A stretch of 64,000 nucleotides of DNA, taken from the NCBI GenBank assembly GCA_021651055.1, contig JAJHOH010000001.1:744001-808000 (forward strand), in the 5' to 3' direction. The position numbers and the translations under genes were made by a program. Source of the stretch: Candidatus Manganitrophus morganii. GTDB lineage: Bacteria; Nitrospirota; Nitrospiria; SBBL01; Manganitrophaceae. Within the stretch, counting starts at the first letter, position 1. Every line of letters begins with the position of its first letter. Of this stretch, positions 1-64,000 are shown in pieces. A model generated the notes under the pieces. The model saw only the letters and a list, made by a program, of their open reading frames with translations. It searched no databases and was not told the origin of the DNA.

Positions 1-1504
1 CGCGGCGGACGCTCTTCGGATCGGTCACGTCCATCGCCACCGCCGTCGCATTCACCTCGCCGGCCTTCTTGTTGATCTCATCGACGAGCATTTGGGTCTT
101 CTTCAAATCGATGTCGGAGAGAACCACCATCGCCCCCGCCTCGACGAACGCCGCCGCAATGGCGCGCCCGATCCCGCCGGCAGCGCCGGTGACGAGCACG
201 ATTCTCCGGGAGAATTCTTTCTCCGGCGGCAGGAGCGTCAGCTTGAAGTTCTCCATCGGCCAGTATTCGAAGTCGCAGATCTCGCGGGTGGTGATCGACC
301 GGTACGCCTCGATCCCGGCGGCGGCCTCGATCACCGACATCGTGTGAAGATAGAGATCGCGCGGAATCCGCGTCGCCCGCCGATCTTTGCCGGTGGTGAA
401 CATCCCGATGCCGGGGATCAGAACGACGCGCGGGTTCGGATCGAGCATGGTCACCCCGGGTGTCTTATACTTTTCAAAGTAGGAAATGTACTTTTCCCGA
501 TAAGCCTCGCATCCCTTCCGGATCTTCTCCCGGAGTTTCTCCGGATCGCCCGGCTTCTTCGTATCGACGAAGAGCGGCCACGGCTTGGTGTGCATCAGGT
601 GATCCGGCGTGAAGGGGCCGATCTGGGTCAGCCGTCTTGCCTCTTCCGAACCGGCAAACTTCAATACCGCCGGCGCATCTTCATACTGCAGCACCATTCG
701 TTTCTCTGGTGGCCGCCCCTTTACCTGAGCCATTCGGCTCACCTCGCCGCGCAGGGTGGGCGCCACCTCGGCCGCCACGGCATGCCGCTCGGCATGGGAG
801 AGCGCCGGCACTTTCATTCCACCCAAGGTAAGCTTTCCCCGTCCTTTCTTCGCTGCATACCGCTCGGCTTGGGTGACCATGGAGATTGTGAGGTCATACG
901 CTTCCTTCGCCGTCTCGCCCCAGGTGATCAGGCCATGTTTGTCGAGGATGATCGCCTTGAGATTGGGATTTTTCTGATAGGCCTCCCCGACCCACTTCGA
1001 GAGGAGAAACCCCGGCCGGATGTAATCGACGACCGCCACCTCCTTTCCATAGACCTCTTCAACCACTTTCGGACTGTCCGGGGTATCGGTGAGGGCACAG
1101 ATCGCGTCGGCGTGGGTATGATAAATGTGTGGAGAAGGGAGGAATGCATGGAGAAGGGTTTCGATCGACGGCTTCGGCGCGCCCGGCTCTAAGACCGACT
1201 TCATCTGGTAGGCGACCATCTCCTCATCGGTCATCGCCTCCCGTTTCATCAACGGAAGGAGATCGTCGAGGCGGAGCGGGGTAAAGTTCTTCGCGGCGAT
1301 CGTCCGCATGTCCGACCCGCTCCCTTTGATCCAGAGAATCCGGACCGGGGCGCCGGTATGATCCTTACCATTCACCTTGATCGACGAATTCCCCCCGCCC
1401 CACAACACCAGGTTGGGATTCGCCCCGATGATCCGGGAGGTATACACGACCAAATCGACCCCCGTCAACCCCTTCGCATCCCGATCCGACCAGAGACTTT
1501 CCAT
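1..1504 (-). CDS. Bifunctional class II aldolase / short-chain dehydrogenase (RhaD-ADH type), 3' end outside window
   Basis: About 501 residues are visible from an ATG at 1504; the C-terminus lies beyond base 1. The N-terminal half is a class II aldolase/adducin domain: GGGNSS near residues 36-41 (phosphate-binding loop) and HTHAD at about 129-133 (metal-binding histidines). From about residue 430 a Rossmann fold begins with TGAAGGIG, the NAD(P)-binding signature of short-chain dehydrogenases. This order matches the rhamnulose-1-phosphate aldolase/alcohol dehydrogenase fusion family (roughly 700 residues), which splits a sugar 1-phosphate into dihydroxyacetone phosphate and an aldehyde and then acts on the aldehyde. 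No rhamnose isomerase or kinase is visible, so the true substrate is unknown. A GGAGGG-like ribosome site precedes the ATG. The Rossmann active-site YxxxK lies outside the window. Confidence 0.88.
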   Translation of the reverse strand, partial: MESLWSDRDAKGLTGVDLVVYTSRIIGANPNLVLWGGGNSSIKVNGKDHTGAPVRILWIKGSGSDMRTIAAKNFTPLRLDDLLPLMKREAMTDEEMVAYQMKSVLEPGAPKPSIETLLHAFLPSPHIYHTHADAICALTDTPDSPKVVEEVYGKEVAVVDYIRPGFLLSKWVGEAYQKNPNLKAIILDKHGLITWGETAKEAYDLTISMVTQAERYAAKKGRGKLTLGGMKVPALSHAERHAVAAEVAPTLRGEVSRMAQVKGRPPEKRMVLQYEDAPAVLKFAGSEEARRLTQIGPFTPDHLMHTKPWPLFVDTKKPGDPEKLREKIRKGCEAYREKYISYFEKYKTPGVTMLDPNPRVVLIPGIGMFTTGKDRRATRIPRDLYLHTMSVIEAAAGIEAYRSITTREICDFEYWPMENFKLTLLPPEKEFSRRIVLVTGAAGGIGRAIAAAFVEAGAMVVLSDIDLKKTQMLVDEINKKAGEVNATAVAMDVTDPKSVRR

Positions 1505-1619
1505 GAGCCCTCCTCAAGAAGATAGAATGGGGCCTATCGTAGCGGACGGACCGAAGGGTGTCAAGATTTTGATTGGGGGACGATTGCCGGGAGAAAGAGG
1601 AATGAATGAACCGAGCCGC

Positions 1620-2726
1620 CTACTGCGCGACGAGATCAGGCCAAGCGGCGTCGTTGTTGTTGACCATCGCAGCGGTCCATTCGGCCATCGAAATGCCGTT
1701 CAGCCGCAAATCGAAGAAAGCGGGGTCGAGCAGGATGGTATGCATTTCCCCAGAAATGAAAAAACGATGCAGCCGATCTCCGACACGGCTAACCATGTCG
1801 TCGGTGACTTGCCGAAGCAACGCTTCGAACCCAGGCCCATCTAAAAAGAGAAAGGCTTGAAGGACAAGATCCCGAAGAGAAGAGAACATTCCGACACGCA
1901 GGTTCGGATCGCGGCTGAGGGCCCACTCATAAAGATAGGCCGGTTGCTCCGGGCAGCGGGTGCAGCCGGCCGGGAAAAACTGGGGAAAGGACCAGTTCCG
2001 CTCACGCTGCAACCTTTCGATGGAGTCGTTTACATTCTGGATTCCGGGGCCGGAGTCGCTCAAGACCCAGTTGCTCTGAGCGGGAAAAACCAGCTTGGCC
2101 ATCATCATTGCGAAGAGGGTCCCATACCCCCCGGCGCTGGATCCGGCCACCAGCACCTTCTCCGGGCTGGGAAACGCTCGTTGCATGGCGGTCGCGGCCG
2201 CGCCGAGGTTCGCAAGCCCATGATGATAAGCGGTCACATCTCCGTACTGGACCACATTGTCACCGCTGAAGACCGACCCATCGCAATAGGAAACAAACAC
2301 GATGTTCCAATCTTTAAACGGATTGTCGGGGCGTGACGCATCCAAGATCCCGCCTGCGGAGGAGCGCTCGGCCGTGGCGCGGGCCGTCGGAAAGTCCAGG
2401 CAGGTGAATCTGCTCCAACAGGCTCCCCCGCCCTGGAGATAGAATAAGACATTGCTGGATGCGCCGCGGCGGATGCTGATCTGGTATTCAGATCCGAAAA
2501 GGCAAATGGCCCGTCCCTCCGCCGGATTGAAAAAAAGGACTTCCCACTCGGCTTGCTGTTCTCTTCTCGATTCCGTTTGGCCTAAAAATTTTTCGATGCC
2601 GGTCGCTTGAATATCTTGCACAATGGAAAGCGCTGGGGGCACGGCGTCTCCGGAAGAATCGCCCCCGGAGCCACAGCCGGAGAAAATACAGAGCACAATC
2701 AGAAAGACCCATCTCGAAATGCTCAT
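1620..2726 (-). CDS. Pectinacetylesterase/NOTUM-family lipoprotein
   Basis: The chosen start (2726) gives a short lipoprotein signal with lipobox FSGC (Cys18) followed by a Gly/Ser-rich tether; the open frame extends upstream to 2873 but that part does not look like protein. The mature part has an oxyanion-type FYLQGGGACW motif, the nucleophile elbow AGSSAGGYGT (Ser near 195) and a late FISGEMHT stretch that can supply the catalytic His. This set is characteristic of the pectinacetylesterase family (alpha/beta hydrolase fold, serine esterases). In bacteria the substrate is rarely known, so pectin should not be assumed. It is probably anchored in the outer membrane or periplasm. The gene is monocistronic and sits 115 bp upstream of the aldolase/dehydrogenase gene on the same strand. 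Confidence 0.75.
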   Translation of the reverse strand: MSISRWVFLIVLCIFSGCGSGGDSSGDAVPPALSIVQDIQATGIEKFLGQTESRREQQAEWEVLFFNPAEGRAICLFGSEYQISIRRGASSNVLFYLQGGGACWSRFTCLDFPTARATAERSSAGGILDASRPDNPFKDWNIVFVSYCDGSVFSGDNVVQYGDVTAYHHGLANLGAAATAMQRAFPSPEKVLVAGSSAGGYGTLFAMMMAKLVFPAQSNWVLSDSGPGIQNVNDSIERLQRERNWSFPQFFPAGCTRCPEQPAYLYEWALSRDPNLRVGMFSSLRDLVLQAFLFLDGPGFEALLRQVTDDMVSRVGDRLHRFFISGEMHTILLDPAFFDLRLNGISMAEWTAAMVNNNDAAWPDLVAQ

Positions 2727-3043
2727 AAAACAATGCTCGCGCGACATGGTGAAGGGTGATCTTTGATATCGGCCAATGCAGCCGCCGCGAGGAATCTGGA
2801 AGTATCTAAAGTCTAGAATAATCCGATCTCTCGATGCAAGGCGGCTTCGGAGCGAGGCCGTAATGCAGAGCAACTCATTCCCTATTGCTTTATGACGATC
2901 GAATCGCGGGAAAGATCGGTCTTCGATTCTGAATTGTGATCACGGTTGGAATGGTGCGGGCTTGATGAGGATCGGTATCCCGATCAAATGGGATCGGCAT
3001 GCCCCGACGAATGACTCACTTCAGGACATCGGTTTTCCCTCAT
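2727..3043. other. Intergenic gap between two minus-strand genes
   Basis: About 317 bases with no open frame that looks coding. It holds the leader of the esterase gene and, around 2970-3005, a short inverted repeat of GATCGG/CCGATC units. I see no clear terminator or promoter of consensus quality. Confidence 0.4.
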
Positions 3044-3916
3044 TCAGGGAGCACACCGTTCGCCTCCTGAAAAACTAAATAACGGCGGATTGAATTGGGA
3101 GCCTTGGCAGGGATTTCCGTTTCGATCGACGCAGGTGATCACGCCGGTCATCCCCGACTCAAACCGCCCCTCGGAAGAAGCATCGGCCGTGGTGACCGTG
3201 CAGGTCGACCCTCCTCCGAAATCCTCACTCATCGTCATCCGATAGGAGCCGACGGCATTTCCAACCATTTGTCCGTTGGCGTCCGTCGTGGAATTAATCG
3301 TAAAGAAAATGTTGAAATTCTGCTCACCATTAATGTCGAGGTCGAATCCGTATTCAATCTGATGAACCTTGAGGGTTCCGAATGAGTCCGATCGGTGTTG
3401 ATAAAACGGTTGTCCCACCCCTCCTAAACTCGGCGGGCTGGCAATAATGCCGGGATTATTCGGATCATCGATTCCCAAAGGAATGATTTGATAGATCGAT
3501 CCCTTGGTTTGACAAGGATAGGGGAAGGGAGGGCCGTTGACGTCATTCGGGCCGCAGGGGGCGCCCCTCCCAAAGCGGTTATCGGCCACATTAAATCCGC
3601 CGGGAAGGCCGGGATCAAATTGGGAGGAGCAAAAATCTCCGAAGGCGCCGGGAGAACAGTCGTCGTTCGGATTAAACGGATCACTGGTGTCGGCATAGGG
3701 ACCCGTCGCGCCCCCAAAATTCCCGCAGCTCCCGGCATTTCCCCCCGAACAAGCAACGCCGGGGGCGTCGCTGGTGGAGAGATTCTTATTGCCGTTGTTG
3801 TTGACCCCCATCCCGGTATTGACGGTCAAGGTCTTGTTGACCTGATTTCCCGCCCCCGATGTGAAATCCGGAAAGGCGAGGAGAAAAACGATCGAGAAAA
3901 GAAAAATGATTTTCAT
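3044..3916 (-). CDS. Secreted hypothetical protein, Asn/Gly-rich
   Basis: 290 residues starting with a classical Sec signal (MKIIFLF..., hydrophobic core, likely cleavage near TSGAG, residues 20-23). The first mature third is low-complexity and rich in N, G, S, D and P with several Cys residues (CSGG, CGNFG, CSPG, CSSQ). The second half alternates hydrophobic and polar residues like a beta-sandwich, and the last part carries paired cysteines (STCTV, TCVD, NPCQG, GERCAP). No family is recognised. Preceded by an AAGGGCG ribosome site and a plausible promoter at 3951-3979. It is likely exported and disulphide-stabilised. Function unknown. Confidence 0.7.
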   Translation of the reverse strand: MKIIFLFSIVFLLAFPDFTSGAGNQVNKTLTVNTGMGVNNNGNKNLSTSDAPGVACSGGNAGSCGNFGGATGPYADTSDPFNPNDDCSPGAFGDFCSSQFDPGLPGGFNVADNRFGRGAPCGPNDVNGPPFPYPCQTKGSIYQIIPLGIDDPNNPGIIASPPSLGGVGQPFYQHRSDSFGTLKVHQIEYGFDLDINGEQNFNIFFTINSTTDANGQMVGNAVGSYRMTMSEDFGGGSTCTVTTADASSEGRFESGMTGVITCVDRNGNPCQGSQFNPPLFSFSGGERCAP

Positions 3917-3950
3917 ATCGCCCTTATCTTGGTCACAAAGGTTCGTTCTT

Positions 3951-3979
3951 ATCTAACCATTAGACTAAAAATTTGTAAA
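3951..3979 (-). promoter_or_regulatory. Putative sigma70-type promoter for the secreted protein gene
   Basis: On the minus strand TTTACA (3979-3974) is followed after 17 bases by TTAGAT (3956-3951). The -35 is good and the -10 weak. It lies in an AT-rich patch about 35 bases upstream of the ATG at 3916. Confidence 0.4.
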
Positions 3980-4248
3980 TAAAAACAGTAACTTAAAGCT
4001 TATTAGCCACTGAACTCTCCATTGCAATTTAAGGTTAGCGATCTTCAGGGGAATGAAGCTCCATAGTGTGATCTCCCGTTATCAAAAAGCTGACATTAAG
4101 GGAAAATTGGACTGAGATGTCGCTGAGGAACTTCCCGAGGGACGATAGGATAAACCGGTAAAATAGGTTCGCCGCCCCCCCATCTACTTGCAGGAGGTTT
4201 GTCAGGAAGCAAATCCACCTTCTAAAAGGTCCCGTTTCGTCTTTTTCC

Positions 4249-4278
4249 TTGAAATGGCCCTACGGTATACGATATAGA
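4249..4278 (+). promoter_or_regulatory. Putative sigma70-type promoter for the S8 protease gene
   Basis: TTGAAA (4249-4254), 18-base spacer, TATAGA (4273-4278). It would give a leader of about 50 bases before the GTG at 4338. The 3917-4337 gap is otherwise AT-rich, holds the divergent promoter of the neighbouring gene, and has no coding frame. Confidence 0.45.
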
Positions 4279-4337
4279 TATCCCACCCCGACCAGCGCAC
4301 CGTAAGGCGAGCAACACGGGGAGGAAAACGGGAGCCG

Positions 4338-7265
4338 GTGAAAAATATTTCGATCCTTTTCTTCTGGAACCTTAAGCGGTTTAGGGTGGGCCTTTTTCTG
4401 GCGGCATTGTTGGCGGTCAGTCTCGTCGCAACGGCGGAGACAACCGATGTCGCCGAGAAAAAACGGGCGACCCTCGACCCCCGGCTGCAGCGGTTCCTTC
4501 TCACCCCTCCTTCGGAGCGACCCAAACTTCAGAAATCGCTCTCCATGAAGCTCGAGGAAAAGGAAGCGGCGACCATCGACGTCTTGATCGGGTTCTCCGG
4601 CGAGGCCGACCTCTCTTCGATCCCCGGTCTCGTCCTTCGGAGCCGGATCGGCAACGTGGCAAGCGCCACGGTCACCCCCGAGGCACTGGAAGCGGTGGCG
4701 GAGAACCAAGCGGTCCGCTACATCGAACCGGCCGTCCGTCTTAAGCGCCACAACGATATCGCCATCGCCGCCTCTTCCGGAGCTGGCGGCATTCTGGACG
4801 CTGGCGATCCTATCCCCCTTCCATTTGACGCTCAAGCCGGACAATCCTTGACGATCTCGATGCACGCTGGCGCAGGTCAGGAGGGCACATTTGATCCTGT
4901 CTTGGCAATTTGCCAGGATAGTGAGTGCAATACCACCCTCGCCACGGATGATAATTCCGGACCCGGCTCCGACGCCCAACTGACATTCACTTTTCCAACG
5001 ACTGGAACCTTCTTCATCGTCGTCTCCGAAAAAATGGGAAGAGCCGGGATTTTCCGATTGATCCTTCATAATGATCAAACCAGAGGTGTTCCCTTGGGCA
5101 TCGGCGCGCAACCTCTTCACAGAATCGGCCTGGAAGGCCAGGGGGTAATCGTCGGGGTGCTCGACTCGGGAATCAACTGGTGCCATGGCGATTTTATCGA
5201 CGATACGACAGGAGGCTCGCGTATCCGCTTCCTTTGGGACCAAAACCTAACCCCGGATCGGGATGGAGAGTTGGCGGTCGACGTTGGAAATGATGGCAAT
5301 ACCGCCAACGACTACGGCGTGGAGTATACCGCCGCCCAGATCGATGCCGCTCTTAATGCAGGAGATTGTGTTCTAGGGGATCCAGCGAACCGACGGGTCC
5401 GCAGCGCCGACAGACTTGGACACGGAACACACGTAGCGGGAATCGCGGCCGGAGATGGATCGGCAACGAATGGGCAGGAGCCGCCCGGAAAATACAGAGG
5501 GGTAGCGCCGAAAGCTGATTTGATTGTCATTAAGTTGAAAGAGGGAGAGGAGGAAGGATTCTCTGAGGGCACCGGCATCATCGATGGGATCGCTTATCTT
5601 GCAGCAAAAGCCAAGGCGCTGAATCAACCGGTGGTGGCAAATTTGAGCCTGGGCAATCACGGTGGCCCGCTTGATGGAACCGGCCTACTCGACCAGGTCG
5701 TCCAGAGTTCGGTCGGACCCGGCCAAGTCATCGTCGCTTCGGCGGGAAATGAACGGTTCTTTCCGATTCATGCCGAAGGAACGATTGCTGCTAACGCATC
5801 GGACACCTTGGCCGTAGATCTCTCCAACTGCCATTCACCTGATTGTACCGATATTGGGATTAATTTCTGGTACGACAGCGGGGATGCCTATACGATCACG
5901 GTCAGTGCGCCGAATGGAACACAGCTTTCCGCCGACGATGGAGCCACCCGCTCCGCCATTATCGACGGATCAATCGTCCGGATATTCAATGCCACTTCCT
6001 CTCCTCCAAATGGAGATAAGAATAGCTCGGTATTCTTCAGCGGTCGGGGAAGCGGCACATTCGTTTGGTCGGTAACGCTACAAAGAAGGGAAAACAGAGG
6101 GAGTGGAAAGTGGGACGCATGGGCTCTCTCCGATCTTGGAGAGATCTTTTTCAGAGATCATGTTCCGAGATATCCAGATCTGTCGGTCGCCGGAACAGTC
6201 GCAACCCCGGGCTCCTCATACGGCGCGATCACTGTAGGCGCTCACCCCATCAAGTTCCGTTGGGACAGTCCAGCCGGGACTCAACAATACATGCCGGCCT
6301 TCATAGACTTCGGCCGAGTCTTCGTTTTCTCCTCCAATGGCCCGACGAGAGATGGCCGGATCAAACCTGATGTGACGGCACCCAGTTTCGTCATGTCTAC
6401 AGCTTCAGCCGACTGTCCCGCCTCCAACTGCTTACCTGAAAGACTCGCGTCCGATGGGCGACATCGAATTGAGGGTGGAACAAGTGTGTCGGCTCCCATG
6501 GTGACCGGAGCCGTCGCCCTGATCCTTCAAGCCGATCCGACCAACTTTCCCCGGCCGCTTTTACAGAATACCGCCACGCAGGATGTCTTGACCGGTACGG
6601 ACCTCCCCAACAACATCTGGGGCCATGGGAAGGCCAGCCTCCTCAATGCCTTCAGCGCGCTGGAGTCCGACCAGCCCCCCACCGTCAGCCTCAGCGCCGG
6701 CCCGATCGATGAGACGACCGTCACCTTCACGGCAGCGGCCTCCGATCCCGATCCGGAGGACAGCATCGCCGAATACCTCTGGGACTTCGACGGTGACGGC
6801 GCCACCGACGCGATCACCACCATCCCGACGGTCAGCCGGGAATATACCTCCGGCGGCGCCTACACGGCGAAAGTGATCGCGGTCGATCAACGGGGAAAGA
6901 ACGCGGAAGCCATGACATCGGTCACCGTCACCGCATCGGCCTCGGATGACGGCCGCGGCTGTTTCATCGCCACGGCGGCGTATGGAAGCTATCTGGACAC
7001 TCACGTCCAAACCCTCAGAACATTTCGGGATGAGGTGTTGATGCCGTCGGCCTTGGGGAAGACTTTCGTTGACTTCTACTATGTCTGGAGTCCCGACGCG
7101 GCCCGGTTCATCGCCCGGCGTCCCCTGCTCAAAGGGGCGACCCGGCTCGCCCTGACGCCGGTGGTCTTTACCCTGGAATATCCGCGGCTTTCGGGAGGGA
7201 TCTTACTGGCGGGGGCATTGATGTTTAGTGTTGTCCTTCTAAAACGAGACCGGCGACGCGCCTAA
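4338..7265 (+). CDS. Secreted S8 (subtilisin-like) serine protease with PPC, PKD and CFI-box C-terminal domains
   Basis: 975 residues, GTG start with an upstream GGGAG. Order: signal peptide (about 1-33); an inhibitor I9-like propeptide region ending near 135; a pre-peptidase-C-type beta domain (about 150-245, DPVLAIC... TFFIVV); the subtilase catalytic domain with Asp276 (VLDSG), His362 (GHGTHVAG) and Ser716 (GGTSVSAP); a PKD domain (about 778-860); and a C-terminal CFIATAAYGS box (Cys about 875) with a final hydrophobic segment and basic tail (RDRRR). The CFI box is a recurrent C-terminal tag of surface proteins in environmental bacteria and may be a sorting or anchoring signal. The catalytic triad is complete. 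The stop codon overlaps the convergent radical SAM gene by 4 bases. Probable role: extracellular protein degradation. Confidence 0.92.
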   Translation: MKNISILFFWNLKRFRVGLFLAALLAVSLVATAETTDVAEKKRATLDPRLQRFLLTPPSERPKLQKSLSMKLEEKEAATIDVLIGFSGEADLSSIPGLVLRSRIGNVASATVTPEALEAVAENQAVRYIEPAVRLKRHNDIAIAASSGAGGILDAGDPIPLPFDAQAGQSLTISMHAGAGQEGTFDPVLAICQDSECNTTLATDDNSGPGSDAQLTFTFPTTGTFFIVVSEKMGRAGIFRLILHNDQTRGVPLGIGAQPLHRIGLEGQGVIVGVLDSGINWCHGDFIDDTTGGSRIRFLWDQNLTPDRDGELAVDVGNDGNTANDYGVEYTAAQIDAALNAGDCVLGDPANRRVRSADRLGHGTHVAGIAAGDGSATNGQEPPGKYRGVAPKADLIVIKLKEGEEEGFSEGTGIIDGIAYLAAKAKALNQPVVANLSLGNHGGPLDGTGLLDQVVQSSVGPGQVIVASAGNERFFPIHAEGTIAANASDTLAVDLSNCHSPDCTDIGINFWYDSGDAYTITVSAPNGTQLSADDGATRSAIIDGSIVRIFNATSSPPNGDKNSSVFFSGRGSGTFVWSVTLQRRENRGSGKWDAWALSDLGEIFFRDHVPRYPDLSVAGTVATPGSSYGAITVGAHPIKFRWDSPAGTQQYMPAFIDFGRVFVFSSNGPTRDGRIKPDVTAPSFVMSTASADCPASNCLPERLASDGRHRIEGGTSVSAPMVTGAVALILQADPTNFPRPLLQNTATQDVLTGTDLPNNIWGHGKASLLNAFSALESDQPPTVSLSAGPIDETTVTFTAAASDPDPEDSIAEYLWDFDGDGATDAITTIPTVSREYTSGGAYTAKVIAVDQRGKNAEAMTSVTVTASASDDGRGCFIATAAYGSYLDTHVQTLRTFRDEVLMPSALGKTFVDFYYVWSPDAARFIARRPLLKGATRLALTPVVFTLEYPRLSGGILLAGALMFSVVLLKRDRRRA

Positions 7266-8719
7266 ATGATTTTCTCGGAATCATCCAGAACCGCGAACTG
7301 ATTCTCCGTCGGCTCCGCACAGCAAAACCACGGCTCGGTGAGGCGCGGCGGCTTCGGACGGTTCGGATCGACCGCCACGTCGATCTCTCGATGTAACCGT
7401 CCTTCCTTCGCGGCGACCGCCCGCTCCTTCAGCCGATAAAATATCGTCATCGGGTCCTCTTCCCCCTTCGTCCCTTCCTCGACCACGCGGCTCATTTCCT
7501 TTTGAAGCAGATCCATCCTCGGATCGGGATGGGTCCACTGATAAGTAAATGACTCCTGAATGAGCGGCCCCAGATGAGGGGCCATGCTCAATTCATTCAG
7601 GAAGAGAGAACCGGGAGGCACCAGAAGACGGATCGTAAATTGGACCGGATCGAGGTGGTCGACCAATCCCTCCTCTTCGACGAAATCGAACAACGCGACG
7701 GTATCATCAAGCGTCGTCCAAGGGGTAAACGGGACCAGCGACGGACGAAGGGCAATCCCCGCCGCTCGGACAATCTTCAACGCTTCCAGAATATCGGCCC
7801 GGGTGTGATTCTTCGCAAGATGGGTCAGGACCGTGTCGCTCAAGGACTCCGCCGCCGAGATGATGAATCGGCAGCCGAGCGCTGCAAATTCCGGAATGAG
7901 GGCGCGATGCTTTAGAAGGTGCTCCACCTTGGCCGTGAAATCGAACGTGATCTCCGGAAAGGCCGCATGCATCGCCCGGACGATCCGGAGCGAGTGGTTC
8001 GGGCCGTTGAGAAAATCGGGATCTCCGAAAGTGATGTGCGTCGTCCCAAGCCGAACGAGGCTTCGTATGTCCGCCAGAACGGTCTCATAGGGCACCAGAA
8101 AAAACCGCCCCTCATACACCGGCGGGATTGGGCAGTGGCGGCAGAGATGGCGGCAGCCCCGGCTCGCCTCGACGGAGCCGGCCGTCCGGCGGACGCCGTT
8201 TTCTTCAAGATGCGCATACTTCGCCAGAGGCGGCAGCGCCTCGCGGTCGGGAACCGCAAAGGACAAATGCGCGCGCAGCGGCGCTTGCCGCTCCTCCCCC
8301 CGGCTGACCCCGCCAATCGCATCGGATGAATCGGCCCGCCCCGCGGCGAGCCGGTCGATCAGCGCCAGCAGCGGCCCCTCATATTCGCCGCCGATCACCG
8401 AATCAGCTCCGTTCTTCAGAAGGTAGTCTTCATTGAGCGAGGCGTAGAGGCCGAAGAAAGCGACGTGGCAAGACGAATTGATCGCCCGAACCCGCTCCAA
8501 CACCCGCGCGCCGATCCGGAGCGCCGTGTGCATCGGGACGGAAATGCCGACAAACCGGGCGCGCGCGACCTTTTCGGGATCGAGTTTATCGACCGAGAGA
8601 TCGACCGCGTCGGGAAGATAACCGGCCCGCGCGAGAAATCCCAGCGGCATGGCGATCCCCACCGGCTGGTGTCCCAGCTCATAACAAGAAATGAGTAAAA
8701 TCTCCCCCCGCTTCTTCAT
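7262..8719 (-). CDS. CUAEP/CCAEP-tail radical SAM protein with N-terminal B12-binding-like domain
   Basis: 485 residues. The N-terminus (about 1-130) resembles a cobalamin-binding Rossmann domain (GISVPMHTA, DSVIGGEYEG). The radical SAM core starts with SRGCRHLCRHC, a CxxxCxxC cluster motif. The C-terminus contains PWFCCAEP about 20 residues before the end. This motif defines the CUAEP/CCAEP-tail radical SAM family, whose members have either selenocysteine-Cys-type or Cys-Cys tails; here both positions are plain Cys codons (TGC TGT). No biochemical role of this family is known to me. The promoter is at 8758-8786 and a GAGAGGG ribosome site precedes the ATG. It is transcribed alone, convergent to the S8 protease gene. 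Confidence 0.85.
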   Translation of the reverse strand: MKKRGEILLISCYELGHQPVGIAMPLGFLARAGYLPDAVDLSVDKLDPEKVARARFVGISVPMHTALRIGARVLERVRAINSSCHVAFFGLYASLNEDYLLKNGADSVIGGEYEGPLLALIDRLAAGRADSSDAIGGVSRGEERQAPLRAHLSFAVPDREALPPLAKYAHLEENGVRRTAGSVEASRGCRHLCRHCPIPPVYEGRFFLVPYETVLADIRSLVRLGTTHITFGDPDFLNGPNHSLRIVRAMHAAFPEITFDFTAKVEHLLKHRALIPEFAALGCRFIISAAESLSDTVLTHLAKNHTRADILEALKIVRAAGIALRPSLVPFTPWTTLDDTVALFDFVEEEGLVDHLDPVQFTIRLLVPPGSLFLNELSMAPHLGPLIQESFTYQWTHPDPRMDLLQKEMSRVVEEGTKGEEDPMTIFYRLKERAVAAKEGRLHREIDVAVDPNRPKPPRLTEPWFCCAEPTENQFAVLDDSEKII

Positions 8720-8757
8720 GACCCTCTCTTCCGACCTCCCGTGACGTTGGAAAGCTT

Positions 8758-8786
8758 ATTATAGAGGCTTCCCCTTCTCCGGGCAA
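8758..8786 (-). promoter_or_regulatory. Putative sigma70 promoter of the radical SAM gene
   Basis: TTGCCC (8786-8781), 17-base spacer, perfect TATAAT (8763-8758) on the minus strand, leaving a leader of about 30 bases with a good ribosome site before the ATG at 8719. Confidence 0.55.
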
Positions 8787-8872
8787 TCAGGTTCTTTTAC
8801 CCGGATCTGGGGTTCGGCGGCGCTTCCTGTTCGAAACCGCGCCTTTTATAAGACGCTCCCCGCTCCCCTTCC

Positions 8873-8900
8873 TTGTCAAATTTTACCGGGGTGGTATATT
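8873..8900 (+). promoter_or_regulatory. Putative promoter giving a leaderless GGDEF-EAL transcript
   Basis: TTGTCA (8873-8878), 16-base spacer, TATATT (8895-8900). Only 7 bases separate the -10 from the ATG at 8908 and no Shine-Dalgarno sequence is visible, so transcription should begin at or next to the A of the start codon. Confidence 0.55.
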
Positions 8901-8907
8901 AAATCAC

Positions 8908-10458
8908 ATGTCGGAAGAAACAGTCATCCGGATCGCGATTATCGGAGCGGGAAGAGGGGGCCTGGCGCTGCTGCAGTGCTTCTCCGAGATCCCCGACATC
9001 CAAATTTCCGGCATTGCCGATACGAACCAAGACGCTCCCGGGATGCAGGAGGCCAAACGGCTCGGCATTCCCTCCACCATCCGTCTCCTTGATCTCATCA
9101 CCCGGCCGGATGTCGATCTGATTTTGGAAGTGACCGGCGATCCCGATATGCCGGCCTTTATCCTGGGGCACAAAAATAAATCGGCCGAGCTGTTCAGCGG
9201 GGCGGAGGCCAAGCTCCTCTGGCGGCTTGTGCAAAACATGATTCGCCAGAATCGCCAGATTCGCTCTCTCATGGAGCAGATCAAATCGGAGGCGATGCGC
9301 GACACCCTCACCGGGCTTTACAACCGCCGCTATTTCGATCACCGAGCGGAAGAAGAGATCATCCGTGCGGACCGTGGCAAACATGCCCTGGCCTTTATGC
9401 TCTGCGACCTGGACGATTTCAAAAGCCTCAACGAAGCCAAGGGACGGCAGCTGGGAGATGAAATATTAAAAGCGGTCGCCGCCGACATGAGACAGTCGAC
9501 CCGGGGAACCGATTTAATCTTCCGCTGGGGAGGCGATGAGATCGTCGTGGTCCTCTCGAAAGCGACGCGGGAAGGGGTCCTCATCGCCGCGGATCGCATT
9601 CGAAAAGGGATCCGGAAAATCGGGAAAAAAGCGGCCGTCTCCCTCGATCTGAGCATCGGCGTCTCTCTCTATCCCGATCATGGAGATAATCTCGACAAGC
9701 TGATTCATCTCGCCGATCGCGCCCTCTATATCGCCAAGAAAGGGGGGGAGAAAATTCACATCGGCGACGAGGGTTACCCTCTCAATGAAACGGCGATCAA
9801 GGTGGTGTTCCAACCGATCATCGATCTGCGAACGAAACAGGTGATCGGTTCTGAAGCGCTCACCCGGGACCCGAAAGGGAAGCTGAATGTCTTCGATCTC
9901 TTCAGAAGATATCACACGATCGGACAGCTGAACGAATTGAAACGGATCTGTTTTTCCACCCAGCTCAAGGCCGCCGAAGAGCATAAAATCGAAAGGCTGT
10001 TCGTGAATATCGATTCGGATATTCTCAGCCGGATGGATTCGGTGCCGAAGCCCCCCGGCGTCGACGTCATTTTAGAGATCTCGGAAGCGGAGGCCCTCCA
10101 TAGCGTCGAAAAACATCTTCAGATGGCCGACAAGTGGCGGGGGAAGGGCTTTAAGTTCGCAATCGATGATTTTGGGGCCGGCTTTATCTCCTTGCCCTTT
10201 GTCGCGCAGCTGATGCCCGATTACATTAAAATCGATCGAATGACGACACTCCAGGCGGTCTCCTCCAAGAAATTCAGAAAGTTTTTAAAGAATTTGATCG
10301 CCGCCCTGCAGGAATATGTGACGGTCGGGATGGTTGCGGAGGGGATCGAGACGGAGGAGGAACTGGAGGTCGTCCGCGAACTCGGCATCTACCTTGCCCA
10401 AGGCTATCTTCTCGGCAAGCCCAAAGCGATCAAACCCTCCCGCCCCCCCAAAAAATAG
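8908..10458 (+). CDS. Rossmann-fold sensor fused to GGDEF and EAL domains (c-di-GMP turnover)
   Basis: 516 residues. Residues 6-100 form a dinucleotide-binding Rossmann domain (IIGAGRGGLALLQ, a GxGxxG-type loop, then PDVDLILEVTG). The GGDEF domain spans about 130-290 with RWGGDEI (active GGDE core, I instead of F) and an RGTD inhibitory I-site five residues upstream. The EAL domain (about 295-510) retains EAL, EISEAE, IDDFGAG, DYIKIDR and VAEGIET, the usual metal and substrate residues. It can therefore be a diguanylate cyclase, a phosphodiesterase or both. No transmembrane segment, so cytosolic. Inference: NAD(P)(H) or a similar nucleotide may control c-di-GMP level. Monocistronic. Confidence 0.88.
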   Translation: MSEETVIRIAIIGAGRGGLALLQCFSEIPDIQISGIADTNQDAPGMQEAKRLGIPSTIRLLDLITRPDVDLILEVTGDPDMPAFILGHKNKSAELFSGAEAKLLWRLVQNMIRQNRQIRSLMEQIKSEAMRDTLTGLYNRRYFDHRAEEEIIRADRGKHALAFMLCDLDDFKSLNEAKGRQLGDEILKAVAADMRQSTRGTDLIFRWGGDEIVVVLSKATREGVLIAADRIRKGIRKIGKKAAVSLDLSIGVSLYPDHGDNLDKLIHLADRALYIAKKGGEKIHIGDEGYPLNETAIKVVFQPIIDLRTKQVIGSEALTRDPKGKLNVFDLFRRYHTIGQLNELKRICFSTQLKAAEEHKIERLFVNIDSDILSRMDSVPKPPGVDVILEISEAEALHSVEKHLQMADKWRGKGFKFAIDDFGAGFISLPFVAQLMPDYIKIDRMTTLQAVSSKKFRKFLKNLIAALQEYVTVGMVAEGIETEEELEVVRELGIYLAQGYLLGKPKAIKPSRPPKK

Positions 10459-10506
10459 GGACCGTCTCCCTCCGGTTCGACCAAACGGAAAATCTCTCCC
10501 GAGTTC

Positions 10507-11229
10507 TCATTTCTTTTGAAACGGAAAATAGCTTTTCTGCTGATCGTAGAACGCCTGCATCGCGCAATTCGCCTTGTGCGTCCGCTGGAGCTGCGGCTCG
10601 AGTTTCTCGAGCAGGCGGCCCGACAGGGCGGCGAGCATGTAGGCCGGCTCCACGCCGGTGAAGGTCCGCATGCCGCTGCAGCCGAAGGAGAGAGAAACCG
10701 CCGCCCCCTGAGAGGCCACCGCCAGCGCCGCGCAGGCGGGCCGGCCGAAGATCTTGGAGGAGACATCGCTCTTCCACTCGGCATCCCCGGTCGCCTCCCG
10801 CAGGAGCATCGCCTGGGCCGGCTGAAGCCAGATCACCACCACCTCCGGCACGACCGGGAAGTTAGAAAGCGGCCCGTACAACATCGCCTTTCCCTTCTTC
10901 GCCAAAGCGGGAATCTCTCCCGCCTCTTCGGGCTTCACATACCCGACCTCGCACATCATCGAGAGCCCGCGCTGGAGCCCCTCTTTCGCCTCGGAGGTCA
11001 GATCAAACCCCATCACCATCGCCCCGATCGGGCAATTCATATGATCTGCATCGTTCGCGGCGAAAAGCTCTTTCTCCGCCTGGCGCCAAAAAGCGCAAGA
11101 GGAGGGAGAAACCCCTTCAAAAATCGGAATCCCTTTCGGGACGGCTTCCACCGGCGCCGCCGCCACCGGCGGCCGGTCTAATCCGAGAAGAGTGGTCAAC
11201 GTTTGGGCCAACGAGGCATATCCGGTCAT
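10507..11229 (-). CDS. DUF169 family protein
   Basis: 240 residues with the DUF169 features PSSCAFWRQA, NCPIGAMVMG, a MCEVGYV stretch and GCSGMRTFTG, and four conserved-looking cysteines. DUF169 proteins are widespread in anaerobes and methanogens, and their biochemical role is not established. The conserved Cys residues suggest a metal or thiol site. Cytosolic (no signal or membrane helix). AAGGAGCG ribosome site immediately upstream of the ATG; promoter at 11285-11313. Stands alone between two plus-strand genes. Confidence 0.75.
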   Translation of the reverse strand: MTGYASLAQTLTTLLGLDRPPVAAAPVEAVPKGIPIFEGVSPSSCAFWRQAEKELFAANDADHMNCPIGAMVMGFDLTSEAKEGLQRGLSMMCEVGYVKPEEAGEIPALAKKGKAMLYGPLSNFPVVPEVVVIWLQPAQAMLLREATGDAEWKSDVSSKIFGRPACAALAVASQGAAVSLSFGCSGMRTFTGVEPAYMLAALSGRLLEKLEPQLQRTHKANCAMQAFYDQQKSYFPFQKK

Positions 11230-11284
11230 TTTTTACGCTCCTTCAGCAATAGGTTGGACGCGATCCATTTTCATCTGTCGCCAT

Positions 11285-11313
11285 ATTATACGGAGGCTCC
11301 ATGCTCAAGTCCA
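11285..11313 (-). promoter_or_regulatory. Putative promoter of the DUF169 gene
   Basis: Minus-strand TGGACT (11313-11308), 17-base spacer, perfect TATAAT (11290-11285). The leader would be about 50 bases, ending in a strong ribosome site. Confidence 0.45.
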
Positions 11314-11427
11314 CTCTGATGTCGGGCGCGGCTTGCCTCGCTCGATGCAAATCCCTTATGATGGAAGAAGCATCTCCGCACCTCATCACCTGAAGTGATG
11401 TTCTTACCTTTACATGAGGGAGGGATC

Positions 11428-11979
11428 ATGACCACAGTAATGGATCGAATCTTTCGCGCCGCGAAGCTGGATCGGAACCTCTATGAGGAGGTCGAAGCCG
11501 ATAAAAACACATTGTCTCAGGCGCTCGGGGTCGTCTTCTTCTCCGGACTGGCGGCCGGGATCGGCGCCGTCGGACGCGGACCGGCGCAGATTTTATTCGG
11601 CGCCGCCGCCGCTTTGATCGGATGGTTCATTTGGGCGGCATTAATCTATCTGATCGGGGTCAAGCTTCTCCCGGAGCCGCAAACGCGGTCCGATTTGGGA
11701 GAGCTGCTCCGGACCATCGGTTTTGCCAGCGCGCCCGGCCTGATTCGGGTGCTGGGAATCTTTCCGGGGATGGCCGAGATCGTCTTCTTCGTCGCCGCGA
11801 TCTGGATGTTCGTCGCGATGGTGCTGGCGGCTCGTCAGGCCCTCGACTATCAGAGCACGATCCGCGCCATTTCGGTGGTTGCCATCGGATGGATTGTCCA
11901 GATGGTGATCCTGGTTTTTGTATTGAGCATGATGCAACAGCCGTCTCCGGGAGCAGGTGAAACGGTCGCACCGGGATAG
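11428..11979 (+). CDS. Yip1-domain integral membrane protein
   Basis: 183 residues from ATG 11428, chosen over 11395 because GAGGGAGG lies directly before it. After an amphipathic N-terminus (MDRIFRAAKLD) there are about five hydrophobic segments: LGVVFFSGLAAG, AAALIGWFIWAALIYLIG, FASAPGLIRVLGIF, EIVFFVAAIWMFVAMVLA and ISVVAIGWIVQMVILVFVL. This layout and the initial DRI(F/L) motif match bacterial Yip1-family proteins. Their function in bacteria is unknown. Inner membrane. Confidence 0.72.
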   Translation: MTTVMDRIFRAAKLDRNLYEEVEADKNTLSQALGVVFFSGLAAGIGAVGRGPAQILFGAAAALIGWFIWAALIYLIGVKLLPEPQTRSDLGELLRTIGFASAPGLIRVLGIFPGMAEIVFFVAAIWMFVAMVLAARQALDYQSTIRAISVVAIGWIVQMVILVFVLSMMQQPSPGAGETVAPG

Positions 11980-12021
11980 ATCCGAATCCGATCAACGTCA
12001 AAACCAACTGAGGGATTCGTT

Positions 12022-12411
12022 TCACGGCTCGAAATGTTCCACCACTCCCCAATAGGTGAAGGTGTTCAATCCCTGGCTGAGGTGCTCCATGTAAATCATC
12101 TTCCCCTCCGAAGGAGCCACCTTGATATACCCTCCCCCCGTCGGGTCGATAAAGAGGGTGAAAGGACCCTGGATCGAACGGATCAGCTTTCTCTTTTCGC
12201 GGCTCTCCCAATAGAACTCATCCCCGTCTTTGATGATGATCACCCGATGATTCTTTTTTTTCACGCTGTCCATCTCAATCCGGACCGATTCCTCCACCGT
12301 GCTCTTCGTCTGAATATCCGGCGCCCCGCTCAGAATCAGCGTCTTTGCAGCCGCCGGCCGGACCGAAAAGAACGATAATAACAACAGAACGAAAACAAAC
12401 CTTTGTTTCAT
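12022..12411 (-). CDS. Small exported hypothetical protein
   Basis: The start at 12411 (MKQRFVFVLLLLSFF...) gives a clean signal peptide ending near RPAAA and has GGAGGG upstream; the longer frame to 12453 has neither. The mature part is about 108 residues, basic in the middle (SVKKKNHR) with IIIKDGDEFYWESREKR and a C-terminal ITYWGVVE-like beta region. No family recognised. Periplasmic or secreted. Confidence 0.65.
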   Translation of the reverse strand: MKQRFVFVLLLLSFFSVRPAAAKTLILSGAPDIQTKSTVEESVRIEMDSVKKKNHRVIIIKDGDEFYWESREKRKLIRSIQGPFTLFIDPTGGGYIKVAPSEGKMIYMEHLSQGLNTFTYWGVVEHFEP

Positions 12412-12578
12412 TGAATTCCACCCTCCATACCTTTGATTCTTTGAACCCCGCATTGAACAATGCGCGGCCTCCCCCTGTCAATAGGAAAGAGGTGCGGCTT
12501 GCCATAATCGACCGCTTTGGATATTCTAAAAAGAGAGGAGAGCACGTTTTCATTTCAGGAAAGGATTTCAAAACACCG

Positions 12579-13295
12579 ATGGCAACAAGACAACGGTATG
12601 TTTCCAGCGAGATGACCCACTTCGTCGGAAGGGATCACACCGAAGCCGATCAGTACAAGCTCTTGATCCAGATTATCACCTCCGGCTGGCTGACCCACCC
12701 GCCGCACGATCCGGCCATCTCCGGCCGGCTCACCGTCAACACCGACGCGCGAATCAGCGAGAACGAGATGTATTATCCGCAGATCATCTCCTTCTCCGAT
12801 ATTCCGATCGGCGAGCTCGATATCCACATTCAAAAATTCAGCCGGTTCGGCCTCTCCTTTTTAAAGTCGTTCCTGGTGAAGCAGGGGGCCAATCCGGTTT
12901 TCTACATTGCCAAAAATGCACTCTCGCGCGACAAGGGGCGAACCGATCGGTTTACCCTGGCCGAGCGCTTCGACCAAACCATCCAGCAATACCATGCTCT
13001 TTTTGAGGAACTGCGCAACACCCCCGAGAAACCCGATTCTCCCGACCGGATAAAACGCCTCTTCTCCATCAAAGATTTTCTCGATTACCATATCTTCAGC
13101 TTCCTGAAGTTTTTTGATGCGTCAAAGCCGGAGGACGATCCCGAACACTTCTACATGGAGCGGGAATGGCGAATCCTCGGCAACCTCCACTTTACGCTTC
13201 AAGACATCCGCCGGATCATCCTCCCCGAATCATACGCCCCTCGGCTCCGGGAAGATCTGCCGAAATATATCGGCCAGATTACGTTCGTGGAGTAA
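12579..13295 (+). CDS. AbiGi-like protein (abortive-infection antitoxin family), without AbiGii partner
   Basis: The start at 12579 (MATRQRYVSSEMTHFVG) is preferred; the frame is open back to 12345 but that overlaps another gene. AGGAAAGG lies about 13 bases upstream. The protein (238 residues) shows features I associate with the AbiGi family: the RYVSSEMTHFVG start, SGWLTHPP, SFSDIPIGELDIHIQKFSRFG, and FLVKQGANPVFYIAK. In the lactococcal AbiG system AbiGi is the antitoxin-like partner of the nucleotidyltransferase-like AbiGii. No such gene is adjacent here: upstream is a small exported protein, downstream an ABC transporter. It may be an orphan or have a different job. Assigned from remembered family features only. 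Confidence 0.6.
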   Translation: MATRQRYVSSEMTHFVGRDHTEADQYKLLIQIITSGWLTHPPHDPAISGRLTVNTDARISENEMYYPQIISFSDIPIGELDIHIQKFSRFGLSFLKSFLVKQGANPVFYIAKNALSRDKGRTDRFTLAERFDQTIQQYHALFEELRNTPEKPDSPDRIKRLFSIKDFLDYHIFSFLKFFDASKPEDDPEHFYMEREWRILGNLHFTLQDIRRIILPESYAPRLREDLPKYIGQITFVE

Positions 13296-13390
13296 CCCGC
13301 CGGAGCTCCGCTATCGATTCCTATCTTTACCCTCCTCATTTGTTATGTTAACCTGATGCGTGGCATTCATTACTTCCTCAAGGGATACGT

Positions 13391-14077
13391 GTGATTGAGC
13401 TAAAATCGGTCAACAAGACCTACCCTCACCCGGTTCACCCGGTCGCCGCGCTCAAGGAGATCACCTTGCAAATCGAGAAAGGCTCCTTCTCCTTACTGAT
13501 GGGGCCGAGCGGGTGCGGAAAGTCGACGCTGCTCAACCTGATCGGGGGGCTCGACCAGCCATCTTCCGGCGACCTCATGATTGCCGGCCGGCCGACGCGC
13601 GGTTTCACCGATGCCGACTGGACCCGGCTTCGCCGGACGGAGATCGGGATGATTTTTCAGTTCTTCAATCTCCTTCCGATGCTCAATGCGCTGGAAAATG
13701 TCGCCCTTCCCCTACTGCTCCGGGGCGATCGTCCGGAAGAGGCAAAGCGGCGCGCCACGGCGGCCCTCATTTCAGTTGGATTGGGAAATCGGCTCGATCA
13801 CCGGCCGAGCGCCCTCTCCGGCGGGGAGATGCAGCGGGTGGCGATCGCGCGCGCCGATGTCGTTTCCCCGCAGATCCTCCTCGCCGACGAGCCGACCGGG
13901 AACCTCGATTCTGAAAATGGGGAAGAGGTCCTCAAGCTTCTCTCCTCCCGCGCCCGCGCCGGGGTCACCCTGCTCCTCGCCACCCATAGCCCGCAGGCCG
14001 TTCCTTACGCCGATCAGATCATCCACCTCAAAGACGGGCGGGTGGATCGGATAGACCGGATCGAAAGGAAATACTGA
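13391..14077 (+). CDS. ABC transporter ATP-binding protein, LolD/MacB type
   Basis: 228 residues, GTG start. Walker A GPSGCGKST, Q-loop FQFFNLLP, signature LSGGEMQRVAIARA, Walker B ILLADEPTGNLD and H-loop ATHSP are all present and intact. The EPTGNLD form is typical of the LolCDE/MacB/FtsE class that drives lipoprotein or periplasmic export rather than solute uptake. The stop codon overlaps the start of the permease gene (TGATG at 14075-14079), so the two are translationally coupled. First gene of a three-gene operon. Confidence 0.93.
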   Translation: MIELKSVNKTYPHPVHPVAALKEITLQIEKGSFSLLMGPSGCGKSTLLNLIGGLDQPSSGDLMIAGRPTRGFTDADWTRLRRTEIGMIFQFFNLLPMLNALENVALPLLLRGDRPEEAKRRATAALISVGLGNRLDHRPSALSGGEMQRVAIARADVVSPQILLADEPTGNLDSENGEEVLKLLSSRARAGVTLLLATHSPQAVPYADQIIHLKDGRVDRIDRIERKY

Positions 14078-16644
14078 TGCGCGTTCTGTTCGAGTGGATC
14101 TCCTTCCGCCATCTCTTCCGCGAGCGGCGGGCTTGGCTGACACTGATCGGGGTCGCTCTCGGCATCTCGGTCTTCATCTCGATCCGGATCGCGAACCAGA
14201 GCGTCTTGAGCGCCTATCGCCACTCGGTCGATGCGGTCGCCGGAAACACCACGCTCGAGGTCGTCGGCCGCGCCGGCCCTTTCGATGAAACAATCATCGC
14301 CGAGATTCGAGAAACCCCGAACGTCCGATCGGTCGCGCCGATCATCCAGGCCCCCCTCCCCATGACCGCTCCCCCCTCGACACAGGGAGAGATCCTCTTC
14401 TTGATGGGGGTCGATCTCCTCCAGGAAGGTCCCTTCCGCCAGTATGAGATCAGCAGCGGCCTCAACGAAAGTGAGCCGGAAACCTTCTTTACCGAATTGA
14501 TGGAACCCGATGCGGTGCTGCTGACGGCGCCTTTCGCCGCCCGCCATCGGATTCAGATCGGGGATGCGATCTCCGTTCGTGACGGCAATCGCCTCCTCTC
14601 CCTTCGCGTCGTTGGTCTCCTGAAAGGGCGCGGGCTCGCCGAAGCGGAGGGGGGGAATATCGCCGTCATGGACATTGCCTCCGCGCAGTGGCGCCTCGGC
14701 AAGCTCGGAACACTCGACCGGATCGATCTGATCACCGACGCGCAGACCCCGCTGAGCGAGATCATCCCCTCCTTGGCCGAGCGGATCGGACCGGGGCTTT
14801 CGCTGCGCCGTCCCGAGCGGCGGAGCGAGCAGGTGGAGAAGATGCTCTTCGCCTTTCAGTTGAATCTGACCGCCCTCTCGGCCATCTCCCTTTTTGTCGG
14901 GATCTTTTTGATCTACAATACGCTGCTTGTCTCGGTCGTTCACCGGCGGAAAGAGATCGGCATTCTCCGCTCCCTCGGCGTCACACGCCTCCGGATCTTT
15001 CTTCTTTTCTTATGGGAGGGAATTTTGCTGGGAACCCTCGGGGGGCTCGGGGGGGTGCTCATCGGCGCTTTTCTCGCACAGGGGGTCTTGCGGCTCGTCG
15101 CCCGGACGGTCAGCGCGATTTATGTCCCAATCCCCCCTTCCCCCTTTTCCCTCCCCCCGTCGATCTTTTGGGAGGGGATCGGCATCGGGATCATCGTCTC
15201 GGCCCTCTCCTCCCTCCTCCCCGCGCTGCAAGCCGGCCGGCTCCGGCCGCGGGAGGCGATGGAGGGGATCTATGCCTCCCAACAGCCCCCTTCGGTGGCG
15301 AAGTTCTTGATCGCCGCCTCTCTCCTCGGCCTGACCGCCGCCCTTCTCTCGCGGGTCCCCTCCCACTGGGATCTCCCCGCGGCCGGCTATCTCTCCGCCG
15401 CTTTTCTCCTGATCACCTTCTCGATGCTCGTCCCGCCCGGCCTCCTCTTCTTCTCCCATTTGATCGCGCCGCTGCTGGAGCACCTCCCCCCCTCCTGGCG
15501 GCTGGCGCGCGGCCATTTGGAGCAGGCGATCCGGCGGAATGCGCCGACGATCGCCGCCTTCATGGGAGCGCTGGCGATGATGATCAGCGTCGTCATCATG
15601 ATCGAGAGCTTCCGCAACACCGTCGTCCTCTGGATCGACCAGACGATCAAAGCCGATATCATCGGCGCCCCCGTCTCGCTTCTCTCCAATGAATCGGAAG
15701 AGACCCTTCCCGATGATCTGATCTCGACGGTGCGTCAAACGGCCGGGGTCGAAGCGGTCGACGGCTACCGCTCTCTGCGACTTCTCTTTCGGGAGGAGCC
15801 GGCGCTGCTGGTCGGACGCGATCTGGCGATCCACGCGGCGCACAGCCGGTATCTCTTCCGTTCGGGCGATTCGGATGAAGTCATTCAACGGGCCGTTCGC
15901 GAAGGAAAGGTTCTCCTCTCCGAAGTCTTCGCCAACCGCTTCGGCCTGCGCGAAGGCGAGACGATCGAGGTCCCTTCCCCCGAAGGGCCGGTCCCGCTGG
16001 AAATCGCCGGCGTCTTCTATGAATACAGCACCGACGGCGGCAAAATGGTCATCGACCGCTCGCTTCTTCAGAAATTCTGGAAAGACGACCGGCTCAACGT
16101 CATCGCCGTCTATCTGGAAAAGGGATTCTCCCCCGATGCGGTCCGTCAGGAATTGGTCCAGCGCGCGGGGGCGGAATCGGGGCTGGCCTTCATCACGCAG
16201 GTCAATTTTAAAAATGAGATCTTGCGGATTTTCGATCAAACCTTTCTCGTCACCTATGCGCTGGAATGGATTGCGGTCGTGGTCGCGCTGCTCGGGATCA
16301 CGAACACCCTTTTTGTCTCGATCCTGGAGCGGCAGCGGGAGATCGGAATCTTGCGGGCGGTCGGCGCCTCCCGCCGCCAGGTGGTTCAGGTCGTCTTGAT
16401 CGAGGCCTTCTATATGGGGGTGATCGGGAACATTCTCTCCCTCTTCTGCGCCTTCTTCCTCTCGCTCCTCCTGATCTTCGTCATCAACAAACAGTCGTTC
16501 GGCTGGACCCTTCTTTATCATTATCCTCCTTCCGTCATCGTCCACTCCTTCTTGCTGGCGACCGTAACGGCGCTGCTCGCCGGATATTTCCCGGCGCGCA
16601 AGGCGGCGCGACTGGAGGTCACGGAGGCGATTTCGTATGAATAG
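14077..16644 (+). CDS. FtsX/MacB-type ABC transporter permease (two-module)
   Basis: 855 residues. N-terminal transmembrane anchor followed by a MacB-like periplasmic domain (about 45-250), then FtsX-type helices (about 268-390), a further pair of helices, a second periplasmic domain (about 520-700) and a final FtsX helix bundle (about 725-845). Two modules in one chain replace a pair of permeases, as in LolC+LolE or AttF+AttG. Both FtsX modules carry the RRKEIGILRSLG / RQREIGILRAVG coupling loop that contacts the ATPase. Starts inside the ATPase stop codon and ends 8 bases inside the next gene. Inner membrane. Confidence 0.92.
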   Translation: MRVLFEWISFRHLFRERRAWLTLIGVALGISVFISIRIANQSVLSAYRHSVDAVAGNTTLEVVGRAGPFDETIIAEIRETPNVRSVAPIIQAPLPMTAPPSTQGEILFLMGVDLLQEGPFRQYEISSGLNESEPETFFTELMEPDAVLLTAPFAARHRIQIGDAISVRDGNRLLSLRVVGLLKGRGLAEAEGGNIAVMDIASAQWRLGKLGTLDRIDLITDAQTPLSEIIPSLAERIGPGLSLRRPERRSEQVEKMLFAFQLNLTALSAISLFVGIFLIYNTLLVSVVHRRKEIGILRSLGVTRLRIFLLFLWEGILLGTLGGLGGVLIGAFLAQGVLRLVARTVSAIYVPIPPSPFSLPPSIFWEGIGIGIIVSALSSLLPALQAGRLRPREAMEGIYASQQPPSVAKFLIAASLLGLTAALLSRVPSHWDLPAAGYLSAAFLLITFSMLVPPGLLFFSHLIAPLLEHLPPSWRLARGHLEQAIRRNAPTIAAFMGALAMMISVVIMIESFRNTVVLWIDQTIKADIIGAPVSLLSNESEETLPDDLISTVRQTAGVEAVDGYRSLRLLFREEPALLVGRDLAIHAAHSRYLFRSGDSDEVIQRAVREGKVLLSEVFANRFGLREGETIEVPSPEGPVPLEIAGVFYEYSTDGGKMVIDRSLLQKFWKDDRLNVIAVYLEKGFSPDAVRQELVQRAGAESGLAFITQVNFKNEILRIFDQTFLVTYALEWIAVVVALLGITNTLFVSILERQREIGILRAVGASRRQVVQVVLIEAFYMGVIGNILSLFCAFFLSLLLIFVINKQSFGWTLLYHYPPSVIVHSFLLATVTALLAGYFPARKAARLEVTEAISYE

Positions 16645-17812
16645 CGGGGTTCTTCCAAAAATCGGTAAGGGCGTATTGCGATACGCCCCTACCATCTGGA
16701 TTCTCCTTCTTTTCTTCCTGGCCGCTTCCGATGCGGCGGAGCGGCAGGTGGCCGCTCTTTCTTCTAGGCCATTCGAGGCAGCCGCGCCGGGCTATCGCTT
16801 CTCCTTTCCGAGGGATCACGGCGCGCATCCGAACTTTAAAACGGAGTGGTGGTACTTCACCGGCAATCTCACGGCGGACGGCAAGGCGTACGGCTATGAG
16901 CTGACCTTCTTTCGGCGCGGGGTCGATTCGCCTCAGACGGAGAAGAACCCCTCCCGGTGGGCGATTCGGGATCTCTACTTCGCCCACTTCGCCTTGACCG
17001 ACGTCGAAGAAAAGCGGTTCTATCACACCGACAAAATCAGCCGGGAGGCGATCGGAAAAGCGGGCGCGAAGCAGGATCGATTGGAAGTTTGGATCGATCG
17101 ATGGCGGGCGGCTCAAGATCCGGATGGAACCATCCACCTTCAGGCAGAAGAGGAAGCGGAATCCGATCGCTCCGGATGGAAAATCGATCTTCTCCTCACT
17201 TCGGACAAGCCGCTCGTCATCCATGGAACCGACGGAATAAGCCGGAAAGGGGGCGAACCGGGACAGGCCTCGCACTACCTCTCCTTTACCCGGCTTCAGA
17301 CGCAGGGGTCCCTTTCGATCAATGGGAAGACGCAGTCGGTTTCGGGATTGAGTTGGATGGATCACGAATTCAGCAGCAGCATGCTGAATAAAAATCAGGT
17401 CGGATGGGATTGGTTCTCGATCCAGCTTGAAGATGAGCGAGAGGTGATGCTCTATCAAATTCGGACGATCGAGGGGGGGAAAGATCCCTTCTCCGGCGGG
17501 ACGATCATTGAGCCCGACGGAACGGCCCGGCACCTCCCCGCTGACGCATTCACCCTCACGCCGCTGCGGAATTGGACGAGCAAGAAGAGCGGCGGGGAGT
17601 ATCCGGTGGCCTGGCGGATTGCGATCCCCTCCGAAAGGCTGACCCTCGAATCGGAGCCGCTCCTGGAGGACCAAGAGCTGATCACGTCGAAGAGCACCCG
17701 CGTCGCCTATTGGGAAGGGGCCAGTCGCTTTCAGGGAACAAAGGAGGGGAAGTCGATCGAGGGGAAAGGTTATATCGAGATGACCGGCTACGCCGAGCCG
17801 TTCAATAAGTGA
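16637..17812 (+). CDS. AttH/CrtC-like lipocalin-domain exported protein
   Basis: 391 residues. After an N-terminal signal anchor (WILLLFFLAA, about 22-32) comes the AttH/hydroxyneurosporene-synthase-type fold: YRFSFPRDHGAHPNFKTEWWYFTG at about 54-77, then WMDHEFSS and GWDWFSIQLEDEREVMLYQIR. Members form two lipocalin-like barrels and include carotenoid 1,2-hydratase, but no carotenoid genes are near. The gene overlaps the permease by 8 bases, as attH follows attEFG. Inference: it handles or receives a hydrophobic substrate moved by the transporter. Odd: residues about 10-20 (GKGVLRYAPT) are encoded by a short palindromic repeat (16664-16693) of a family otherwise found between genes. Confidence 0.85.
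   Translation: MNSGVLPKIGKGVLRYAPTIWILLLFFLAASDAAERQVAALSSRPFEAAAPGYRFSFPRDHGAHPNFKTEWWYFTGNLTADGKAYGYELTFFRRGVDSPQTEKNPSRWAIRDLYFAHFALTDVEEKRFYHTDKISREAIGKAGAKQDRLEVWIDRWRAAQDPDGTIHLQAEEEAESDRSGWKIDLLLTSDKPLVIHGTDGISRKGGEPGQASHYLSFTRLQTQGSLSINGKTQSVSGLSWMDHEFSSSMLNKNQVGWDWFSIQLEDEREVMLYQIRTIEGGKDPFSGGTIIEPDGTARHLPADAFTLTPLRNWTSKKSGGEYPVAWRIAIPSERLTLESEPLLEDQELITSKSTRVAYWEGASRFQGTKEGKSIEGKGYIEMTGYAEPFNK
16664..16693. repeat. 30-bp palindromic repeat inside the signal-peptide coding region
   Basis: GGTAAGGGCGTATTGCGATACGCCCCTACC: arms GGTAaGGGCGTAT and ATACGCCCCTACC around TGCG. It shares the GTAGGGGC...GCCCCTAC ends with the larger element at 17821-17882. Confidence 0.75.
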
Positions 17813-17820
17813 AATGAATC

Positions 17821-17882
17821 GTAGGGGCGCACCGATGTGTGCGCCCTGGCAGGAGAGGGCAGACACATCGGTCTGCCCCTAC
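17821..17882. repeat. REPIN-like 62-bp double palindrome
   Basis: Two arms of about 26 bases (17821-17846 and 17857-17882) are inverted copies with only a few mismatches. Each arm is itself palindromic (GGGCGCAC/GTGCGCCC and GGGCAGAC/GTCTGCCC). It begins GTAGGGGC and ends GCCCCTAC. It sits between convergent genes, where it can also act as a bidirectional terminator-like hairpin. Confidence 0.75.
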
Positions 17883-17888
17883 CCGCAA

Positions 17889-18281
17889 TCACACGAATCC
17901 CCACCCGCCATAAACGTGTCTCAGCAGATCTCTCACCGAAAGGACACCGATGATTTTTCCATTCTCGATGACGCCGAGATGGCGGATGTGCTCTTGATCC
18001 ATGATATCGTTTGCGTCGACGACCGAGCGGTCGGCTTCGATCGCGAGAAGAGGGGTGGTCATCACCTTCTCCACCGGCGTGGTCTCCGGATCGAGACCGT
18101 CGGCCACCAAGCGTCGAACCACGTCGGCATCGGTGACGATCCCGGCGTAACTGTTGTTCCCGTCGGAGACGAGAATGCTTCCGACCCGCTTGTCTCGCAT
18201 CAATTCGGCGACCTTTTTTATCTTCGTTCCCCGTCGGACCTTAAGAATTTTCTTGGACATCACCATCTTCACCGGCACCAT
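17889..18281 (-). CDS. Two-CBS-domain protein
   Basis: 130 residues made almost only of a CBS pair: first motif about 7-62 (MSKKILKVRRGTKIKKVAELM ... AGIVTDADVVRRLV), second about 72-125 (MTTPLLAIEADRSVVDANDIM ... VLSVRDLLRHV). Such Bateman modules bind adenine nucleotides such as AMP, ATP or SAM and act as energy or ligand sensors, often on a partner protein. No enzymatic domain is attached and no partner gene is adjacent. AAGGAGG ribosome site 7 bases before the ATG. The preceding 304-base gap to the cold-shock gene contains that gene's promoter. Confidence 0.88.
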   Translation of the reverse strand: MVPVKMVMSKKILKVRRGTKIKKVAELMRDKRVGSILVSDGNNSYAGIVTDADVVRRLVADGLDPETTPVEKVMTTPLLAIEADRSVVDANDIMDQEHIRHLGVIENGKIIGVLSVRDLLRHVYGGWGFV

Positions 18282-18425
18282 CGTCGTCCTCCTTTTCTTG
18301 CGTTCGGAAACGGTATCTAAAGATACCGTAGACGAGAAAGATTGTCAAAAAGGGGGATCGAAATCATCCTCCACCCATTTTGGAGCGGGGATAGACCGGA
18401 TGCCAATAACACGACAAAAAAATGC

Positions 18426-18453
18426 TTGACACGTTTTCCGGGCTTATTATAGA
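18426..18453 (+). promoter_or_regulatory. Promoter of the cold-shock gene
   Basis: Perfect TTGACA (18426-18431), 16-base spacer, TATAGA (18448-18453). Transcription should start near 18460, giving a leader of about 125 bases, the length range of leaders that fold in a temperature-dependent way in cspA-type genes. Confidence 0.65.
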
Positions 18454-18585
18454 ATCCAGCCAACGCAAATGTTTTTGCAAGGCCGTGATGATCCGACCCG
18501 ACGGTTGGCTTGTCGCTCAAGCAAAATATTTGCTATCGACGGGTAGTAAGCCCGGTCATCACCAAATCAAGGAGGAGTTCGTAAA

Positions 18586-18786
18586 ATGCCAAAAGGTCGT
18601 GTAAAGTGGTTCAACGCCAGCAAAGGTTATGGTTTCATCACCCAGGAAGATGGTAACGACATCTTCGTTCACTTCACTGCCATTCAGGGAGAAGGTTTCA
18701 AGTCTCTCGAAGAAGGACAGGAAGTGACATTTGAGGTCACTACTGGCGCGAAAGGACCACAGGCGGCGAACGTGTCAAAAGCCTAA
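18586..18786 (+). CDS. Cold-shock protein, CspA family
   Basis: 66 residues, the standard family length. RNP1 KGYGFI (13-18) and RNP2 DIFVHF (25-30) are intact, as is the VKWFN start. Single-stranded nucleic-acid binder of the OB fold, RNA chaperone or transcription antiterminator in cold or growth transitions. A strong AAGGAGG lies 10 bases before the ATG. Own promoter (18426-18453) and terminator (18805-18840) make it a monocistronic unit with a long leader. The gene number (cspA, cspC etc.) cannot be told from sequence. Confidence 0.95.
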
Positions 18787-18804
18787 TCACTCCGATTAGC
18801 AAAC

Positions 18805-18840
18805 AAAAAGCCCCAAGGCAAAACCTTGGGGCTTTTTGTT
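18805..18840 (+). terminator. Rho-independent terminator of the cold-shock gene
   Basis: Stem AGCCCCAAGG/CCTTGGGGCT with loop CAAAA, followed by TTTTTG. The AAAAA before the stem may let it work in both directions, for the convergent zinc-ribbon gene as well. Confidence 0.9.
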
Positions 18841-18872
18841 TTATTCTATCCTGTTTGATTCTTCATCGCCCT

Positions 18873-19205
18873 CTACGCGGCGGGGGCAACCGGCTCTTTG
18901 TACGCCCGGCGGCAGTGACGGCAGGTGACCACGTCGTAATCGACGCCGCTCTCCAGGTGGCAGCGGAAATCGAATCGGGCCCCGATGCCGCTGCAGTAAG
19001 GACATTTGGCTTCGAGGACCTGCCGTTCTTCCGGCGGCGCCATCGCTTCAATCTCTTCGATCACCCCCCGGGGAATCACCACGACCCGCATCTTCAAGCC
19101 GCACGGCCGGCAGACCGCTTCGAAGTGCGCTTCCTCCGGGTTTCCTTCCACGTGCGCGACCTGAAACTTGGCTTCTCCGCAGGCGGGACAGGAAACCTCA
19201 TTCAA
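18873..19205 (-). CDS. Four-CxxC zinc-ribbon protein downstream of pyruvate kinase
   Basis: 110 residues from a TTG at 19205. Contains CPAC (6-9), CRPC (32-35), CPYC and CRHC, i.e. two zinc-ribbon pairs. No known family recognised. The frame stays open and protein-like upstream of the TTG (ITPFEVQKKLNEVSC), and AAGAGGA lies just before an in-frame ATC at 19232, so the true start may be this rare non-AUG codon, adding nine residues. The gene follows pyruvate kinase by 10 to 37 bases and is probably co-transcribed with it. Possible roles: small nucleic-acid-binding or metal-handling protein. Confidence 0.6.
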   Translation of the reverse strand: MNEVSCPACGEAKFQVAHVEGNPEEAHFEAVCRPCGLKMRVVVIPRGVIEEIEAMAPPEERQVLEAKCPYCSGIGARFDFRCHLESGVDYDVVTCRHCRRAYKEPVAPAA

Positions 19206-19242
19206 TTTCTTTTGAACTTCAAACGGAGTGATGGGAGTCCTC

Positions 19243-20655
19243 TTATTCGATTTGATGGACCTTGATTAGATCATTGATCGTCGAGCCGACCCAGGGAGAT
19301 TTCGAAACCATCACCAACAGATCTCCCCGCTTCACCTCTTTGCTCTGGGTGACGGCGTGGATAAACTCCTTGAAGATGTCATCGGTATTTTTCAGCAGCG
19401 GCATTCGACGCGGCGTGACCCCCCAGTAGAGGCTCATCCGGCGCTCGATCTCGGGATGGGGGGTAAAAGCAAGGATCGGATTCGTCGGCCGGTATTTGGA
19501 AAGGCGAAGGGCCGCCCCTCCGGTGAGGGTGGAGGTGACGATCGCCTTCGCGCTCATCTGCCAGGCGAGCTGGCAGGCCGCGGAGCTGACCGCCCGCGCC
19601 ACGGAGAGTCCTTGCTGAAGACGGCGGTCCATCACCGGCGCCCGTCTTTCGGCGGCAACGATGATCCGGGCCATCGTCTTGACCGACTCCACCGGATAGT
19701 TCCCCGCCGCGGTCTCCGCCGAGAGCATCACCGCATCGGTCCCGTCGATGATCGCATTGGCCACATCGGACGCTTCGGCGCGGGTCGGGCGGGGCCGTTC
19801 GACCATCGACTCCAGCATCTGCGTCGCCGTGATCACCGGAATCTGCGCATCGTTCGCCTTCTTGATAATCTCCTTTTGAAGCAACGGCACCTGCTCCAGC
19901 GGAATCTCCACCCCCAAATCCCCGCGCGCCACCATCACCCCATCGGCCACCTTCATAATTTCATCCAGATGGTCGATCGCCATCGCCTGCTCCAGCTTGG
20001 CGATCACCGGAACATCTTTCTTCTCCCGCAGGATCAACCGCTTGATCGTCAGGAGATCCTCGGCCCGCCGGACCATGGAGAGGGCGACAAAGTCAACCCC
20101 ATGCGCAAGACCGAATTTGAGATCGGCGCGGTCCTTGGCGGTGAGAGAGGGAAAGCCCAAATCCCGGCCCGGCACATTGATTCCCTTGTAAGCCTGAAGC
20201 GTTCCCCCGCCGATAACACGGCAAATGATCTTTTCATCCTCGATCCTGAGGACGCGAAGCTCGATCGCGCCGTCGTTCATCATGATGGCATCGCCCGGCC
20301 GGACCTTTTTGTGTAACTCCGGATGGGTCGTGGAAATCGCTTCTTCCGTTCCCGGGATCGGCCTCGGCAAGATCGTCAGAAGTTTCCCCCGTTTGAGTTG
20401 AATCGACTTCTCTTTTAAGGCGCCGACGCGAACCTTCGGCCCCTGAAGGTCTTGAAGGATGGCAACCGGCTTCCCCTTCTTCTCCGAGATCCGTCGAATG
20501 TGCCGGATCGCCGCCCCATGTTCTTCATGAAGACCGTGAGAAAAGTTCAGCCGGATCACATCGGCTCCGGCGCCGATCAGGCGGGAGATCATCTCCTCGG
20601 ATGCGGTCGCGGGCCCGAGGGTGCAAACAATTTTGGCGCGTCTTGGCGTTGTCAC
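19243..20655 (-). CDS. pyk: Pyruvate kinase
   Basis: 470 residues, normal length for the bacterial enzyme. Starts RRAKIVCTLGPAT, has RLNFSHG, the catalytic-lysine segment VIAKLEQ, the metal-site VARGDLGVEIP, TATQMLESM and a C-terminal allosteric domain. Converts phosphoenolpyruvate and ADP to pyruvate and ATP in glycolysis. With the PEP carboxylase at 52539-55373 it frames the PEP node. First gene of a likely two-gene operon with the zinc-ribbon protein. Confidence 0.97.
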   Translation of the reverse strand: MTTPRRAKIVCTLGPATASEEMISRLIGAGADVIRLNFSHGLHEEHGAAIRHIRRISEKKGKPVAILQDLQGPKVRVGALKEKSIQLKRGKLLTILPRPIPGTEEAISTTHPELHKKVRPGDAIMMNDGAIELRVLRIEDEKIICRVIGGGTLQAYKGINVPGRDLGFPSLTAKDRADLKFGLAHGVDFVALSMVRRAEDLLTIKRLILREKKDVPVIAKLEQAMAIDHLDEIMKVADGVMVARGDLGVEIPLEQVPLLQKEIIKKANDAQIPVITATQMLESMVERPRPTRAEASDVANAIIDGTDAVMLSAETAAGNYPVESVKTMARIIVAAERRAPVMDRRLQQGLSVARAVSSAACQLAWQMSAKAIVTSTLTGGAALRLSKYRPTNPILAFTPHPEIERRMSLYWGVTPRRMPLLKNTDDIFKEFIHAVTQSKEVKRGDLLVMVSKSPWVGSTINDLIKVHQIE

Positions 20656-20728
20656 GATAGATTATTCAGGGCGGAATCGTCGAATGAGATTGTCGCGCTC
20701 TTTCTTCTCTCCCCGCGCCCTTCCTCCT

Positions 20729-22153
20729 TCATTTAAGATTCAGGGCCATCAGCTTCAGGTCGGTCATCTCCTCGATGGCGTAACGAACCCCTTCGCGGCC
20801 GACCCCCGACTCCTTGAGGCCGCCGTAAGGCATGTGATCGACCCGGTAGGTGGGGACGTCGTTGACGATCAGGCCGCCCACTTCGATCTCTTCGAAAGCA
20901 TGGAAGGTCTCTTTGATGTCCCTCACAAAGAGGCCGGCCTGTAATCCATAGGGGGATTGATTGATCCGGGCGATCGCCTCTTCCAGCTTTCGGTAGGGGG
21001 CCATCGTCACAATCGGCGCGAAGACCTCCTGGCAGTTCACCTGCATCTGGGGCGTCGTTTCGGTCAACACGGTCGGCTCCAGCAGTGTCCCCGATCGTTT
21101 TCCGCCGGTCAGGATCTTCGCCCCCTGCGAGACCGCCTCCTGAATCCAGCGTTCGGCGCGCTCCGCCGCCTTGAGGTCGATCATCGGCCCCATCGCCGTC
21201 TTCTCGTCGGTCGGATCGCCGACCTGCAACCCCTTCACCTGCTCGGCAAAAAGACTCGAGAAGCGGGAGTAGATCTGCTCCTGAACAAAAATCCGTTGGA
21301 CCGAAATGCAGACCTGGCCGGCATAGGAGAACCCGCCGATCGCGCAGCGTTTGGCGGCATAATCGAGATCGGCATCGGAGTGGATAATGACCCCGGCGTT
21401 CCCCCCCAATTCCAGGACAACCCGTTTCTTGTTCGCCTTCTCTTTTAGCATCCAACCGACCGCGGCGCTCCCGGTGAAGCTGAGCATCTTAACCCGCGGA
21501 TCGAGAACCATCTTTTCGGCCAGCTCATTCCCGCAGAGAAAGACGCTGACCGCCCCGTCGGGAACTCCCACCGACGCGATGATCTCCGCCAGGAGCAGCG
21601 CGGTCAGCGGCGTCTTCGGGGCCGGCTTCAGCAGAATCGTATTCCCCGCGGCGAGCGCCGGGGCGATTTTGTGGGCGACAAGATTGAGGGGAAAGTTAAA
21701 CGGCGAGATGCCGACGATGGGACCGATCGGAAATCGTCGCGTGATGCCGACCCTTCCTTCCGATCCCGGCATCAGATCGAGCGGAAGGAACTCCCCCTCC
21801 ATCCGCTTCGCCTCCTCGGAGGCGATCTGAAAGGTGCTGACGGCGCGGTTGACCTCGCCGCGGGCGTCGGCAATCGGTTTCCCCGATTCCAATGTCATTG
21901 TCCGGGCGACCTCCTCCCGGCGCGCCTTTAACCCCTCCGAAATCTGATGGAGGATCTCCCCCCGGCGAAAGGCCGGCATCCGCCGCATTTCTTGAAAAGC
22001 ATGCGTCGCTGAAGCGAGGGCGATCTCCACATCCTCCGCCGAGGCCGAATACGTCACCCCGATCGGCTGGTTGTTGTATGGATTGACGACCTCCACCTTC
22101 TCCGCCGATTTGCGCCACTTCCCCGCGATCCAAAACGGATGTTCCGGAATCAT
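20729..22153 (-). CDS. NAD(P)-dependent aldehyde dehydrogenase
   Basis: 474 residues from the ATG at 22153, chosen for its GGAGGGGAA ribosome site rather than 22207. Family motifs: SPFNFPLN, KPAPKTPLTALLLAEI, FTGSAAVG, the general-base Glu in VLELGGN (about 246) and the nucleophile in GQVCIS (Cys about 281), all in place. The GQVCIS form is seen in lactaldehyde/glyceraldehyde-type and succinate-semialdehyde-type members, so the substrate is open. Lies 73 bases upstream of pyruvate kinase on the same strand and could share its transcript. Confidence 0.9.
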   Translation of the reverse strand: MIPEHPFWIAGKWRKSAEKVEVVNPYNNQPIGVTYSASAEDVEIALASATHAFQEMRRMPAFRRGEILHQISEGLKARREEVARTMTLESGKPIADARGEVNRAVSTFQIASEEAKRMEGEFLPLDLMPGSEGRVGITRRFPIGPIVGISPFNFPLNLVAHKIAPALAAGNTILLKPAPKTPLTALLLAEIIASVGVPDGAVSVFLCGNELAEKMVLDPRVKMLSFTGSAAVGWMLKEKANKKRVVLELGGNAGVIIHSDADLDYAAKRCAIGGFSYAGQVCISVQRIFVQEQIYSRFSSLFAEQVKGLQVGDPTDEKTAMGPMIDLKAAERAERWIQEAVSQGAKILTGGKRSGTLLEPTVLTETTPQMQVNCQEVFAPIVTMAPYRKLEEAIARINQSPYGLQAGLFVRDIKETFHAFEEIEVGGLIVNDVPTYRVDHMPYGGLKESGVGREGVRYAIEEMTDLKLMALNLK

Positions 22154-22260
22154 GGTTCCCCTCCGATCTGTTTTTCTGATGATACTAAAATCGCGGTGAG
22201 GAATCAATGACTTATAAGGAACGGTACGGCATGAAGGAAAATAGTATCAGTGAAGGAGAC

Positions 22261-22292
22261 AAAAAAAGCGCCCCGGCTTTCGCCGGGGCGCC
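22261..22292 (-). terminator. Rho-independent terminator of the 22314-23507 lipoprotein gene
   Basis: Minus-strand stem GCGCCCCGGC/GCCGGGGCGC with a 4-base loop followed by seven T. Almost identical to the hairpin at 23660-23693. Confidence 0.88.
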
Positions 22293-22313
22293 CAAAGTAC
22301 AAAACCGATCAGG

Positions 22314-23507
22314 CTAAACGCAAGCCTCCGCCGCCTCGCAATCGTCGAAGGTCTGCTCGGCGGAGCCGTCGCCCCCTTCATCAATCTGGACCCCCGTGGA
22401 GGTGTATATCACCGCCGTGGTAACGCCGCCTCGGTTAACCAGGATTTTTCCGTCGACCGGGCAGGAAGCGTCAAGGGGAATAAAGGGCTCTTCTCCGACC
22501 GGGGTGGTGAAGGTGAATGTCCCGTCGACGCAATCGGACGAGATTGCGATGGTTCCATCGAAGGAGAGGGTCTCTCCCTCTCGATCGATGCCCTCAAGCG
22601 TTCTTGTCGCCGGTGTGACCACCATCGCAAAATGGGTGAATGTGGCGGTGATGTTGTCAGCTCGATTCAGGCGATTGGTGAAGGTCGAGTTGCCGTTCAT
22701 TGTAAAGATCGTCGCACCCGGCGTGCAGTCGGGTTCCGGCACATGCGTCTCCGCCAAGACCATGACGAAGTCGTTCAATGAAAATGACTCATTGACTTCA
22801 AAAGTTCCGTTGTTTTCCAGATCGACCTTGGCCGTACCGTTCATATCCATCGTAAAGGTCATCTCCAGGAAGGAAGAATTTCCGCATTCGACTTCTCTGC
22901 CGGAGAAAGAGACCGTCCCATTGTTGAAGGTTTCAAAGGTGCCCGAAGGTTCCGTGACGCGTCTGGTAAACCGATTAAAAGTCAATGTAAATTCCTGACC
23001 GCCATTCGTGAACGTGAGGCGCATTGAACCGTTAAAAAAAAGGGTAGAATCCCCATCGCTTCCGGAGCAGTTGACAAAGTTCGCGGTAAAAGAATCATCG
23101 GACTCATCGTCCGGCGTGTTGTTGTCATCCGTTCGGATTCTTTGCATTCCTCCGTCGGGACACGGCAGATCGCCTGAGTCGGTGGTGTCCCGAAGCGTCT
23201 TCTGCCGCCGGAGAGCCACCGACGCCTTAAAATCATCCAACGCCTGTCGGACCTGAGCTTCATTGCTTAGAATTGACGCCGCCTTTCGGTTTAAAGCGGC
23301 TTTAGCGATGTCGCCATCGCCGCCGGGATCCGTAGCCACTCCCAGCGCGCTGACGATCGCCTTCGAAGCGGCGCTGGCGGATTGCGCCGCGGTCCCGGCC
23401 GGGGCATTGCCCCCTCCTCCACCCCCTCCCGATCCGCAGCCGTGAATCAGAAGTGCCAATGAAACCAACACTCCAAATGCCATGCCGTTTTTCCTAAGGA
23501 TACACAT
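22314..23507 (-). CDS. Lipoprotein of unknown function, Gly-rich tether, beta-rich
   Basis: 397 residues from ATG 23507 (GGAGACGAGAG upstream); the frame extends to 23627 but without a ribosome site. Signal ends in lipobox LIHGC, followed by a poly-Gly run. A helical segment (about 35-105) precedes a long beta-rich part with repeated pattern TFTxxFxxFxxxVTxxxxTxxG and internal Cys pairs. The C-terminus reads GGVTTAVIYTSTGVQIDEGGDGSAEQTFDDCEAAEACV. That last block recurs in the broken copy just downstream of this gene's start (23710-23889). No family known. Outer-membrane or surface lipoprotein. Confidence 0.72.
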   Translation of the reverse strand: MCILRKNGMAFGVLVSLALLIHGCGSGGGGGGGNAPAGTAAQSASAASKAIVSALGVATDPGGDGDIAKAALNRKAASILSNEAQVRQALDDFKASVALRRQKTLRDTTDSGDLPCPDGGMQRIRTDDNNTPDDESDDSFTANFVNCSGSDGDSTLFFNGSMRLTFTNGGQEFTLTFNRFTRRVTEPSGTFETFNNGTVSFSGREVECGNSSFLEMTFTMDMNGTAKVDLENNGTFEVNESFSLNDFVMVLAETHVPEPDCTPGATIFTMNGNSTFTNRLNRADNITATFTHFAMVVTPATRTLEGIDREGETLSFDGTIAISSDCVDGTFTFTTPVGEEPFIPLDASCPVDGKILVNRGGVTTAVIYTSTGVQIDEGGDGSAEQTFDDCEAAEACV

Positions 23508-23659
23508 CTCTCGTCTCCAATTTACGTCTGTTCGATTGGTAGGGTCAAACACATGGGAGCACTTTCTTCGACTCAACGGCTGAAAATATACGATTGATGG
23601 ATGCGCGTTGTCAATGCGTTTCTTCACGCTATACTACTTAATAAAATTCGGCTCGAAAC

Positions 23660-23693
23660 AAAAAAAAGCGCCCCGGCTTTCACCGGGGCGCCG
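23660..23693 (-). terminator. Second copy of the lipoprotein-gene terminator
   Basis: Stem GCGCCCCGG/CCGGGGCGC with a 6-base loop then eight T on the minus strand. It follows the broken gene copy at 23710-23889 just as 22261-22292 follows the intact gene. Confidence 0.85.
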
Positions 23694-23709
23694 CTAAAAT
23701 ATAAACTAC

Positions 23710-23889
23710 TTACACTTCGGTCCCAGTACAAATTCCTTCCGCTTCCGCATCGTCGCAGCTGGCGAAGCTATCATCGATAGAGCCGTTGTTGCCTTCATCA
23801 ATTTGAACACCACCTGTCGAGGTGTAGATCACAGCGACGGTGTTGCCGCCGTTGGTAATGATGCATCTCCCATCCAAATGCCAATAAAA
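23710..23889 (-). pseudogene. 3'-terminal fragment of a paralogue of the 22314-23507 lipoprotein
   Basis: Reading from about 23889 to the TAA at 23712-23710 gives DGRCIITNGGN, then VAVIYTSTGGVQIDEG, NNGSIDDSFASCDDAEAEG and a short tail. It matches the end of the neighbouring lipoprotein (DGKILVNRGG, TAVIYTSTGVQIDEG, DGS...F.DCEAAEA) without frameshift. Upstream of about 23890 the frame stays open for a while but similarity stops, and there is no signal peptide or start. The matching terminator is kept. This looks like a deletion remnant of a tandem duplicate, about 60 codons left. Confidence 0.78.
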
Positions 23890-23961
23890 TTCTTGGACAT
23901 TCTTACTTAAGAATATAATTTTAAATGAGTGTGCGCTTAATGTGGGGATTGGAAAGACGCT

Positions 23962-23989
23962 CTGGATTCCCGCTTGCGCGGGAATGACG
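23962..23989. repeat. Palindromic repeat, CATTCCCGC family
   Basis: CTGGATTCCCGC TTGC GCGGGAATGACG: arms ATTCCCGC/GCGGGAAT. Same family as the pair at 44521-44588. Intergenic. Confidence 0.75.
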
Positions 23990-24053
23990 ATCAGCCCGCC
24001 CGTTGCCTTTTGAAAAAAAAGATGGTAGGTTACCCGCCTGAGGAGAGAAAAGA

Positions 24054-24695
24054 ATGAACCATCCGCGGAAGATCATCGGCTTATTTCTGATTGTCGTTCT
24101 CGTTCTGGCCGCCGGGGCCACGCGGGCCGACTTTATTGCCGATCAGTACATCACCATCAGCTTGGGAGAGATCGGAGAGAACGCCCAGATCTTTCCGGCC
24201 AAGGTCTACTCCAGACAAAAACAGCTTCGGGTGGAGATCAACAACGCCGGGAGAAGCGTCGTCCACATCTCGCGGGGAGATAAACGGCCGCCGGTTTTCT
24301 GGATGCTGATGCCGAATGAGAAGATGTACGTGGAGACGGTCGGCGGGGAAAACCCGGTCGATCCTTTCTCGCCGAAATCGGGTGTAAAAATCGAGAAGGT
24401 CTTCGTTGCGAAGGAAAACGTGGCAGGCCGTCCGACCAATAAATTTAAGATGACCTGGAGAGACAAAGAGGGAAACAAACGGATCGGGTTCGCCTGGGAG
24501 GCGATCGACCTGAACAACGCCCCGATCCGCCAAGAGTTCTTCAGAGAAGGCGAGCATGTTCTGGTCCAGCTGGCGAACATCCAGGTTCAAAAGCTCGACC
24601 CCGCCCTCTTCGAGGTCCCTTCCGACTACAAGAAAATCACCGCCCCATCCAACGCGCCCGCCGGTCCCCCCGCGCCAAAAACGCCCGGGCCTTAG
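24054..24695 (+). CDS. Periplasmic DUF4412/LolA-like protein
   Basis: 213 residues: signal peptide (about 1-25, ending GATRA), then a single beta-rich domain that begins DFIADQYITI and ends FEVPSDYKKI, followed by a Pro/Ala-rich tail (PSNAPAGPPAPK). The segment VAGRPTNKFKMTW...GFAWEAIDLNNAPIRQE and the closing LFEVPSDY match the half-barrel layout of DUF4412/LolA-type proteins. The C-terminal half of the 45793-47172 protein has the same ending (LFEIPKDYT). Likely a periplasmic lipid or lipoprotein binder; the ligand is unknown. GGAGAG ribosome site. Confidence 0.6.
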   Translation: MNHPRKIIGLFLIVVLVLAAGATRADFIADQYITISLGEIGENAQIFPAKVYSRQKQLRVEINNAGRSVVHISRGDKRPPVFWMLMPNEKMYVETVGGENPVDPFSPKSGVKIEKVFVAKENVAGRPTNKFKMTWRDKEGNKRIGFAWEAIDLNNAPIRQEFFREGEHVLVQLANIQVQKLDPALFEVPSDYKKITAPSNAPAGPPAPKTPGP

Positions 24696-24707
24696 ACCTC
24701 CACCGGG

Positions 24708-25787
24708 TTACTGCCGCACCGGCGTCTCGATCGCGTCACCCTCCGATAGATCCCGTCCGATAATCACCACGCCGGTCGGGAGAAACTCCCTGTCCCCTAA
24801 TGGGGAGAAGGAGACGCGAAGCTCAACCGTTCCCCCTTCTCTCCCGCAGAAAAGTATCTTCTCATCCCCCAATGAGATTCCCCTGATGACCGCCTGAATC
24901 CGTTCTTCCAGTCCGGAAGAGCGCCACACGAGGGAGCCGACCGGTTTTCCGATCAGCTCTCTTTCCGAGTAGCCGAGCGTCGCACAGGTCGTCCGATTCA
25001 CACGTTGAATCGTCCCTTCCGCATCGCAGACGATGAGAAGGTCGGCCGTCGGCGAGACGGTCTGACCGGCGGCAAGACCGGGCGACATATCGATCAACCG
25101 GTACCGGCGGATTGTTTTGGCCATGATCAGGAAAAAAATGAAGATCGGGATATAACCGAAGGGATAAAGCGGAACGCCATAATTCGCCAGGAAATCGAAT
25201 GAGGCGAAATAGCCGACCCCAAACGCTTTCAGAAAAGATTTGGTCCGCTCCCGATGGACGCTCGGGACCGCATTGCGAAATTGACCGTCATATTCCCAAA
25301 GGCTCAAAAACATGATCCCGAAGAAAAAGAGCAGAAAAGGGATGCTCAGCCAAGCCACCTTGGGATAATAACCCCACCAATAGGCATAGACTCCTCCGAC
25401 AAGGAGATCGGACAAAAGAACCGCCAGCGCAAAGAGCGCGGAGAAAGACCAGCTGATTCGTCTCCAAACTCGCCGCTGATATTCCAGGTGAAGGGAAACG
25501 ATGGAGAAGTCATAAATGAGGGAAGGGAGAAACGTCACCGCCAGATATCCGGCCTTCGCCCAAACCAGGGCGACCTCCTCCGCGACGGCGGAGTACATCC
25601 AGGAAAAGGAGAAAAGCCAAACACCCCCCATGAAGGTCATGTAGAAAAAAAGCCGGCCGATCCTGCTTCCCCGCTCATGGATCAGGACAGCCGCTCCGAA
25701 TAAAAACGTCGCGGCAGCCGCCGCGAACATCGGAATCGCATAAACGTTGAAGAAATACTGAGTTGGGGTAAAAAGTTGCGCAAACAT
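24708..25787 (-). CDS. Orphan sensor: seven-helix membrane domain plus PAS, no kinase
   Basis: 359 residues. About seven hydrophobic helices fill residues 12-225, in the pattern of the 7TM N-terminal domain of histidine kinases. A PAS domain follows (about 240-350: PTADLLIVCDAEGTIQRVN, CATLGYSERELIGKPV, VVIIGRDLSE). The protein then ends with no HisKA, HATPase, GGDEF or other output. Either it works through a partner, or the output module was lost. Its stop lies 12 bases from the convergent DUF4412-like gene, leaving no room for a detached kinase part. Confidence 0.78.
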   Translation of the reverse strand: MFAQLFTPTQYFFNVYAIPMFAAAAATFLFGAAVLIHERGSRIGRLFFYMTFMGGVWLFSFSWMYSAVAEEVALVWAKAGYLAVTFLPSLIYDFSIVSLHLEYQRRVWRRISWSFSALFALAVLLSDLLVGGVYAYWWGYYPKVAWLSIPFLLFFFGIMFLSLWEYDGQFRNAVPSVHRERTKSFLKAFGVGYFASFDFLANYGVPLYPFGYIPIFIFFLIMAKTIRRYRLIDMSPGLAAGQTVSPTADLLIVCDAEGTIQRVNRTTCATLGYSERELIGKPVGSLVWRSSGLEERIQAVIRGISLGDEKILFCGREGGTVELRVSFSPLGDREFLPTGVVIIGRDLSEGDAIETPVRQ

Positions 25788-25917
25788 GGCGACCTTTTCG
25801 GCGATCGAGCTATTTAAACGATACCGTAAGAGAGAGGGACCGTCAAACGGCGGGCCACATCGCGCGGAGAGAGCGAAGCCTCTGTTTATTCAGGCAATTC
25901 TTTGGCAGGGAATTTTC

Positions 25918-26289
25918 TCAATGGGCCCGGCCGAACCAACGATAGCGGTTCTCGGCGACATGATGGTAGATCACGGCCGCCAGCCGGGGGACCCCCGGAA
26001 GGTAAAAAAGGAGGGAGAGAGGCCGTCCAAAGGGGAGGAGGGGAAGCATTCTCCGGAAAGCGTCCACTCCGGAGGTGACCTTTCCTTGCGCATCGATAAA
26101 GCGCATCGCATCCATGCAGGCCATCCCCGCCAGATCGGGGAGCTGTTCCTTTGCTTCGGCCGTTTGAAACGGAAGGAAGGAGATCCGGCGCCGCCGATCC
26201 CATCGCTCGACCCACTCTTTTGAAGAGACGCAAAGCCGGCACTCGGCATCGTAGATGAGAACGTTGCGGGAAGACGTTGTTTCACCCAT
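25918..26289 (-). CDS. DCC-family (DUF393) thiol-disulphide oxidoreductase-like protein
   Basis: 123 residues with the family start LIYDAECRLCVSS: Asp and the CxxC pair that name the DCC group. The rest (RWDRRRRISFLPF, AFRRMLPLLPF, YHHVAENRYRWFG) matches the usual pattern and length. A thioredoxin-like redox role is assumed for the family but not shown. The start overlaps the stop of the FAD/Fe-S gene by 8 bases (ATGGGTGA), so translation is coupled and a redox link between the two is plausible. Confidence 0.82.
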   Translation of the reverse strand: MGETTSSRNVLIYDAECRLCVSSKEWVERWDRRRRISFLPFQTAEAKEQLPDLAGMACMDAMRFIDAQGKVTSGVDAFRRMLPLLPFGRPLSLLFYLPGVPRLAAVIYHHVAENRYRWFGRAH

Positions 26290-29035
26290 TCGGCTTTTCC
26301 TCTTCGTTCATCAATTGGGCGATGTGCTTCACCTCCACCTTTCCCTTCAGACCGTTCTGCAGCTGGATTATACAAGCGGGACAGGAGGTGGCGACGATCT
26401 CCGCCCCGCTCTCCTCAATCCCGCGCCGCTTCCGCTCGAAGATCGCCGCCGACTGTTTCGGATTTTTGACGCAGAACGTTCCCGCGCCGCCGGCGCAGCG
26501 GTCGGCGTCGGCCATCTCGACGAACTCGAAATTCGGATTTCGACGGAGAAGATCCCGCGGCGGCTTACTGACGCCTGCCGCCCGGAGATGACAGGAAGAA
26601 TGATAAGTGACTTTTTTCTTTTTTCCGGATGAAGACGGCCTCTCTTTTACCGGAACCGTGCCGGCCAGGAATTCCGAGATATGGACCACCTTCGCCGCGA
26701 GGCGCTTCGCCTCCTCTTGTTCGTCGGGAGGGAGAATGCTCTCATAGTCTTTCAACATGAAGGTGCAGGAGGCGCAGCCGGTGATCACCTTCTCAAACCG
26801 TTCGAGGGAGGCGATGTTGAACCGGGCGTTCTCCCGGACCTGATCGATCCAGCCGTAGGTCTGAATCGGCGTTCCGGAGCAGCGCTGCGGCGGGAGCGCC
26901 GCCTCCACCCCGTTTTTTTTGAGCACCTCGATCACCGCATCCCCAACGCCGTCGTCGAAGTAGTCGGCGGCGCAGCCGTGGAAATAGGCGATCGGACTAT
27001 TGGACTCGATCAGCGCGGGATAACGCTCGCGCAAATGCCGCTTCGCCAACTTCGGCAAGGTCATGTCGGACGGAATCCGTGCCGTTGGGGCCAGCCCCCT
27101 CAGGACCGGCCGGGTCAAATGCTCGATGAAGAATCGGCCGATCCGGTTGTCCCAGATCGGCTGCGTCCAGGCGGCCAGCTTCAGCAGGCCCTCGAATAAT
27201 GAGCGCTTTGATTGGAGCCGGAAGGCCATTCCCGCCACCCGGTTCGGATGTTCTTCCCGTTTCTTTAAAATCAGCTCCGAGACGTCGATTCCGGCGGGGC
27301 AGACGGTCCGACACGATTTGCAGTTGACGCACGCTTCCACGACGCGGGACGACTTCTCGTAGGTGTAATCGGGCGCCGTCACGATGTGGAACCACCCTCG
27401 CGCGGCATTCGACTCCTCCCCGGCGACGTCGTAGACCGGGCAGACCGAGTTGCACTTCCCGCAGGTGGCGCACTGTTTGGCGAGCCGTTCGAGATCGATC
27501 TTCTCGGTGAACGGTGTTTCGCTGATCTTCACACCGGGATTGAGGAGATATTTCGGATCGAAGAGGGTCTTCACCCGCTTGAAGAGGGTATAAAGCTCCG
27601 GGCCGTAGAGATCTTTGACGAACTCGGCCCGCACCCGCCCGTCGCCATGCTCCCCGCAGAGCGAGCCGCCGAACCGGTCGATGACGGTTTGATGGATCTC
27701 GTGAGAGAGGGCGACCATCTTTTCAAAGTCGACCGGATCGTTCACGTTCAGCAAGGGATTGATGTGGGCGTTGCCGTTGCCGATGTGGCCGTAGATCGCC
27801 ACCGCCACCCCCTTCTCGGAAAAGAGCCGGTCGAGATAGGCGATCAGCTCCGGAATCCGGTCGGCGGCGACAACGACATCGTCGGCAAAGTTGATCGGCT
27901 TCTTCTTGGCGTCGTAATTATACAAGGTCGGATACATCGCCTTCCGGACCCGCCAGAGCTCGGCCTGATTTTCGGGGTCGAACGCTTCGGTCATGGGGGC
28001 GCTCAGATGATACTGCGTGATCGCCCGGTGGACCGCTTCCATCTTCGCCCGGGGCGACGCGTCGAACTCCGCCAGCAACATCGCCGCCGCCTCCTTCGGG
28101 ATGCCGAAGCGGGCGCGGCCGACGAGGTCGAGCGAGTTGGCGTCCATCATCTCCAAAGCGCTCGGCGCCAGGGGGAGGAGGGCATTGACCGCGTCGCCGA
28201 TCTCGGAAAGCCGGTCAAAGTAGATAAGGGCCGTGGCCGTTTCCGCCGGTTTGGGAACCAGCTTGATCTTCGCCTCGACCGCCAGCCCCAGCGTCCCCTC
28301 GCTTCCGATGAGGAGCTGGTGGAGCGGGAAGACGCCGCGCGCCAATCCGTCGGCGAGATCGAACAGGTTGTACCCGCTGGAGTTCTTCGACACCTTCGGC
28401 CGCTTCGACTGGATCAGGTCGCGGTTCCGCCGGATCAGCTCGATCAGATCTCTCAAGAAGGGATTCTCGACAAGGAGCTTCTGGAAGCGCGGATCATCGA
28501 GCCGGTACGCTTTGGCGGTGACCCAATTGCCATTCGACAGAAGAACTTCCATCTCCAGGACGTTGTCGCGGGTGGCGCCGTATTTCAGCGTGTGGGGTCC
28601 TGCGGCGTTGTTTCCGAGCATTCCCCCGAGCTTGCACATGTCGCCGCTCGACGGATCGGGGGCGAACATCCACCCCCGCTTCGCCAGCCGCTTGTTCAGC
28701 TCGGCGAAAACGATCCCCGGCTGGACCCGGGCCCAGCGGGCCTGCTCGTTGACTTCCAAAATCTTATTGAGACGGGAGAATTCGAGGATGATCCCCTCCC
28801 CCACCGCATTGCCGGTGAGGTTGGTCCCGCCGCTCCGGGCGGTCAGCGGGACATGGTGCTCCTTGGCATAGTGGAGCACTTTTTCAAGATCCTCCCGCGA
28901 TTCGATGACGGCCACTGCTTGGGGAACGACCTTGTAGATGCTGGCGTCGATCGAATAGGCGGTGATAGCGGGAGGGTCGGAGAGGATTTTTTCTTTCCCT
29001 AACGTTTTCTCGAACTCTTTCAGAGTAAACGGCAT
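26282..29035 (-). CDS. FAD-linked 2-hydroxyacid dehydrogenase fused to Fe-S/CCG domains (GlcD-GlcF type)
   Basis: 917 residues from ATG 29035. N-terminal FAD_binding_4 domain (TARSGGTNLTGNAV, GNNAAGPHTLKYG), then the GlcD C-terminal domain (GHIGNGNAHINPL, GEHGDGRVR), two 4Fe-4S motifs (CATCGKCNSVCP about 525; CVNCKSCRTVCP about 575), and two CCG cysteine-rich domains (CAADYFDDG..., RCSGTP, SSCHLRAAG, TSCPACI). This is the single-chain form of glycolate/D-lactate/D-2-hydroxyglutarate dehydrogenases feeding electrons to quinone or another carrier. The substrate cannot be fixed from sequence. The start at 29035 is fixed by the promoter just upstream. Coupled to the DCC gene downstream. Confidence 0.9.
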   Translation of the reverse strand: MPFTLKEFEKTLGKEKILSDPPAITAYSIDASIYKVVPQAVAVIESREDLEKVLHYAKEHHVPLTARSGGTNLTGNAVGEGIILEFSRLNKILEVNEQARWARVQPGIVFAELNKRLAKRGWMFAPDPSSGDMCKLGGMLGNNAAGPHTLKYGATRDNVLEMEVLLSNGNWVTAKAYRLDDPRFQKLLVENPFLRDLIELIRRNRDLIQSKRPKVSKNSSGYNLFDLADGLARGVFPLHQLLIGSEGTLGLAVEAKIKLVPKPAETATALIYFDRLSEIGDAVNALLPLAPSALEMMDANSLDLVGRARFGIPKEAAAMLLAEFDASPRAKMEAVHRAITQYHLSAPMTEAFDPENQAELWRVRKAMYPTLYNYDAKKKPINFADDVVVAADRIPELIAYLDRLFSEKGVAVAIYGHIGNGNAHINPLLNVNDPVDFEKMVALSHEIHQTVIDRFGGSLCGEHGDGRVRAEFVKDLYGPELYTLFKRVKTLFDPKYLLNPGVKISETPFTEKIDLERLAKQCATCGKCNSVCPVYDVAGEESNAARGWFHIVTAPDYTYEKSSRVVEACVNCKSCRTVCPAGIDVSELILKKREEHPNRVAGMAFRLQSKRSLFEGLLKLAAWTQPIWDNRIGRFFIEHLTRPVLRGLAPTARIPSDMTLPKLAKRHLRERYPALIESNSPIAYFHGCAADYFDDGVGDAVIEVLKKNGVEAALPPQRCSGTPIQTYGWIDQVRENARFNIASLERFEKVITGCASCTFMLKDYESILPPDEQEEAKRLAAKVVHISEFLAGTVPVKERPSSSGKKKKVTYHSSCHLRAAGVSKPPRDLLRRNPNFEFVEMADADRCAGGAGTFCVKNPKQSAAIFERKRRGIEESGAEIVATSCPACIIQLQNGLKGKVEVKHIAQLMNEEEKPNG

Positions 29036-29041
29036 GAGGGG

Positions 29042-29070
29042 ATTATAACAGTAGGGGGGGGCATTGACAA
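29042..29070 (-). promoter_or_regulatory. Promoter giving a leaderless FAD/Fe-S dehydrogenase transcript
   Basis: Minus-strand TTGTCA (29070-29065), 17-base spacer, perfect TATAAT (29047-29042). The ATG at 29035 lies 6 bases beyond the -10 and has no Shine-Dalgarno sequence, so the transcript would begin at the start codon. Confidence 0.6.
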
Positions 29071-29095
29071 CCGCCACATGCGGATGAGGTTAATC

Positions 29096-29146
29096 GCATG
29101 ATTGGTATAATTACTTGCACAGTGCTATAATGCCATCATATCATGC
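29096..29146 (+). promoter_or_regulatory. Promoter and flanking inverted repeat of the toxin-antitoxin operon
   Basis: TATAAT at 29126-29131 with TTGGTA at 29102-29107 (18-base spacer). The unit is bracketed by GCATGAT (29096-29102) and ATCATGC (29140-29146), an inverted repeat suited to autoregulation by an antitoxin-toxin complex. Confidence 0.5.
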
Positions 29147-29158
29147 GAGGGAAGTACC

Positions 29159-29341
29159 ATGACCACGAAAGAAAAAGTGATCAACGCTGTTCGAGATCTT
29201 CCGGATGACGCTTCGATAGAAGATGTCATGGAACGTTTGTTGTTCTTGGCAAAGATTGAGAAGGGCATTCATCAGGCCGACGCCGGCGAGACGATTTCCA
29301 ACGAGCAGTTGAAAGAAAAAATGGCGAAATGGCTGAAATAA
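29159..29341 (+). CDS. Type II antitoxin, short helical (RelB/ParD-like partner)
   Basis: 60 residues, mostly charged helix (VRDLPDDASIEDVMERLLFLAKIEKGIHQADAG). This is the common short antitoxin that precedes ParE/RelE-type toxins; the tail (EQLKEKMAKWLK) would wrap the toxin. GAGGGAAG ribosome site. The last 13 bases overlap the toxin gene, as in many such operons. Own promoter with an inverted repeat just upstream. Confidence 0.82.
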   Translation: MTTKEKVINAVRDLPDDASIEDVMERLLFLAKIEKGIHQADAGETISNEQLKEKMAKWLK

Positions 29342-29625
29342 GATGGACTCCCCAAGCCGCAGACGATTTGGAGTCAATCGTAAATTTTATCGCCAAAGAC
29401 TCCCCCTACTACGCTCGGCTTTTTGCGATTGATGTTTCTGGTGCCGTCGATCGACTCTTGGATTTTCCTAATTCGGGGAGAACGGTCCCCGAGTTGAAGG
29501 ACCCGACCATTCGAGAGATAATATTAGGCCATTACAGAATTGTGTACCGAATTAAAAGGGAGACCGTTCATGTGCTCACGGTACACCATGGGGCGAAATT
29601 CCTCGACCCCTCCAAATTGAAATAA
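29329..29625 (+). CDS. RelE/ParE-family toxin
   Basis: 98 residues, typical length. Family features: IRWTPQAADDLESIVNFIAKDSP start, FPNSGRTVPEL, REIILGHYRIVYRI and VHVLTVHHGAK. The closing HH and the RxxYRI strand suit the ParE/RelE fold. Whether it is a ribosome-dependent RNase or a gyrase poison cannot be read from sequence. Overlaps its antitoxin gene. Confidence 0.88.
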   Translation: MAEIRWTPQAADDLESIVNFIAKDSPYYARLFAIDVSGAVDRLLDFPNSGRTVPELKDPTIREIILGHYRIVYRIKRETVHVLTVHHGAKFLDPSKLK

Positions 29626-29636
29626 GACAGAAAGAA

Positions 29637-29873
29637 ATGAGAGAACAAGGCTTAAAAAGTAAATACCCTCTATGTGGCGGGCAAAAAAAACCGGGGAAGA
29701 CGATCTATAGTGTGGACCTCGGTTTCGGCGTCATCGTCGTTCGAAATGTGCCGGCGACCCTGTGTGATCAATGCGGCGAGGAATGGATTAGCCCGGAGGT
29801 GGCCTCCCAATTAGAGCTTCTCGTCGAAGAAGCCCGCCGAAAGAAACTCCAAGTCGAAGTCGTCGCCTTATAA
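29637..29873 (+). CDS. YgiT/MqsA-type zinc-finger protein with altered first Cys motif
   Basis: 78 residues. Matches the YgiT-type pattern (PLCGG..KPGKT..., VDLGFGVIVVRNVPATLCDQCGEEWI, then a basic C-terminal helix). The first CxxC reads YPLC: a tyrosine codon (TAC) where Cys (TGC) is expected, so one of four zinc ligands is missing. Such proteins are usually antitoxins or DNA-binding partners of BrnT/DUF4258/MqsR-type toxins. Here it trails a complete RelE/ParE pair by 11 bases and no second toxin is visible. It may be a decaying remnant or a third component. Confidence 0.65.
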   Translation: MREQGLKSKYPLCGGQKKPGKTIYSVDLGFGVIVVRNVPATLCDQCGEEWISPEVASQLELLVEEARRKKLQVEVVAL

Positions 29874-29880
29874 ACGGTGG

Positions 29881-30300
29881 TTAAGGGGCCCTCCAGACCG
29901 TCTTTCCGTCCATATTAACGAGCGTCACAGCCGGATCACCCGCCAGGCTCAACATTGGACTCCCGTCATTTCCAAGCGCCAGCTTGGCGCGGGAGGCTCC
30001 GGCCTCATCGTGAAGCTCGATCAGCGCGCTCCCGTCGGCGTTCAGCATCAATAAGATACGGTCCTTCCCCTCTTTATCAAAAAGGGCGAAACCGGGCTCC
30101 CCCTTGGCCGAGACAAAGAGGGCGCCCCGAAGTTTGCCGGTTTCATCGACAAGATGGAAATCTTCCGCCGTAACGACCCGTTTCTCTTTCGACCCCTTCC
30201 GGGCAAACGCCTCCCCAACGTTGAAGATCCAAACCGACAACATCCCGCCGATCAGCCCGGCCGTCATCGCCGCGGCCAACCAAAGACCGACTCTTTTCAT
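29881..30300 (-). CDS. Membrane-anchored protein with repeated beta motif
   Basis: 139 residues. One N-terminal hydrophobic anchor (about 5-27), a basic linker (ARKGSKEKR) and then a run of similar short units: FHLVDETGKLRGALFV, FALFDKEGKDRILLML, ALIELHDEAGASRAKLAL, PMLSLAGDPAVTLVNMDGKTVWR. The pattern hxhxDxxGKxRhxh suggests a beta-helix or beta-solenoid of about four turns. No named family recognised. AAGGAGGGG ribosome site. Likely faces the periplasm. Confidence 0.62.
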   Translation of the reverse strand: MKRVGLWLAAAMTAGLIGGMLSVWIFNVGEAFARKGSKEKRVVTAEDFHLVDETGKLRGALFVSAKGEPGFALFDKEGKDRILLMLNADGSALIELHDEAGASRAKLALGNDGSPMLSLAGDPAVTLVNMDGKTVWRAP

Positions 30301-30320
30301 GGCCCCCCTCCTTAAACAAT

Positions 30321-30353
30321 AAAAAAGGAGAAGGCTCTGAACGAACCTTCTCC
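30321..30353 (-). terminator. Rho-independent terminator after the CDGSH gene
   Basis: Minus-strand stem GGAGAAGG/CCTTCTCC with an 11-base loop, followed by TTTTTT. Located between the CDGSH gene and the next gene on the same strand. Confidence 0.85.
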
Positions 30354-30371
30354 CCTCTCATCGAGATGAAA

Positions 30372-30611
30372 TTATTTCAGTCCGGAGTGCGTGCCGTCGC
30401 AGAACGGCTTGTTGGCGGAGTGCTTGCAGCCGCACCAGGCGACCTTTTTCTTCTGCTCGATCTTCACCTCAAGGGGGCTGAACTCCGTCCCTTTGTGAGA
30501 GCCGTCGCAGAACGGCTGGGCTTTCGATCTCCCGCAGCGGCACCAGTAATACGTCCCCGGCTCCATTTCCTGAACATAAGGCATGCGTTGCGCAATCGTC
30601 GGATCCGACAT
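30372..30611 (-). CDS. Double CDGSH iron-sulphur protein
   Basis: 79 residues holding two CDGSH motifs: CRCGRSKAQPFCDGSH (about 24-39) and CGCKHSANKPFCDGTH (about 60-75). Each CxC...C...H set binds one labile 2Fe-2S cluster. Redox or Fe-S transfer roles are known for mitoNEET relatives; bacterial functions are less clear. Strong GAGGAGGTGA ribosome site, terminator at 30321-30353: a single-gene unit. Confidence 0.92.
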   Translation of the reverse strand: MSDPTIAQRMPYVQEMEPGTYYWCRCGRSKAQPFCDGSHKGTEFSPLEVKIEQKKKVAWCGCKHSANKPFCDGTHSGLK

Positions 30612-30778
30612 TCGTCACCTCCTCGCATCAATAAGCGAAATCAGATTATCCCCAAAAGAGGGCAATGTCAATTCGAATACGGATTGAACACGCACGCGCG
30701 TCGCATTCCTCGAAGCTTCTGCGAAGGTTAGACGCGCGAATACAAATAGAGTCTTTCCATCCTTTCGGGTCGAAGATT

Positions 30779-30798
30779 CCCCGCAGCTTGCTGCGGGG
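30779..30798. repeat. Palindromic repeat CCCCGCAG-CTTG-CTGCGGGG
   Basis: A perfect 8-base stem; flanks GAAGATT and GAGCTTC extend the symmetry. It lies in a 245-base gap (30612-30856) that also has TAGGAATGAAG-type repeats and no open frame of note. Confidence 0.7.
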
Positions 30799-30856
30799 AG
30801 CTTCAATCAGGAATGCGAGTAGGAATGAAGTCCTCGAAAGAAAGCGTTCGGCTTTT

Positions 30857-32422
30857 TCATTCTTCATTCCTAATGGATCCTTCGGGAGAGCCGGGAAATT
30901 TCTCAGGCAAAAAAACCGTGAAGGTCGATCCTCTTCCGTATTCGCTTCGAACGTCGATCCGCCCATGCAGGATCGTCAGCGCATTTTTAACGATCGTCAG
31001 CCCCAAGCCGCTTCCTCCGACCTTTCTGGTCATCGAGCCGTCGATCTGCCGGAAGGGATCAAAGATGTAGGGGAGGTCTTCTTGTCTCATCCCCACGCCG
31101 GTGTCTTCGATTGAAAATTGAACGCCCCGCTTGACATTGGAAGCCGAAATGGCGATCGATCCCACTTCGGTAAATTTGATCGCGTTGCAAATAAGATTCA
31201 ATATGACCTGCCGAACCTTCATCGGATCGGTCTGAACCGGAGCGAGCCCCTTCTCAAGGTTCCATCGAACGTCGATCTGCTTTCCATTCATCAGCCCTTT
31301 GAGATTTTCAAAAACGTCGGGCAAAAGGCGATTCAGGTCAACCGGCTCGATGACAAGCGGAACCTTCCCCGATTCCATCTTGGAGAGATCGAGGAGGTTG
31401 TTGATCAAATTCAGAAGCTCCGATGCGTTTCGCTGAATTCCCTCCATCGGCGGTTTTTGATGACCGTTCACCTCGCCATACGTTCCCTGCAGCAAAAGGG
31501 AGGCGTAACCAATGATGGCATTCAGCGGGGTCCGCAGTTCGTGAGAGACGTTGGAGACAAACTCCGATTTGATCCGGTTCGCCTCTTCCGCCTCCACTGT
31601 TTTCTGCCGCAGCACATCTTCCGCCCTTTTATGATCGTCGATATCGGTGCTGGTTCCCAGCCAGGCCATCGTCTGGTCGTGCTGATCTCGTTCAGGCAAG
31701 GCGCGAACCAGGTGCCATCGATAAGCCCCGTCGGCCCGCTTGAGGCGGCAATGGATCTCGAAAGGGATGCCGATCTTCAATGTCTCCCCCCATCGATCGA
31801 GATAATATTGAAGGTCCTCGGGGTGGATCACCTTTTTCCATCCCCACCCCTCGCTCTGCTCGAAGGAGAGACCGGCATATGAGAACCATTGCTGATTGAA
31901 AAAATCGATCATCCCGTTCGGACGGGCGATCCAGACGATTTGCGGGATCGCATTGGCGAGATTTCGGTAGCGCTCCTGCGAGAGTTTCTCCAGCTGCCCG
32001 AGCTGCTGCTTTAGCTTGGTCCCTTTCTTATAGAGATCGACCAGAGCCGACACTTTCGATTTTAACGTGTCCGGATCGAACGGCTTGATGATGTAATCGA
32101 CCGCGCCGAGAGAGTAGCCCCGGGCGGCGTCGGTTTCGGTCTTGTTGACCGCGGTAATGAAAATAATCGGAACGTTGCGGGTCTTCGGCCGCTCGCGGAT
32201 CATGGCGGCGGTCTCGAATCCGTTGAGGCCCGGCATAAATACATCCAGGAGGATCAAGCCGAAGTCGTCCTTCAAAAGAAGTTTAAGCGCCTCCATCCCG
32301 GTCGCGGCCTTCACGAGGGTGTATTCCGGAGAGTCGAGCACCGCTTCGAGCGCGATAAGATTCTCCGGATGGTCATCGACCAGCAATATATTCACTTTTC
32401 CTTCCCCCCTTTTATTCGGCAT
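30857..32422 (-). CDS. REC-PAS-histidine kinase (third gene of signalling operon)
   Basis: 521 residues from ATG 32422 (AGGAAAAG upstream). Order: receiver (about 8-125, phospho-Asp about 60 in LLDVFMP), short coiled coil, PAS/PAC (about 150-270), HisKA with His about 294 ([12 protein letters not shown]) and HATPase_c (about 400-520; NLICNAIKFTE, DTGVGM, GGSGLGLTIV). No membrane segment. N-terminal receivers on kinases let an upstream kinase tune activity; the poly-HAMP kinase in the same operon is the natural candidate. Strongly similar to the adjacent 32504-34105 protein, so they arose by tandem duplication. Its last codons fall in an ATTAGGAATGA repeat. Confidence 0.9.
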   Translation of the reverse strand: MPNKRGEGKVNILLVDDHPENLIALEAVLDSPEYTLVKAATGMEALKLLLKDDFGLILLDVFMPGLNGFETAAMIRERPKTRNVPIIFITAVNKTETDAARGYSLGAVDYIIKPFDPDTLKSKVSALVDLYKKGTKLKQQLGQLEKLSQERYRNLANAIPQIVWIARPNGMIDFFNQQWFSYAGLSFEQSEGWGWKKVIHPEDLQYYLDRWGETLKIGIPFEIHCRLKRADGAYRWHLVRALPERDQHDQTMAWLGTSTDIDDHKRAEDVLRQKTVEAEEANRIKSEFVSNVSHELRTPLNAIIGYASLLLQGTYGEVNGHQKPPMEGIQRNASELLNLINNLLDLSKMESGKVPLVIEPVDLNRLLPDVFENLKGLMNGKQIDVRWNLEKGLAPVQTDPMKVRQVILNLICNAIKFTEVGSIAISASNVKRGVQFSIEDTGVGMRQEDLPYIFDPFRQIDGSMTRKVGGSGLGLTIVKNALTILHGRIDVRSEYGRGSTFTVFLPEKFPGSPEGSIRNEE

Positions 32423-32503
32423 CTTTTCCTGATTGGAATCGGGCGATCGCCACACCGTCCGGAGATCGATCGAACGAAGCGCCCTTTCGGCCGCGCCAAA
32501 CGC

Positions 32504-34105
32504 TTATCCTTTATCCGGGTGCGATTCAATCCGCGACTTCACAGGTTTGAACCGATCAAATGGAAATTCGGGAAGAAAAACTTTGAAGGTAGATCCCTTC
32601 CCAGGCTCGCTCTGGACCTCGATCGTTCCGTTGAGCGCCGTGACTGCATTTTTAACGATGGCCAGACCCAATCCGCTCCCGCCGGCCTTTCGGGTGGTGG
32701 AGCCGTCGATCTGTCGAAAGGGATCGAAAATATAAGGGAGGTCTTCAGGCCGCATTCCAATGCCGGTATCCTGAATCGTGAGAAGAATCCCCCCCTCTCT
32801 ATTCGACAAGGTGGTGGTGATGACCCCCCGCTCCGTAAATTTGATGGCATTGGAAAGGAGGTTCAAAAAGATCTGTCGAATTTTCAGCGGGTCGGTCTGG
32901 ATGACCCGGAGGTTTTCATCGACCATCAAGTTGATCTGAATTTCCTTGTCGTTCGTCAAGCTCCCGATATTATCAAAGAACCCCGGAACCACTTCCTTGA
33001 GGTCGATCTGTTTGAGGCTGAGGGGCATCTTCCCCGATTCGATTTTGGAGAGATCAAGAAGGTTGTTGACGAGATCGAGAAGGTCCGAGGCGTTTCGATG
33101 AATCCCTTTGACCCACCCGCTCTGCTCTTCCTTGATTCCGCTCTCCTCCGATAAAAGATCGGAATAGCCGAGGATCGCGTGGAGCGGCGTCCGCAGCTCA
33201 TGGGAAACATTGGAAACGAATTCCGACTTGAGCCGGTTTCCCTCCTCCGCCTCCAGCGTCTTTTGCTTCAAGAACGCTTCCGCTTGTTTTTGATAATCGA
33301 TATCGGTCGCCGTGCCGAGCCAGGCGATGATCACCCCATTTTCGGCCTCGGGAATCGCACGGAACAGATGCCACCGGAAGGTTCCATCGGCCTGCTTTAA
33401 CCTGCATTCAACTTCCAGCCGCTCCCCCGCTTGGAGCGCCTCCCGCCACTGCTGCAGCAGGCGCGGGAGGTCTTCGGGATGGATCGCCCGCTTCCACTTC
33501 CACCCCTCGCACTGCTCCAAAGTCAAGCCGGTATAAAGATGCCACTGCTGATTGAAGTAATCGACGGCGCCGTCGCGACCGGCGGTCCAGATGATTTGGG
33601 GGACGGCATCGGCCAGGTGACGATAACGCTTCTGGCTCGCCCATTCCTGCTCCAGAAACCGCCGTTCATGCTCCCGCCGTTCGCTTTGACGAAGCAGCTC
33701 CCCCTGTCTTTTGATCTGCTCGCGGTTTCTGAACAGCTCGGCGAAAACCGCCACTTTGGACCGCAACACCATCGGCTCGAACGGCTTGAAGACGTAATCG
33801 ACCGCCCCGACGGAGTAGCCTCTGAAGATGAACGGCTCATCTTTGCTGAAGGCGGTCAGAAAGATGATCGGAATATCGCGAAGCTTCGGGCGTTTTTTAA
33901 TCAAAACGGCGGTCTCGAACCCGTCCAGGTCGGGCATGGCGACGTCGAGGAGGATGAGGGCGAACTCGTCCAGCAGAAGATGTTTCAATGCCTCCACCCC
34001 CGAGGCGGCTTTGATCAGACGGTAGAAAGGAGAATCGAGGATTGCTTCCAGCGCGACGAGGTTCTCCGGGTGGTCATCGACCAATAAGATGTTTACCTTT
34101 TCCAT
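32504..34105 (-). CDS. REC-PAS-histidine kinase (second gene of signalling operon)
   Basis: 533 residues. Receiver (1-120, phospho-Asp54 in LLDVAMP, Lys108 in FKPFEP), coiled coil with an extra charged helix (about 125-160), PAS/PAC (about 160-275), HisKA His302, HATPase_c (about 410-525; NLLSNAIKFTE, GGSGLGLAIV). Starts MEKVNILLVDDHPENL, nearly the same as its neighbour. Lies 17 bases after the poly-HAMP kinase gene and is surely co-transcribed. Cytosolic. No DNA-binding regulator is encoded nearby, so outputs may be protein-protein or via phosphotransfer elsewhere. Confidence 0.92.
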   Translation of the reverse strand: MEKVNILLVDDHPENLVALEAILDSPFYRLIKAASGVEALKHLLLDEFALILLDVAMPDLDGFETAVLIKKRPKLRDIPIIFLTAFSKDEPFIFRGYSVGAVDYVFKPFEPMVLRSKVAVFAELFRNREQIKRQGELLRQSERREHERRFLEQEWASQKRYRHLADAVPQIIWTAGRDGAVDYFNQQWHLYTGLTLEQCEGWKWKRAIHPEDLPRLLQQWREALQAGERLEVECRLKQADGTFRWHLFRAIPEAENGVIIAWLGTATDIDYQKQAEAFLKQKTLEAEEGNRLKSEFVSNVSHELRTPLHAILGYSDLLSEESGIKEEQSGWVKGIHRNASDLLDLVNNLLDLSKIESGKMPLSLKQIDLKEVVPGFFDNIGSLTNDKEIQINLMVDENLRVIQTDPLKIRQIFLNLLSNAIKFTERGVITTTLSNREGGILLTIQDTGIGMRPEDLPYIFDPFRQIDGSTTRKAGGSGLGLAIVKNAVTALNGTIEVQSEPGKGSTFKVFLPEFPFDRFKPVKSRIESHPDKG

Positions 34106-34122
34106 CGGTGTTCCTCACCCGG

Positions 34123-37100
34123 CTAAGCCGATTTTGATTGTTTCTTTCCCTCTTCTTTCCGATCCATCCAGACCCGGAGCAGGGAGAGAAGACGGTTATT
34201 ATCGACCGGCTTGGTGATATAGTCGGAGACACCCGCTTCGATGCATTTCTCCCGATCCTCCTTCATCGCCTTGGCGGTCAGGGCGATAATCGGAAGCGAT
34301 TTGTATTTCTCCATGTTTCGAATCATTCGGGTCGTTTCGTATCCGTCCAACTCCGGCATCATGATGTCCATCAAAACGAGATCGACGTCCCTGTTGTTTT
34401 TCAACAGTTCGATCCCTTCCTTGCCGTTCTCAGAAAAGAGCACCGTCACCCCCTGGCTTTCGAGAAGGCTGGTCACCGCGAAGATATTGCGGACATCATC
34501 GTCGACCACAAGAATCTTCTTTCCGTTCAGGCTTCCCGGGGGAATCTCGTCCGATTGGGCGTTTTCGTTCTCCGCGTCCTGGCCGTAGTCGCGTTCGACA
34601 TCGGAACCGGCATACGACTCCGGCAGGTAGAGGGTGAAGGTGCTTCCCCGGCCGGGGGTGCTCTCCACGTGAATTTCCCCTCCCAACAGCCGCGCGATCT
34701 CCCGGCTGATCGTCAGCCCCAGACCGGTCCCGCCGTATTTCCGGCTGGTGGTCCCATCGGCCTGCTGGAAGGCTTCGAAGATCAGCTTTTGTTTGTTCTT
34801 GGGGATCCCGACGCCGGTGTCGGTCACCGAGAATGCAATGATGGAATTCGACCGTTTGAGGAGCTCGCTCTCAAAAACCACCTCCGGATCGGCAGGAGCG
34901 ATACGGAGCAGGACATTTCCTTTTTCAGTGAATTTGAAAGCGTTCGACAAAAGGTTCTTCAAGATCTGCTGGAGGCGCTGCTCATCGGTCCGGATCGCGC
35001 TCGGCAAGGCCTCATCCCGGATGGTGTTAAAACCAAGCCCCTTCTGCTGCGCCATCTCCCGGAAGGTCCGCTCGACATAGTCCTGGACCTCCGGAAGGCG
35101 GATATCGCTCGGGGTCACCCCCATCTTCCCCGATTCGACCTTGGAGAGATCCAAGATCTCATTGATCAGGGTCAACAGGTCACATCCCGACGTATAGATG
35201 GTCTGCGCATACTCGACCTGCTTCGGAGTAAGGGTCGTGTCTTTGTTTTCCGAGAGGAGCTTGGCCAGCACCAGCAGGCTGTTGAGCGGGGTTCGAAGCT
35301 CGTGAGACATATTGGCGAGAAATTCCGACTTGTATTTCGAAATCAGGGAGAGCTGTTCCGCTTTTTCCTCCAGAGAGACCGACGCCAGCTCGACCTCCTT
35401 GTTCTTGACTTCGAGCAGCGACGCCTTCTCTTCCAGCTCTTTCGCCTGGGCCTCGAGCTCCGCGTTGGACTTCTGCAGCTCTTGGAGCAGCTCTTCCGTC
35501 CGCATGCTCGCCGAGATCATGTTCAGCACCACGCCGATGCTTGCCATCAGCTGATCGAGAAAGATCTGATGGTTCTGGCTGAACGGCTGGAAAGAGGCAA
35601 GCTCGATGACCGCTTTGACCTCTCCCTCGAAAAGGACCGGCAAGACGATGATGTTCAGCGGAGGGGCCTCCCCCAGACCGGAGTTGATCGTGATGTAGTC
35701 GGGCGGGACCTTCGTCAGAAGGATGCTCTTTTTCTCCAGCGCGCACTGTCCGATCAAGCTCTCTCCGAGGTGGAACCGTTGCGTGAGATTTTTCCGCTCC
35801 TTAAAGGCGTAGCTGCTGATCAGTTTAAAGATCGATTCGTTGTCCTGGTTCTCCGCAATGTAGAAGGCGCCGTGGTGCGCCGAGATCAGCGGGGTCAGCT
35901 CCGACATGATCAACCGGGAGATCGCCTTCAGATCTTTTTGACCCTGCATCATTCCGGAGAACTTGGCGAGGTTGGTTTTCAGCCAGTCCTGCTCCATGTT
36001 CTTCTGCGTCGTATCTTTCAGGTTCGCGATCATCTGGTTGATGTTGTTTTTGAGGGCAGAGACCTCTCCTTGCGCCTCGACCGTAATTGATCGGGTCAAA
36101 TCTCCCTTCGTCACGGCGGTGGCGACCTCCGCGATGGCCCGCACCTGCGTGGTGAGGTTGCCGGCGAGCTGGTTCACGTTGTCGGTCAAGTCCTTCCAGG
36201 TCCCCGCGGCCCCCGGCACCTTCGCCTGGCCGCCGAGCTTCCCTTCGATTCCCACCTCCCGGGCGACGTCGGTCACCTGATCGGCGAAGATTCTCAATGT
36301 ATCGGTCATGCTGTTGATCGTGTCGGCCAGCGCGGCGATCTCCCCTTTCGCTTCCACGACCAATTTCCGGGTCAGATCTCCGTTTGCGACCGCGGTCACG
36401 ACCTTGACGATCCCGCGCACCTGCGTGGTCAGGTTGCTCGCCATGAAATTCACATTGTCGGTCAGATCTTTCCAGGTTCCGGAGACCCCTTTCACCTCCG
36501 CCTGGCCGCCGAGCTTTCCTTCGGTGCCCACCTCTTTCGCCACACGGGTCACCTCCGCGGAGAAGGAGTTGAGCTGGTCCACCATGACGTTGATCGTATT
36601 TTTAAGTTCGAGGATTTCCCCTTTCGCATCGACGGTGATCTTCTGAGACAAGTCTCCTTTCGCGACGGCCGTCGTCACCTTCGCGATGTTACGCACCTGA
36701 GAGGTGAGGTTGCCCGCGAGCTGGTTCACGTTGTCGGTGAGGTCCTTCCAGGTTCCAGCGACCCCTTTCACATCGGCCTGACCGCCGAGCTTCCCTTCGG
36801 TCCCCACCTCTTTCGCCACACGGGTCACCTCCGCCGCGAAGGAGTTGAGCTGGTCCACCATGGTGTTGATCGTGTTCTTCAGCTCCAGGATCTCCCCCTT
36901 CGCATCGACGGTGATCTTCTGAGACAAGTCTCCTTTCGCCACCGCGGTCGTCACCTTCGCAATATTACGCACCTGAGAGGTCAGGTTGCCCGCGAGCTGG
37001 TTCACGTTGTCGGTCAAGTCCTTCCACGTCCCGGAGACCCCTTTCACCTCCGCCTGGCCGCCGAGCTTTCCTTCGGTCCCCACCTCTTTCGCCACACGCG

Positions 37101-39873
37101 TCACCTCCGCGGCGAAGGAGCTGAGCTGATCCACCATGACGTTGATCGTATTTTTAAGTTCGAGGATTTCCCCTTTCGCATCGACGGTGATCTTCTGGGA
37201 GAGGTCCCCTTTCGCCACCGCGGTCGTCACCTTCGCGATGTTACGCACCTGAGAGGTCAGGTTGCCCGCGAGCTGGTTCACATTATCGGTCAAGTCTTTC
37301 CAAGTCCCGGAGACCCCTTTCACCTCCGCCTGACCGCCGAGTTTTCCTTCGGTGCCCACCTCTTTCGCGACCCGGGTCACCTCCGCGGCGAACGACCGAA
37401 GCTGATCCACCATGACGTTGATCGTATTTTTAAGTTCGAGGATTTCGCCCTTCGCATCGACGGTGATCTTCTGAGACAAGTCTCCTTTCGCCACCGCGGT
37501 CGTCACCTTCGCGATGTTACGCACCTGAGAGGTCAGGTTGCCCGCGAGCTGGTTCACATTATCGGTCAAGTCTTTCCAAGTCCCGGAGACCCCTTTCACC
37601 TCCGCCTGACCGCCGAGTTTTCCTTCGGTGCCCACCTCTTTCGCGACCCGGGTCACCTCCGCGGCGAACGATCGGAGCTGATCCACCATGACGTTGATCG
37701 TATTTTTAAGTTCGAGGATTTCCCCTTTCGCGTCGACTTCGATCTTCTGGGAGAGGTCCCCCTTCGCGACGGCCGTGGTGACCTTGGCGATATTACGCAC
37801 CTGAGAGGTCAGGTTGCCCGCGAGCTGGTTCACATTGTCGGTGAGGCCCTTCCAGGTGCCGGAGACCCCCTTCACCTCCGCCTGGCCGCCGAGCTTCCCT
37901 TCGGTCCCCACCTCTTTGGCGACGCGCGTCACCTCCGCGGCGAAGGAGTTGAGCTGATCGACCATGACGTTGATTGTGTTCTTCAGCTCTAAGATCTCGC
38001 CTTTCGCATCAACGGTGATCTTCTGGGAGAGGTCCCCTTTCGCCACCGCCGTGGCCACCTGTGCGATGTTACGCACCTGAGAGGTCAGGTTGCTCGCCAT
38101 GAAGTTCACATTCTCCGTCAGCCCCTTCCAGGTGCCGGAGACCCCCTTCACGTCGGCCTGGCCGCCGAGCTTCCCTTCGGTCCCCACCTCTTTCGCCACA
38201 CGCGTCACCTCCGCGGAGAAGGAGTTGAGCTGATCCACCATGACGTTGATTGTGTTCTTCAGCTCCAAGATTTCGCCCTTCGCATCGACGGTGATCTTCT
38301 GGGAGAGGTCCCCTTTCGCCACCGCCGTGGCCACCTGTGCGATGTTACGCACCTGAGAGGTCAGGTTGCTCGCCATGAAGTTCACATTCTCCGTCAGCCC
38401 CTTCCAGGTGCCGGAGACCCCCTTCACCTCCGCTTGCCCGCCGAGTTTCCCTTCGGTCCCCACCTCTTTCGCCACACGCGTCACCTCAGAGGCGAACGAG
38501 CTGAGCTGGTCGACCATTTTATTGATCACGTCTTTAATCTGAAGAATCTCCCCTTTCACCGTCACCGTAATCTTCTGTCCCAGATCTCCGTTTGCAATCG
38601 AGGTCGCCACCTTGGAAACGTCCCGCAGCTGCACGGTCAGGTTGGCCGCCATCGCATTCACGTTGTCGGTCAAGTCTTTCCACGTTCCGGAGACCCCTCT
38701 CACCTCCGCCTGCCCACCGAGCTTCCCTTCGGTACCCACCTCTTTCGCGACCCGGGTCACCTCCGCGGCGAACGAGCTGAGCTGGTCGACCATGACGTTG
38801 ATCGTGTTCTTCAGCTCCAAGATTTCGCCCTTCGCATCGACGGTGATCTTCTGGGAGAGGTCCCCTTTCGCCACCGCGGTCGTCACCTTCGCGATATTAC
38901 GCACCTGAGAGGTCAGGTTTCCGGCGAGCTGGTTCACGTTGTCGGTGAGATCTTTCCAGGTACCCGAAACCCCCTTCACGTCCGCCTGCCCGCCGAGCTT
39001 CCCTTCGGTCCCCACCTCTTTCGCCACACGGGTCACCTCCGCGGCAAAGGAGTTGAGCTGGTCGACCATGACGTTGATCGTGTTCTTCAGCTCCAAGATC
39101 TCGCCTTTCGCATCGACGGTGATCTTCTGGGAGAGGTCCCCTTTCGCCACCGCGGTCGTCACCTTCGCGATATTACGCACCTGAGAGGTCAGGTTTCCGG
39201 CGAGCTGGTTCACGTTGTCGGTGAGATCTTTCCAGGTACCCGAAACCCCCTTCACGTCCGCCTGCCCGCCCAGCTTTCCTTCGGTCCCCACCTCTTTCGC
39301 GACCCGGGTCACCTCCGCGGCGAACGAGCTGAGCTGGTCGACCATGGTATTCACCGTCGTTCCGATTCGTAAGAACTCTCCTTTGACCGGTTTTCCCTCA
39401 ATCTCCAGGACCATCTTCTGAGACAAATCACCGTGCGCCACCGCCGTGATGACCCGGCCGACCTCCGTGGTCGGTCGGACCAGATCCCCGATCAGTGTGT
39501 TCACCGAATCGATGCTGGTTGCCCAGGCGCCTGAGACGGTGCCGAGCGAAGCCCGTTCGGTCATTTTCCCTTCCTGGCCGACGATCGTTCCGACGCGGAC
39601 AAATTCTTCCGCCATCCCCTCATTCAGGTCGACGACGTCATTGAACGCTCTTGCAATCTCGCCCATGATACCGTTCTTCACCACCGGCATCCGCACCGAG
39701 AAATCTCCCGCTTTTACTGCCTTGAGTGCCTCAAGGAGGGTGCCCAACATCGATTCACCGCCGCCCCCGGCCTGACTCCTGCCGTTCTTCGCAGAACCCG
39801 CTCGGTTTGTTTTTGCTTTCTGCTTCGATGCTGGCGTGCTCTTTGCCGTTTTTTCCATTGAACTGGTAGCCAC
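34123..39873 (-). CDS. Giant poly-HAMP hybrid histidine kinase
   Basis: 1916 residues, GTG start with GGAGGG seven bases upstream. Residues 1-42 are basic and disordered. A divergent HAMP-like unit (about 43-182) is followed by twelve tandem units of exactly 92 residues (about 183-1286), each pairing a divergent HAMP ([20 protein letters not shown]) with a canonical one ([18 protein letters not shown]). Then GAF (about 1310-1450), coiled coil, HisKA (His about 1523 in [10 protein letters not shown]), HATPase_c and a receiver (phospho-Asp about 1830 in LVLMDIMMP). No transmembrane helix. The 92-residue HAMP repeats recall fungal group III kinases (Nik1/Os-1), which sense osmotic or envelope stress. 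First gene of the operon 39873 to 30857. Confidence 0.95.
36016..39327 (-). repeat. Twelve tandem 276-bp coding repeats (HAMP units)
   Basis: The repeat unit is 276 bases (92 codons). Several units are nearly identical at DNA level, for example those around 37130-37700, while the first and last are more diverged. The period is kept without a single indel, as expected under selection for HAMP register. Confidence 0.9.
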
Positions 39874-39961
39874 AGCAAGCCCTCCTTGTTATTTTTTAAG
39901 GTAAGAAATCGCCCAGATTAAATTTTAGATGAATAGATATAAAAGAGATGTCTATCCCCGG

Positions 39962-40021
39962 ATATAATATTGTCTTCATTTAAGACAGGGCATAAAAAAC
40001 CCAATATGAAGACGATTATAT
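39962..40021. promoter_or_regulatory. Inverted repeat spanning the kinase-operon promoter
   Basis: ATATAATATTGTCTTCAT (39962-39979) is mirrored by ATGAAGACGATTATAT (40006-40021). The right arm contains the -10 of the kinase promoter, so a dimeric protein binding here, or a hairpin in the leader, could control the operon. Confidence 0.45.
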
Positions 40022-40044
40022 AAAATTCAACTTGTAAGATACAA
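40015..40044 (-). promoter_or_regulatory. Putative promoter of the poly-HAMP kinase operon
   Basis: Minus-strand TTGTAT (40044-40039), 18-base spacer, perfect TATAAT (40020-40015). The leader would be about 135 bases, AT-rich. Confidence 0.5.
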
Positions 40045-40166
40045 GGGGGTCGTTTTGTATTCATTCACACGATAAAATGGGGGCTTGATCCGTCCATTTT
40101 GATTGCTGTATAGTTATTTACCCCACCCAAACGAAAACCTGATTAAACCCGAAGCGAGGTCGTCTC

Positions 40167-42491
40167 ATGGAATCTCAAAAGGAAGAACTTCATTTCGTCA
40201 CGGTGGAAGGGCTGGTCGCCTATGGCGAGGCGATGACAAGGCGAACCCCGCCGGAAGGGGTTACCTTTCCGCCCCCCCTCCCCGCAACGGCGGATCGCGT
40301 CGGTCTCGCTCGAGAGGCGATCTCCAAAGTAAGGGCCTTTGTCGATCGGACACAAGAGAGATTTTCCGACGCCGAATCATACCGGACGGCGCGTCGGTCC
40401 CTGATCGAGGAGGGATGCGGCGGCGATCTCATTGTTTTCTTCGCCGCCTGGAATGCCGTTCTGGCCGAAGGAGGGCTCGCGCCGCTCTTGCGCGGGCCGA
40501 TCGGTTCGGTTCAGAAACCGCTCGGACGCCGGCCGGTGGCGATCGTCCCGCGGACGCAGCTGACGCCGCAGCTGGCGGAGGGGCGAATCGTCCTCGATCT
40601 CGGCGATGACCGCTTCTGGCTCCTCCCGCGCAACCTGGCCGGCCGAAGCCTTTTGTTTACGATGCGGCATGGGGTTTCCCGGGTTGAAAGCAAAACCTAT
40701 CGGGTCGGCTGCCGGCTGGCCAATACGCTGGAATCAGGAAAAGGAATCCCGAAAGCCGACGCGGTCGGCGCCGCCCTCGCCCGGATGGTGGGGGTGGTCG
40801 GCCAACAGCTCGACTTCCTTCACCTGGAAAATTACCTCGACCCGAAGAGTTTTAAACATTTAATCAGCAGCAGCCCGAATACCCGCCAACTCTTTGAGCG
40901 GGTCGCCGGAGCGTTGATCTCGAACGATCAGGATGTCCAACCCGCAACGGTCGACCCGGCGCTGGCGTCGCAAGATTTCGGCTGGGTGACCGGTCTGGAG
41001 AAAGCCGCCGAGGCGGAAGAGGCCGGCCGGGTGTTCGGGGTCGATGCAAAAACCGCCAAGCGGCTGATGAAAAACCCCCTCTACTGTTATCCCGGCGGAA
41101 ATTCGTTTTTTGATCTTTATGTCGACGTCGTCGACGGCATCCATCGGATCGCCCGATCCCAGCAGGGGGGGGTTGCCTCGCTCTATACCCACAGCTCGAC
41201 GCTGCGGGCGCTGATCACTTACCTCGATCCGAGGCCGTTTCACGAAGCCTTCTCGGAGTTCGGCGAATACAAGGAGGGGCAGGACAACGTCGTTCTTCTC
41301 GCGTATGAAAACGGACAGCTCTCCGGCTACTCCACCGCGGTCGGCCTCTCCGAACGGGAGCGGACGGCGCGCGAGGCCTGGATCAGCGTCGAGCGGGAAC
41401 GGGCCGGCCGGGTCACCCTCCGGCCGAATCAACTCCGGCAGGTCGTCGCCCTGGTTTCCGGGGGAGATTTCGCCGGCGCCGGGGCGGCGCTCAAGGAGCT
41501 TCGCGCCTGCGGCGACCGTCTCGGGATCGCCGTTCACTTCGTCCGACACGGATTCTTAGGGTTGGCGAACAACTGGATCGAGCAATTCACCGAGCGGGAG
41601 ATGCGCGGCATGGCCGGCGTAGCCAGCAGCCCGATCGGGAGCAGCCGGTTTGAAGATTTCAAGGATGAAGAGGTCCAAGGAGTCGTGATGCGGAACCTGG
41701 CCCCCTACCTCGAAAACGGCGCCCTCGTCGTCATGGGGGGAGACGGGAGTCTCCGGGGAGCCCGTGTTCTTTTTGAGAAGTTCGGCGTACAGGTCGTCGG
41801 CCTGCCGGGGACGATCGACGACAACCTTGCCGGCACGACCTCACTCGGCTTTCATTCGGCGGTCGCCCTGGCGAACCACTCGCTCGAATCGCTCAAGGCG
41901 ACGAGCGCCGCGATGGGAAGCATCTTCTTCGTCGAGGTGATGGGGGCCGGGGCGGGCCATCTCGCGCTCGCCTGCGCTTATCAGGCCCGCGCCGAGGGGA
42001 TCTTGGTGAACGAACATCCCGACCCGGACGCCTATATCGATCAGATCATCTTGGGAAACCTGAAGCGGTCGATGGGGGTGCCGAACAAGAGCCATCTCTT
42101 CATCGTCGCAGAGAAGACCCCGCACCGGCATCACCCGCTCGGCGGGGTCCATGGGCTCGTCGATTACATCGCCCAGACGATCGCGAAGTGGCCCTCCGCG
42201 CGGTCGGCGCAGGGGGACTATCGCTTAACGGTGGCGACGAAGGCGACCATCCTCGGCCACACCCTGCGGGGCGCCCCGCCGACGCCGATCGACCGGACGT
42301 TGGCGCAGCACTTTGCCTATGAAACGCTCCATCGTCTGGTGGAGCGGCCGGAGAGCGCGGTCGGATGCCTCCTCGCCTGCCGTGTGGAAGGAGCGGTCGA
42401 AGCGATCCCGCTCCACAGCATCACCCCCAAGCCGTTCGACTGGGAACTCTTTTCGAGAATGCACGGAAACATCAATACAATTAGGAATTAG
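40167..42491 (+). CDS. Phosphofructokinase-like protein with a large N-terminal domain
   Basis: 774 residues, about twice a bacterial PFK. Residues 1-415 match no family I recognise (starts MESQKEELHFVTVEGLVAYGEAM). The PFK fold follows: LVSGGDFAGAGAAL, MGGDGSLRGA (about 522; GGDGS is the ATP-type form), LPGTIDDNLAGT (about 546; catalytic Asp kept, TIDND changed to TIDDN), VEVMGAGAGHLAL (about 589; the usual Arg of MGRHAG is Ala), IVAEKTP and LGHTLRGAPPTPIDR (Arg kept). The missing Arg contacts the sugar phosphate in E. coli PfkA, so the substrate may differ from fructose 6-phosphate or the protein may be regulatory. Alone on its strand. Confidence 0.8.
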   Translation: MESQKEELHFVTVEGLVAYGEAMTRRTPPEGVTFPPPLPATADRVGLAREAISKVRAFVDRTQERFSDAESYRTARRSLIEEGCGGDLIVFFAAWNAVLAEGGLAPLLRGPIGSVQKPLGRRPVAIVPRTQLTPQLAEGRIVLDLGDDRFWLLPRNLAGRSLLFTMRHGVSRVESKTYRVGCRLANTLESGKGIPKADAVGAALARMVGVVGQQLDFLHLENYLDPKSFKHLISSSPNTRQLFERVAGALISNDQDVQPATVDPALASQDFGWVTGLEKAAEAEEAGRVFGVDAKTAKRLMKNPLYCYPGGNSFFDLYVDVVDGIHRIARSQQGGVASLYTHSSTLRALITYLDPRPFHEAFSEFGEYKEGQDNVVLLAYENGQLSGYSTAVGLSERERTAREAWISVERERAGRVTLRPNQLRQVVALVSGGDFAGAGAALKELRACGDRLGIAVHFVRHGFLGLANNWIEQFTEREMRGMAGVASSPIGSSRFEDFKDEEVQGVVMRNLAPYLENGALVVMGGDGSLRGARVLFEKFGVQVVGLPGTIDDNLAGTTSLGFHSAVALANHSLESLKATSAAMGSIFFVEVMGAGAGHLALACAYQARAEGILVNEHPDPDAYIDQIILGNLKRSMGVPNKSHLFIVAEKTPHRHHPLGGVHGLVDYIAQTIAKWPSARSAQGDYRLTVATKATILGHTLRGAPPTPIDRTLAQHFAYETLHRLVERPESAVGCLLACRVEGAVEAIPLHSITPKPFDWELFSRMHGNINTIRN

Positions 42492-42570
42492 GAATCTGGG
42501 AATGAGGAATTGGAAACTGTGTTTTTTTGACTTTGATTCCTCATTCCTAATTGAACCATTCCTAATTTTG
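42481..42570. repeat. Inverted AATTAGGAAT / ATTCCTAATT repeat cluster
   Basis: AATTAGGAAT...GGAATGAGGAATT (42481-42512) is mirrored by GATTCCTCATTCCTAATTG and CCATTCCTAATT (42536-42568). It covers the end of the PFK-like gene and the whole gap to the convergent gene and can form a long hairpin. Confidence 0.65.
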
Positions 42571-42576
42571 TTTTTC

Positions 42577-42984
42577 TCAGTCCCCGATCGCCAGCAGCGG
42601 TCGCCCTTCTTTCCGCGCTTTTTGAGAGAGGGCCTTCAGCGCTTTTAGAAATTGAAGCACGCCGTTGCGCCCGCACGGTTTTCCCTCCGGCTCGGTCTCC
42701 AGGCCGATGTTTTCGGGGGGCTCCAATGACGGCGCCAGCCCTCCCTTCCGGTAAAGCTCTTCCAGGATCGAACGGAGGTCGTCCACTTCCCGCTCCAAGC
42801 GGGAGAGCCGCGTCCCTTCGAAGAAGGCATCTCCGTACGGATCGAGGTGGGTCAGACCGGTCGGCGCGATCCCGATTTGGATCGATACCCGCCGAAAGTA
42901 ATCCCGCAACTCCGGCTCGAAGAGAAGCCCCTTTCCCGCGCGGGCCTTCTCCGGCGATTCCGCGACTGCAAAGGTAATCGCCAC
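42577..42984 (-). CDS. Hypothetical cytosolic protein, possible immunity partner
   Basis: 135 residues from GTG 42984, one base after the upstream gene's TAG. Acidic to neutral, no signal peptide. A beta-like start (VAITFAVAES), EPELRDYFRRVSIQIG, a long charged helix (FFEGTRLSRLEREVDDLRSILEELYRK), then CGRNGVLQFLKALKALSQKARKEGRPLLAIGD. No family recognised. The tight coupling to an exported protein with a toxin-like C-terminus, its small size and lack of export signal suit an immunity protein, but this is context only. The frame could also start at 43035, overlapping the upstream gene. Confidence 0.6.
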   Translation of the reverse strand: MAITFAVAESPEKARAGKGLLFEPELRDYFRRVSIQIGIAPTGLTHLDPYGDAFFEGTRLSRLEREVDDLRSILEELYRKGGLAPSLEPPENIGLETEPEGKPCGRNGVLQFLKALKALSQKARKEGRPLLAIGD

Positions 42985-42985
42985 G

Positions 42986-43585
42986 CTACTTGACCGGGAA
43001 GGCGGTGATGACCCGGCCGGCCTCATCAATGACAACGCGCAATGTCTTCAACGGTTTTTTCTCCGGGCTGATGCCGATTTTTTTGTGGTAGGTGACTTCA
43101 AAAATAAATCCCCGGCGCCCCTCCGTGTTGGCCCGGATGCGGGCGTCGGGGCTCCTCAAAACAAAATCGATCCCTGCGCGGACATCAAAATCTTTTACAA
43201 AGCGGCTCTTTCCGGGAACGGTCGTTTTATATCCATGCCGAGCCAGGATGTGGTCAAAGAGGGTTTTGTTGGAAAGGGCATACCGGTCGGCCGCCCGCCG
43301 GGCCCGCTTTCTCAGCGCCGCCTCTTCTTCCAACGCTTGAGGAGATTTTTCTTTCGCCGGCGGCTTTTTGACCTTTTTGATCGCGGAGGCCGGCCGATCC
43401 GGCGCGTCCGATGGAGCGGGGCCGGAAACCGAATCGAGGAGAGCGGACGGTGGAGCCCCCTCTCTCCGAGAGAACTCTTCTCCGAAAAGAGCCAAGGACG
43501 GAAAAAGAAAGAGAAGGGTCAGAAGAAGCCCCCGCCAGGGGAGAGAAAAAAGAAGGGGTATGCATCGAAGGAAGATTTGCTTCAC
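42986..43585 (-). CDS. Exported protein with BECR-RNase-like C-terminal domain
   Basis: 199 residues from GTG 43585 (a TTG at 43612 is the alternative). Long hydrophobic signal (PLLFSLPWRGLLLTLLFLFP), a Pro/Ala/Lys-rich linker (about 40-85) and an Arg/Lys helix. The C-terminal domain (about 105-199) reads LFDHILARHGYKTTVPGKSRF, DVRAGIDFVLRS and closes VVIDEAGRVITAFPVK. An early HILxRHG, a central strand set and a terminal TAFP is the layout of several BECR-fold toxin RNases in polymorphic toxin systems. This is resemblance by pattern, not a proven family. It is followed directly by a small cytosolic protein gene. Confidence 0.55.
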   Translation of the reverse strand: MKQIFLRCIPLLFSLPWRGLLLTLLFLFPSLALFGEEFSRREGAPPSALLDSVSGPAPSDAPDRPASAIKKVKKPPAKEKSPQALEEEAALRKRARRAADRYALSNKTLFDHILARHGYKTTVPGKSRFVKDFDVRAGIDFVLRSPDARIRANTEGRRGFIFEVTYHKKIGISPEKKPLKTLRVVIDEAGRVITAFPVK

Positions 43586-43674
43586 GAAGGGGGCTCTCTG
43601 AATAGAGGTCAAGCTTGACTGTTACACGGTATACCGAATGATCTCCTCCCTGTCAATGTCCGTCTGTTCTTGTC

Positions 43675-44445
43675 CTACGATTTTTCCAATTTTTTGAGAT
43701 AATTCTCAATCCGCCGGGCGTTGGTGCCGACGTCGCTCCTCCCGACGCGGGAGACCGATCGGACGTCGATCCGGCTCCCCTGATCGGCCGGCGTGATCCG
43801 AATCACGACGTCGTCTTTGAACCCGAACCAGAAGGTCGTGTCGGTCGCCTCGATCCGCCCCTCTTCCCGGTTCGCATCGACGATCTGCCACCCCATCGAC
43901 CGCGCCGCCGCGAGCGCCCGCTCGAACGCCTGGTCCGGGGAGACCGGGAGGACAATCGGGCCGAGCTCCGGGTAGCCGCTCTTTTGCTGCGCGGCGATCT
44001 CGGGACCGCCGTATTCGGCCGTATTGGGGGCCCCTTGGCGGACTTTGAGGATCGCGACGAATGCCGGCGGGTTTTCAGTGTCGGTGGTGATGTCGTGAAT
44101 CGGCGGAACGCGCCGCGCCGTCATCATCCACTGCACCGGGATGGCGAAGATTGTGATCCCGATGGTAAAGCCGAGCAGGGCGAGGACGATCTGCCGCTGA
44201 GAGCCGCGGCGTCGCCAGAGGCCGATGAGGGCGATCAGCGAGACGATCGCCGCCGCGGCGCCCCCCATCGCCCCCCATTGGAGAAGGGCGAATCCCGTCC
44301 GGAAATGCCATCGCTCAAAGCGGGCCCCGAACCCCGCCCCGATCGCCATGAGGGCCGAGAGGATGGCGATGGAGAGACCGATCTGGGCGGCGAAGGCCCA
44401 CCCGGTGGACCGGGGGGGTTCAACTTCTGTCGGCTCCATGTTCAT
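43675..44445 (-). CDS. DUF1499 membrane protein
   Basis: 256 residues. Three N-terminal hydrophobic helices (about 17-37, 50-75, 85-110) then a periplasmic or cytosolic DUF1499 domain: IHDITTDTENPPAF, AFERALAAARSMGWQIVDANREEGRIEATDTTFWFGFKDDVVIRI, and SRIDVRSVSRVGRSDVGTNARRI. These are the family hallmarks. Function is not known. No neighbour shares its transcript clearly. Confidence 0.85.
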   Translation of the reverse strand: MNMEPTEVEPPRSTGWAFAAQIGLSIAILSALMAIGAGFGARFERWHFRTGFALLQWGAMGGAAAAIVSLIALIGLWRRRGSQRQIVLALLGFTIGITIFAIPVQWMMTARRVPPIHDITTDTENPPAFVAILKVRQGAPNTAEYGGPEIAAQQKSGYPELGPIVLPVSPDQAFERALAAARSMGWQIVDANREEGRIEATDTTFWFGFKDDVVIRITPADQGSRIDVRSVSRVGRSDVGTNARRIENYLKKLEKS

Positions 44446-44520
44446 CAGCTTACCATGACACCTTCATCAAAAGAGGGTGAGGGGTAGTGGGTCAGTTTGG
44501 TTGAGCGGTTCCTTTTTGGT

Positions 44521-44588
44521 CGTCATTCCCGCGAAAGCGGGAATCCAGTGCTCTTAAACCTCTGGATGCCCGCTTCCGCGAGCATGAC
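44521..44588. repeat. Pair of CATTCCCGC palindromic repeats in inverted orientation
   Basis: CGTCATTCCCGC-GAAA-GCGGGAATCCAG (44521-44548) and CTGGATGCCCGC-TTCC-GCGAGCATGAC (44562-44588) are inverted copies of one element, also seen singly at 23962-23989. They lie in the 322-base gap 44446-44767, which otherwise holds only a terminator. Confidence 0.8.
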
Positions 44589-44681
44589 AAAATTTAAACT
44601 GGCGCACTACCGGGTGAGGACATCGTATTCTCATACCCCCCTCCAAGTCAATCTCATCCGAATCAAACTGGCCGCCGATGC

Positions 44682-44715
44682 AAAAAAAAAGAGCCCCCGG
44701 TAAACCGGGGGCTCT
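44682..44715 (-). terminator. Rho-independent terminator of the CsgG/GNA1162 operon
   Basis: Minus-strand stem GAGCCCCCGG/CCGGGGGCTC with a short loop, followed by nine T, about 53 bases after the CsgG-like gene. Confidence 0.9.
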
Positions 44716-44767
44716 CGACAGATCGTCATCTTGGTCGACGATCAAAAGCGATCCGATGATCGCGCGT

Positions 44768-45727
44768 CTACTTCATCACCCTGACAATGTCTCCCACTCT
44801 GAACCCAGTCCCTGATTTGATCTTGACCTCGGAGATGTTGTCCCCTTGATGGGAGGTCAAGACAGCCTCGCCGACCTGGCTCTCCCTTTTTCCGATGACC
44901 CTTCCCGTGTCGGGATCGACGAGATCTTTACCCGCCCGGTAGACGCCGAAAACGGTCCCGGATTGAAGCTTGCTCTTTGATCCGGCCCGGACGATCAACA
45001 CGCCGCTTTCAACCTCGAGCACACGGCCTTGAAAGGGAATGCTGTTGAGTTTATCGATCATCTTCGTCATCGCCTTGGTCATGGCGTCCCGAAGCGCCCC
45101 CTCTCTCAAACCGGCGTCGGCGGACGATTTGGAGCCGAGACCGAACAGCCCTCCGGTCTTCTTGCTGTACTCTCCCATTCCCGAATCGGCCACAAGGCTC
45201 TTTCCGGTCGCGATGTCGACCAACGCATAGTCCACCTGGACGCGCGCCACCTGGGTTTTGCTTTTCGCGACCAGGATGTCGGAGCTCTCCTCCACCTCGG
45301 AGTAGGAGGTCACCGCCCCGGAGATTCTAAAGTCGATCGAATCAAAACCTTCGGCGGCGTTTTTCTTGCCGGATTTCACCGCGCCGGTCTGCTGCATCGC
45401 GATCAACTTCTCTTGATCCCGCATCTCCGCGTCGGTCAATGTGATCGGCTCAAGCCCCGACTTTTTCACGATCGTTCTCAAGATGTCGGTCGCGGCTTCC
45501 CCGACCCCCAGAACCTTGCTCGGCGTCTTGTTTTCAAACGTCATAATCGCGACGTTATACTGTGGGCCGCTATAGTTGAGTCCCGCCTCTTCAAGCTTGC
45601 CCGTCTGCCCGGTCAGACTCACATCATCCTTCACCGCGCCGGTGGTGGTCGGCGAACAGGAGGCTGAAATAAACGCAACCAAACCGGTTAAGACCAAGGA
45701 ATATACTCCGAAACCCTTCGTGCTCAT
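44768..45727 (-). CDS. CsgG/HfaB-like outer-membrane lipoprotein
   Basis: 319 residues from ATG 45727 (CGGAGG upstream). Lipobox ISASC (Cys about 24). The CsgG-type core includes YNVAIMTFENKTPSKVLGVGEAATDILRTIVKKSG, FRISGAVTSYSEVEESS, RVQVDYALVDIATGKSLVADSG and an Ala-rich helix LREGALRDAMTKAMTKMID. A C-terminal beta domain (about 235-319: GRVLEVESGVLIVRAGSKSKLQSGTVFGVYR...) resembles the C-terminal part of FlgT-type proteins. CsgG forms secretion pores for curli, but no curlin is seen; many relatives have envelope roles. Last gene of a three-gene operon. Confidence 0.82.
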   Translation of the reverse strand: MSTKGFGVYSLVLTGLVAFISASCSPTTTGAVKDDVSLTGQTGKLEEAGLNYSGPQYNVAIMTFENKTPSKVLGVGEAATDILRTIVKKSGLEPITLTDAEMRDQEKLIAMQQTGAVKSGKKNAAEGFDSIDFRISGAVTSYSEVEESSDILVAKSKTQVARVQVDYALVDIATGKSLVADSGMGEYSKKTGGLFGLGSKSSADAGLREGALRDAMTKAMTKMIDKLNSIPFQGRVLEVESGVLIVRAGSKSKLQSGTVFGVYRAGKDLVDPDTGRVIGKRESQVGEAVLTSHQGDNISEVKIKSGTGFRVGDIVRVMK

Positions 45728-45792
45728 GTTATAACCTCCGTCATTGTTCAACTGTTGACTCAATCGTCTCCGATGCGCTTGTCCCTGATCTC

Positions 45793-47172
45793 CTATTTCT
45801 TTTCATCCATCAAATCCAAAAAACCGGCCGCCAACGTATAATCTTTCGGAATCTCGAAAAGGGGCGGGGGAGGCGTTGCGAGCTTCAAATTCTTCAGCTC
45901 CATCGTCTGCTTGAACTCCTGATCCTCGAACTCCGATTTGACGATGAAATCTTTGATCTCCTTCGGCTCCCAGATATACCCTTGAAATGTCTTTCCGTCC
46001 GACGCCGTCACATCGACCTGATACTTATCGCACTTCCGCCCATCGACCACCTCTTCCCCCACCTTCTTCTTGGTGATCTTCGGCTCTTTGGCCCCCTTTT
46101 CGCTTTCGACGACCTCGTGCTCCATGTATTTTTTCAGGTCGGGATAAAGCGTATAATTCTTTTTGCTCTTGCCCCGCGAAATCGACGCCGTTTTGAAAAA
46201 TCCGGCCGGCGCTCCTTTCGCTTCATTTTTCATCGCCTCGGTCATGTCGATGTCGGTGCGAAAGTTCTCACCCCCTTTCGCCAATTTTCCGACCATCACC
46301 ATCTGGCGGTTGTCTTTCTTCATGAAAGAGGTCATCACGAGATCGGAGGTAAAATCCCTCTGGCCAAGCTTCATATAGCTGAAAAAGGGATTTCCGGCGG
46401 TCGGCGGCGGCGGAGCGACTGCCGCAGCAACGCGCGGAAGAGCCACCGGAGCGGCCTCCCCCGATCCCCGGCCGGCGGGAAAGTTCCCGAATATTTTATT
46501 GAGCATCGCCTCCGTCTCGGCCTTGAGGTAGCCTCCCGTCGCCTTCTCCAGCAGCTTTCCCCCCACCGCCATCATGAAGGAAGCGTCCGCCGCCTCGCCG
46601 GCCTTCTCCCACTCCTCCAACCGGGGGATTTCGGAGATTCCCGGCACCGATTTCAATCCGCCGATCCCGTCGTCCCGGGAAGAGGCCATCGATCCGAGGC
46701 TTCCCGACTCGTTGCGGATCCCCCGTCCCCCCGCCCAGACGACCTTTCCGGTTTTTGTGTCGACGAGCCGAAACCCGGCCCGGACCCTTTTCTCATTATA
46801 GACGCCGGTCGTAATGTCATCGAAATTCAAGAGATAGCCGTAAAGCACCGCGTCGACGCCGAGGGCGGCGCCGAGCTTCTGCGGCGTCGTCAGCTCCAGC
46901 TGGGAGCCGAGCGTCAGCCCCATTTGATCCTTGAGGATTTGATCGACCTCGTTCAACGGCTTGCTGGCGTAATGCCATTTTTGGATCCGCTTCTCGGCCA
47001 GCTCTCTGACGACGCGGGGGCCCTCCACATCATTGGTGGCGTTATACATCGGCAAGACCGCCACCGTGCGGATCGGGTTCGAGGGATTCGGGGAGATGGT
47101 ATGGACCGGAATCGAGCAGGAGATCAGGAGAAAACAAAAGACGATCAAAAAAGAGAGGTTATTTTTTTTCAT
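45793..47172 (-). CDS. GNA1162-family (DUF799) lipoprotein fused to a DUF4412-like domain
   Basis: 459 residues. Lipobox LLISC (Cys19). Residues about 35-175 match GNA1162: TVAVLPMYNATNDVEGP, LNEVDQILKDQMGLTLGSQL, ALGVDAVLYGYLLNFDD and TGKVVWAGG. A Pro/Ala linker (about 232-262) leads to a second beta-rich domain (about 265-450) with VDGRKCDKYQVDVTASDGKTFQGYIWEPKEI and LFEIPKDYT, typical of DUF4412/LolA-like proteins. The usual GNA1162 protein lacks this second part, so it is a fusion. It precedes the CsgG-like gene, in line with the conserved CsgG/GNA1162 gene pairing known in proteobacteria. Confidence 0.82.
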   Translation of the reverse strand: MKKNNLSFLIVFCFLLISCSIPVHTISPNPSNPIRTVAVLPMYNATNDVEGPRVVRELAEKRIQKWHYASKPLNEVDQILKDQMGLTLGSQLELTTPQKLGAALGVDAVLYGYLLNFDDITTGVYNEKRVRAGFRLVDTKTGKVVWAGGRGIRNESGSLGSMASSRDDGIGGLKSVPGISEIPRLEEWEKAGEAADASFMMAVGGKLLEKATGGYLKAETEAMLNKIFGNFPAGRGSGEAAPVALPRVAAAVAPPPPTAGNPFFSYMKLGQRDFTSDLVMTSFMKKDNRQMVMVGKLAKGGENFRTDIDMTEAMKNEAKGAPAGFFKTASISRGKSKKNYTLYPDLKKYMEHEVVESEKGAKEPKITKKKVGEEVVDGRKCDKYQVDVTASDGKTFQGYIWEPKEIKDFIVKSEFEDQEFKQTMELKNLKLATPPPPLFEIPKDYTLAAGFLDLMDEKK

Positions 47173-47192
47173 TTTTCTATCCCTCGATTGCG

Positions 47193-47855
47193 CTAATTAT
47201 TCAGCCCCGGCCATTTGAGATGAATCTGCTCGATCAACCGATCGGCCAGCTCGGTCCCCGCTTTGCTTAATGCCTCCATTCCGCCGGTCACATCCGAGAC
47301 ATGTCGAGAGACACCGTGTCCCTTTGCAGAGGCAAGCACTTTTCCGTTATCGACACGGATCGCCGTCGCCGTCACATCGGCCAGATACGAGCCGACGGCG
47401 CTTCCGGGGGTTCTCGGCCCTTCCTTCGCCAGCGCTTTTCCCTTGATCACGATTTCCGCGTTGACCTTTTTCGCAATTTCTCTCGCCCCTTTGTCGGTCA
47501 GGTCAGCGACGCGGTAAGCGTTCGATATTTCAAACGTTCCGGTCGTCGCGGAGATATCGACGACTTCGAACCCGTTGTTCAGAAAACTCTCCTTCAGCGT
47601 CGTCTCCGCCGCCGACATATCGACGGTCTCACCCATAAATTCGCTCTGGCCCCACCACCAGAAGACGAAATGTTTCTGGCCGATATTCTGCTCCGCGATC
47701 ATGAACAAAATCCGCGGCTTTCCGGTGCCCCCTTCATCAACAACTTGATCTTGAGCGAAGGCGTCGGACGGGGCAAAAAAGAGCGTCCCGATTAAAACCA
47801 AACTTTTTATGAAGTCCAGAATCGACCTTCTGAAACCGATTTTTAATGGGCTCAT
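47193..47855 (-). CDS. Periplasmic protein of the CsgG/GNA1162 operon
   Basis: 220 residues from ATG 47855 (GGAGAGG upstream; a GTG one codon earlier is possible). Signal peptide ending SDAFA. The mature part KPRILFMIAEQNIGQKHFVFWWWGQ, AETTLKESFLNNGFEVVDIS, AREIAKKVNAEIVIKGKAL, ADVTATAIRVDNGKVLASAKGHG and a final helix LADRLIEQIHLKW resemble the nucleotide-free Rossmann-like half seen in FlgT-middle/LPP20-type and CsgG-type proteins. First gene of the operon, with promoter at 47916-47944. Confidence 0.72.
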   Translation of the reverse strand: MSPLKIGFRRSILDFIKSLVLIGTLFFAPSDAFAQDQVVDEGGTGKPRILFMIAEQNIGQKHFVFWWWGQSEFMGETVDMSAAETTLKESFLNNGFEVVDISATTGTFEISNAYRVADLTDKGAREIAKKVNAEIVIKGKALAKEGPRTPGSAVGSYLADVTATAIRVDNGKVLASAKGHGVSRHVSDVTGGMEALSKAGTELADRLIEQIHLKWPGLNN

Positions 47856-47915
47856 CACCTCTCCAATATTGAAGAATCCCCCATGGCAATATACCTAAGC
47901 ACTTTTGGAGGTCCC

Positions 47916-47944
47916 ATTCTATAGAATAGGAAAACGCGAGTCAA
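47916..47944 (-). promoter_or_regulatory. Promoter of the CsgG/GNA1162 operon
   Basis: Minus-strand TTGACT (47944-47939), 17-base spacer, TAGAAT (47921-47916): five of six matches in each box. Leader about 50 bases. The rest of the 47859-48148 gap shows nothing else of note. Confidence 0.6.
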
Positions 47945-48148
47945 GCAAAAGGAATTGCATCGTCAACGAATCCAACGCAGATACACTCTGACGCAATCCC
48001 CTGATGGAATGTGTCATGCTATCACCTCAACCCTGCGAATTCAAGCAAACAATTCCGGGAAAAACCGGTCGCCAGACAAGGGATCGAAGGAAGAACCCTC
48101 ACCACAGAACGCTTGATCGCTCCTGTCGATACTTGTATCCTTTTAGGA

Positions 48149-48892
48149 ATGAAGCCCACCGGTTCACAATCGCCCTCCTTTCTCAAAGTGACGAACAAGC
48201 GCTGCTTCTTCGTTTTCTTTTTAACGGCCGCCGTCTTCATTCTCATCTCCTGCGCCTCCCCGCCGAAAGGTCTCTTTCCTCCTCTGCCGGGAGAGCCGAC
48301 CAAACCGGTTTACGTCGTGAACAACGGCTGGCATGCGAGCTTCGTCGTCAAGAAAGAAGATATCCCGGTGGAGGTTTGGCCGGAGAGCAACGACTTCCCT
48401 GAGGCCGCTTATCTCGAAGTCGGCTGGGGGGACAAAGATTACTACATGGCTCCCGGCTTCAACCTCTGGTACGCCTTCAAGGCGCTCTTCTGGCCGACGG
48501 CGAGTGTCCTCCACATCGTCGGGTTTAGTGAGCCGATGGAGCGCTTCTTTCCGGAGAGCGAGATCATCGAGATCCCCCTCTCGCTCTTAGGTTTTGAGCG
48601 GCTTTGCAAAACGGTCCATGACAGCTACCGGCACAAGAAGGGTCAGCCGATCGTCGCCGGACCGGGACTTTACGGGGAGAGCCGCTTTTATCTCTCCGAC
48701 GAAAAGTACCACCTCTTCAAAACCAGCAACATCTGGACGGCGAAGGCCCTCCGATCCGCCGGCGTCCCGGTCCGCCCTCTTTTCTCGATCACCGCCGGCG
48801 GCGCGGCCAGGCAGGCGCGACGGTTCGAACGGCCTCCGACGGCGGTCCCTTCTACGACCCCAGAAGAAAATCGAAATCGGCTTTCGAGATAG
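48149..48892 (+). CDS. DUF2459 lipoprotein (TIGR02117 type)
   Basis: 247 residues from ATG 48149; the frame is open from 48011 but the first 46 codons carry no signal. Basic start, hydrophobic core and lipobox ILISC. Then VYVVNNGWHASFVVKKED, EVGWGDKDYYMAPG and TSNIWTAKALRSAGVPV, the family hallmarks. TIGR02117 members are called urease-associated in some genomes, but no urease genes are here. Function unknown; a conserved His and Asn-x-Trp suggest an enzyme. The 3' end overlaps the convergent SNF2 gene by 41 bases, and its tail (RQARRFERPP...) may be a read-through extension. Confidence 0.78.
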   Translation: MKPTGSQSPSFLKVTNKRCFFVFFLTAAVFILISCASPPKGLFPPLPGEPTKPVYVVNNGWHASFVVKKEDIPVEVWPESNDFPEAAYLEVGWGDKDYYMAPGFNLWYAFKALFWPTASVLHIVGFSEPMERFFPESEIIEIPLSLLGFERLCKTVHDSYRHKKGQPIVAGPGLYGESRFYLSDEKYHLFKTSNIWTAKALRSAGVPVRPLFSITAGGAARQARRFERPPTAVPSTTPEENRNRLSR

Positions 48893-51800
48893 AGAAACCC
48901 TTTCCGGCCTGGGCCGTTTCTCCCATGACCGCTTGGTAGAGGGCGCGCTTCTTCTCTTTGAGCGCCATCATCTTCTCCTCGATCGTATGCCGCATCAAGA
49001 TGCGGGTGATCGAGACCTTCTTCTCCTGTCCGATCCGGTGGGCACGATCGGAGGCCTGGTCTTCGACGGCCGGGTTCCACCAGGGATCGAGATGGAAGAC
49101 GTAAGAGGCCTTCGTCAAATTAAGCCCCTGCCCCCCCGCCTTGAGGCTGAGGAGAAAAACGGAGGCCCCTTCCCCCTTCTGAAACCCTTCCACCAGCGCC
49201 TTCCGCTTACCGACGGCAGTGCTCCCGTCGAGCCGCGCGTACGGAATCGCCTCGCGGCGGAGCGCCTCCTCCACCAGATCGAGGAAAGAGGTGAACTGCG
49301 AGAAGACGAGGGCGCTGTGGCCGGCTTCGAGCAACTCGTTGAGGCGGCCGATCAAAAACTCGATCTTCGGAAAGCGCCCTTCAAGCGTCGGGGCCAGAAG
49401 CCGGGGAGAGACGCAGATCTGGCGCAACTTCAGCAAGGCGGTGAGGGCGATAATTTTCGCCTGCGCCTCGGTCTTGCTCCGGTAGGCGTCGTCGATCGCC
49501 GATCGGATCTGCGCGACGGTCGCCTGGTAGAGGCGCTTCTGAGGGACGGTCAATTCCAAGTAGACGTCGATCTCGGTTTTGGGGGGAAGCTCTTTCAGGA
49601 TCTCCTCCTTCGTCCGCCGGAGGACGAACGGCCGGGTCCGGCGCAGCAGCAGATCCAAGGAGGGCGACCCCTCCTGCTTGGTCTCCGCCCTGAAATCGTC
49701 GTATTCCCCCAAGAGGCCGGGAAGGGCCAGATCGAGGATCGAATAATATTCTCCGAGATGATTCTCAAGCGGGGTGCCGGTCATCACCACCTTGAACGCC
49801 CCTGTCAATCGCCGGACCGCGCCGGTGGTGTCGGCATGAATGTTCTTCACCGCCTGAGCCTCGTCGAAAAAGATGACGTGGAAAGGGATCTTCCTCAACA
49901 TCTCGATCTCCCTTCGGACCAAGGCGTAGGTGATGAGGACGATATCGGCGCCGTCGAACGCCGCGCTCCGCGCCGCGCCGGTATAAGAATGGATCTTCAG
50001 GTCGGGGTAGAACCGTGCGACCTCGTTCTCCCAGTTGAAGAGGAGGCTCGGCGGGACAACTACCAGATGCGGGCCTCCGGGCAGATGCGGGTCTCCGGGG
50101 GACGTCCCCTTTGCCAGGGCATCGATCTTTCCCTCCCGAATCCCCGCCAGGAGGCTGATCGCCTGGAGGGTCTTCCCCAATCCCATGTCGTCGGCAAGGC
50201 AGGCGCCGAAACGGTTCCGGTAGAGAAAGGCGAGCCAGTGATACCCGTCCTTTTGATAGGGCCGCAGTGTCGCCGCCAGCCGCTCCGGGAGTGGGGTCTC
50301 CTCGATCCGCTCGAATCGGGTCAACCGCGCGATCAATGCTTCGTCCGCTTCGGAGAGGGCGACCTTCACCCCCGCTCTTCGGAGCGCGATCCAGTCGAGA
50401 ATCTGAAGCCTCGGGACACGGATGATCTCCTTTCTCCCCCGCTTCCCCGGCCGGTAAATGGCGGCCAGGCACTCCAATATTTCCCGCGAATTCGAATCGA
50501 GGATCTGGACGACCCCTTCTTTCTCCACCACCCCGCGCCGATCGAGCGCCTTCCGCCAAACCGTCTCGTCGATCAGGGATCCGTCGCATCGGATCTCCGG
50601 CTTGATCTCGAACCAGTCGATTCCGGAGGCGCGGCGGGCGTCGAACGAAAACTCCCACCGCGACGCCTCGACCCCCTTTTTGTCGTAAAAAAGAGCGATC
50701 CCCGCCTCCTTGAACCGGGCGTAAAGTTCGGAAAGACCGGCGTGCAGCGCAAGGGGGGGGAGCGACATCTCGTTCGGGGCGGCCATCCCCCTGAACACCT
50801 CCGGACCGAACAGATCGTACGGAATCCGATAGAGAAGGGCCTCTTTCGATTTGTCGACCGGGACGATGCGCCACCTCCCATCATAAAACCGCAGGCGAAC
50901 CTCGGGCCGCAAGTAAAGGGATAAGAAGTACCGCAGGATTTCCTTCGCTTCCGATTTAATCGCATGCTTTTTAAAATCGTTCCCCGCCAGCGATTCACGG
51001 AGAAGTTTTTCCGCTTCTTCTTTCGTCCGGATCGGGAGGAGCTTGAAAAAAAGATCGTAGAGAACCGTCTTTCTCTTTTGCGCCCGGAGCGATTGGGAAA
51101 TTTCGCGCCCCTGCTCCAAGACGGTGAAAAACTCGAAGAGGGGAATCGTCGTCGCCTCCCCGGGGGCCGCCCTATTTCTTAGGCCGCTGGCGGCCGCTTT
51201 ATTACCCAGGCCATTCGATTCCCCCAGACGGCATTCCGCGCGGAGGATCAGACGGTCGTCGCCCCCTCCTTTCGGATCGATCATCATTGCGTAGGCATGT
51301 TTCGCGGGGAGAGGAGAAACCACCTCGCCGTCGATCTTCAGGAGAAGATGGCCTAAGATCTTTTCACGGTCCGAATCGGCGATGTTGATTTGGGCCGACG
51401 CGAAGAGGGGATGGGAAACCTCGAAAGAGACGCCGGTCTCCTCGTCGTCGAATACTTCATCGGCGCTCCAAACCGAGTCGGCGCGATCGAAGCGCTTGCG
51501 CAGGGTTTTAAAAACCTCCCAGCCATCGACGTAAGGGAGAGGCACGAGCCGCTTCTCTTTGAGATCGATCACCAAGCCCCCGAACCGGGCGAATGGGACC
51601 ACCTCCTCCCGTTCTCGGAAACAGACAGCCCGGATCGTCACCCCCTTCTCCGTGGCCTCTATCTCCGTTTTCCCCCGATAATCGGTCGAGGGGCTCCACG
51701 CAACCCGCTCCTCCCCTTTTCCCGTCCGGAAGAGGATCGGATGGCGGTTTCCTTCTTTCTTCAAGTATCCCTCGAACTGTTCCATCAGGAAAGGGGAAAC

Positions 51801-52355
51801 ATAACCGTTGTAATGCGAAACGAACCGCGCCAGCTCCGCCGGCATCCCCCACGGAGAGAGAAGACGGCTTCCGTTTTTCCGAATGGAAAGGGTCGGGTAG
51901 CCCTTTTCTTTTCCGATCACGATCTCGTAGACGGCTTTTCTCTTTGAACCCGAAGGCGAAGCCTCTTCCCGAACGTTCAGCAGCGCCTCCCTCAGCGGCG
52001 CGAGATGTCCCTCCTGCTCCCCCGGAAGCTTAAAGAGATCGTTCGAAAGAAGATGGAGGGTCGTCATCAAAGCGCAGACGACATGTTTGCAGTTCGACGC
52101 GGCCGTCCAGGCGGGGCAGTCGCAGGAAAAGCGCAACGCCCCTTGCTCTACGGAGAAGAGGACGGCGTAGCGCCGCGTCCCCTGGACGAAAGCGGCCAGG
52201 ACGGAAGCCGTCCTGTTCCACCGGTATCCCATCAGCCGCTTTTGGTGATGATATTGATACCCAGACCTGACAAAACGCTCCGGGGCGACAAAATAGACCT
52301 CGTTCGGAGGAAAGGACCTCAACGCCTGAATGGTTTCATTCTCTTCGAGAAACAT
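48852..52355 (-). CDS. SWIM zinc-finger SNF2-family helicase/ATPase
   Basis: 1167 residues. N-terminal SWIM finger CDC...NCKH (Cys78, Cys80, Cys89, His91). A long middle region (about 100-650) of the bacterial SNF2-associated type. SNF2 ATPase: DDMGLGKT (about 723), DEAQ box (FFDEAQAVKN, about 829), TGTPLENHLGE, then helicase C with FSQFTSFLDL, SLKAGGQGLNL and DRAHRIGQ (about 1108). All motor motifs are intact. Bacterial SWIM-SNF2 proteins remodel nucleic-acid-protein complexes such as RNA polymerase or repair factors. The exact target is unknown. Monocistronic. 52356-52538 before it holds the divergent ppc leader. Confidence 0.93.
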   Translation of the reverse strand: MFLEENETIQALRSFPPNEVYFVAPERFVRSGYQYHHQKRLMGYRWNRTASVLAAFVQGTRRYAVLFSVEQGALRFSCDCPAWTAASNCKHVVCALMTTLHLLSNDLFKLPGEQEGHLAPLREALLNVREEASPSGSKRKAVYEIVIGKEKGYPTLSIRKNGSRLLSPWGMPAELARFVSHYNGYVSPFLMEQFEGYLKKEGNRHPILFRTGKGEERVAWSPSTDYRGKTEIEATEKGVTIRAVCFREREEVVPFARFGGLVIDLKEKRLVPLPYVDGWEVFKTLRKRFDRADSVWSADEVFDDEETGVSFEVSHPLFASAQINIADSDREKILGHLLLKIDGEVVSPLPAKHAYAMMIDPKGGGDDRLILRAECRLGESNGLGNKAAASGLRNRAAPGEATTIPLFEFFTVLEQGREISQSLRAQKRKTVLYDLFFKLLPIRTKEEAEKLLRESLAGNDFKKHAIKSEAKEILRYFLSLYLRPEVRLRFYDGRWRIVPVDKSKEALLYRIPYDLFGPEVFRGMAAPNEMSLPPLALHAGLSELYARFKEAGIALFYDKKGVEASRWEFSFDARRASGIDWFEIKPEIRCDGSLIDETVWRKALDRRGVVEKEGVVQILDSNSREILECLAAIYRPGKRGRKEIIRVPRLQILDWIALRRAGVKVALSEADEALIARLTRFERIEETPLPERLAATLRPYQKDGYHWLAFLYRNRFGACLADDMGLGKTLQAISLLAGIREGKIDALAKGTSPGDPHLPGGPHLVVVPPSLLFNWENEVARFYPDLKIHSYTGAARSAAFDGADIVLITYALVRREIEMLRKIPFHVIFFDEAQAVKNIHADTTGAVRRLTGAFKVVMTGTPLENHLGEYYSILDLALPGLLGEYDDFRAETKQEGSPSLDLLLRRTRPFVLRRTKEEILKELPPKTEIDVYLELTVPQKRLYQATVAQIRSAIDDAYRSKTEAQAKIIALTALLKLRQICVSPRLLAPTLEGRFPKIEFLIGRLNELLEAGHSALVFSQFTSFLDLVEEALRREAIPYARLDGSTAVGKRKALVEGFQKGEGASVFLLSLKAGGQGLNLTKASYVFHLDPWWNPAVEDQASDRAHRIGQEKKVSITRILMRHTIEEKMMALKEKKRALYQAVMGETAQAGKGFSISKADFDFLLGS

Positions 52356-52538
52356 GGCAAAAATTTTCCTGATGATGTGAGACGGCGCCGATCCGATTTA
52401 AGACGTCGGGCCGATCCGCCCCGATATCCTAAAGAAGCCGTCAGGAAGAAGTCAACGCGATTTTAAGTCCGGCACGGATCCCGCTACAGTTGCCGGAACT
52501 TCTTGATTCCAGGTCAAAAGGCTGTTAAATTTACCCCC

Positions 52539-55373
52539 ATGGCCAAACCGCCCCGACAGAAAGGACCCAAATCAGCCGCCGCGATGAGGGCGTCGCTGCG
52601 CCCCGTTCAGGCCGGCGTCGATTATTTGGAGGATATTTTCCGGGATGTCCTGCTGGAGCAGGGGGGGGAGTCGCTTGTCGGCTGGGTCGATCAATTCCGG
52701 GGAATCTGCCGGACGCTGCGCGACCGCTACGATCCGAAGCTGGAAAAGAAGCTCCTCCGGATGATCGACCGGCTCGACCTCGCCACCTGCACGCAGGTGG
52801 TCTCCGCCTTCGATCTGTCGTTCAATCTTCTCAACGTGGCGGAAGAAAACCATGCCATGCAGGCGCGGCGCCACGAGGAGCGGAGGGGAGGCTTTGTCGA
52901 GGGGGCCCTCCCGCACTACTTCTCCGAGCGGACCCGCCCGACGCTCGCCAAACAACTGGCCCGGCTGGGTGAAATCGAGATCATGCCGGTGATGACCGCT
53001 CACCCGACCGAAGCAAAACGGCAGACGATCCTGGAGAAATACCGGGCGATCTATCTTCTGATCTTCCGGCTGGAGAATCCGATCTGGACCCCGCGGGAGC
53101 GGCGGGCGATCGAGCGGGAGATCTACAACATGGTCACCCTCCTCTGGCAGACGGGAGACCTCCATCTGGAGCGGCCGACCGTCCGGGAGGAAGCTCAGAA
53201 CATCCTCTTCTACTTCAAAGAGACCTTTTATGACGTCATCCCCCGCCTCTATGGGGAGCTTCGGGACCACTTCCGAAAAAAAGGGATTCCGGTCGACTCC
53301 CCCCTCCCCCCTTTCCTCCGATTCGGCTCGTGGGTCGGCGGCGACCGCGACGGAAATCCCTTCGTCAAAGCGGAAGACACGGAGTGGACGGTCCTCACCC
53401 ACAAGGACCTGATTTTCCGGCTCTACCATGATTCGCTCAACCAATTGGTCGTTAATCTCAGCCCTTCGCGGCATCTGGTCGGGGTCTCCGACAGGCTGCT
53501 CGGGTCGATCGAAGCCGATGCGCTCCTCTTTCCCGAAGCGGTGAAGCGGATCCGGGCGCGGAATCCACACGAGCCCTACCGCCAGAAGCTCGGCTTTATG
53601 AAGCTGAAGCTGGAAGCGACCCAGCAAGAGCTCGACCGGCGCCTCCGCGAAGAGATCGACGACGATGCCCCGCCGGCGCGCGGCTATCGAAACGCCGACG
53701 AATTCGCGGCCGACCTGGAGGTCATGCGCGAGAGCCTGACCCGCCACCGCGGCGCCCGGCCCGCCGAAATGGAGATCGATGCCATGCTCTCCTGCGTCCG
53801 GGTCTTCGGCTTCCACCTCGCCCGTCTCGACATCCGCCAGGACGCCGCGCGCCACCGCGAAACGCTCGCCGAGATCTTCAACCGGGTCAAGCTCTATCCC
53901 GGCTTCCTCTCCGGAGACGAGGAAAAAAAGGTCGAAGTCCTCACGCGCGAGCTGATGACGATGCGCCCCCTCCTCTCTCCGCACTGGACATTGTCGCCCG
54001 AAAACCAGGAGGTCATCGACACCTTCGCGGCGATGAAGAAAATCATCGGAGCGCTCGGTCCGGACGCCGTCGGCAGCTACATCATCAGCATGGCCTCCGG
54101 GATGAGCGATATCCTTGCCGTCCTCCTCCTGGCGAAAGAGACCGGTCTCTGCGGCCCCACCCCCGACGGCGGCTTCCGGAGCGAGATCGACATCGCCCCC
54201 CTCTTCGAGACGACGGAAGACCTGCGCACCGCCCCGGCGGTCCTCCAGGGGCTCTTGCAGAATCCCGCCTATCGGTTGCAGCTCGAGGCCCGCGGACGGC
54301 AGCAGGAGATCATGCTCGGCTATTCCGACAGCAGCAAAGATTCCGGCATCCTCACGTCGAGCTGGGCGCTCTATAAAAGCCAGATCCACCTCTGGGAGGT
54401 CGCCCGGAAAGAAGGGATCGCGCTGACCCTTTTTCACGGCCGCGGCGGAACGGTCGGCCGCGGCGGGGGCCCCACCCATCGGGCCATTCTGGCGCAGCCG
54501 CCGCACACCGTCGAAGGCCGGATCAAGATTACGGAGCAGGGAGAGGTCATCTCCTCGAAGTACGCCAACCAGGGGACGGCGTCGCATCAACTGGAGCTGC
54601 TGATTACCGGCGTCCTGAAGGCGACCTTCGGCCCGACCCCTTCTCATATCGATGCCGAGCGGATGGCCCGCTTCCAGGGGGCGTTAGAAGAACTTTCTCA
54701 GGCCGCCTACCGGCGCTATCGCGATCTGGTCGGGCATCCCGATCTCTACCGGTATTTTCAGGAATCGACGCCGATCTCCGAGATCGGCTTTTTAAAGATG
54801 GGCTCCCGCCCCGCTTTCCGCTCCCAGGCCAAGTCGATGAAAGATCTCCGGGCGATCCCATGGATCTTCTCTTGGACGCAGAGCCGGCAGATGATCGGCG
54901 CCTGGTATCCGCTCGGATCAGCCTTCAAGGCCTTCGTCGATCGCGATCCCGCCCTCCACGGCCCGCTCCTCTCCGAGATGTACCGAAGTTGGCCCTTTTT
55001 CAACAATCTGATCGACAACATTCAGATGACGCTGGCGAAAGCCGATATGCACATCGCCCAGCACTATGCCGAGCTCGTCTCCGACCCGCAATTGCGAAAG
55101 GCCATCTTCGGACAGGTCCGGAAAGAGTACGACCTGACGGTAGAGACGATCAAGCAGATCACCGGACAAACCGACATCCTCGACAACGACCCCTCCCTTC
55201 AACGCTCGATCCGCCTCCGAACCCCCTTCCTCGACCCGATCAACTACATTCAGGTCAACCTGATCGAGAAGCTCCGCACGCAAAAGCTCGGAAAGAAAGA
55301 GCGCGAAGAGCTGATCCACGCCATCCTGCTGACGATCAATTGTATTGCGACGGGGATGAGAAATACGGGATAA
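52539..55373 (+). CDS. ppc: Phosphoenolpyruvate carboxylase
   Basis: 944 residues from ATG 52539; a TTG at 52503 also opens the frame. Catalytic signatures: VMTAHPTEAKRQTI (His about 154), FGSWVGGDRDGNPFV, GYSDSSKDSG (about 594) and FHGRGGTVGRGGGP (about 632), with the terminal MRNTG. Length and motifs are those of the bacterial tetrameric enzyme that forms oxaloacetate from phosphoenolpyruvate and bicarbonate. Anaplerotic; together with pyruvate kinase it sets PEP flux. Faces the SNF2 gene divergently and a histidine kinase gene convergently. Confidence 0.97.
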   Translation: MAKPPRQKGPKSAAAMRASLRPVQAGVDYLEDIFRDVLLEQGGESLVGWVDQFRGICRTLRDRYDPKLEKKLLRMIDRLDLATCTQVVSAFDLSFNLLNVAEENHAMQARRHEERRGGFVEGALPHYFSERTRPTLAKQLARLGEIEIMPVMTAHPTEAKRQTILEKYRAIYLLIFRLENPIWTPRERRAIEREIYNMVTLLWQTGDLHLERPTVREEAQNILFYFKETFYDVIPRLYGELRDHFRKKGIPVDSPLPPFLRFGSWVGGDRDGNPFVKAEDTEWTVLTHKDLIFRLYHDSLNQLVVNLSPSRHLVGVSDRLLGSIEADALLFPEAVKRIRARNPHEPYRQKLGFMKLKLEATQQELDRRLREEIDDDAPPARGYRNADEFAADLEVMRESLTRHRGARPAEMEIDAMLSCVRVFGFHLARLDIRQDAARHRETLAEIFNRVKLYPGFLSGDEEKKVEVLTRELMTMRPLLSPHWTLSPENQEVIDTFAAMKKIIGALGPDAVGSYIISMASGMSDILAVLLLAKETGLCGPTPDGGFRSEIDIAPLFETTEDLRTAPAVLQGLLQNPAYRLQLEARGRQQEIMLGYSDSSKDSGILTSSWALYKSQIHLWEVARKEGIALTLFHGRGGTVGRGGGPTHRAILAQPPHTVEGRIKITEQGEVISSKYANQGTASHQLELLITGVLKATFGPTPSHIDAERMARFQGALEELSQAAYRRYRDLVGHPDLYRYFQESTPISEIGFLKMGSRPAFRSQAKSMKDLRAIPWIFSWTQSRQMIGAWYPLGSAFKAFVDRDPALHGPLLSEMYRSWPFFNNLIDNIQMTLAKADMHIAQHYAELVSDPQLRKAIFGQVRKEYDLTVETIKQITGQTDILDNDPSLQRSIRLRTPFLDPINYIQVNLIEKLRTQKLGKKEREELIHAILLTINCIATGMRNTG

Positions 55374-55464
55374 GGCGGGTAAGGAGGATTTGTGTTAAAT
55401 GTCTATTTCAATCAGGAATCAATGCGGGGTGATTAATCTATTCTGCGGATGAGAGCGATTTTCC

Positions 55465-56790
55465 TTATTTCTTGACCGCCCGGATTGGAAGCCGAACCAT
55501 GACGGTCGTTCCCTTCCCCTCTCCGGCGCTTTCAGCCGAAACGCTTCCGCCATGCAGCTCTGTGAGGTGCCGCACAATGGCGAGACCGAGCCCCAGTCCC
55601 CCGTGGGATCGGGTGGCGCTCGCCTCGGCCTGACGAAAACAATCGAAAACATACGGCAGAAAATCGGAGGAGATGCCGATTCCGCTGTCTTTGACACGAA
55701 TCTGAATCGAACGATCCGCCCGTTCCAAGAAAATCTCGATGCCCCCTCCCTCCTGTGGCGTAAATTTGATCGCATTCGAGAGGAGGTTCCAGAAAACCTG
55801 CTGCATTCGATCCGGATCGACCGTCACAGGTTCGATGGAGGGATCGACGTTCAATTTCATTTCAATTCCTTTGGCCTCGGCCGCCTCTCGAACCGTTTCA
55901 ACGGCGGCTTCAATGATCTCCGCCAGATTCAACGGACGGATCTTCAGACAAAGTTTTCCTGTAATCATACTGGAGAGGTCCAAAAGATCGTTAATAAGAC
56001 GCTCCTGCGCCTTGACATTCCGCTCGATCCCTTCCAGCGCGGTATTTCGTGTTTCAGGATCGGCTTCTCCCGTTTGAAGCAGATGCGCCCAACCGTAGAT
56101 CGCATTCAGGGGGGTGCGCAATTCGTGAGAGACGGTCGCTAAAAACTCATCTTTTAACCGGCCGGCTTCCTCTGCTTCCAGTGTTGCCTTTTGTTCACGG
56201 GCGAGGAGTTTCTTCTCTTCTCTCTCCGCCTGCTTCTGCCGGGTAATATCGATGATTGCGATTCGCCGGACGGAACGCTCATCGATGTCTTTCCCAATGG
56301 TCTGTTCTATCCGGGCATCGAAGGGGAACCCTTCCCTCGGATTTAATTTGAGCTCATATGTTTCCCGCCCCCCGTTTTTTAAAGCCATGCTCAGATAAGA
56401 CCTGAATCGGGCGCGATCTTCCTCCGCGACATACATTAAAAACGGCCTTTGAATCAACTGCTTTCTTTCGATCCCCAATAGCTCCGCGCCTTTCAGATTT
56501 ATTTCCAGGACAAGCCCGTTCTGATCCAAGGTGCAATAACCGATCGGCGCGGAATCATAGAGATCCGCATATCGGCTCAGTAACTCTTCAAGTTCCGACC
56601 GGCTCGACCGGAGATCCTCGTTTTGCATCTCGAGCTCGAGCTGATGAACTTGCAGCTCATGGATCAACTCTTGTGTCTCTTCCGGGGAGAGAGTCTTCGG
56701 AGGGGCCTTGCTTCTCGTCAGTTTTGCTTCAGCCCGGCTTCGAATACCGATTTTATTTTCCATTTTCGGGTCCAGCGCCTTCAGCTTCAT
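55465..56790 (-). CDS. Cytosolic PAS-histidine kinase
   Basis: 441 residues. Basic N-terminus, coiled coil (about 38-75: ETQELIHELQVHQLELEMQNEDL), PAS/PAC (about 75-190), HisKA with His222 ([10 protein letters not shown]), HATPase_c (about 325-435: NLLSNAIKFTP, DSGIGIS, GGLGLGLAIV). No receiver and no membrane helix. No cognate regulator adjacent. The ELxVHQxELExQN coiled coil is the one common in soluble PAS kinases. The upstream gap 56791-56982 contains two palindromes. Confidence 0.9.
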   Translation of the reverse strand: MKLKALDPKMENKIGIRSRAEAKLTRSKAPPKTLSPEETQELIHELQVHQLELEMQNEDLRSSRSELEELLSRYADLYDSAPIGYCTLDQNGLVLEINLKGAELLGIERKQLIQRPFLMYVAEEDRARFRSYLSMALKNGGRETYELKLNPREGFPFDARIEQTIGKDIDERSVRRIAIIDITRQKQAEREEKKLLAREQKATLEAEEAGRLKDEFLATVSHELRTPLNAIYGWAHLLQTGEADPETRNTALEGIERNVKAQERLINDLLDLSSMITGKLCLKIRPLNLAEIIEAAVETVREAAEAKGIEMKLNVDPSIEPVTVDPDRMQQVFWNLLSNAIKFTPQEGGGIEIFLERADRSIQIRVKDSGIGISSDFLPYVFDCFRQAEASATRSHGGLGLGLAIVRHLTELHGGSVSAESAGEGKGTTVMVRLPIRAVKK

Positions 56791-56892
56791 TCTTTAGGAA
56801 TGAATCTTTCTATGCATCTTACAGGAAGCAGATTGAAGATTACAAGAGAAGAGGATGATGAGGAATGGGGGGTAAAACCAGGAGGGTTTGCG

Positions 56893-56966
56893 GAGAGCAT
56901 TGCTCTCCACAGGGCTCGTTCGTAGCATAGGAGAGACCGAGTCGAATCTCCTATGCCTACGAACGT
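56893..56966. repeat. Two adjacent palindromes between genes
   Basis: GGAGAGC-ATT-GCTCTCC (about 56893-56909) is followed by a larger hairpin with arms CGTTCGTAGCATAGGAGA and TCTCCTATGCCTACGAACG (about 56918-56966), a near-perfect stem of about 18 pairs. Confidence 0.7.
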
Positions 56967-56982
56967 CATTTTAACAAGAAGA

Positions 56983-57369
56983 TTACATTCTAAGATGTTT
57001 CACTAAAATTTCACTCTTTACGATTCTTGGATCGTCCGCCCCGAACTTTTTCGCATTCTGAAATGCTTCTTTCGCCTCATCGTGTTTCCCCATCCCATCT
57101 AAAGCGACCCCCAGATTAAAATGAGGCTCCGGAAAATTGGAGGAGAGATTAATCGCCTCTTTAAAAATCGGAGCGGCGACATCCCAATGGGACTGAATAA
57201 GGTGGCCGACTCCTTCATTGTTCTTTTCCGCGGCGGCCGCGCTGGGCCAGCCGGAGGGGGAAGTAAAATGAGGTATGTCCGAGACGGGACCTGCCTTGCC
57301 GTAACAGCCGTTGAGGGTGGACAATGCGATCAGAAACACAGATAGAAATCCAATCTTTTTTATGCTCAT
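56983..57369 (-). CDS. Small TPR lipoprotein
   Basis: 128 residues. Lipobox LNGC (Cys22). After a Pro/Ser-rich stretch, two TPR units: HLIQSHWDVAAPIFKEAINLSSNFPEPHFNLGVALDGMGKHDEAKEAFQNAKKFGADDP shows the W/L/A/P TPR spacing. Likely a periplasmic-face protein-protein adaptor. No partner gene adjacent. Confidence 0.8.
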   Translation of the reverse strand: MSIKKIGFLSVFLIALSTLNGCYGKAGPVSDIPHFTSPSGWPSAAAAEKNNEGVGHLIQSHWDVAAPIFKEAINLSSNFPEPHFNLGVALDGMGKHDEAKEAFQNAKKFGADDPRIVKSEILVKHLRM

Positions 57370-57704
57370 GGGGGTCTCCTTTCATTGTGATCTTACCAGT
57401 GCCTATTATGCCTGTAAGAATAGAAAGTGGTCTGGTCAATATTGCTCAGTTTTGAGGGATGATCGAGCAGGTAAAACGCGCATCATCGTCGCTAAATCCA
57501 AAATAGTCAGGACGTTTCCCGATCGATTGAGTGCCGTTCCGGAAACCGGAACCGGTTCCTTCCGGAAGCCGGGATTCCTCCCCCTTCTCATACGAAAAGA
57601 ACCCTTAAAAACACTGCGCCGGCCGGAAAAATCTCCGGCATCTCCCTTGCTAAGACAAGCCCTGGGGAAAGTTCACGAAGCGCCGACCGGCGGGGAGGAG
57701 ACAA
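57370..57704. other. Intergenic gap with a cluster of short palindromes
   Basis: 335 bases without a convincing gene. At 57537-57567 lie TTCCGGAA, the perfect palindrome GGAACCGGTTCC (57548-57559) and a second TTCCGGAA, upstream of the lipoprotein gene at 57705. It could be an operator or a leader hairpin. Confidence 0.45.
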
Positions 57705-58496
57705 ATGGTGAAGCGGCAGATCAGTATCATATTGCTCATCGGATTGTTTTTATCGGGGTGCGGGAGCGGCGGCTCCGGCGGCAATGGAGGGGGCGCGGGA
57801 GGCGGCAATCAACAAGCGGTGCAAAACGAGATCGATCACCTCTTCCCGTTTACACCCAATCAACCGTTCGACGTCATCTTCGTCTGCGGCAGAAGCAATT
57901 CGCAGCTCACCTATTACTTCGACTTCCGGTCGGACGGGAGCTTTAACGTCTACATCACCCTCGACAACGGACAGGACGTGGCGTTCTCCGGAACATACAG
58001 CTACGCCAACGAACAGATCCGGATGGTGGCGTTGAACAATCCGATCCTCCCATTGGATGAAACGACCACCGATATTGTCCCTCATATGGGGCTGGTCGGA
58101 GAATTCGCCACGCCGATCATGCAGTGCGGCGCATTGGGGCATCGAGAAAACGATCCGAGGATGGAGCGCTTTAAATCGTATCTTTGCCCGCTGATCAACA
58201 TCGGCCGGGTGAGCGACGAGGAGAATGCCTTCGAATTCGTTCACAGCGCCATCCCCTTCAACCTGACCGTCCCCGGCTCCATCTTCCGCCAAAAGGATGT
58301 GCATGTCTCCGGCATGACCAACCCGATCGTGCGGCGCGGCTACGGCATCTACCGCCGCGTCGGCGATACTTTCTATGCCGACTTTGGAATTCAGTTCGAC
58401 GACCACAACCTTCTGAAGGGGGCTTTTGCTAACGGCGATCAAGAAATGAGCGTCGAGCAATTGGAACCGTCCGCAGGACCCTGCAACAGGAGATGA
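57705..58496 (+). CDS. Lipoprotein of unknown function with poly-Gly tether
   Basis: 263 residues; GGGGAGGAG ribosome site. Lipobox LSGC (Cys19) followed by a Gly-rich run (GSGGSGGNGGGAGGGN). The mature protein has beta-type segments (FDVIFVCGRSNSQLTYYFDFRSDGSFNVYITLDNGQDVAFSGTYSY) ending in a CGALGH / YLCPLINIGR pair and a closing GPCNRR. The first half looks like a small lipocalin-like or NlpE-like barrel; no firm family. Convergent with the next kinase gene. Confidence 0.68.
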   Translation: MVKRQISIILLIGLFLSGCGSGGSGGNGGGAGGGNQQAVQNEIDHLFPFTPNQPFDVIFVCGRSNSQLTYYFDFRSDGSFNVYITLDNGQDVAFSGTYSYANEQIRMVALNNPILPLDETTTDIVPHMGLVGEFATPIMQCGALGHRENDPRMERFKSYLCPLINIGRVSDEENAFEFVHSAIPFNLTVPGSIFRQKDVHVSGMTNPIVRRGYGIYRRVGDTFYADFGIQFDDHNLLKGAFANGDQEMSVEQLEPSAGPCNRR

Positions 58497-58523
58497 AGTT
58501 CGATTAGGAATGAAAAAGAAAAA

Positions 58524-59600
58524 TTAAAGATTCGGCGGCAGCTCGTATGGGAAGCGGACGGTGAAGGTAGAGCCGGCGCCCGGTTTGCTGACGACTTCGA
58601 CGCTTCCTCCGAGAAGATCGACAAAGCGCTTTACAATCGACAGCCCCAATCCCGTGCCTGGACCATATGCTTCTTTAAAGGCAGGCGCTTGATAGAACTG
58701 GTCAAAGATATGGGGGAGATCTTCCTCGGAAATTCCGATTCCGGTATCGCTGATCTCCACGGAAAGCCGCTTTTGGGAAGAAAGATGAATGACCCGGATC
58801 CGGATCGATCCCCGTTCTGTAAACTTGATGGCGTTGCCGATCAAATTGGTGAAGATCTGTCTCACCTTCCCTCGATCGGTCCGGATCGCGGGCGCGGTCG
58901 GATCATCAACAAAGTCGACGACCAGCCCTTTTTCCGTCCCCAGCGGTTCCAGCGTATCGAGGATCTCCCGAATCAGCTCGGAGAGATCGACCCGCTCCAT
59001 TTGGATCTCGATCCTTCCGGTTTCGATTCGGCTGAGATCGAGAACGTTGCTGATCAAATCAAGTTGTATCCGGGCATTCTGGTGAATTCTTTCGAGCATC
59101 TCTTCCCGTTTGGCGACGTTCTCACTTACGCGCGGCTCTCTTAAGAGGCTGCTGTAGCCGATGATGGCATTCAGCGGCGTGCGAAGATCGTGGGAAACAA
59201 TCGAGAGGAATTGAGATTTGAGACGGTTGATCTCTCCAGCCTGCCGCAGGGCCGAAAGCCGCACCTCGCTCAACACGCTGATGATCACCGCCTCCAACAC
59301 AAATAAGCCGACCATCAAAATATCGAGACTTTTTACCTCAAATGCTTGAGAGGGAAGAAAAAAGAAGTAAACGTCGGCCAGCGTCGCCAAAAACGTCGCC
59401 AGCAATCCCGGGCCCAGCCCGCCGTACCAGGAGCTGATCATGACCGCTGCAAAGAAAAGAAGAAATGGGGGCGACTCGATTAAGGTGCCGATCGCCAGTT
59501 TGATAAACAGCGCCGATCCGGTCGCCAGAAGGGCAAGGGCGTAGCCCATCTTACGAGACGGGCTCCCCCTGAGGATGTTGAATCTCCCGGGCCATTTCAT
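58524..59600 (-). CDS. Membrane histidine kinase with DUF4118 (KdpD-like) domain
   Basis: 358 residues. DUF4118-type four-helix membrane part (about 18-112: [30 protein letters not shown] is the marker), HisKA His137 ([12 protein letters not shown]), HATPase_c (about 240-355: [30 protein letters not shown]). The sensor has no periplasmic loop of size, so it should sense within the membrane or cytosol. No regulator adjacent. GGGGAG ribosome site. Confidence 0.9.
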
Positions 59601-59729
59601 CCAGGATCTCCCCCCATTGAGATTTAACCCTCCGCAGTTTCAGCCATACTTTTTTTAGTTTAAGCAGAATGATCCGGCAACTTCAACCCCCGAAGGATGA
59701 AACTTCTTGTACAGGTACAGGCATTGCTC

Positions 59730-61406
59730 TTATTGTTTCCCGCCGGCGGTGATTCCCTGAGCATAGATGTCCCAGCTTGGGATTGCGTCGGTTCCATTGC
59801 GAGAATCTTCCCAGACGACGGCCGCCCCGCCGGCGCCGTCCGAAATCAGCAGGGGGACTTTCTGGTCGCCCGGCGCGGTGGAGATCGCAACACCGTCGAT
59901 GCTCCATTGCACCTCTCCGACCTCATTCACCCGCTGGGCATAGAGATCCCAACTTCCGCCGCGAAGATCCTGCCAAGCGATGATTGCTCCGCCCGCGCTG
60001 TCTGTCTCCAACTGAGGCATCCCCTGAATGTCGGGGGCAGAGGAGATGACAACACCGCCGGCGGCCCAGTGTGCCGCCCCGCTCCCGTCGACCCGCTGGG
60101 CGCGGACATCAAAAACGGTTTGGCCGGAACCATCCTGCCAGGTCATGATCGCCCCGCCCGCGCCATCCGACACCGGCCGGGGAGCGAGTTGGTCATTGGC
60201 CGCATTTGAAATGATCACCCCGTCGGCGGTCCACGCGGCTGTTCCGCTTCCATTCACCCGCTGCGCGTAGACGTCCCACGCTCCATCACGATCATCCTGC
60301 CAGACGATAATCGCCCCGCCTGTGCCGTCCGAAACGAGCTGAGGCGCGCCCTGGGTATTCGCCGCAATGGAAACAGCGACGCCGTCGGCGGACCATCGGA
60401 CTGCGCCGTTTCGATTGATCCGCTGCGCGTAGAGGTCCCAATCTCCGCCCCGATCGTCTTGCCAGACGAGGACGGCCCCTCCGGCGCCATCAGAGATCAA
60501 GCGGAAAAAGAATTTGTTCGTCGCCGCGGTGGAGACGACGACACCCCCGGTTGCCCACTGGACGGCTCCGTTCGCATTGACCCGATGGGCATAGACATCT
60601 ATCTTTCCGTTGCGATCATCCTGCCAGGCAATGATCGCTCCGCCGGCGCCGTCCAGGACGATCTGGGGGGAGAACTCGGCGTGCCCCCCTGCCGCGACGG
60701 CGATCCCATCGACCGCCCATTGCACGACGCCGTCTCTATTAATCCGCTGGGCATAGATGTCTAAATTTCCATCGCGGTCATCTTGCCAGGTGATGATGGC
60801 GCCGCCGGCGCCGTCCGAGATGATCTGGGGGTGCTGTTGGCTGCCCGCCACGGTCGAGATGGGGACGCCGTCACTCGTCCATTGCACTGTCCCGCTCCCG
60901 TTCACGCGTTGGGCATAGATATCGAAACTCGTCCCGCTGCGAATATCCATCCAGGCGATGATCATCCCGCCGATGCCGTCGGAGACCGCTTGGGGAGATT
61001 GTTGGTCGCTCGCCGCCGCCGAGATCGCCACATTCTCCGGATTTCCTTGGGTCCACAAGACCGCCAGAAACCCGGGGCTGCTTTCCGCTCCGCCGATCAC
61101 CACCTTCACCGATCCGCTCGACGCGTCCTCGGGCACAACGGCGATAATTTCCGTATCGCTCCAGCTCACGATCTGCGTCGCCGCCGCGCCGCCGACGATT
61201 AGGCTGCTGTTTCCCTGGCCGGTTCCGAACCGCTCTCCCGTCACCCGGATTTCTTCTCCGACCTTGGCCTCCGTTGGGCTGACGCCGGTCACGATCGGCG
61301 CGGCGGGATCGGCGCTTTCCGCCGATCCTTGCGAGAGGCTTCCACACCCCGTTATGAGAAACAGGCTGAATAAAACCGCGCTCCAGACGATCCAAACTTT
61401 TTTCAT
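59730..61406 (-). CDS. Lipoprotein with IPT/TIG domain and eight-unit beta-propeller-like repeats
   Basis: 558 residues. Lipobox LITGC (Cys21). An IPT/TIG domain (about 37-115: PIVTGVSPTEAKVGEEIRVTGERFG...) is followed by eight repeats of about 54 residues (about 140-555), consensus SDGAGGAIIxWQDDRxGxxDxYAQRVNxxGxVQWxxDGV. The repeat number and the D-R-x-G...D-x-Y pattern suit a beta-propeller with possible Ca-binding turns. The last unit is shortened (WDIYAQGITAGGKQ). Probably a surface adhesin or sugar/protein-binding protein. No family name is certain. Confidence 0.82.
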   Translation of the reverse strand: MKKVWIVWSAVLFSLFLITGCGSLSQGSAESADPAAPIVTGVSPTEAKVGEEIRVTGERFGTGQGNSSLIVGGAAATQIVSWSDTEIIAVVPEDASSGSVKVVIGGAESSPGFLAVLWTQGNPENVAISAAASDQQSPQAVSDGIGGMIIAWMDIRSGTSFDIYAQRVNGSGTVQWTSDGVPISTVAGSQQHPQIISDGAGGAIITWQDDRDGNLDIYAQRINRDGVVQWAVDGIAVAAGGHAEFSPQIVLDGAGGAIIAWQDDRNGKIDVYAHRVNANGAVQWATGGVVVSTAATNKFFFRLISDGAGGAVLVWQDDRGGDWDLYAQRINRNGAVRWSADGVAVSIAANTQGAPQLVSDGTGGAIIVWQDDRDGAWDVYAQRVNGSGTAAWTADGVIISNAANDQLAPRPVSDGAGGAIMTWQDGSGQTVFDVRAQRVDGSGAAHWAAGGVVISSAPDIQGMPQLETDSAGGAIIAWQDLRGGSWDLYAQRVNEVGEVQWSIDGVAISTAPGDQKVPLLISDGAGGAAVVWEDSRNGTDAIPSWDIYAQGITAGGKQ

Positions 61407-61492
61407 TTGTGTTCCTGGATGTAAACCGGCCTCGGCCGCTAAATATACCGGGGATGATACCCGTATGTCATAGACGAATCAATGGGAAAAGA

Positions 61493-61660
61493 ATGATGAA
61501 GAGGGGATACTTTTCGGGAAGCAAAAATGGAGGGGCTGAGTTGCACAGCGTCATTGCCAAGTATGGGACCGTGCAGGTGGAGGTGGTGGTGAATGGGGAT
61601 CTTAACTTTGGCGAGGATGATGTGACGGGTGTTTACAATGCGGTTTGGCAGGCGGTCTAA
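61493..61660 (+). CDS. Doubtful small ORF, EF-hand/dockerin-like tail
   Basis: 55 codons (MMKRGYFSGSKNGGAEL...). The end VNGDLNFGEDDVTGVYNAVW resembles the last repeat of dockerin or thrombospondin-type Ca-binding proteins, so it could be the 3' remnant of a larger gene. GGGAAAAGA precedes it, a weak ribosome site. Third-position GC is moderate. No other support. Confidence 0.3.
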   Translation: MMKRGYFSGSKNGGAELHSVIAKYGTVQVEVVVNGDLNFGEDDVTGVYNAVWQAV

Positions 61661-61696
61661 TTAGGCATATGGAGTAGGACCAAGCCGTTCATCCTA

Positions 61697-63316
61697 TTAA
61701 TTATCTTGGATACCCAGAGTTCGCCAAAAACATGGATGTATAGAGACGCGCGTTTTATCATTAATTTCTGCTGGTGAGATGCTTGGCCTTCCAGTTATAC
61801 TCCAAGATACTACTTCATAGCTTTCAAGTTTTAATCCAACTAAGGCAACCCGGTAAAAAATACGAATAATCTCTTTTCTGAAATCGAGAGGAGATAAGGT
61901 ACAATCTACTACCTTCTTAGCTCCAATTGATAAGCTATCCTTTTCATCCAAATGATCAGATACAAATGTGAGGCAAAAGTCGGAAATTTCATCCTCAGCT
62001 ATTTCTGTTACTGAAAATACTTTTCGGCGGTTCTTGAGTAAGCTTGAAAATTTTATTAATTGTGGATAGTCGGCATACCATTCATCAGCCAACGAACGTA
62101 AACGAGTCCGAGAGTATTCACCTTCCGATTGTTTTATCATTTGAGTAGTAATTTCAGGACTTCCAGTAGCCAAAGCAATACAATAATTAAAAAATAAAAT
62201 TACGTCCCTTGGCCTCATCATTGTTCTATCTAAAATGTAGTCTATGATTGGCTGTCCTTTGATTAATTTCGGCAAGATATCCTTATGAGTAACCTTTTGC
62301 AATGTATATGACTGCTTAATTAAGAAATCGATACGTGTATCAAGCACATTTATCAATTGTTCTTTTGTCCAGCGTAGATTAAGATACATCGATTCATACT
62401 TTTCTTCCTGAAACCCTGCATCACGCGTTATTCTAAAAACTCGGTCAAGAAGGTCATACCTGAGTGCAACTATTATTTTTGCTTGTTCAACCTTACGAAA
62501 ATCTCGAACGGTTTCGATAAGTGCGCGGACAAGCCTATATCTTAGGCTGTCTTCAATCCAATTTTCATCCAATCTGTCAATTACGATGTAGTATCGTTTC
62601 TGAGAATCAGTGATTACTTTATTGACCAAGTCAATCACATCAGACAATTGACGTATCTGAACCTGATTAACAACATGTTGGGCTCTCTGAATAACCTCCT
62701 GTTTCTCTTCCTCAGTAAGCCTCTGCAATCCCTCATTGGTGAATGTGATGCCAGGAATCTTTGTGAGGATTGAAGCACTCAAATCAGTTTCAAGTTTACT
62801 TGTAAGCTCTTTAATACGATACTCAGTCTCTTCCCAAAACATCTTTCCCCAATTTTCTAAATACTCCAGTGCCTGAGTGTGTTGTTTATCCCGAAATAAA
62901 TTTTTAATTTTTTCGACAAAACTAATCTTATCTGCTTCATTTCTGATATTAAAATGATATTTTAATATCTCCACGGTAAAAATATGACGCCAAAGAAGTC
63001 TGAAGAATATATCAAGCTTAACCCCCAGTTGTGATAAAAAATTTAGGATAGAGGAGTTGGAAATATAGGCAAGCGCTAAGCTCTGAGGTTGTACTTCAAT
63101 TACTCTTCCTTCCACTTCCTTCAACTGGCGAAGAAGCGCAGTTTTACCTGAACCAGTTCGTCCCATAACAAAGTGATGTGGATCAGAACAGTCTCGAAGC
63201 ATTTGTAAGTCACCAGTATCTATGAAACATGTCTTCAAGAATTGTTCGTCTTCCTGAGCATCCGCGGCACCTATGTTGTCGATCTTTCGGAAGCGATATC
63301 GACTTTGTTTGCTCAT
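61697..63316 (-). CDS. Sll1717-type P-loop ATPase, AT-rich, probably horizontally acquired
   Basis: 539 residues. Walker A GRTGSGKT (52-59), Walker B-like YYIVIDRLDENW (242-253), arginine-rich VALRYDLLDRVFR (about 285-297), then an all-helical C-terminal half with TMMRPRDVILFFNYCI (the RPRD sensor). This matches the P-loop ATPase family named after cyanobacterial Sll1717 (STAND/AAA-like). Related DRLD(E)xW ATPases occur in defence islands. GC content is visibly lower than in the rest of the window, with many AAT, ATA, TTA codons, suggesting transfer. CAGGAGAT ribosome site. Upstream lie a 38-residue gene and a protein cut by the window edge, in the same direction. Confidence 0.72.
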   Translation of the reverse strand: MSKQSRYRFRKIDNIGAADAQEDEQFLKTCFIDTGDLQMLRDCSDPHHFVMGRTGSGKTALLRQLKEVEGRVIEVQPQSLALAYISNSSILNFLSQLGVKLDIFFRLLWRHIFTVEILKYHFNIRNEADKISFVEKIKNLFRDKQHTQALEYLENWGKMFWEETEYRIKELTSKLETDLSASILTKIPGITFTNEGLQRLTEEEKQEVIQRAQHVVNQVQIRQLSDVIDLVNKVITDSQKRYYIVIDRLDENWIEDSLRYRLVRALIETVRDFRKVEQAKIIVALRYDLLDRVFRITRDAGFQEEKYESMYLNLRWTKEQLINVLDTRIDFLIKQSYTLQKVTHKDILPKLIKGQPIIDYILDRTMMRPRDVILFFNYCIALATGSPEITTQMIKQSEGEYSRTRLRSLADEWYADYPQLIKFSSLLKNRRKVFSVTEIAEDEISDFCLTFVSDHLDEKDSLSIGAKKVVDCTLSPLDFRKEIIRIFYRVALVGLKLESYEVVSWSITGRPSISPAEINDKTRVSIHPCFWRTLGIQDN

Positions 63317-63434
63317 AATATCTCCTGAGTTTTCATTTCAGGCTTGACCTTCTTTTAAGCTACGCCACTCTCAAAAAGCGATAGTCACGCCTTTTTATTT
63401 GAGTCTGTCTTGCCTTTTTGGCTTGTGTTTTAGA

Positions 63435-63551
63435 TTACTGCTCAATCGGTACACTATGAACATTTTCTACAACCGGAAACACATCAGGATTCATTTCCAC
63501 TACCAACTGGGGAAACATTACCTTCAGATCTTTCCGAATATCGATCGCCAT
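63435..63551 (-). CDS. 38-residue protein upstream of the Sll1717-type ATPase
   Basis: An ATG at 63551 preceded by AGAGAGGAGG (a strong ribosome site, about 7 bases spacing) opens a frame ending in TAA at 63435. Product: MAIDIRKDLKVMFPQL, then VVEMNPDVFPVVENVHSVPIEQ. Mixed charge, no signal or membrane helix. It starts 34 bases after the stop of the partial gene and ends 118 bases before the ATPase start, so all three genes may form one transcript. No family recognised. Support is the ribosome site and position. Confidence 0.5.
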   Translation of the reverse strand: MAIDIRKDLKVMFPQLVVEMNPDVFPVVENVHSVPIEQ

Positions 63552-63585
63552 GATGAAACCTCCTCTCTATCAAAGATAGTTGATA

Positions 63586-64000
63586 TCAAAGATCACTCAC
63601 CTTTTCTGTCTTGACCGTAAGTGAATCCGCATCTACCTGGGGCGTAACCTCAGGCAGAAGCCGCTTCTCAATCCCCTCAATCCCGCCTATCGTCTGGAGA
63701 TCCGCAGCGATTCGATCCTCCTCATCCACTACCCTGATCTGTGGTTTTGCCGTTCCCGCAGGGAGGGGATCTTCAAGATCGATGATGATCTTTCCAACAT
63801 AAGTGACTTCATGTTCTTTGATCTCGAACGCATTCTCAGGATAGAGGAACGAGACGGAATCGATGATTGGAATAAGTGCAAAATAAAAAGGTGCCGTTAC
63901 AAAGTTAAGGAGGTTCACGAAGACGAGACCAACATTCGCTGCTTTTCTCCCGGTGGTTTTGTTGATCTCGGGATTGAACGCCGTAATGGAGGTGAAAGAA
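63586..64000 (-). CDS. Hypothetical protein, 5' end outside window
   Basis: The frame is open from the window edge to the TGA at 63588-63586, 137 codons visible (...SFTSITAFNPEINKTTGRKAANVGLVFVNLLNFVTAPFYFALIP). One hydrophobic stretch (GLVFVNLLNFVTAPFYFALIPIIDSV), then a beta-like and acidic tail (KIIIDLEDPLPAG, IRVVDEEDRIAADL) ending EKVSDL. A GTG at 63918 could start a shorter form but the upstream reading looks like protein. No family recognised. First visible gene of the possible ATPase operon. Confidence 0.55.
   Translation of the reverse strand, partial: SFTSITAFNPEINKTTGRKAANVGLVFVNLLNFVTAPFYFALIPIIDSVSFLYPENAFEIKEHEVTYVGKIIIDLEDPLPAGTAKPQIRVVDEEDRIAADLQTIGGIEGIEKRLLPEVTPQVDADSLTVKTEKVSDL

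Follow-up and report, generated by a model that had tools for sequence, protein, structure and literature searches.

The 64,000-nucleotide stretch of the Candidatus Manganitrophus morganii genome that was analysed, hereafter the window, carries a gene for a protein of 774 residues in which a helical extension, a histidine-phosphatase (HP)-fold domain and a phosphofructokinase (PFK-A) domain follow one another (Table 1). The reading frame opens with ATG and has no internal stop. We collected 104 distinct homologous sequences, all of them full-length, and the dN/dS of the whole gene (0.09-0.15) indicates purifying selection; the fusion is therefore not a sequencing artefact. One genome of the same genus, G004, has the gene in two overlapping frames (G004:C1:3677944-3680261), probably an assembly frameshift. 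The neighbouring gene (34123-39873, reverse strand) encodes a hybrid sensor histidine kinase of 1916 residues with 13 tandem HAMP stretches, an unusually long array, followed by GAF, HisKA, HATPase and receiver domains. A scan for promoters and terminators gave no signal usefully above chance.

Table 1. Features of the fusion gene and of the pyruvate kinase gene in the window.
Feature	Position	Strand	Evidence
Fusion gene, 774 aa: helical extension, HP-fold domain and PFK-A domain	40167..42491	+	ORF, 104 homologues, dN/dS
Residues 1-160, mostly helical extension, no known family	40167..40646	+	No Pfam match; model helices; conservation
Residues 161-395, HP-fold domain	40647..41351	+	PF00300, model, fold search, profile comparison
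RHG motif, R167 H168 G169	40665..40673	+	Invariant 104/104
SPNTR 236-240, usual second-Arg site	40872..40886	+	Family alignment, profile comparison
ASQDFGW 267-273, usual Glu acid site	40965..40985	+	Family alignment, profile comparison
YTHSSTLRAL 340-349, second catalytic-type His H342	41184..41213	+	Invariant
Residues 424-725, PFK-A catalytic domain	41436..42341	+	PF00365 187 bits; Foldseek to E. coli PFK, E 1e-14
GGDGSLRG 524-531, ATP-type donor signature GGDGSxxG	41736..41759	+	Alignment, family conservation
TIDDN 549-553: D551 is the kept catalytic base Asp127; Asn553 replaces Asp129	41811..41825	+	Alignment
MGAGAGH 592-598: Ala594 replaces Arg171; H598	41940..41960	+	Alignment
EKTPHRHH 649-656: Glu222 equivalent, then family-specific His-rich loop	42111..42134	+	Alignment
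TKATILGHTLRG 691-702: K692 replaces Arg243; H698 and R701 are the kept His249 and Arg252	42237..42272	+	Alignment
Pyruvate kinase, about 20 kb from the fusion	19243..20655	-	PF00224 and PF02887

The initial annotation had described the N-terminal part as unrecognised and proposed structure prediction and a fold search. These returned an HP fold for residues ~161-395, so that about 235 of the roughly 415 residues are accounted for by Pfam, the structural model and Foldseek. The His_Phos_1 family (PF00300) matches the window protein at 23.7 bits, above its threshold of 21.7, and was matched in 50 of 51 family members. An AlphaFold model of residues 1-412, built from 37 homologues, has a mean pLDDT of 83.8 and a pTM of 0.86, and the 50 matches listed for it by Foldseek against the PDB belong to the histidine-phosphatase superfamily throughout; they include PhoE (1h2e and 1ebb, TM to target 0.75-0.76), glucosyl-3-phosphoglycerate phosphatase (4pz9, TM 0.74), dPGM, TIGAR and PFK-2/FBPase-2. 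Compared profile to profile with 14 HP proteins of its own and related genomes, the domain gave 89.5% probability and, for this one comparison, an E-value of 2e-6. The idea that this half is a degenerate second PFK copy was rejected, given that the matches listed are histidine phosphatases and mutases and that the protein has a single PF00365 stretch; neither the Foldseek matches listed nor Pfam give the N-terminal half a PFK-A domain of its own, such as the duplicated eukaryotic-type PFKs have. Residues 1-160 form the least conserved region of the protein, gave no match in a Pfam search and are predicted by the model to contain helices at 13-24, 44-63, 69-83 and 88-100.

We then compared the domain with HP branch 1; in histidine phosphatases R8, H9, R58 and H149 are highly conserved and N15 and E82 variable (PMC12051542). 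Fold and profile, the Arg-His-Gly motif with the nucleophilic-His position and the second His are all present, and R167, H168 and H342 are invariant in 104 of 104 members, but a conserved second Arg (R58 type) and the Glu proton donor are lacking. R240, at the usual second-Arg site, is Arg in 66 of the 104 members and E, T, K, S or another residue in the rest, although an alternative register of the profile comparison places the invariant N238 there. The usual Glu acid position is Ser268 in 103 of 104 members, and E267 or D270 might substitute as the acid in most of them. Purifying selection is about equally strong on the two halves, with dN/dS of 0.05-0.12 for the HP half and 0.04-0.16 for the PFK half, and hence the HP half is functional. 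Judged on these residues the domain is probably not an ordinary phosphatase, although the invariant Arg-His...His core could equally reflect genuine phosphatase chemistry. The dPGM structures among the matches listed and a pyruvate kinase neighbour would suit an HP half that is a phosphoglycerate mutase or another phosphoglycerate enzyme, the fusion then joining two steps of glycolysis; we consider this the most improbable of the readings, as no curated mutase model was reached and a mutase requires the acid and both arginines, here missing or variable.

If the core is active, the protein could be a bifunctional enzyme whose PFK half makes a sugar bisphosphate, possibly fructose 1,6-bisphosphate or one that serves as a signal, and whose HP half removes a phosphate from it, a prokaryotic counterpart of PFK-2/FBPase-2 with a PFK-A kinase in the place of the P-loop kinase. 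The invariant R167, H168 and H342 and the purifying selection on the HP half agree with such a role, as do TIGAR and PFK-2/FBPase-2 among the structural matches listed; moreover, FBPase activity has been proven for one histidine phosphatase, Mycobacterium GPM2 (PMC4535450), and PPIP5K is a known kinase-HP fusion that acts in both directions (PMC11836120). The Ser in place of the usual Glu acid, the variable second Arg and a separate FBPase I in 57 of 58 relatives speak against it, and we regard this reading as possible but unlikely. The stronger statement, that an active PFK-A kinase and an HP phosphatase in one protein form an independently evolved PFK-2/FBPase-2 analogue setting the direction of carbon flow, is a shade more doubtful. 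A role for the HP half as a missing FBPase is unneeded in view of the same FBPase I enzymes; no GlpX-type enzyme was found among the relatives examined.

The PFK half is assigned by fold and family profile, PF00365 scoring far above its cut-off of 30.9 bits and Foldseek matching it to E. coli PFK (2pfk). It does not reach the score required by any of the curated NCBI PFK models; TIGR02482, the ATP-PFK equivalog, gives 164.9 bits against 371.35. In E. coli PfkA numbering, the ATP-site glycines, R72, D103, D127, E222, H249, R252, GGDGSxxG and Gly124 are invariant across the family. The motifs named in the initial annotation are all present (GGDGS 524-528, TIDDN 549-553 and MGAGAG 592-597), and its statement that GGDGS and the catalytic Asp are kept applies to the whole family, D551 (the Asp127 base) and D526 (the Mg ligand Asp103) being found in 104 of 104 members. 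GGDGSxxG together with Gly124 is the ATP signature (PMC11609450), and the donor motif being of the ATP type, PPi or ADP as the phosphoryl donor is not favoured.

The sugar-phosphate pocket is, on the other hand, changed throughout. Asp129 is Asn and the R171 position is Ala in 104 of 104 members, R162 is replaced by Ser, Thr or Asn and R243 by Lys, so that three of the fructose-6-phosphate ligands (R162, R171 and R243) are replaced in 104 of 104 sequences, whereas H249, R252 and E222 are kept. Alignment with 30 comparison PFKs (29 from related genomes and E. coli PfkA) bears out the altered active site as common to the family and foreign to other PFKs: D129, R162 and R243 are unaltered in 30 of 30, and the R171 position is Arg in 26, His in three and Lys in one. 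TIDDN for TIDND, pointed out earlier, does occur in the window protein but is a minority form (17 of 104 members, most having TIDNN), the constant change being Asp129 to Asn. The reported loss of the MGRxxG Arg is confirmed, and no compensating Arg aligns at its site; its description as a sugar-phosphate contact is less apt, since R171 in E. coli PfkA lies nearer the transferred phosphoryl group, and the 6-phosphate is bound mainly by R162', R243', H249 and R252. Two further sugar-phosphate arginines, R162 and R243, are thus lost beyond the one first noticed. The family has also acquired nearly invariant new features, namely H598, K641 and, immediately behind the E222 equivalent, a PHRHH loop, and it has lost R25, R54 and K213 of the classical effector site. 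In a tree with the 30 comparison PFKs, ten family members are set apart by a branch 3.4 changes per site long, with a support of 100/100; its exact placement is uncertain owing to long branches.

Such a pocket could belong to a different sugar kinase, one that uses ATP on another sugar, phosphorylated or not, for example sedoheptulose 7-phosphate, with glycolytic PFK activity coming from other enzymes. The family-wide loss of R162, R171, R243 and D129, in which the 30 comparison PFKs differ (R171 partly excepted), the great length of the stem, at 3.4 changes per site, and the second PFKs of many genomes point that way, but the sugar-phosphate ligands H249, R252 and E222 are kept, the gene is linked to pyruvate kinase and the fusion is the sole PF00365 protein in some genomes (PFK-B being left out of the count), and we rate this reading as unlikely, slightly below the two bifunctional ones. 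Four active-site changes might also suggest that both halves are degenerate and that the protein is a non-catalytic regulator of other enzymes, much as the second half of animal PFK has lost catalysis and has a non-Arg residue at the MGR position (MGGYCG; PMC12203962). Against this, all 104 sequences keep D103, D127, R72, E222 and the ATP-site glycines, and purifying selection on the PFK half is strong, which makes a non-catalytic protein very unlikely.

Full-length homologues of the fusion with 65-96% identity are found in most Nitrospiria genomes sampled, Nitrospira defluvii and N. moscoviensis among them, and in at least 80 contigs of the genome collection (65-88% identity); the closest named relative among the matches listed is a Candidatus Manganitrophaceae MAG with 88%. 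One of these 80 contigs carries the label Nitrospinota, perhaps by mistake. The N-terminal half occurs in 56 of 246 genomes of the phylum, all of class Nitrospiria and always inside an open frame much longer than itself; no stand-alone copy was seen in the 246 genomes, the sampled genomes of other Nitrospirota classes have no fusion, and plasmid records gave ordinary PFK matches only. As judged from these searches, the fusion is specific to class Nitrospiria within the phylum sampled.

Of the genes that lie near the fusion in relatives, pyruvate kinase is the most frequent; it is close by in 49 of 81 loci, at position -1 and divergent in 28 and at +1, downstream, in 13. In G002, G004 and G005 the two are 14-18 kb apart, a distance of similar size to that in the window, and insertions may have separated the pair in this genus. 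By eye, a wider conserved block surrounds the fusion and pyruvate kinase in L036, L037, L054 and other Nitrospira loci, with a HAD phosphatase, two M16 peptidase-like proteins, a hemL-like aminotransferase and metallo-hydrolases as recurring members. The fusion is the sole PF00365 protein (PFK-B left out) of the near-complete genomes G047, G054 and G057, and many genomes, including that of the window, have a second PFK. The second PFK of the window's own genome, L001 (G000:C1:2498316-2499236, reverse strand), reads GGDGTLKI, of the GGDGTxxI kind, with Lys124, and the fusion is therefore the only PFK-A in its own genome with the ATP signature; the L001 motif is nearer to the ADP/PPi-type motifs of PMC11609450. 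Related genomes also hold atypical short PFKs in which Gly124 is Ser and Asp103, the Mg ligand, is mostly Asn (L121, L123, L126, L128, L131, L134, L136, L137, L138, L140 and L147), with some rows that differ: the Asp103 position is Thr in L140 and Asp in L132, and L147-like rows vary. Three other short PFKs (L120, L122 and L125) have GGEGS for GGDGS and His at the R171 position.

Sequence and structure prediction establish the two-domain architecture, its class-wide conservation, the ATP signature, the catalytic base, the pocket changes and the pyruvate kinase linkage. Our preferred, still tentative, interpretation is a Nitrospiria-specific PFK of the ATP type in which the sugar-phosphate pocket has been rebuilt and a fused non-canonical HP-fold domain exerts control. 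In its favour, the ATP signature, Gly124, D103, D127, R72, E222, H249 and R252 are kept, pyruvate kinase is near in 49 of 81 loci, and the fusion is the sole PF00365 protein in some genomes. The PFK half would phosphorylate fructose 6-phosphate with ATP in the breakdown (glycolytic) direction, in organisms that otherwise run mostly in the direction of sugar synthesis. Classical PFK tetramers build the 6-phosphate site with Arg162 and Arg243 of the neighbouring subunit; here it may have been rebuilt from Lys692 and the PHRHH loop by the Glu222 equivalent, the structural model being poor around the PFK pocket. The HP half is read as non-canonical and regulatory because of the Ser at the acid site, the variable second Arg and the invariant R167, H168 and H342, and may mainly bind a phospho-metabolite or be slowly phosphorylated. 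Control would have passed to it from the classical effector site, where R25, R54 and K213 are lost. The lack of a stand-alone N-terminal half in the 246 genomes and the purifying selection on the HP half also favour the interpretation as a whole. D129N, R162S/T, R171A and R243K could, however, signal a different substrate, and the second PFK of many genomes also counts against the interpretation. An ATP-dependent PFK under HP-domain control is nevertheless the most economical reading, the bifunctional enzyme coming next, and of the "different substrate or a regulatory role" first proposed, a regulatory N-terminal part is the likeliest reading and a different substrate only possible.

Among the major nitrifiers are Nitrospira, which have manganese-oxidising relatives, and these bacteria grow mainly by making sugars. 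How Nitrospiria switch from sugar making to breakdown is a real question, on which a fusion found in most of the class, highly conserved, often beside pyruvate kinase and in some genomes the sole PFK of its superfamily bears. Its changed pocket offers a natural case in which the part that Arg162 and Arg243 play in PFK control can be tested, and if the bifunctional reading were true, a sugar bisphosphate would be made and destroyed, as a metabolite or a signal, in nitrite-, ammonia- and manganese-oxidising Nitrospiria. We found no description of a PFK-HP fusion in the literature searched, from which many subscription papers were absent, and Nitrospira database entries may carry the domain annotation; a review of the PFK superfamily from 2025 makes no mention of one (PMC12203962). 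Both folds are already known; what we did not find described in those papers is an HP fold placed ahead of a PFK, the pocket changes shared by the family or the distribution across the clade.

With bacterial PFK-A (E. coli PfkA and G. stearothermophilus PFK) the protein shares the fold, GGDGSxxG/Gly124, D103, D127, R72, E222, H249 and R252, but differs in D129N, R162S/T, R171A, R243K, the PHRHH loop, the missing effector-site residues and the 415-residue N-terminal part. Eukaryotic PFKs also carry a large extra half on PFK-A, duplicated or, in yeast, a glyoxalase-like N-domain (PMC12203962), whereas the extra half here has an HP fold and is related to neither PFK nor glyoxalase. HP sugar phosphatases (PhoE, TIGAR and Mycobacterium GPM2) have the same fold, Arg-His-Gly and second His, but not the Ser as acid, the unconserved second Arg or the attached PFK. 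PPIP5K (Vip1/Asp1) likewise joins a kinase to an HP-superfamily domain (PMC11836120), although its kinase is unrelated and it is an HP branch 2 protein of inositol pyrophosphates. Another kinase-HP fusion of eukaryotes is PFK-2/FBPase-2 (PFKFB), which also has a fructose-6-phosphate-type kinase and an HP fold in one chain, its bisphosphatase domain resembling the HP half described here. In the fusion, however, the kinase is PFK-A and not a P-loop 6PF2K N-terminal to the phosphatase (only PF00365 and PF00300 match), the HP domain comes first, the HP acid is absent and the second Arg is variable. The pairing of such a kinase with an HP fold now extends outside the eukaryotic PFKFB line, and the fusion, one domain of which has the fold of phosphatases such as animal fructose-2,6-bisphosphatase, has the look of a familiar metabolic switch that evolved a second time on its own.

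Follow-up and report, generated by a model that had tools for sequence, protein, structure and literature searches.

A GNA1162-DUF4412 lipoprotein operon with FlgT-related parts in Candidatus Manganitrophus: a candidate envelope scaffold

INTRODUCTION

What might a compact operon of exported proteins with GNA1162-like, DUF4412 and CsgG-like parts do in the envelope of a manganese-oxidising lineage, and does it encode a pore? The window, i.e., the whole stretch of 64,000 nucleotides that we analyzed, belongs to a Candidatus Manganitrophus-like Nitrospirota genome and carries three such open reading frames on the minus strand (44768-47944). In the open-access literature searched, we found no paper on DUF4412 and none joining three or more of FlgT, TsaP, CsgG, LpoB, TolB and GNA1162; the Manganitrophaceae genome paper (PMC9040806) makes no mention of CsgG, curli, lipoprotein, DUF4412 or any word beginning with flagell-.

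RESULTS

Organization of the operon

The features to which the text refers are as follows.

47944-47916, minus strand: sigma-70-like promoter TTGACT-17-TAGAAT, 10/12 consensus matches
47193-47858, minus strand: gene 1, 220-221 aa, exported and lacking a lipobox, GTG start
45793-47172, minus strand: gene 2, lipoprotein of 459 aa (lipobox), GNA1162-like domain fused to DUF4412 (Pfam)
46708-47070, minus strand: GNA1162-like domain of gene 2, residues 35-155 (Pfam, 2.2e-11)
45796-46389, minus strand: DUF4412 half of gene 2, about residues 262-459 (Pfam), probable LolA/RseB-type fold from a low-confidence model
44768-45727, minus strand: gene 3, 319-aa lipoprotein with a CsgG/LpoB-type core and a FlgT_C/TsaP-type C-terminal domain, ATG start
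44771-45040, minus strand: FlgT_C/TsaP-like C-terminal domain of gene 3, residues 230-319 (profile matches to LysM/TsaP chains at 1.2e-8 and 9.1e-5)
44716-44689, minus strand: predicted intrinsic terminator, with a GC-rich stem of 12 bp and a T run (sequence scan)
24054-24695, plus strand: free-standing DUF4412 protein of 213 aa, outside the operon (Pfam, 6.1e-5)

The genes are separated by 20 nt (gene 1 to gene 2) and 65 nt (gene 2 to gene 3), and together with the promoter, a consensus match only, and the predicted terminator they form the clean unit described in a first-pass annotation. Promoter-like sites of 10/12 quality numbered 5 in the region versus 1.6 expected, and terminator-like sites in general were not enriched (5 versus 7.0 in shuffles). 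In the comparison with two congeners, dN/dS was 0.04 to 0.20 for each part tested, and all three genes evolve under purifying selection.

The same annotation had called the unit a three-gene outer-membrane lipoprotein operon. Inspection by eye showed lipobox cysteines that are invariant in the family alignments of gene 2 (C19) and gene 3 (C24), while gene 1 has a signal peptide from which the lipobox cysteine is missing; because of this, the operon encodes two lipoproteins rather than three. Genes 2 and 3 would be sorted to the outer membrane. Gene 1 also has an alternative ATG start at 47855, preceded by a better spaced GGAGAGG (by eye).

Gene 1 is related to FlgT

Gene 1 matched no Pfam family above cut-off. 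Its homologues include longer proteins that open with FlgT_N, gene 1 corresponding to their middle part; FlgT_N was above cut-off in all four long orthologues scanned (L022, L056, L065 and L102); L065, a distant row within gene 1 profile A2, has FlgO alongside it. Pfam did not find FlgT_N in the window gene 1, and the domain had no match in this genome, though no control genome matched either. FlgT_M was not detected in the gene 1 middle domain, and no sequence link was found between that domain and gene 2 or gene 3. A Rossmann-like fold had been proposed for gene 1, but profile A2 gave just a 30-residue glutamate mutase match (E = 0.65), and FlgT_N precedes the same segment in the longer orthologues. 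Since these orthologues carry FlgT_N, gene 1 is better called FlgT-related than Rossmann-like.

Gene 2 fuses a GNA1162-like domain to DUF4412

Both halves of gene 2 exceed their curated Pfam cut-offs, in agreement with the fusion first annotated: GNA1162-like (PF05643) scored 44.1 bits (cut-off 25.9) and DUF4412 (PF14371) 27.2 bits (3.9e-6; cut-off 21.6). The GNA1162 domain matches PDB entry 4hrv by sequence (6.7e-8) and by fold (6.7e-6), and DUF4412 was matched by all 13 aligned members. The DUF4412 profile found nothing among PDB sequences except a designed protein (E = 0.26). In fold searches with a model of mean pLDDT 38.0, RseB (1.8e-3), MucB, LprG, LolA and LppX recur as matches of the gene 2 tail, and LolA3 also matches it; this half probably adopts a LolA/RseB-type fold, as the LolA-like label had anticipated.

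The free DUF4412 protein reported earlier at 24054-24695 is also present. In the tree, the fused DUF4412 domains form a single clade (support 100/99) separate from 8 free copies, and this protein, on a long branch, lies outside the clade; the tree does not support it as the donor of the fusion. The gene 2 of L022 may carry a convergent LolA-like tail; DUF3108_like reached no better than E = 0.12 there, and the tail did not align with the profile of the fused DUF4412.

Gene 3 combines a CsgG/LpoB-type core with a FlgT_C/TsaP-type domain

By profile comparison, the core domains of gene 2 and gene 3 are related (hhalign 89%, E = 2e-6). The window gene 3 is weakly CsgG in Pfam (16.2 bits, below the cut-off of 20.8), and 15 of 16 members of its family match Pfam CsgG at 0.01 or better, the best at 4.4e-23; FlgT_C was found in 7/16 members. 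A CsgG match with profile A11 (2.4e-8) was set aside, since it depended in part on the presence of row L066, which is itself strongly CsgG. After removal of rows L066, L116, L120 and L121 (profile A13), the match falls to 0.0023, and hhalign of CsgG against profile A1 gave 3%.

In Foldseek, the gene 3 model (mean pLDDT 44.7) best matched an LPHT ring chain (8z5n_0, 4.3e-9) and Vibrio FlgT (3w1e, 1.2e-8), with CsgG (8e-4) trailing FlgT, its E-value higher by roughly five orders of magnitude. Its residues 52-319 aligned to residues 134-377 of 8z5n_0 with Z 10.7 over 206 residues (rmsd 4.8). Because both structure models are poor, the fold matches of genes 2 and 3 are to be taken as leads; other families may also fit gene 3, since its VIA-align list was filled by F1-ATPase N-terminal barrels.

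Distribution and neighbors of the operon

Linkage had been set beforehand as a test, and an absence of linkage did not occur: gene 2 and gene 3 are adjacent in all 16 Nitrospirota genomes with a full-length gene 3 (198 searched). The in-depth search for the fusion and gene 3 lay within Nitrospirota; it overturned our first suggestion that the fusion is confined to the genus. The fusion is found in 11/16 pair-bearing genomes, or 10/15 without G095. G095 belongs to another class, and its trio (L103), 82% identical in gene 3, sits on a 4,071-base contig; its rows need care because of possible transfer or contamination. In L021 (CP114561.1), frame breaks, perhaps due to sequencing error, split genes 1 and 2 into pieces, and the sequence was used as it stands. 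Gene 1 occurs in 7/16 pair-bearing genomes and is missing from the other nine, and the trio was not found in two congeners; the trio is thus dispensable.

No flagellar or signalling gene was recognized beside the trio in the window, and LPP20, CHASE2 and FecR neighbors appear only in other lineages. A CHASE2-cyclase gene lies upstream of gene 1 in L022, L056 and L102, and a FecR gene adjoins gene 3 in L106, L108 and L112; LPP20 and TPR genes are common to both kinds of locus.

DISCUSSION

The locus, for which we observed gene content, domain make-up, linkage, selection and distribution, is a real, uncharacterized envelope system that is widely retained in its phylum; a curli pore is not supported. 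We propose, at a probability of about one half, that the operon encodes a periplasmic scaffold that is anchored in the outer membrane, carries an arm for binding lipid or lipoprotein, and is related to the flagellar H-ring parts without being bound to a flagellum. Its lipoproteins would come from the TolB_N/LpoB/GNA1162/CsgG/FlgT fold class, with gene 2 and gene 3, related in their first domains, as the core pair. FlgP, Lpp20 and FlgT have a common fold, and FlgP and FlgT build outer-membrane-associated rings (PMC12222027). The FlgT_C/TsaP-type beta domain of gene 3 would contact another envelope structure, the LolA/RseB-type domain of gene 2 would probably take an acyl chain, a lipid or a mislocalised lipoprotein as its ligand, and gene 1 would be a soluble periplasmic partner derived from a FlgT-like protein. 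The related loci suggest that such a scaffold may serve wider envelope assembly with LPP20 and TPR proteins and may report to sensors in the periplasm (CHASE2 cyclase, FecR). That genes 2 and 3 lie at the outer membrane, that a complex forms, and that ligands are bound and signals sensed is our inference.

The main rival, because gene 1 tracks FlgH (the L-ring gene), is that all three genes together serve the flagellum as an accessory, forming an H-ring-like collar in Nitrospirota in which genes 1 and 3 share the job of FlgT. FlgT_N on the long gene 1 orthologues and the structural match of gene 3 to FlgT fit such a collar. All seven pair-bearing genomes with gene 1 have FlgH, and the presence of the two genes agrees in 15/16 pair-bearing genomes of the phylum. 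Among 58 relatives, FlgH occurs in 40 and a strong gene 1 in nine, all with FlgH (Fisher p = 0.026, one-sided, descent ignored). However, 31 of the 40 FlgH-positive relatives have no strong gene 1, the pair persists in the 8/16 genomes from which FlgH is missing, and in this genome FlgH lies about 480 kb from the trio (307134 versus 788771), near which no flagellar gene was recognized. We consider the flagellar role unlikely. More improbable is that gene 3 forms a secretion pore of the CsgG type, as first annotated, and exports some substrate with gene 2 as a lipid-binding accessory. The Pfam CsgG membership of its family and the CsgG structures that match it (profile 0.0023, with the fold match given above) speak for a pore, but gene 3 fits FlgT far better. 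The two regions that we take to correspond to the CsgG membrane hairpins are shorter in gene 3 than in E. coli CsgG, the first by 6 residues, and the weak gene 3 model runs from a strand (177-191) through a loop into a helix (200-229), with no return strand. CsgF had 0 matches in this genome, with the E. coli control positive, which bears out the earlier remark that the setting is unlike curli. The pore reading is not supported.

That gene 2 is an envelope-stress sensor, its RseB-like domain detecting lipid or lipoprotein and the signal passing through the GNA1162 and gene 3 domains to a system such as CHASE2 cyclase or FecR, seems to us quite improbable as well. RseB and MucB are among the best matches of its tail, in 6 loci of other lineages the pair or trio has a CHASE2-cyclase or FecR gene next to it, and a biofilm-controlling FecR-CHASE2 operon is reported from Burkholderia (PMC5192318); against this stand the low-confidence tail model and the missing signalling gene beside the window trio. 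There is very little chance that the operon is a diverged form of the lipoprotein trio already known as CsgG-DUF4810-GNA1162. In Neisseria, GNA1162 (DUF799) and CsgG flank a middle gene (PMC5282872), and a relative, G012 (L061), has the typical trio by Pfam, with the same ORF layout in G016 (L062). Yet Pfam finds no DUF4810 in the three window proteins, which differ in gene order and add a FlgT_C domain and the DUF4412 fusion, and the typical trio exists as a separate kind in other genomes of the same order.

The envelope scaffold that we prefer could, in a doubtful extension, be a ring- or disk-forming outer-membrane structure related to the H-ring and basal disk and standing apart from the flagellum in Nitrospirota. 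Its core (the GNA1162-DUF4412 protein and the FlgT-like gene 3) would bear a LolA/RseB-type lipid-loading or sensing arm and be wired to CHASE2 cyclase or FecR in several lineages, with the Manganitrophus trio as a minimal form. If true, the flagellar H-ring and basal disk parts (FlgO, FlgP and FlgT) would belong to a wider outer-membrane scaffold class used without a flagellum and joined by a LolA/RseB-type lipid-binding domain. This would bear on how the H-ring and basal disk arose, and it would place DUF4412 and the GNA1162 family, neither of which has a known role, in a setting where they can be tested. If the reading is false, bacteria of a manganese-oxidising lineage nevertheless hold here a well-ordered, conserved lipoprotein operon that has not been studied.

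Compared with known systems, the operon resembles the Vibrio FlgO-FlgP-FlgT H-ring in the FlgT_N of the long gene 1 orthologues, the FlgT_C-type domain of the gene 3 family, the alignment of gene 3 to 8z5n_0, and the LPP20 (FlgP-type) proteins and one FlgO-FlgT_N protein of related loci. It differs in that two genes share the FlgT-like parts, one of them, gene 3, encodes a lipoprotein, no LPP20 lies beside the window trio, and half of the pair genomes are without FlgH. Like the meningococcal GNA1162-DUF4810-CsgG trio, it has GNA1162-like and CsgG-family lipoproteins as neighbors, whereas that trio has DUF4810, another gene order, no DUF4412 fusion and no FlgT_C-type tail; both kinds occur in the phylum. 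The gene 3 family shares the Pfam CsgG core of the curli channel, but gene 3 has shorter hairpin regions and an extra C-terminal domain in a genome without CsgF. The GNA1162 domain of gene 2 resembles the PBP1B activator LpoB in fold (Z 8.5 to 4q6z), although gene 2 scores 18.7 bits where the TIGR02722 cut-off is 110.55. With the RseB/LolA/LprG superfamily the DUF4412 half shares its likely fold, and here, unlike in that superfamily, the domain is fused to a GNA1162 lipoprotein.

Operon organization and selection

The window belongs to a 4.29-Mb genome whose closest named match is Candidatus Manganitrophus sp. GAC4 (CP114561.1), and the operon in it is laid out as follows.

Features of the operon (signal peptide and lipoboxes read by eye)
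47944 (start), minus strand: promoter-like site
47193-47858, minus strand: gene 1, signal peptide, no lipobox
45793-47172, minus strand: gene 2, lipobox cysteine invariant in the alignment
44768-45727, minus strand: gene 3, lipobox cysteine invariant in the alignment
44716-44689, minus strand: strong terminator-like stem

With these boundaries and intergenic gaps of 20 and 65 nt, the clean three-gene operon described in the first-pass annotation is real, and its label of lipoprotein operon holds for genes 2 and 3 and not for gene 1. All operon parts tested gave dN/dS values of 0.04-0.20 in comparisons with the two congeners whose copies are readable, and the DUF4412 half (0.13, 0.20) and the GNA1162 half (0.11, 0.19) of gene 2 are equally constrained.

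A REP-like palindrome with two GC-rich arms (16 exact copies in the genome, 0 of the reversed control) occurs as an inverted pair at 44522-44588, in the gap separating the operon terminator from the following gene, and again at 23963-23988, just ahead of the free DUF4412 gene. Elsewhere in the window, 18504-18839 (+) matches the Rfam cspA thermoregulator over its full length (RF01766; 100.7 bits, E 1.6e-24), here in a Nitrospirota genome. The tRNA-Trp that ARAGORN placed at 44227-44316 (-), inside the DUF1499 gene, lacked Rfam confirmation and is probably false.

Distribution and neighborhoods of the genes

Full-length gene 3 was found in 4 of the 6 genomes of the genus and in three other families (58 relatives searched), as well as in 16 of 198 phylum genomes (E below 1e-75). 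In the sequence stretches analysed around it, gene 2 lies directly upstream in all 16 of the latter, fused to DUF4412 in 11 and unfused in 5, while gene 1 is present in 7. The linkage is stronger and wider than the first-pass annotation could tell. A second gene 3 copy in one genome (G100, L110) has no gene 2 within the preceding 1.6 kb. The trio is absent from the congeners G002 (98% complete) and G003 (91%), so it is not needed for life of the genus. A trio with 82% identity in gene 3 sits on a 4-kb contig in a genome of another class (L103, G095:C125), reflecting either transfer or contamination.

The fused DUF4412 domains form a single clade (support 100/99) separate from eight free ones. 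In the gene 3 tree the Manganitrophus fusion sits among unfused relatives of its class; an old fusion followed by losses and a transfer are therefore equally possible.

The window trio stands alone, flanked by DUF1499 and DUF2459 genes. In three relatives' stretches (L022, L056, L102), a CHASE2-cyclase and a GNA1162-beta-helix protein precede the trio; FecR lies downstream of gene 3 in L106, L108 and L112; LPP20 genes occur in L022, L056, L105, L106 and L108; and L056 shares a TPR gene with L105, L106 and L108. That distant families have this cluster in common speaks for a single system whose periphery varies.

At L022:1863-4604 and L056:3473-6259, the protein upstream of the trio exceeds 900 aa and combines its GNA1162-like domain with a right-handed beta-helix. 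The order in L105, L106 and L108 is LPP20, TPR(SLH), transglutaminase/CarboxypepD_reg, LPP20, gene 2, gene 3, and in L106 and L108 FecR, Fur-like and FeoB-like genes (the last two named by eye) follow the cluster.

Domains of genes 2 and 3

Pfam confirmed the GNA1162-DUF4412 fusion in gene 2, whose sequence also matched the known structure of GNA1162 from meningococcus (6.7e-8). Genes 2 and 3 have related first domains (hhalign 89%, E 2e-6). Gene 3 alone matches Pfam CsgG weakly; its orthologues match CsgG in 15/16 (best 4.4e-23), FlgT_C in 7/16 and LpoB in 9/16, placing the family within Pfam CsgG. Its C-terminal domain matches two proteins of known structure, a LysM-domain protein (1.2e-8) and TsaP (9.1e-5).

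Because both predicted structures are weak (mean pLDDT 44.7 for gene 3 and 38.0 for gene 2), their fold matches are leads. Foldseek ranked the LPHT ring chain 8z5n_0 first for gene 3 (4.3e-9), followed by FlgT 3w1e (1.2e-8) and then CsgG (8e-4); the tie with 3w1e suggests that 8z5n_0 may be FlgT. VIA-align placed model residues 52-319 on residues 134-377 of 8z5n_0 (Z 10.7, 206 aligned, rmsd 4.8), the remaining rows covering the C-terminal barrel only. The gene 2 model matched GNA1162 (Z 8.8) and LpoB (Z 8.5) with its N-terminal half; its tail matched VioE, RseB, MucB, LppX, LprG and LolA, which belong to one superfamily.

Pore, flagellum or scaffold

The first-pass annotation had proposed that gene 3 forms a CsgG-type pore. 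Its membership in the CsgG family is consistent with this and is all that speaks for it; that family includes non-pore members. Between shared anchors the first putative hairpin region is 6 residues shorter than in E. coli CsgG and the second is also shorter, and CsgF was not found in the window's genome with a search whose E. coli positive control matched. These observations would also be compatible with a pore.

The main rival is that the full trio serves the flagellum. The pair of genes 2 and 3 does not require one, since FlgH is present in 8/16 pair-bearing phylum genomes vs 115/182 others (Fisher p 0.30). Gene 1, however, occurs exclusively alongside FlgH, in 9/9 strong cases among the 58 relatives (p 0.026, one-sided) and 7/7 in the phylum set, both uncorrected for descent, and for this reason we keep the flagellar role, although 31 FlgH-positive relatives have no strong gene 1. 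Gene 1 itself has no family match above cut-off; FlgT_N precedes its segment in the orthologues L022, L056 and L102, and the orthologue in L065 contains both FlgO and FlgT_N. The long forms also hit the lipoprotein chain 9hmf (0.0013); a passage of PMC12222027 mentions 9HMF and describes a shared fold of FlgP, Lpp20 and FlgT.

A single protein at L065:7689-9611 runs from FlgO through FlgT_N into the gene 1 segment, with a gene 3-like ORF next. In G148, one stretch (L121:8055-16999) contains genes of the FlgT_N type and LPP20-like genes together with a 1393-aa protein and two ORFs, one FecR-like and one gene 3-like.

On the reading that fits the data best, the operon product would be an outer-membrane scaffold bearing a predicted lipid-binding arm. 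GNA1162 has been likened, in a passage of PMC6497663, to TolB and LptE, with a transport role suggested. In meningococcus, according to part of PMC5282872, GNA1162 (as DUF799) lies two genes from CsgG, and the typical CsgG-DUF4810-GNA1162 trio also occurs in the same phylum. The window operon shares parts with this trio, and likewise with the Vibrio H-ring, described in sections of PMC6375700 and PMC7693769 as FlgO, FlgP and FlgT, but it equals neither.
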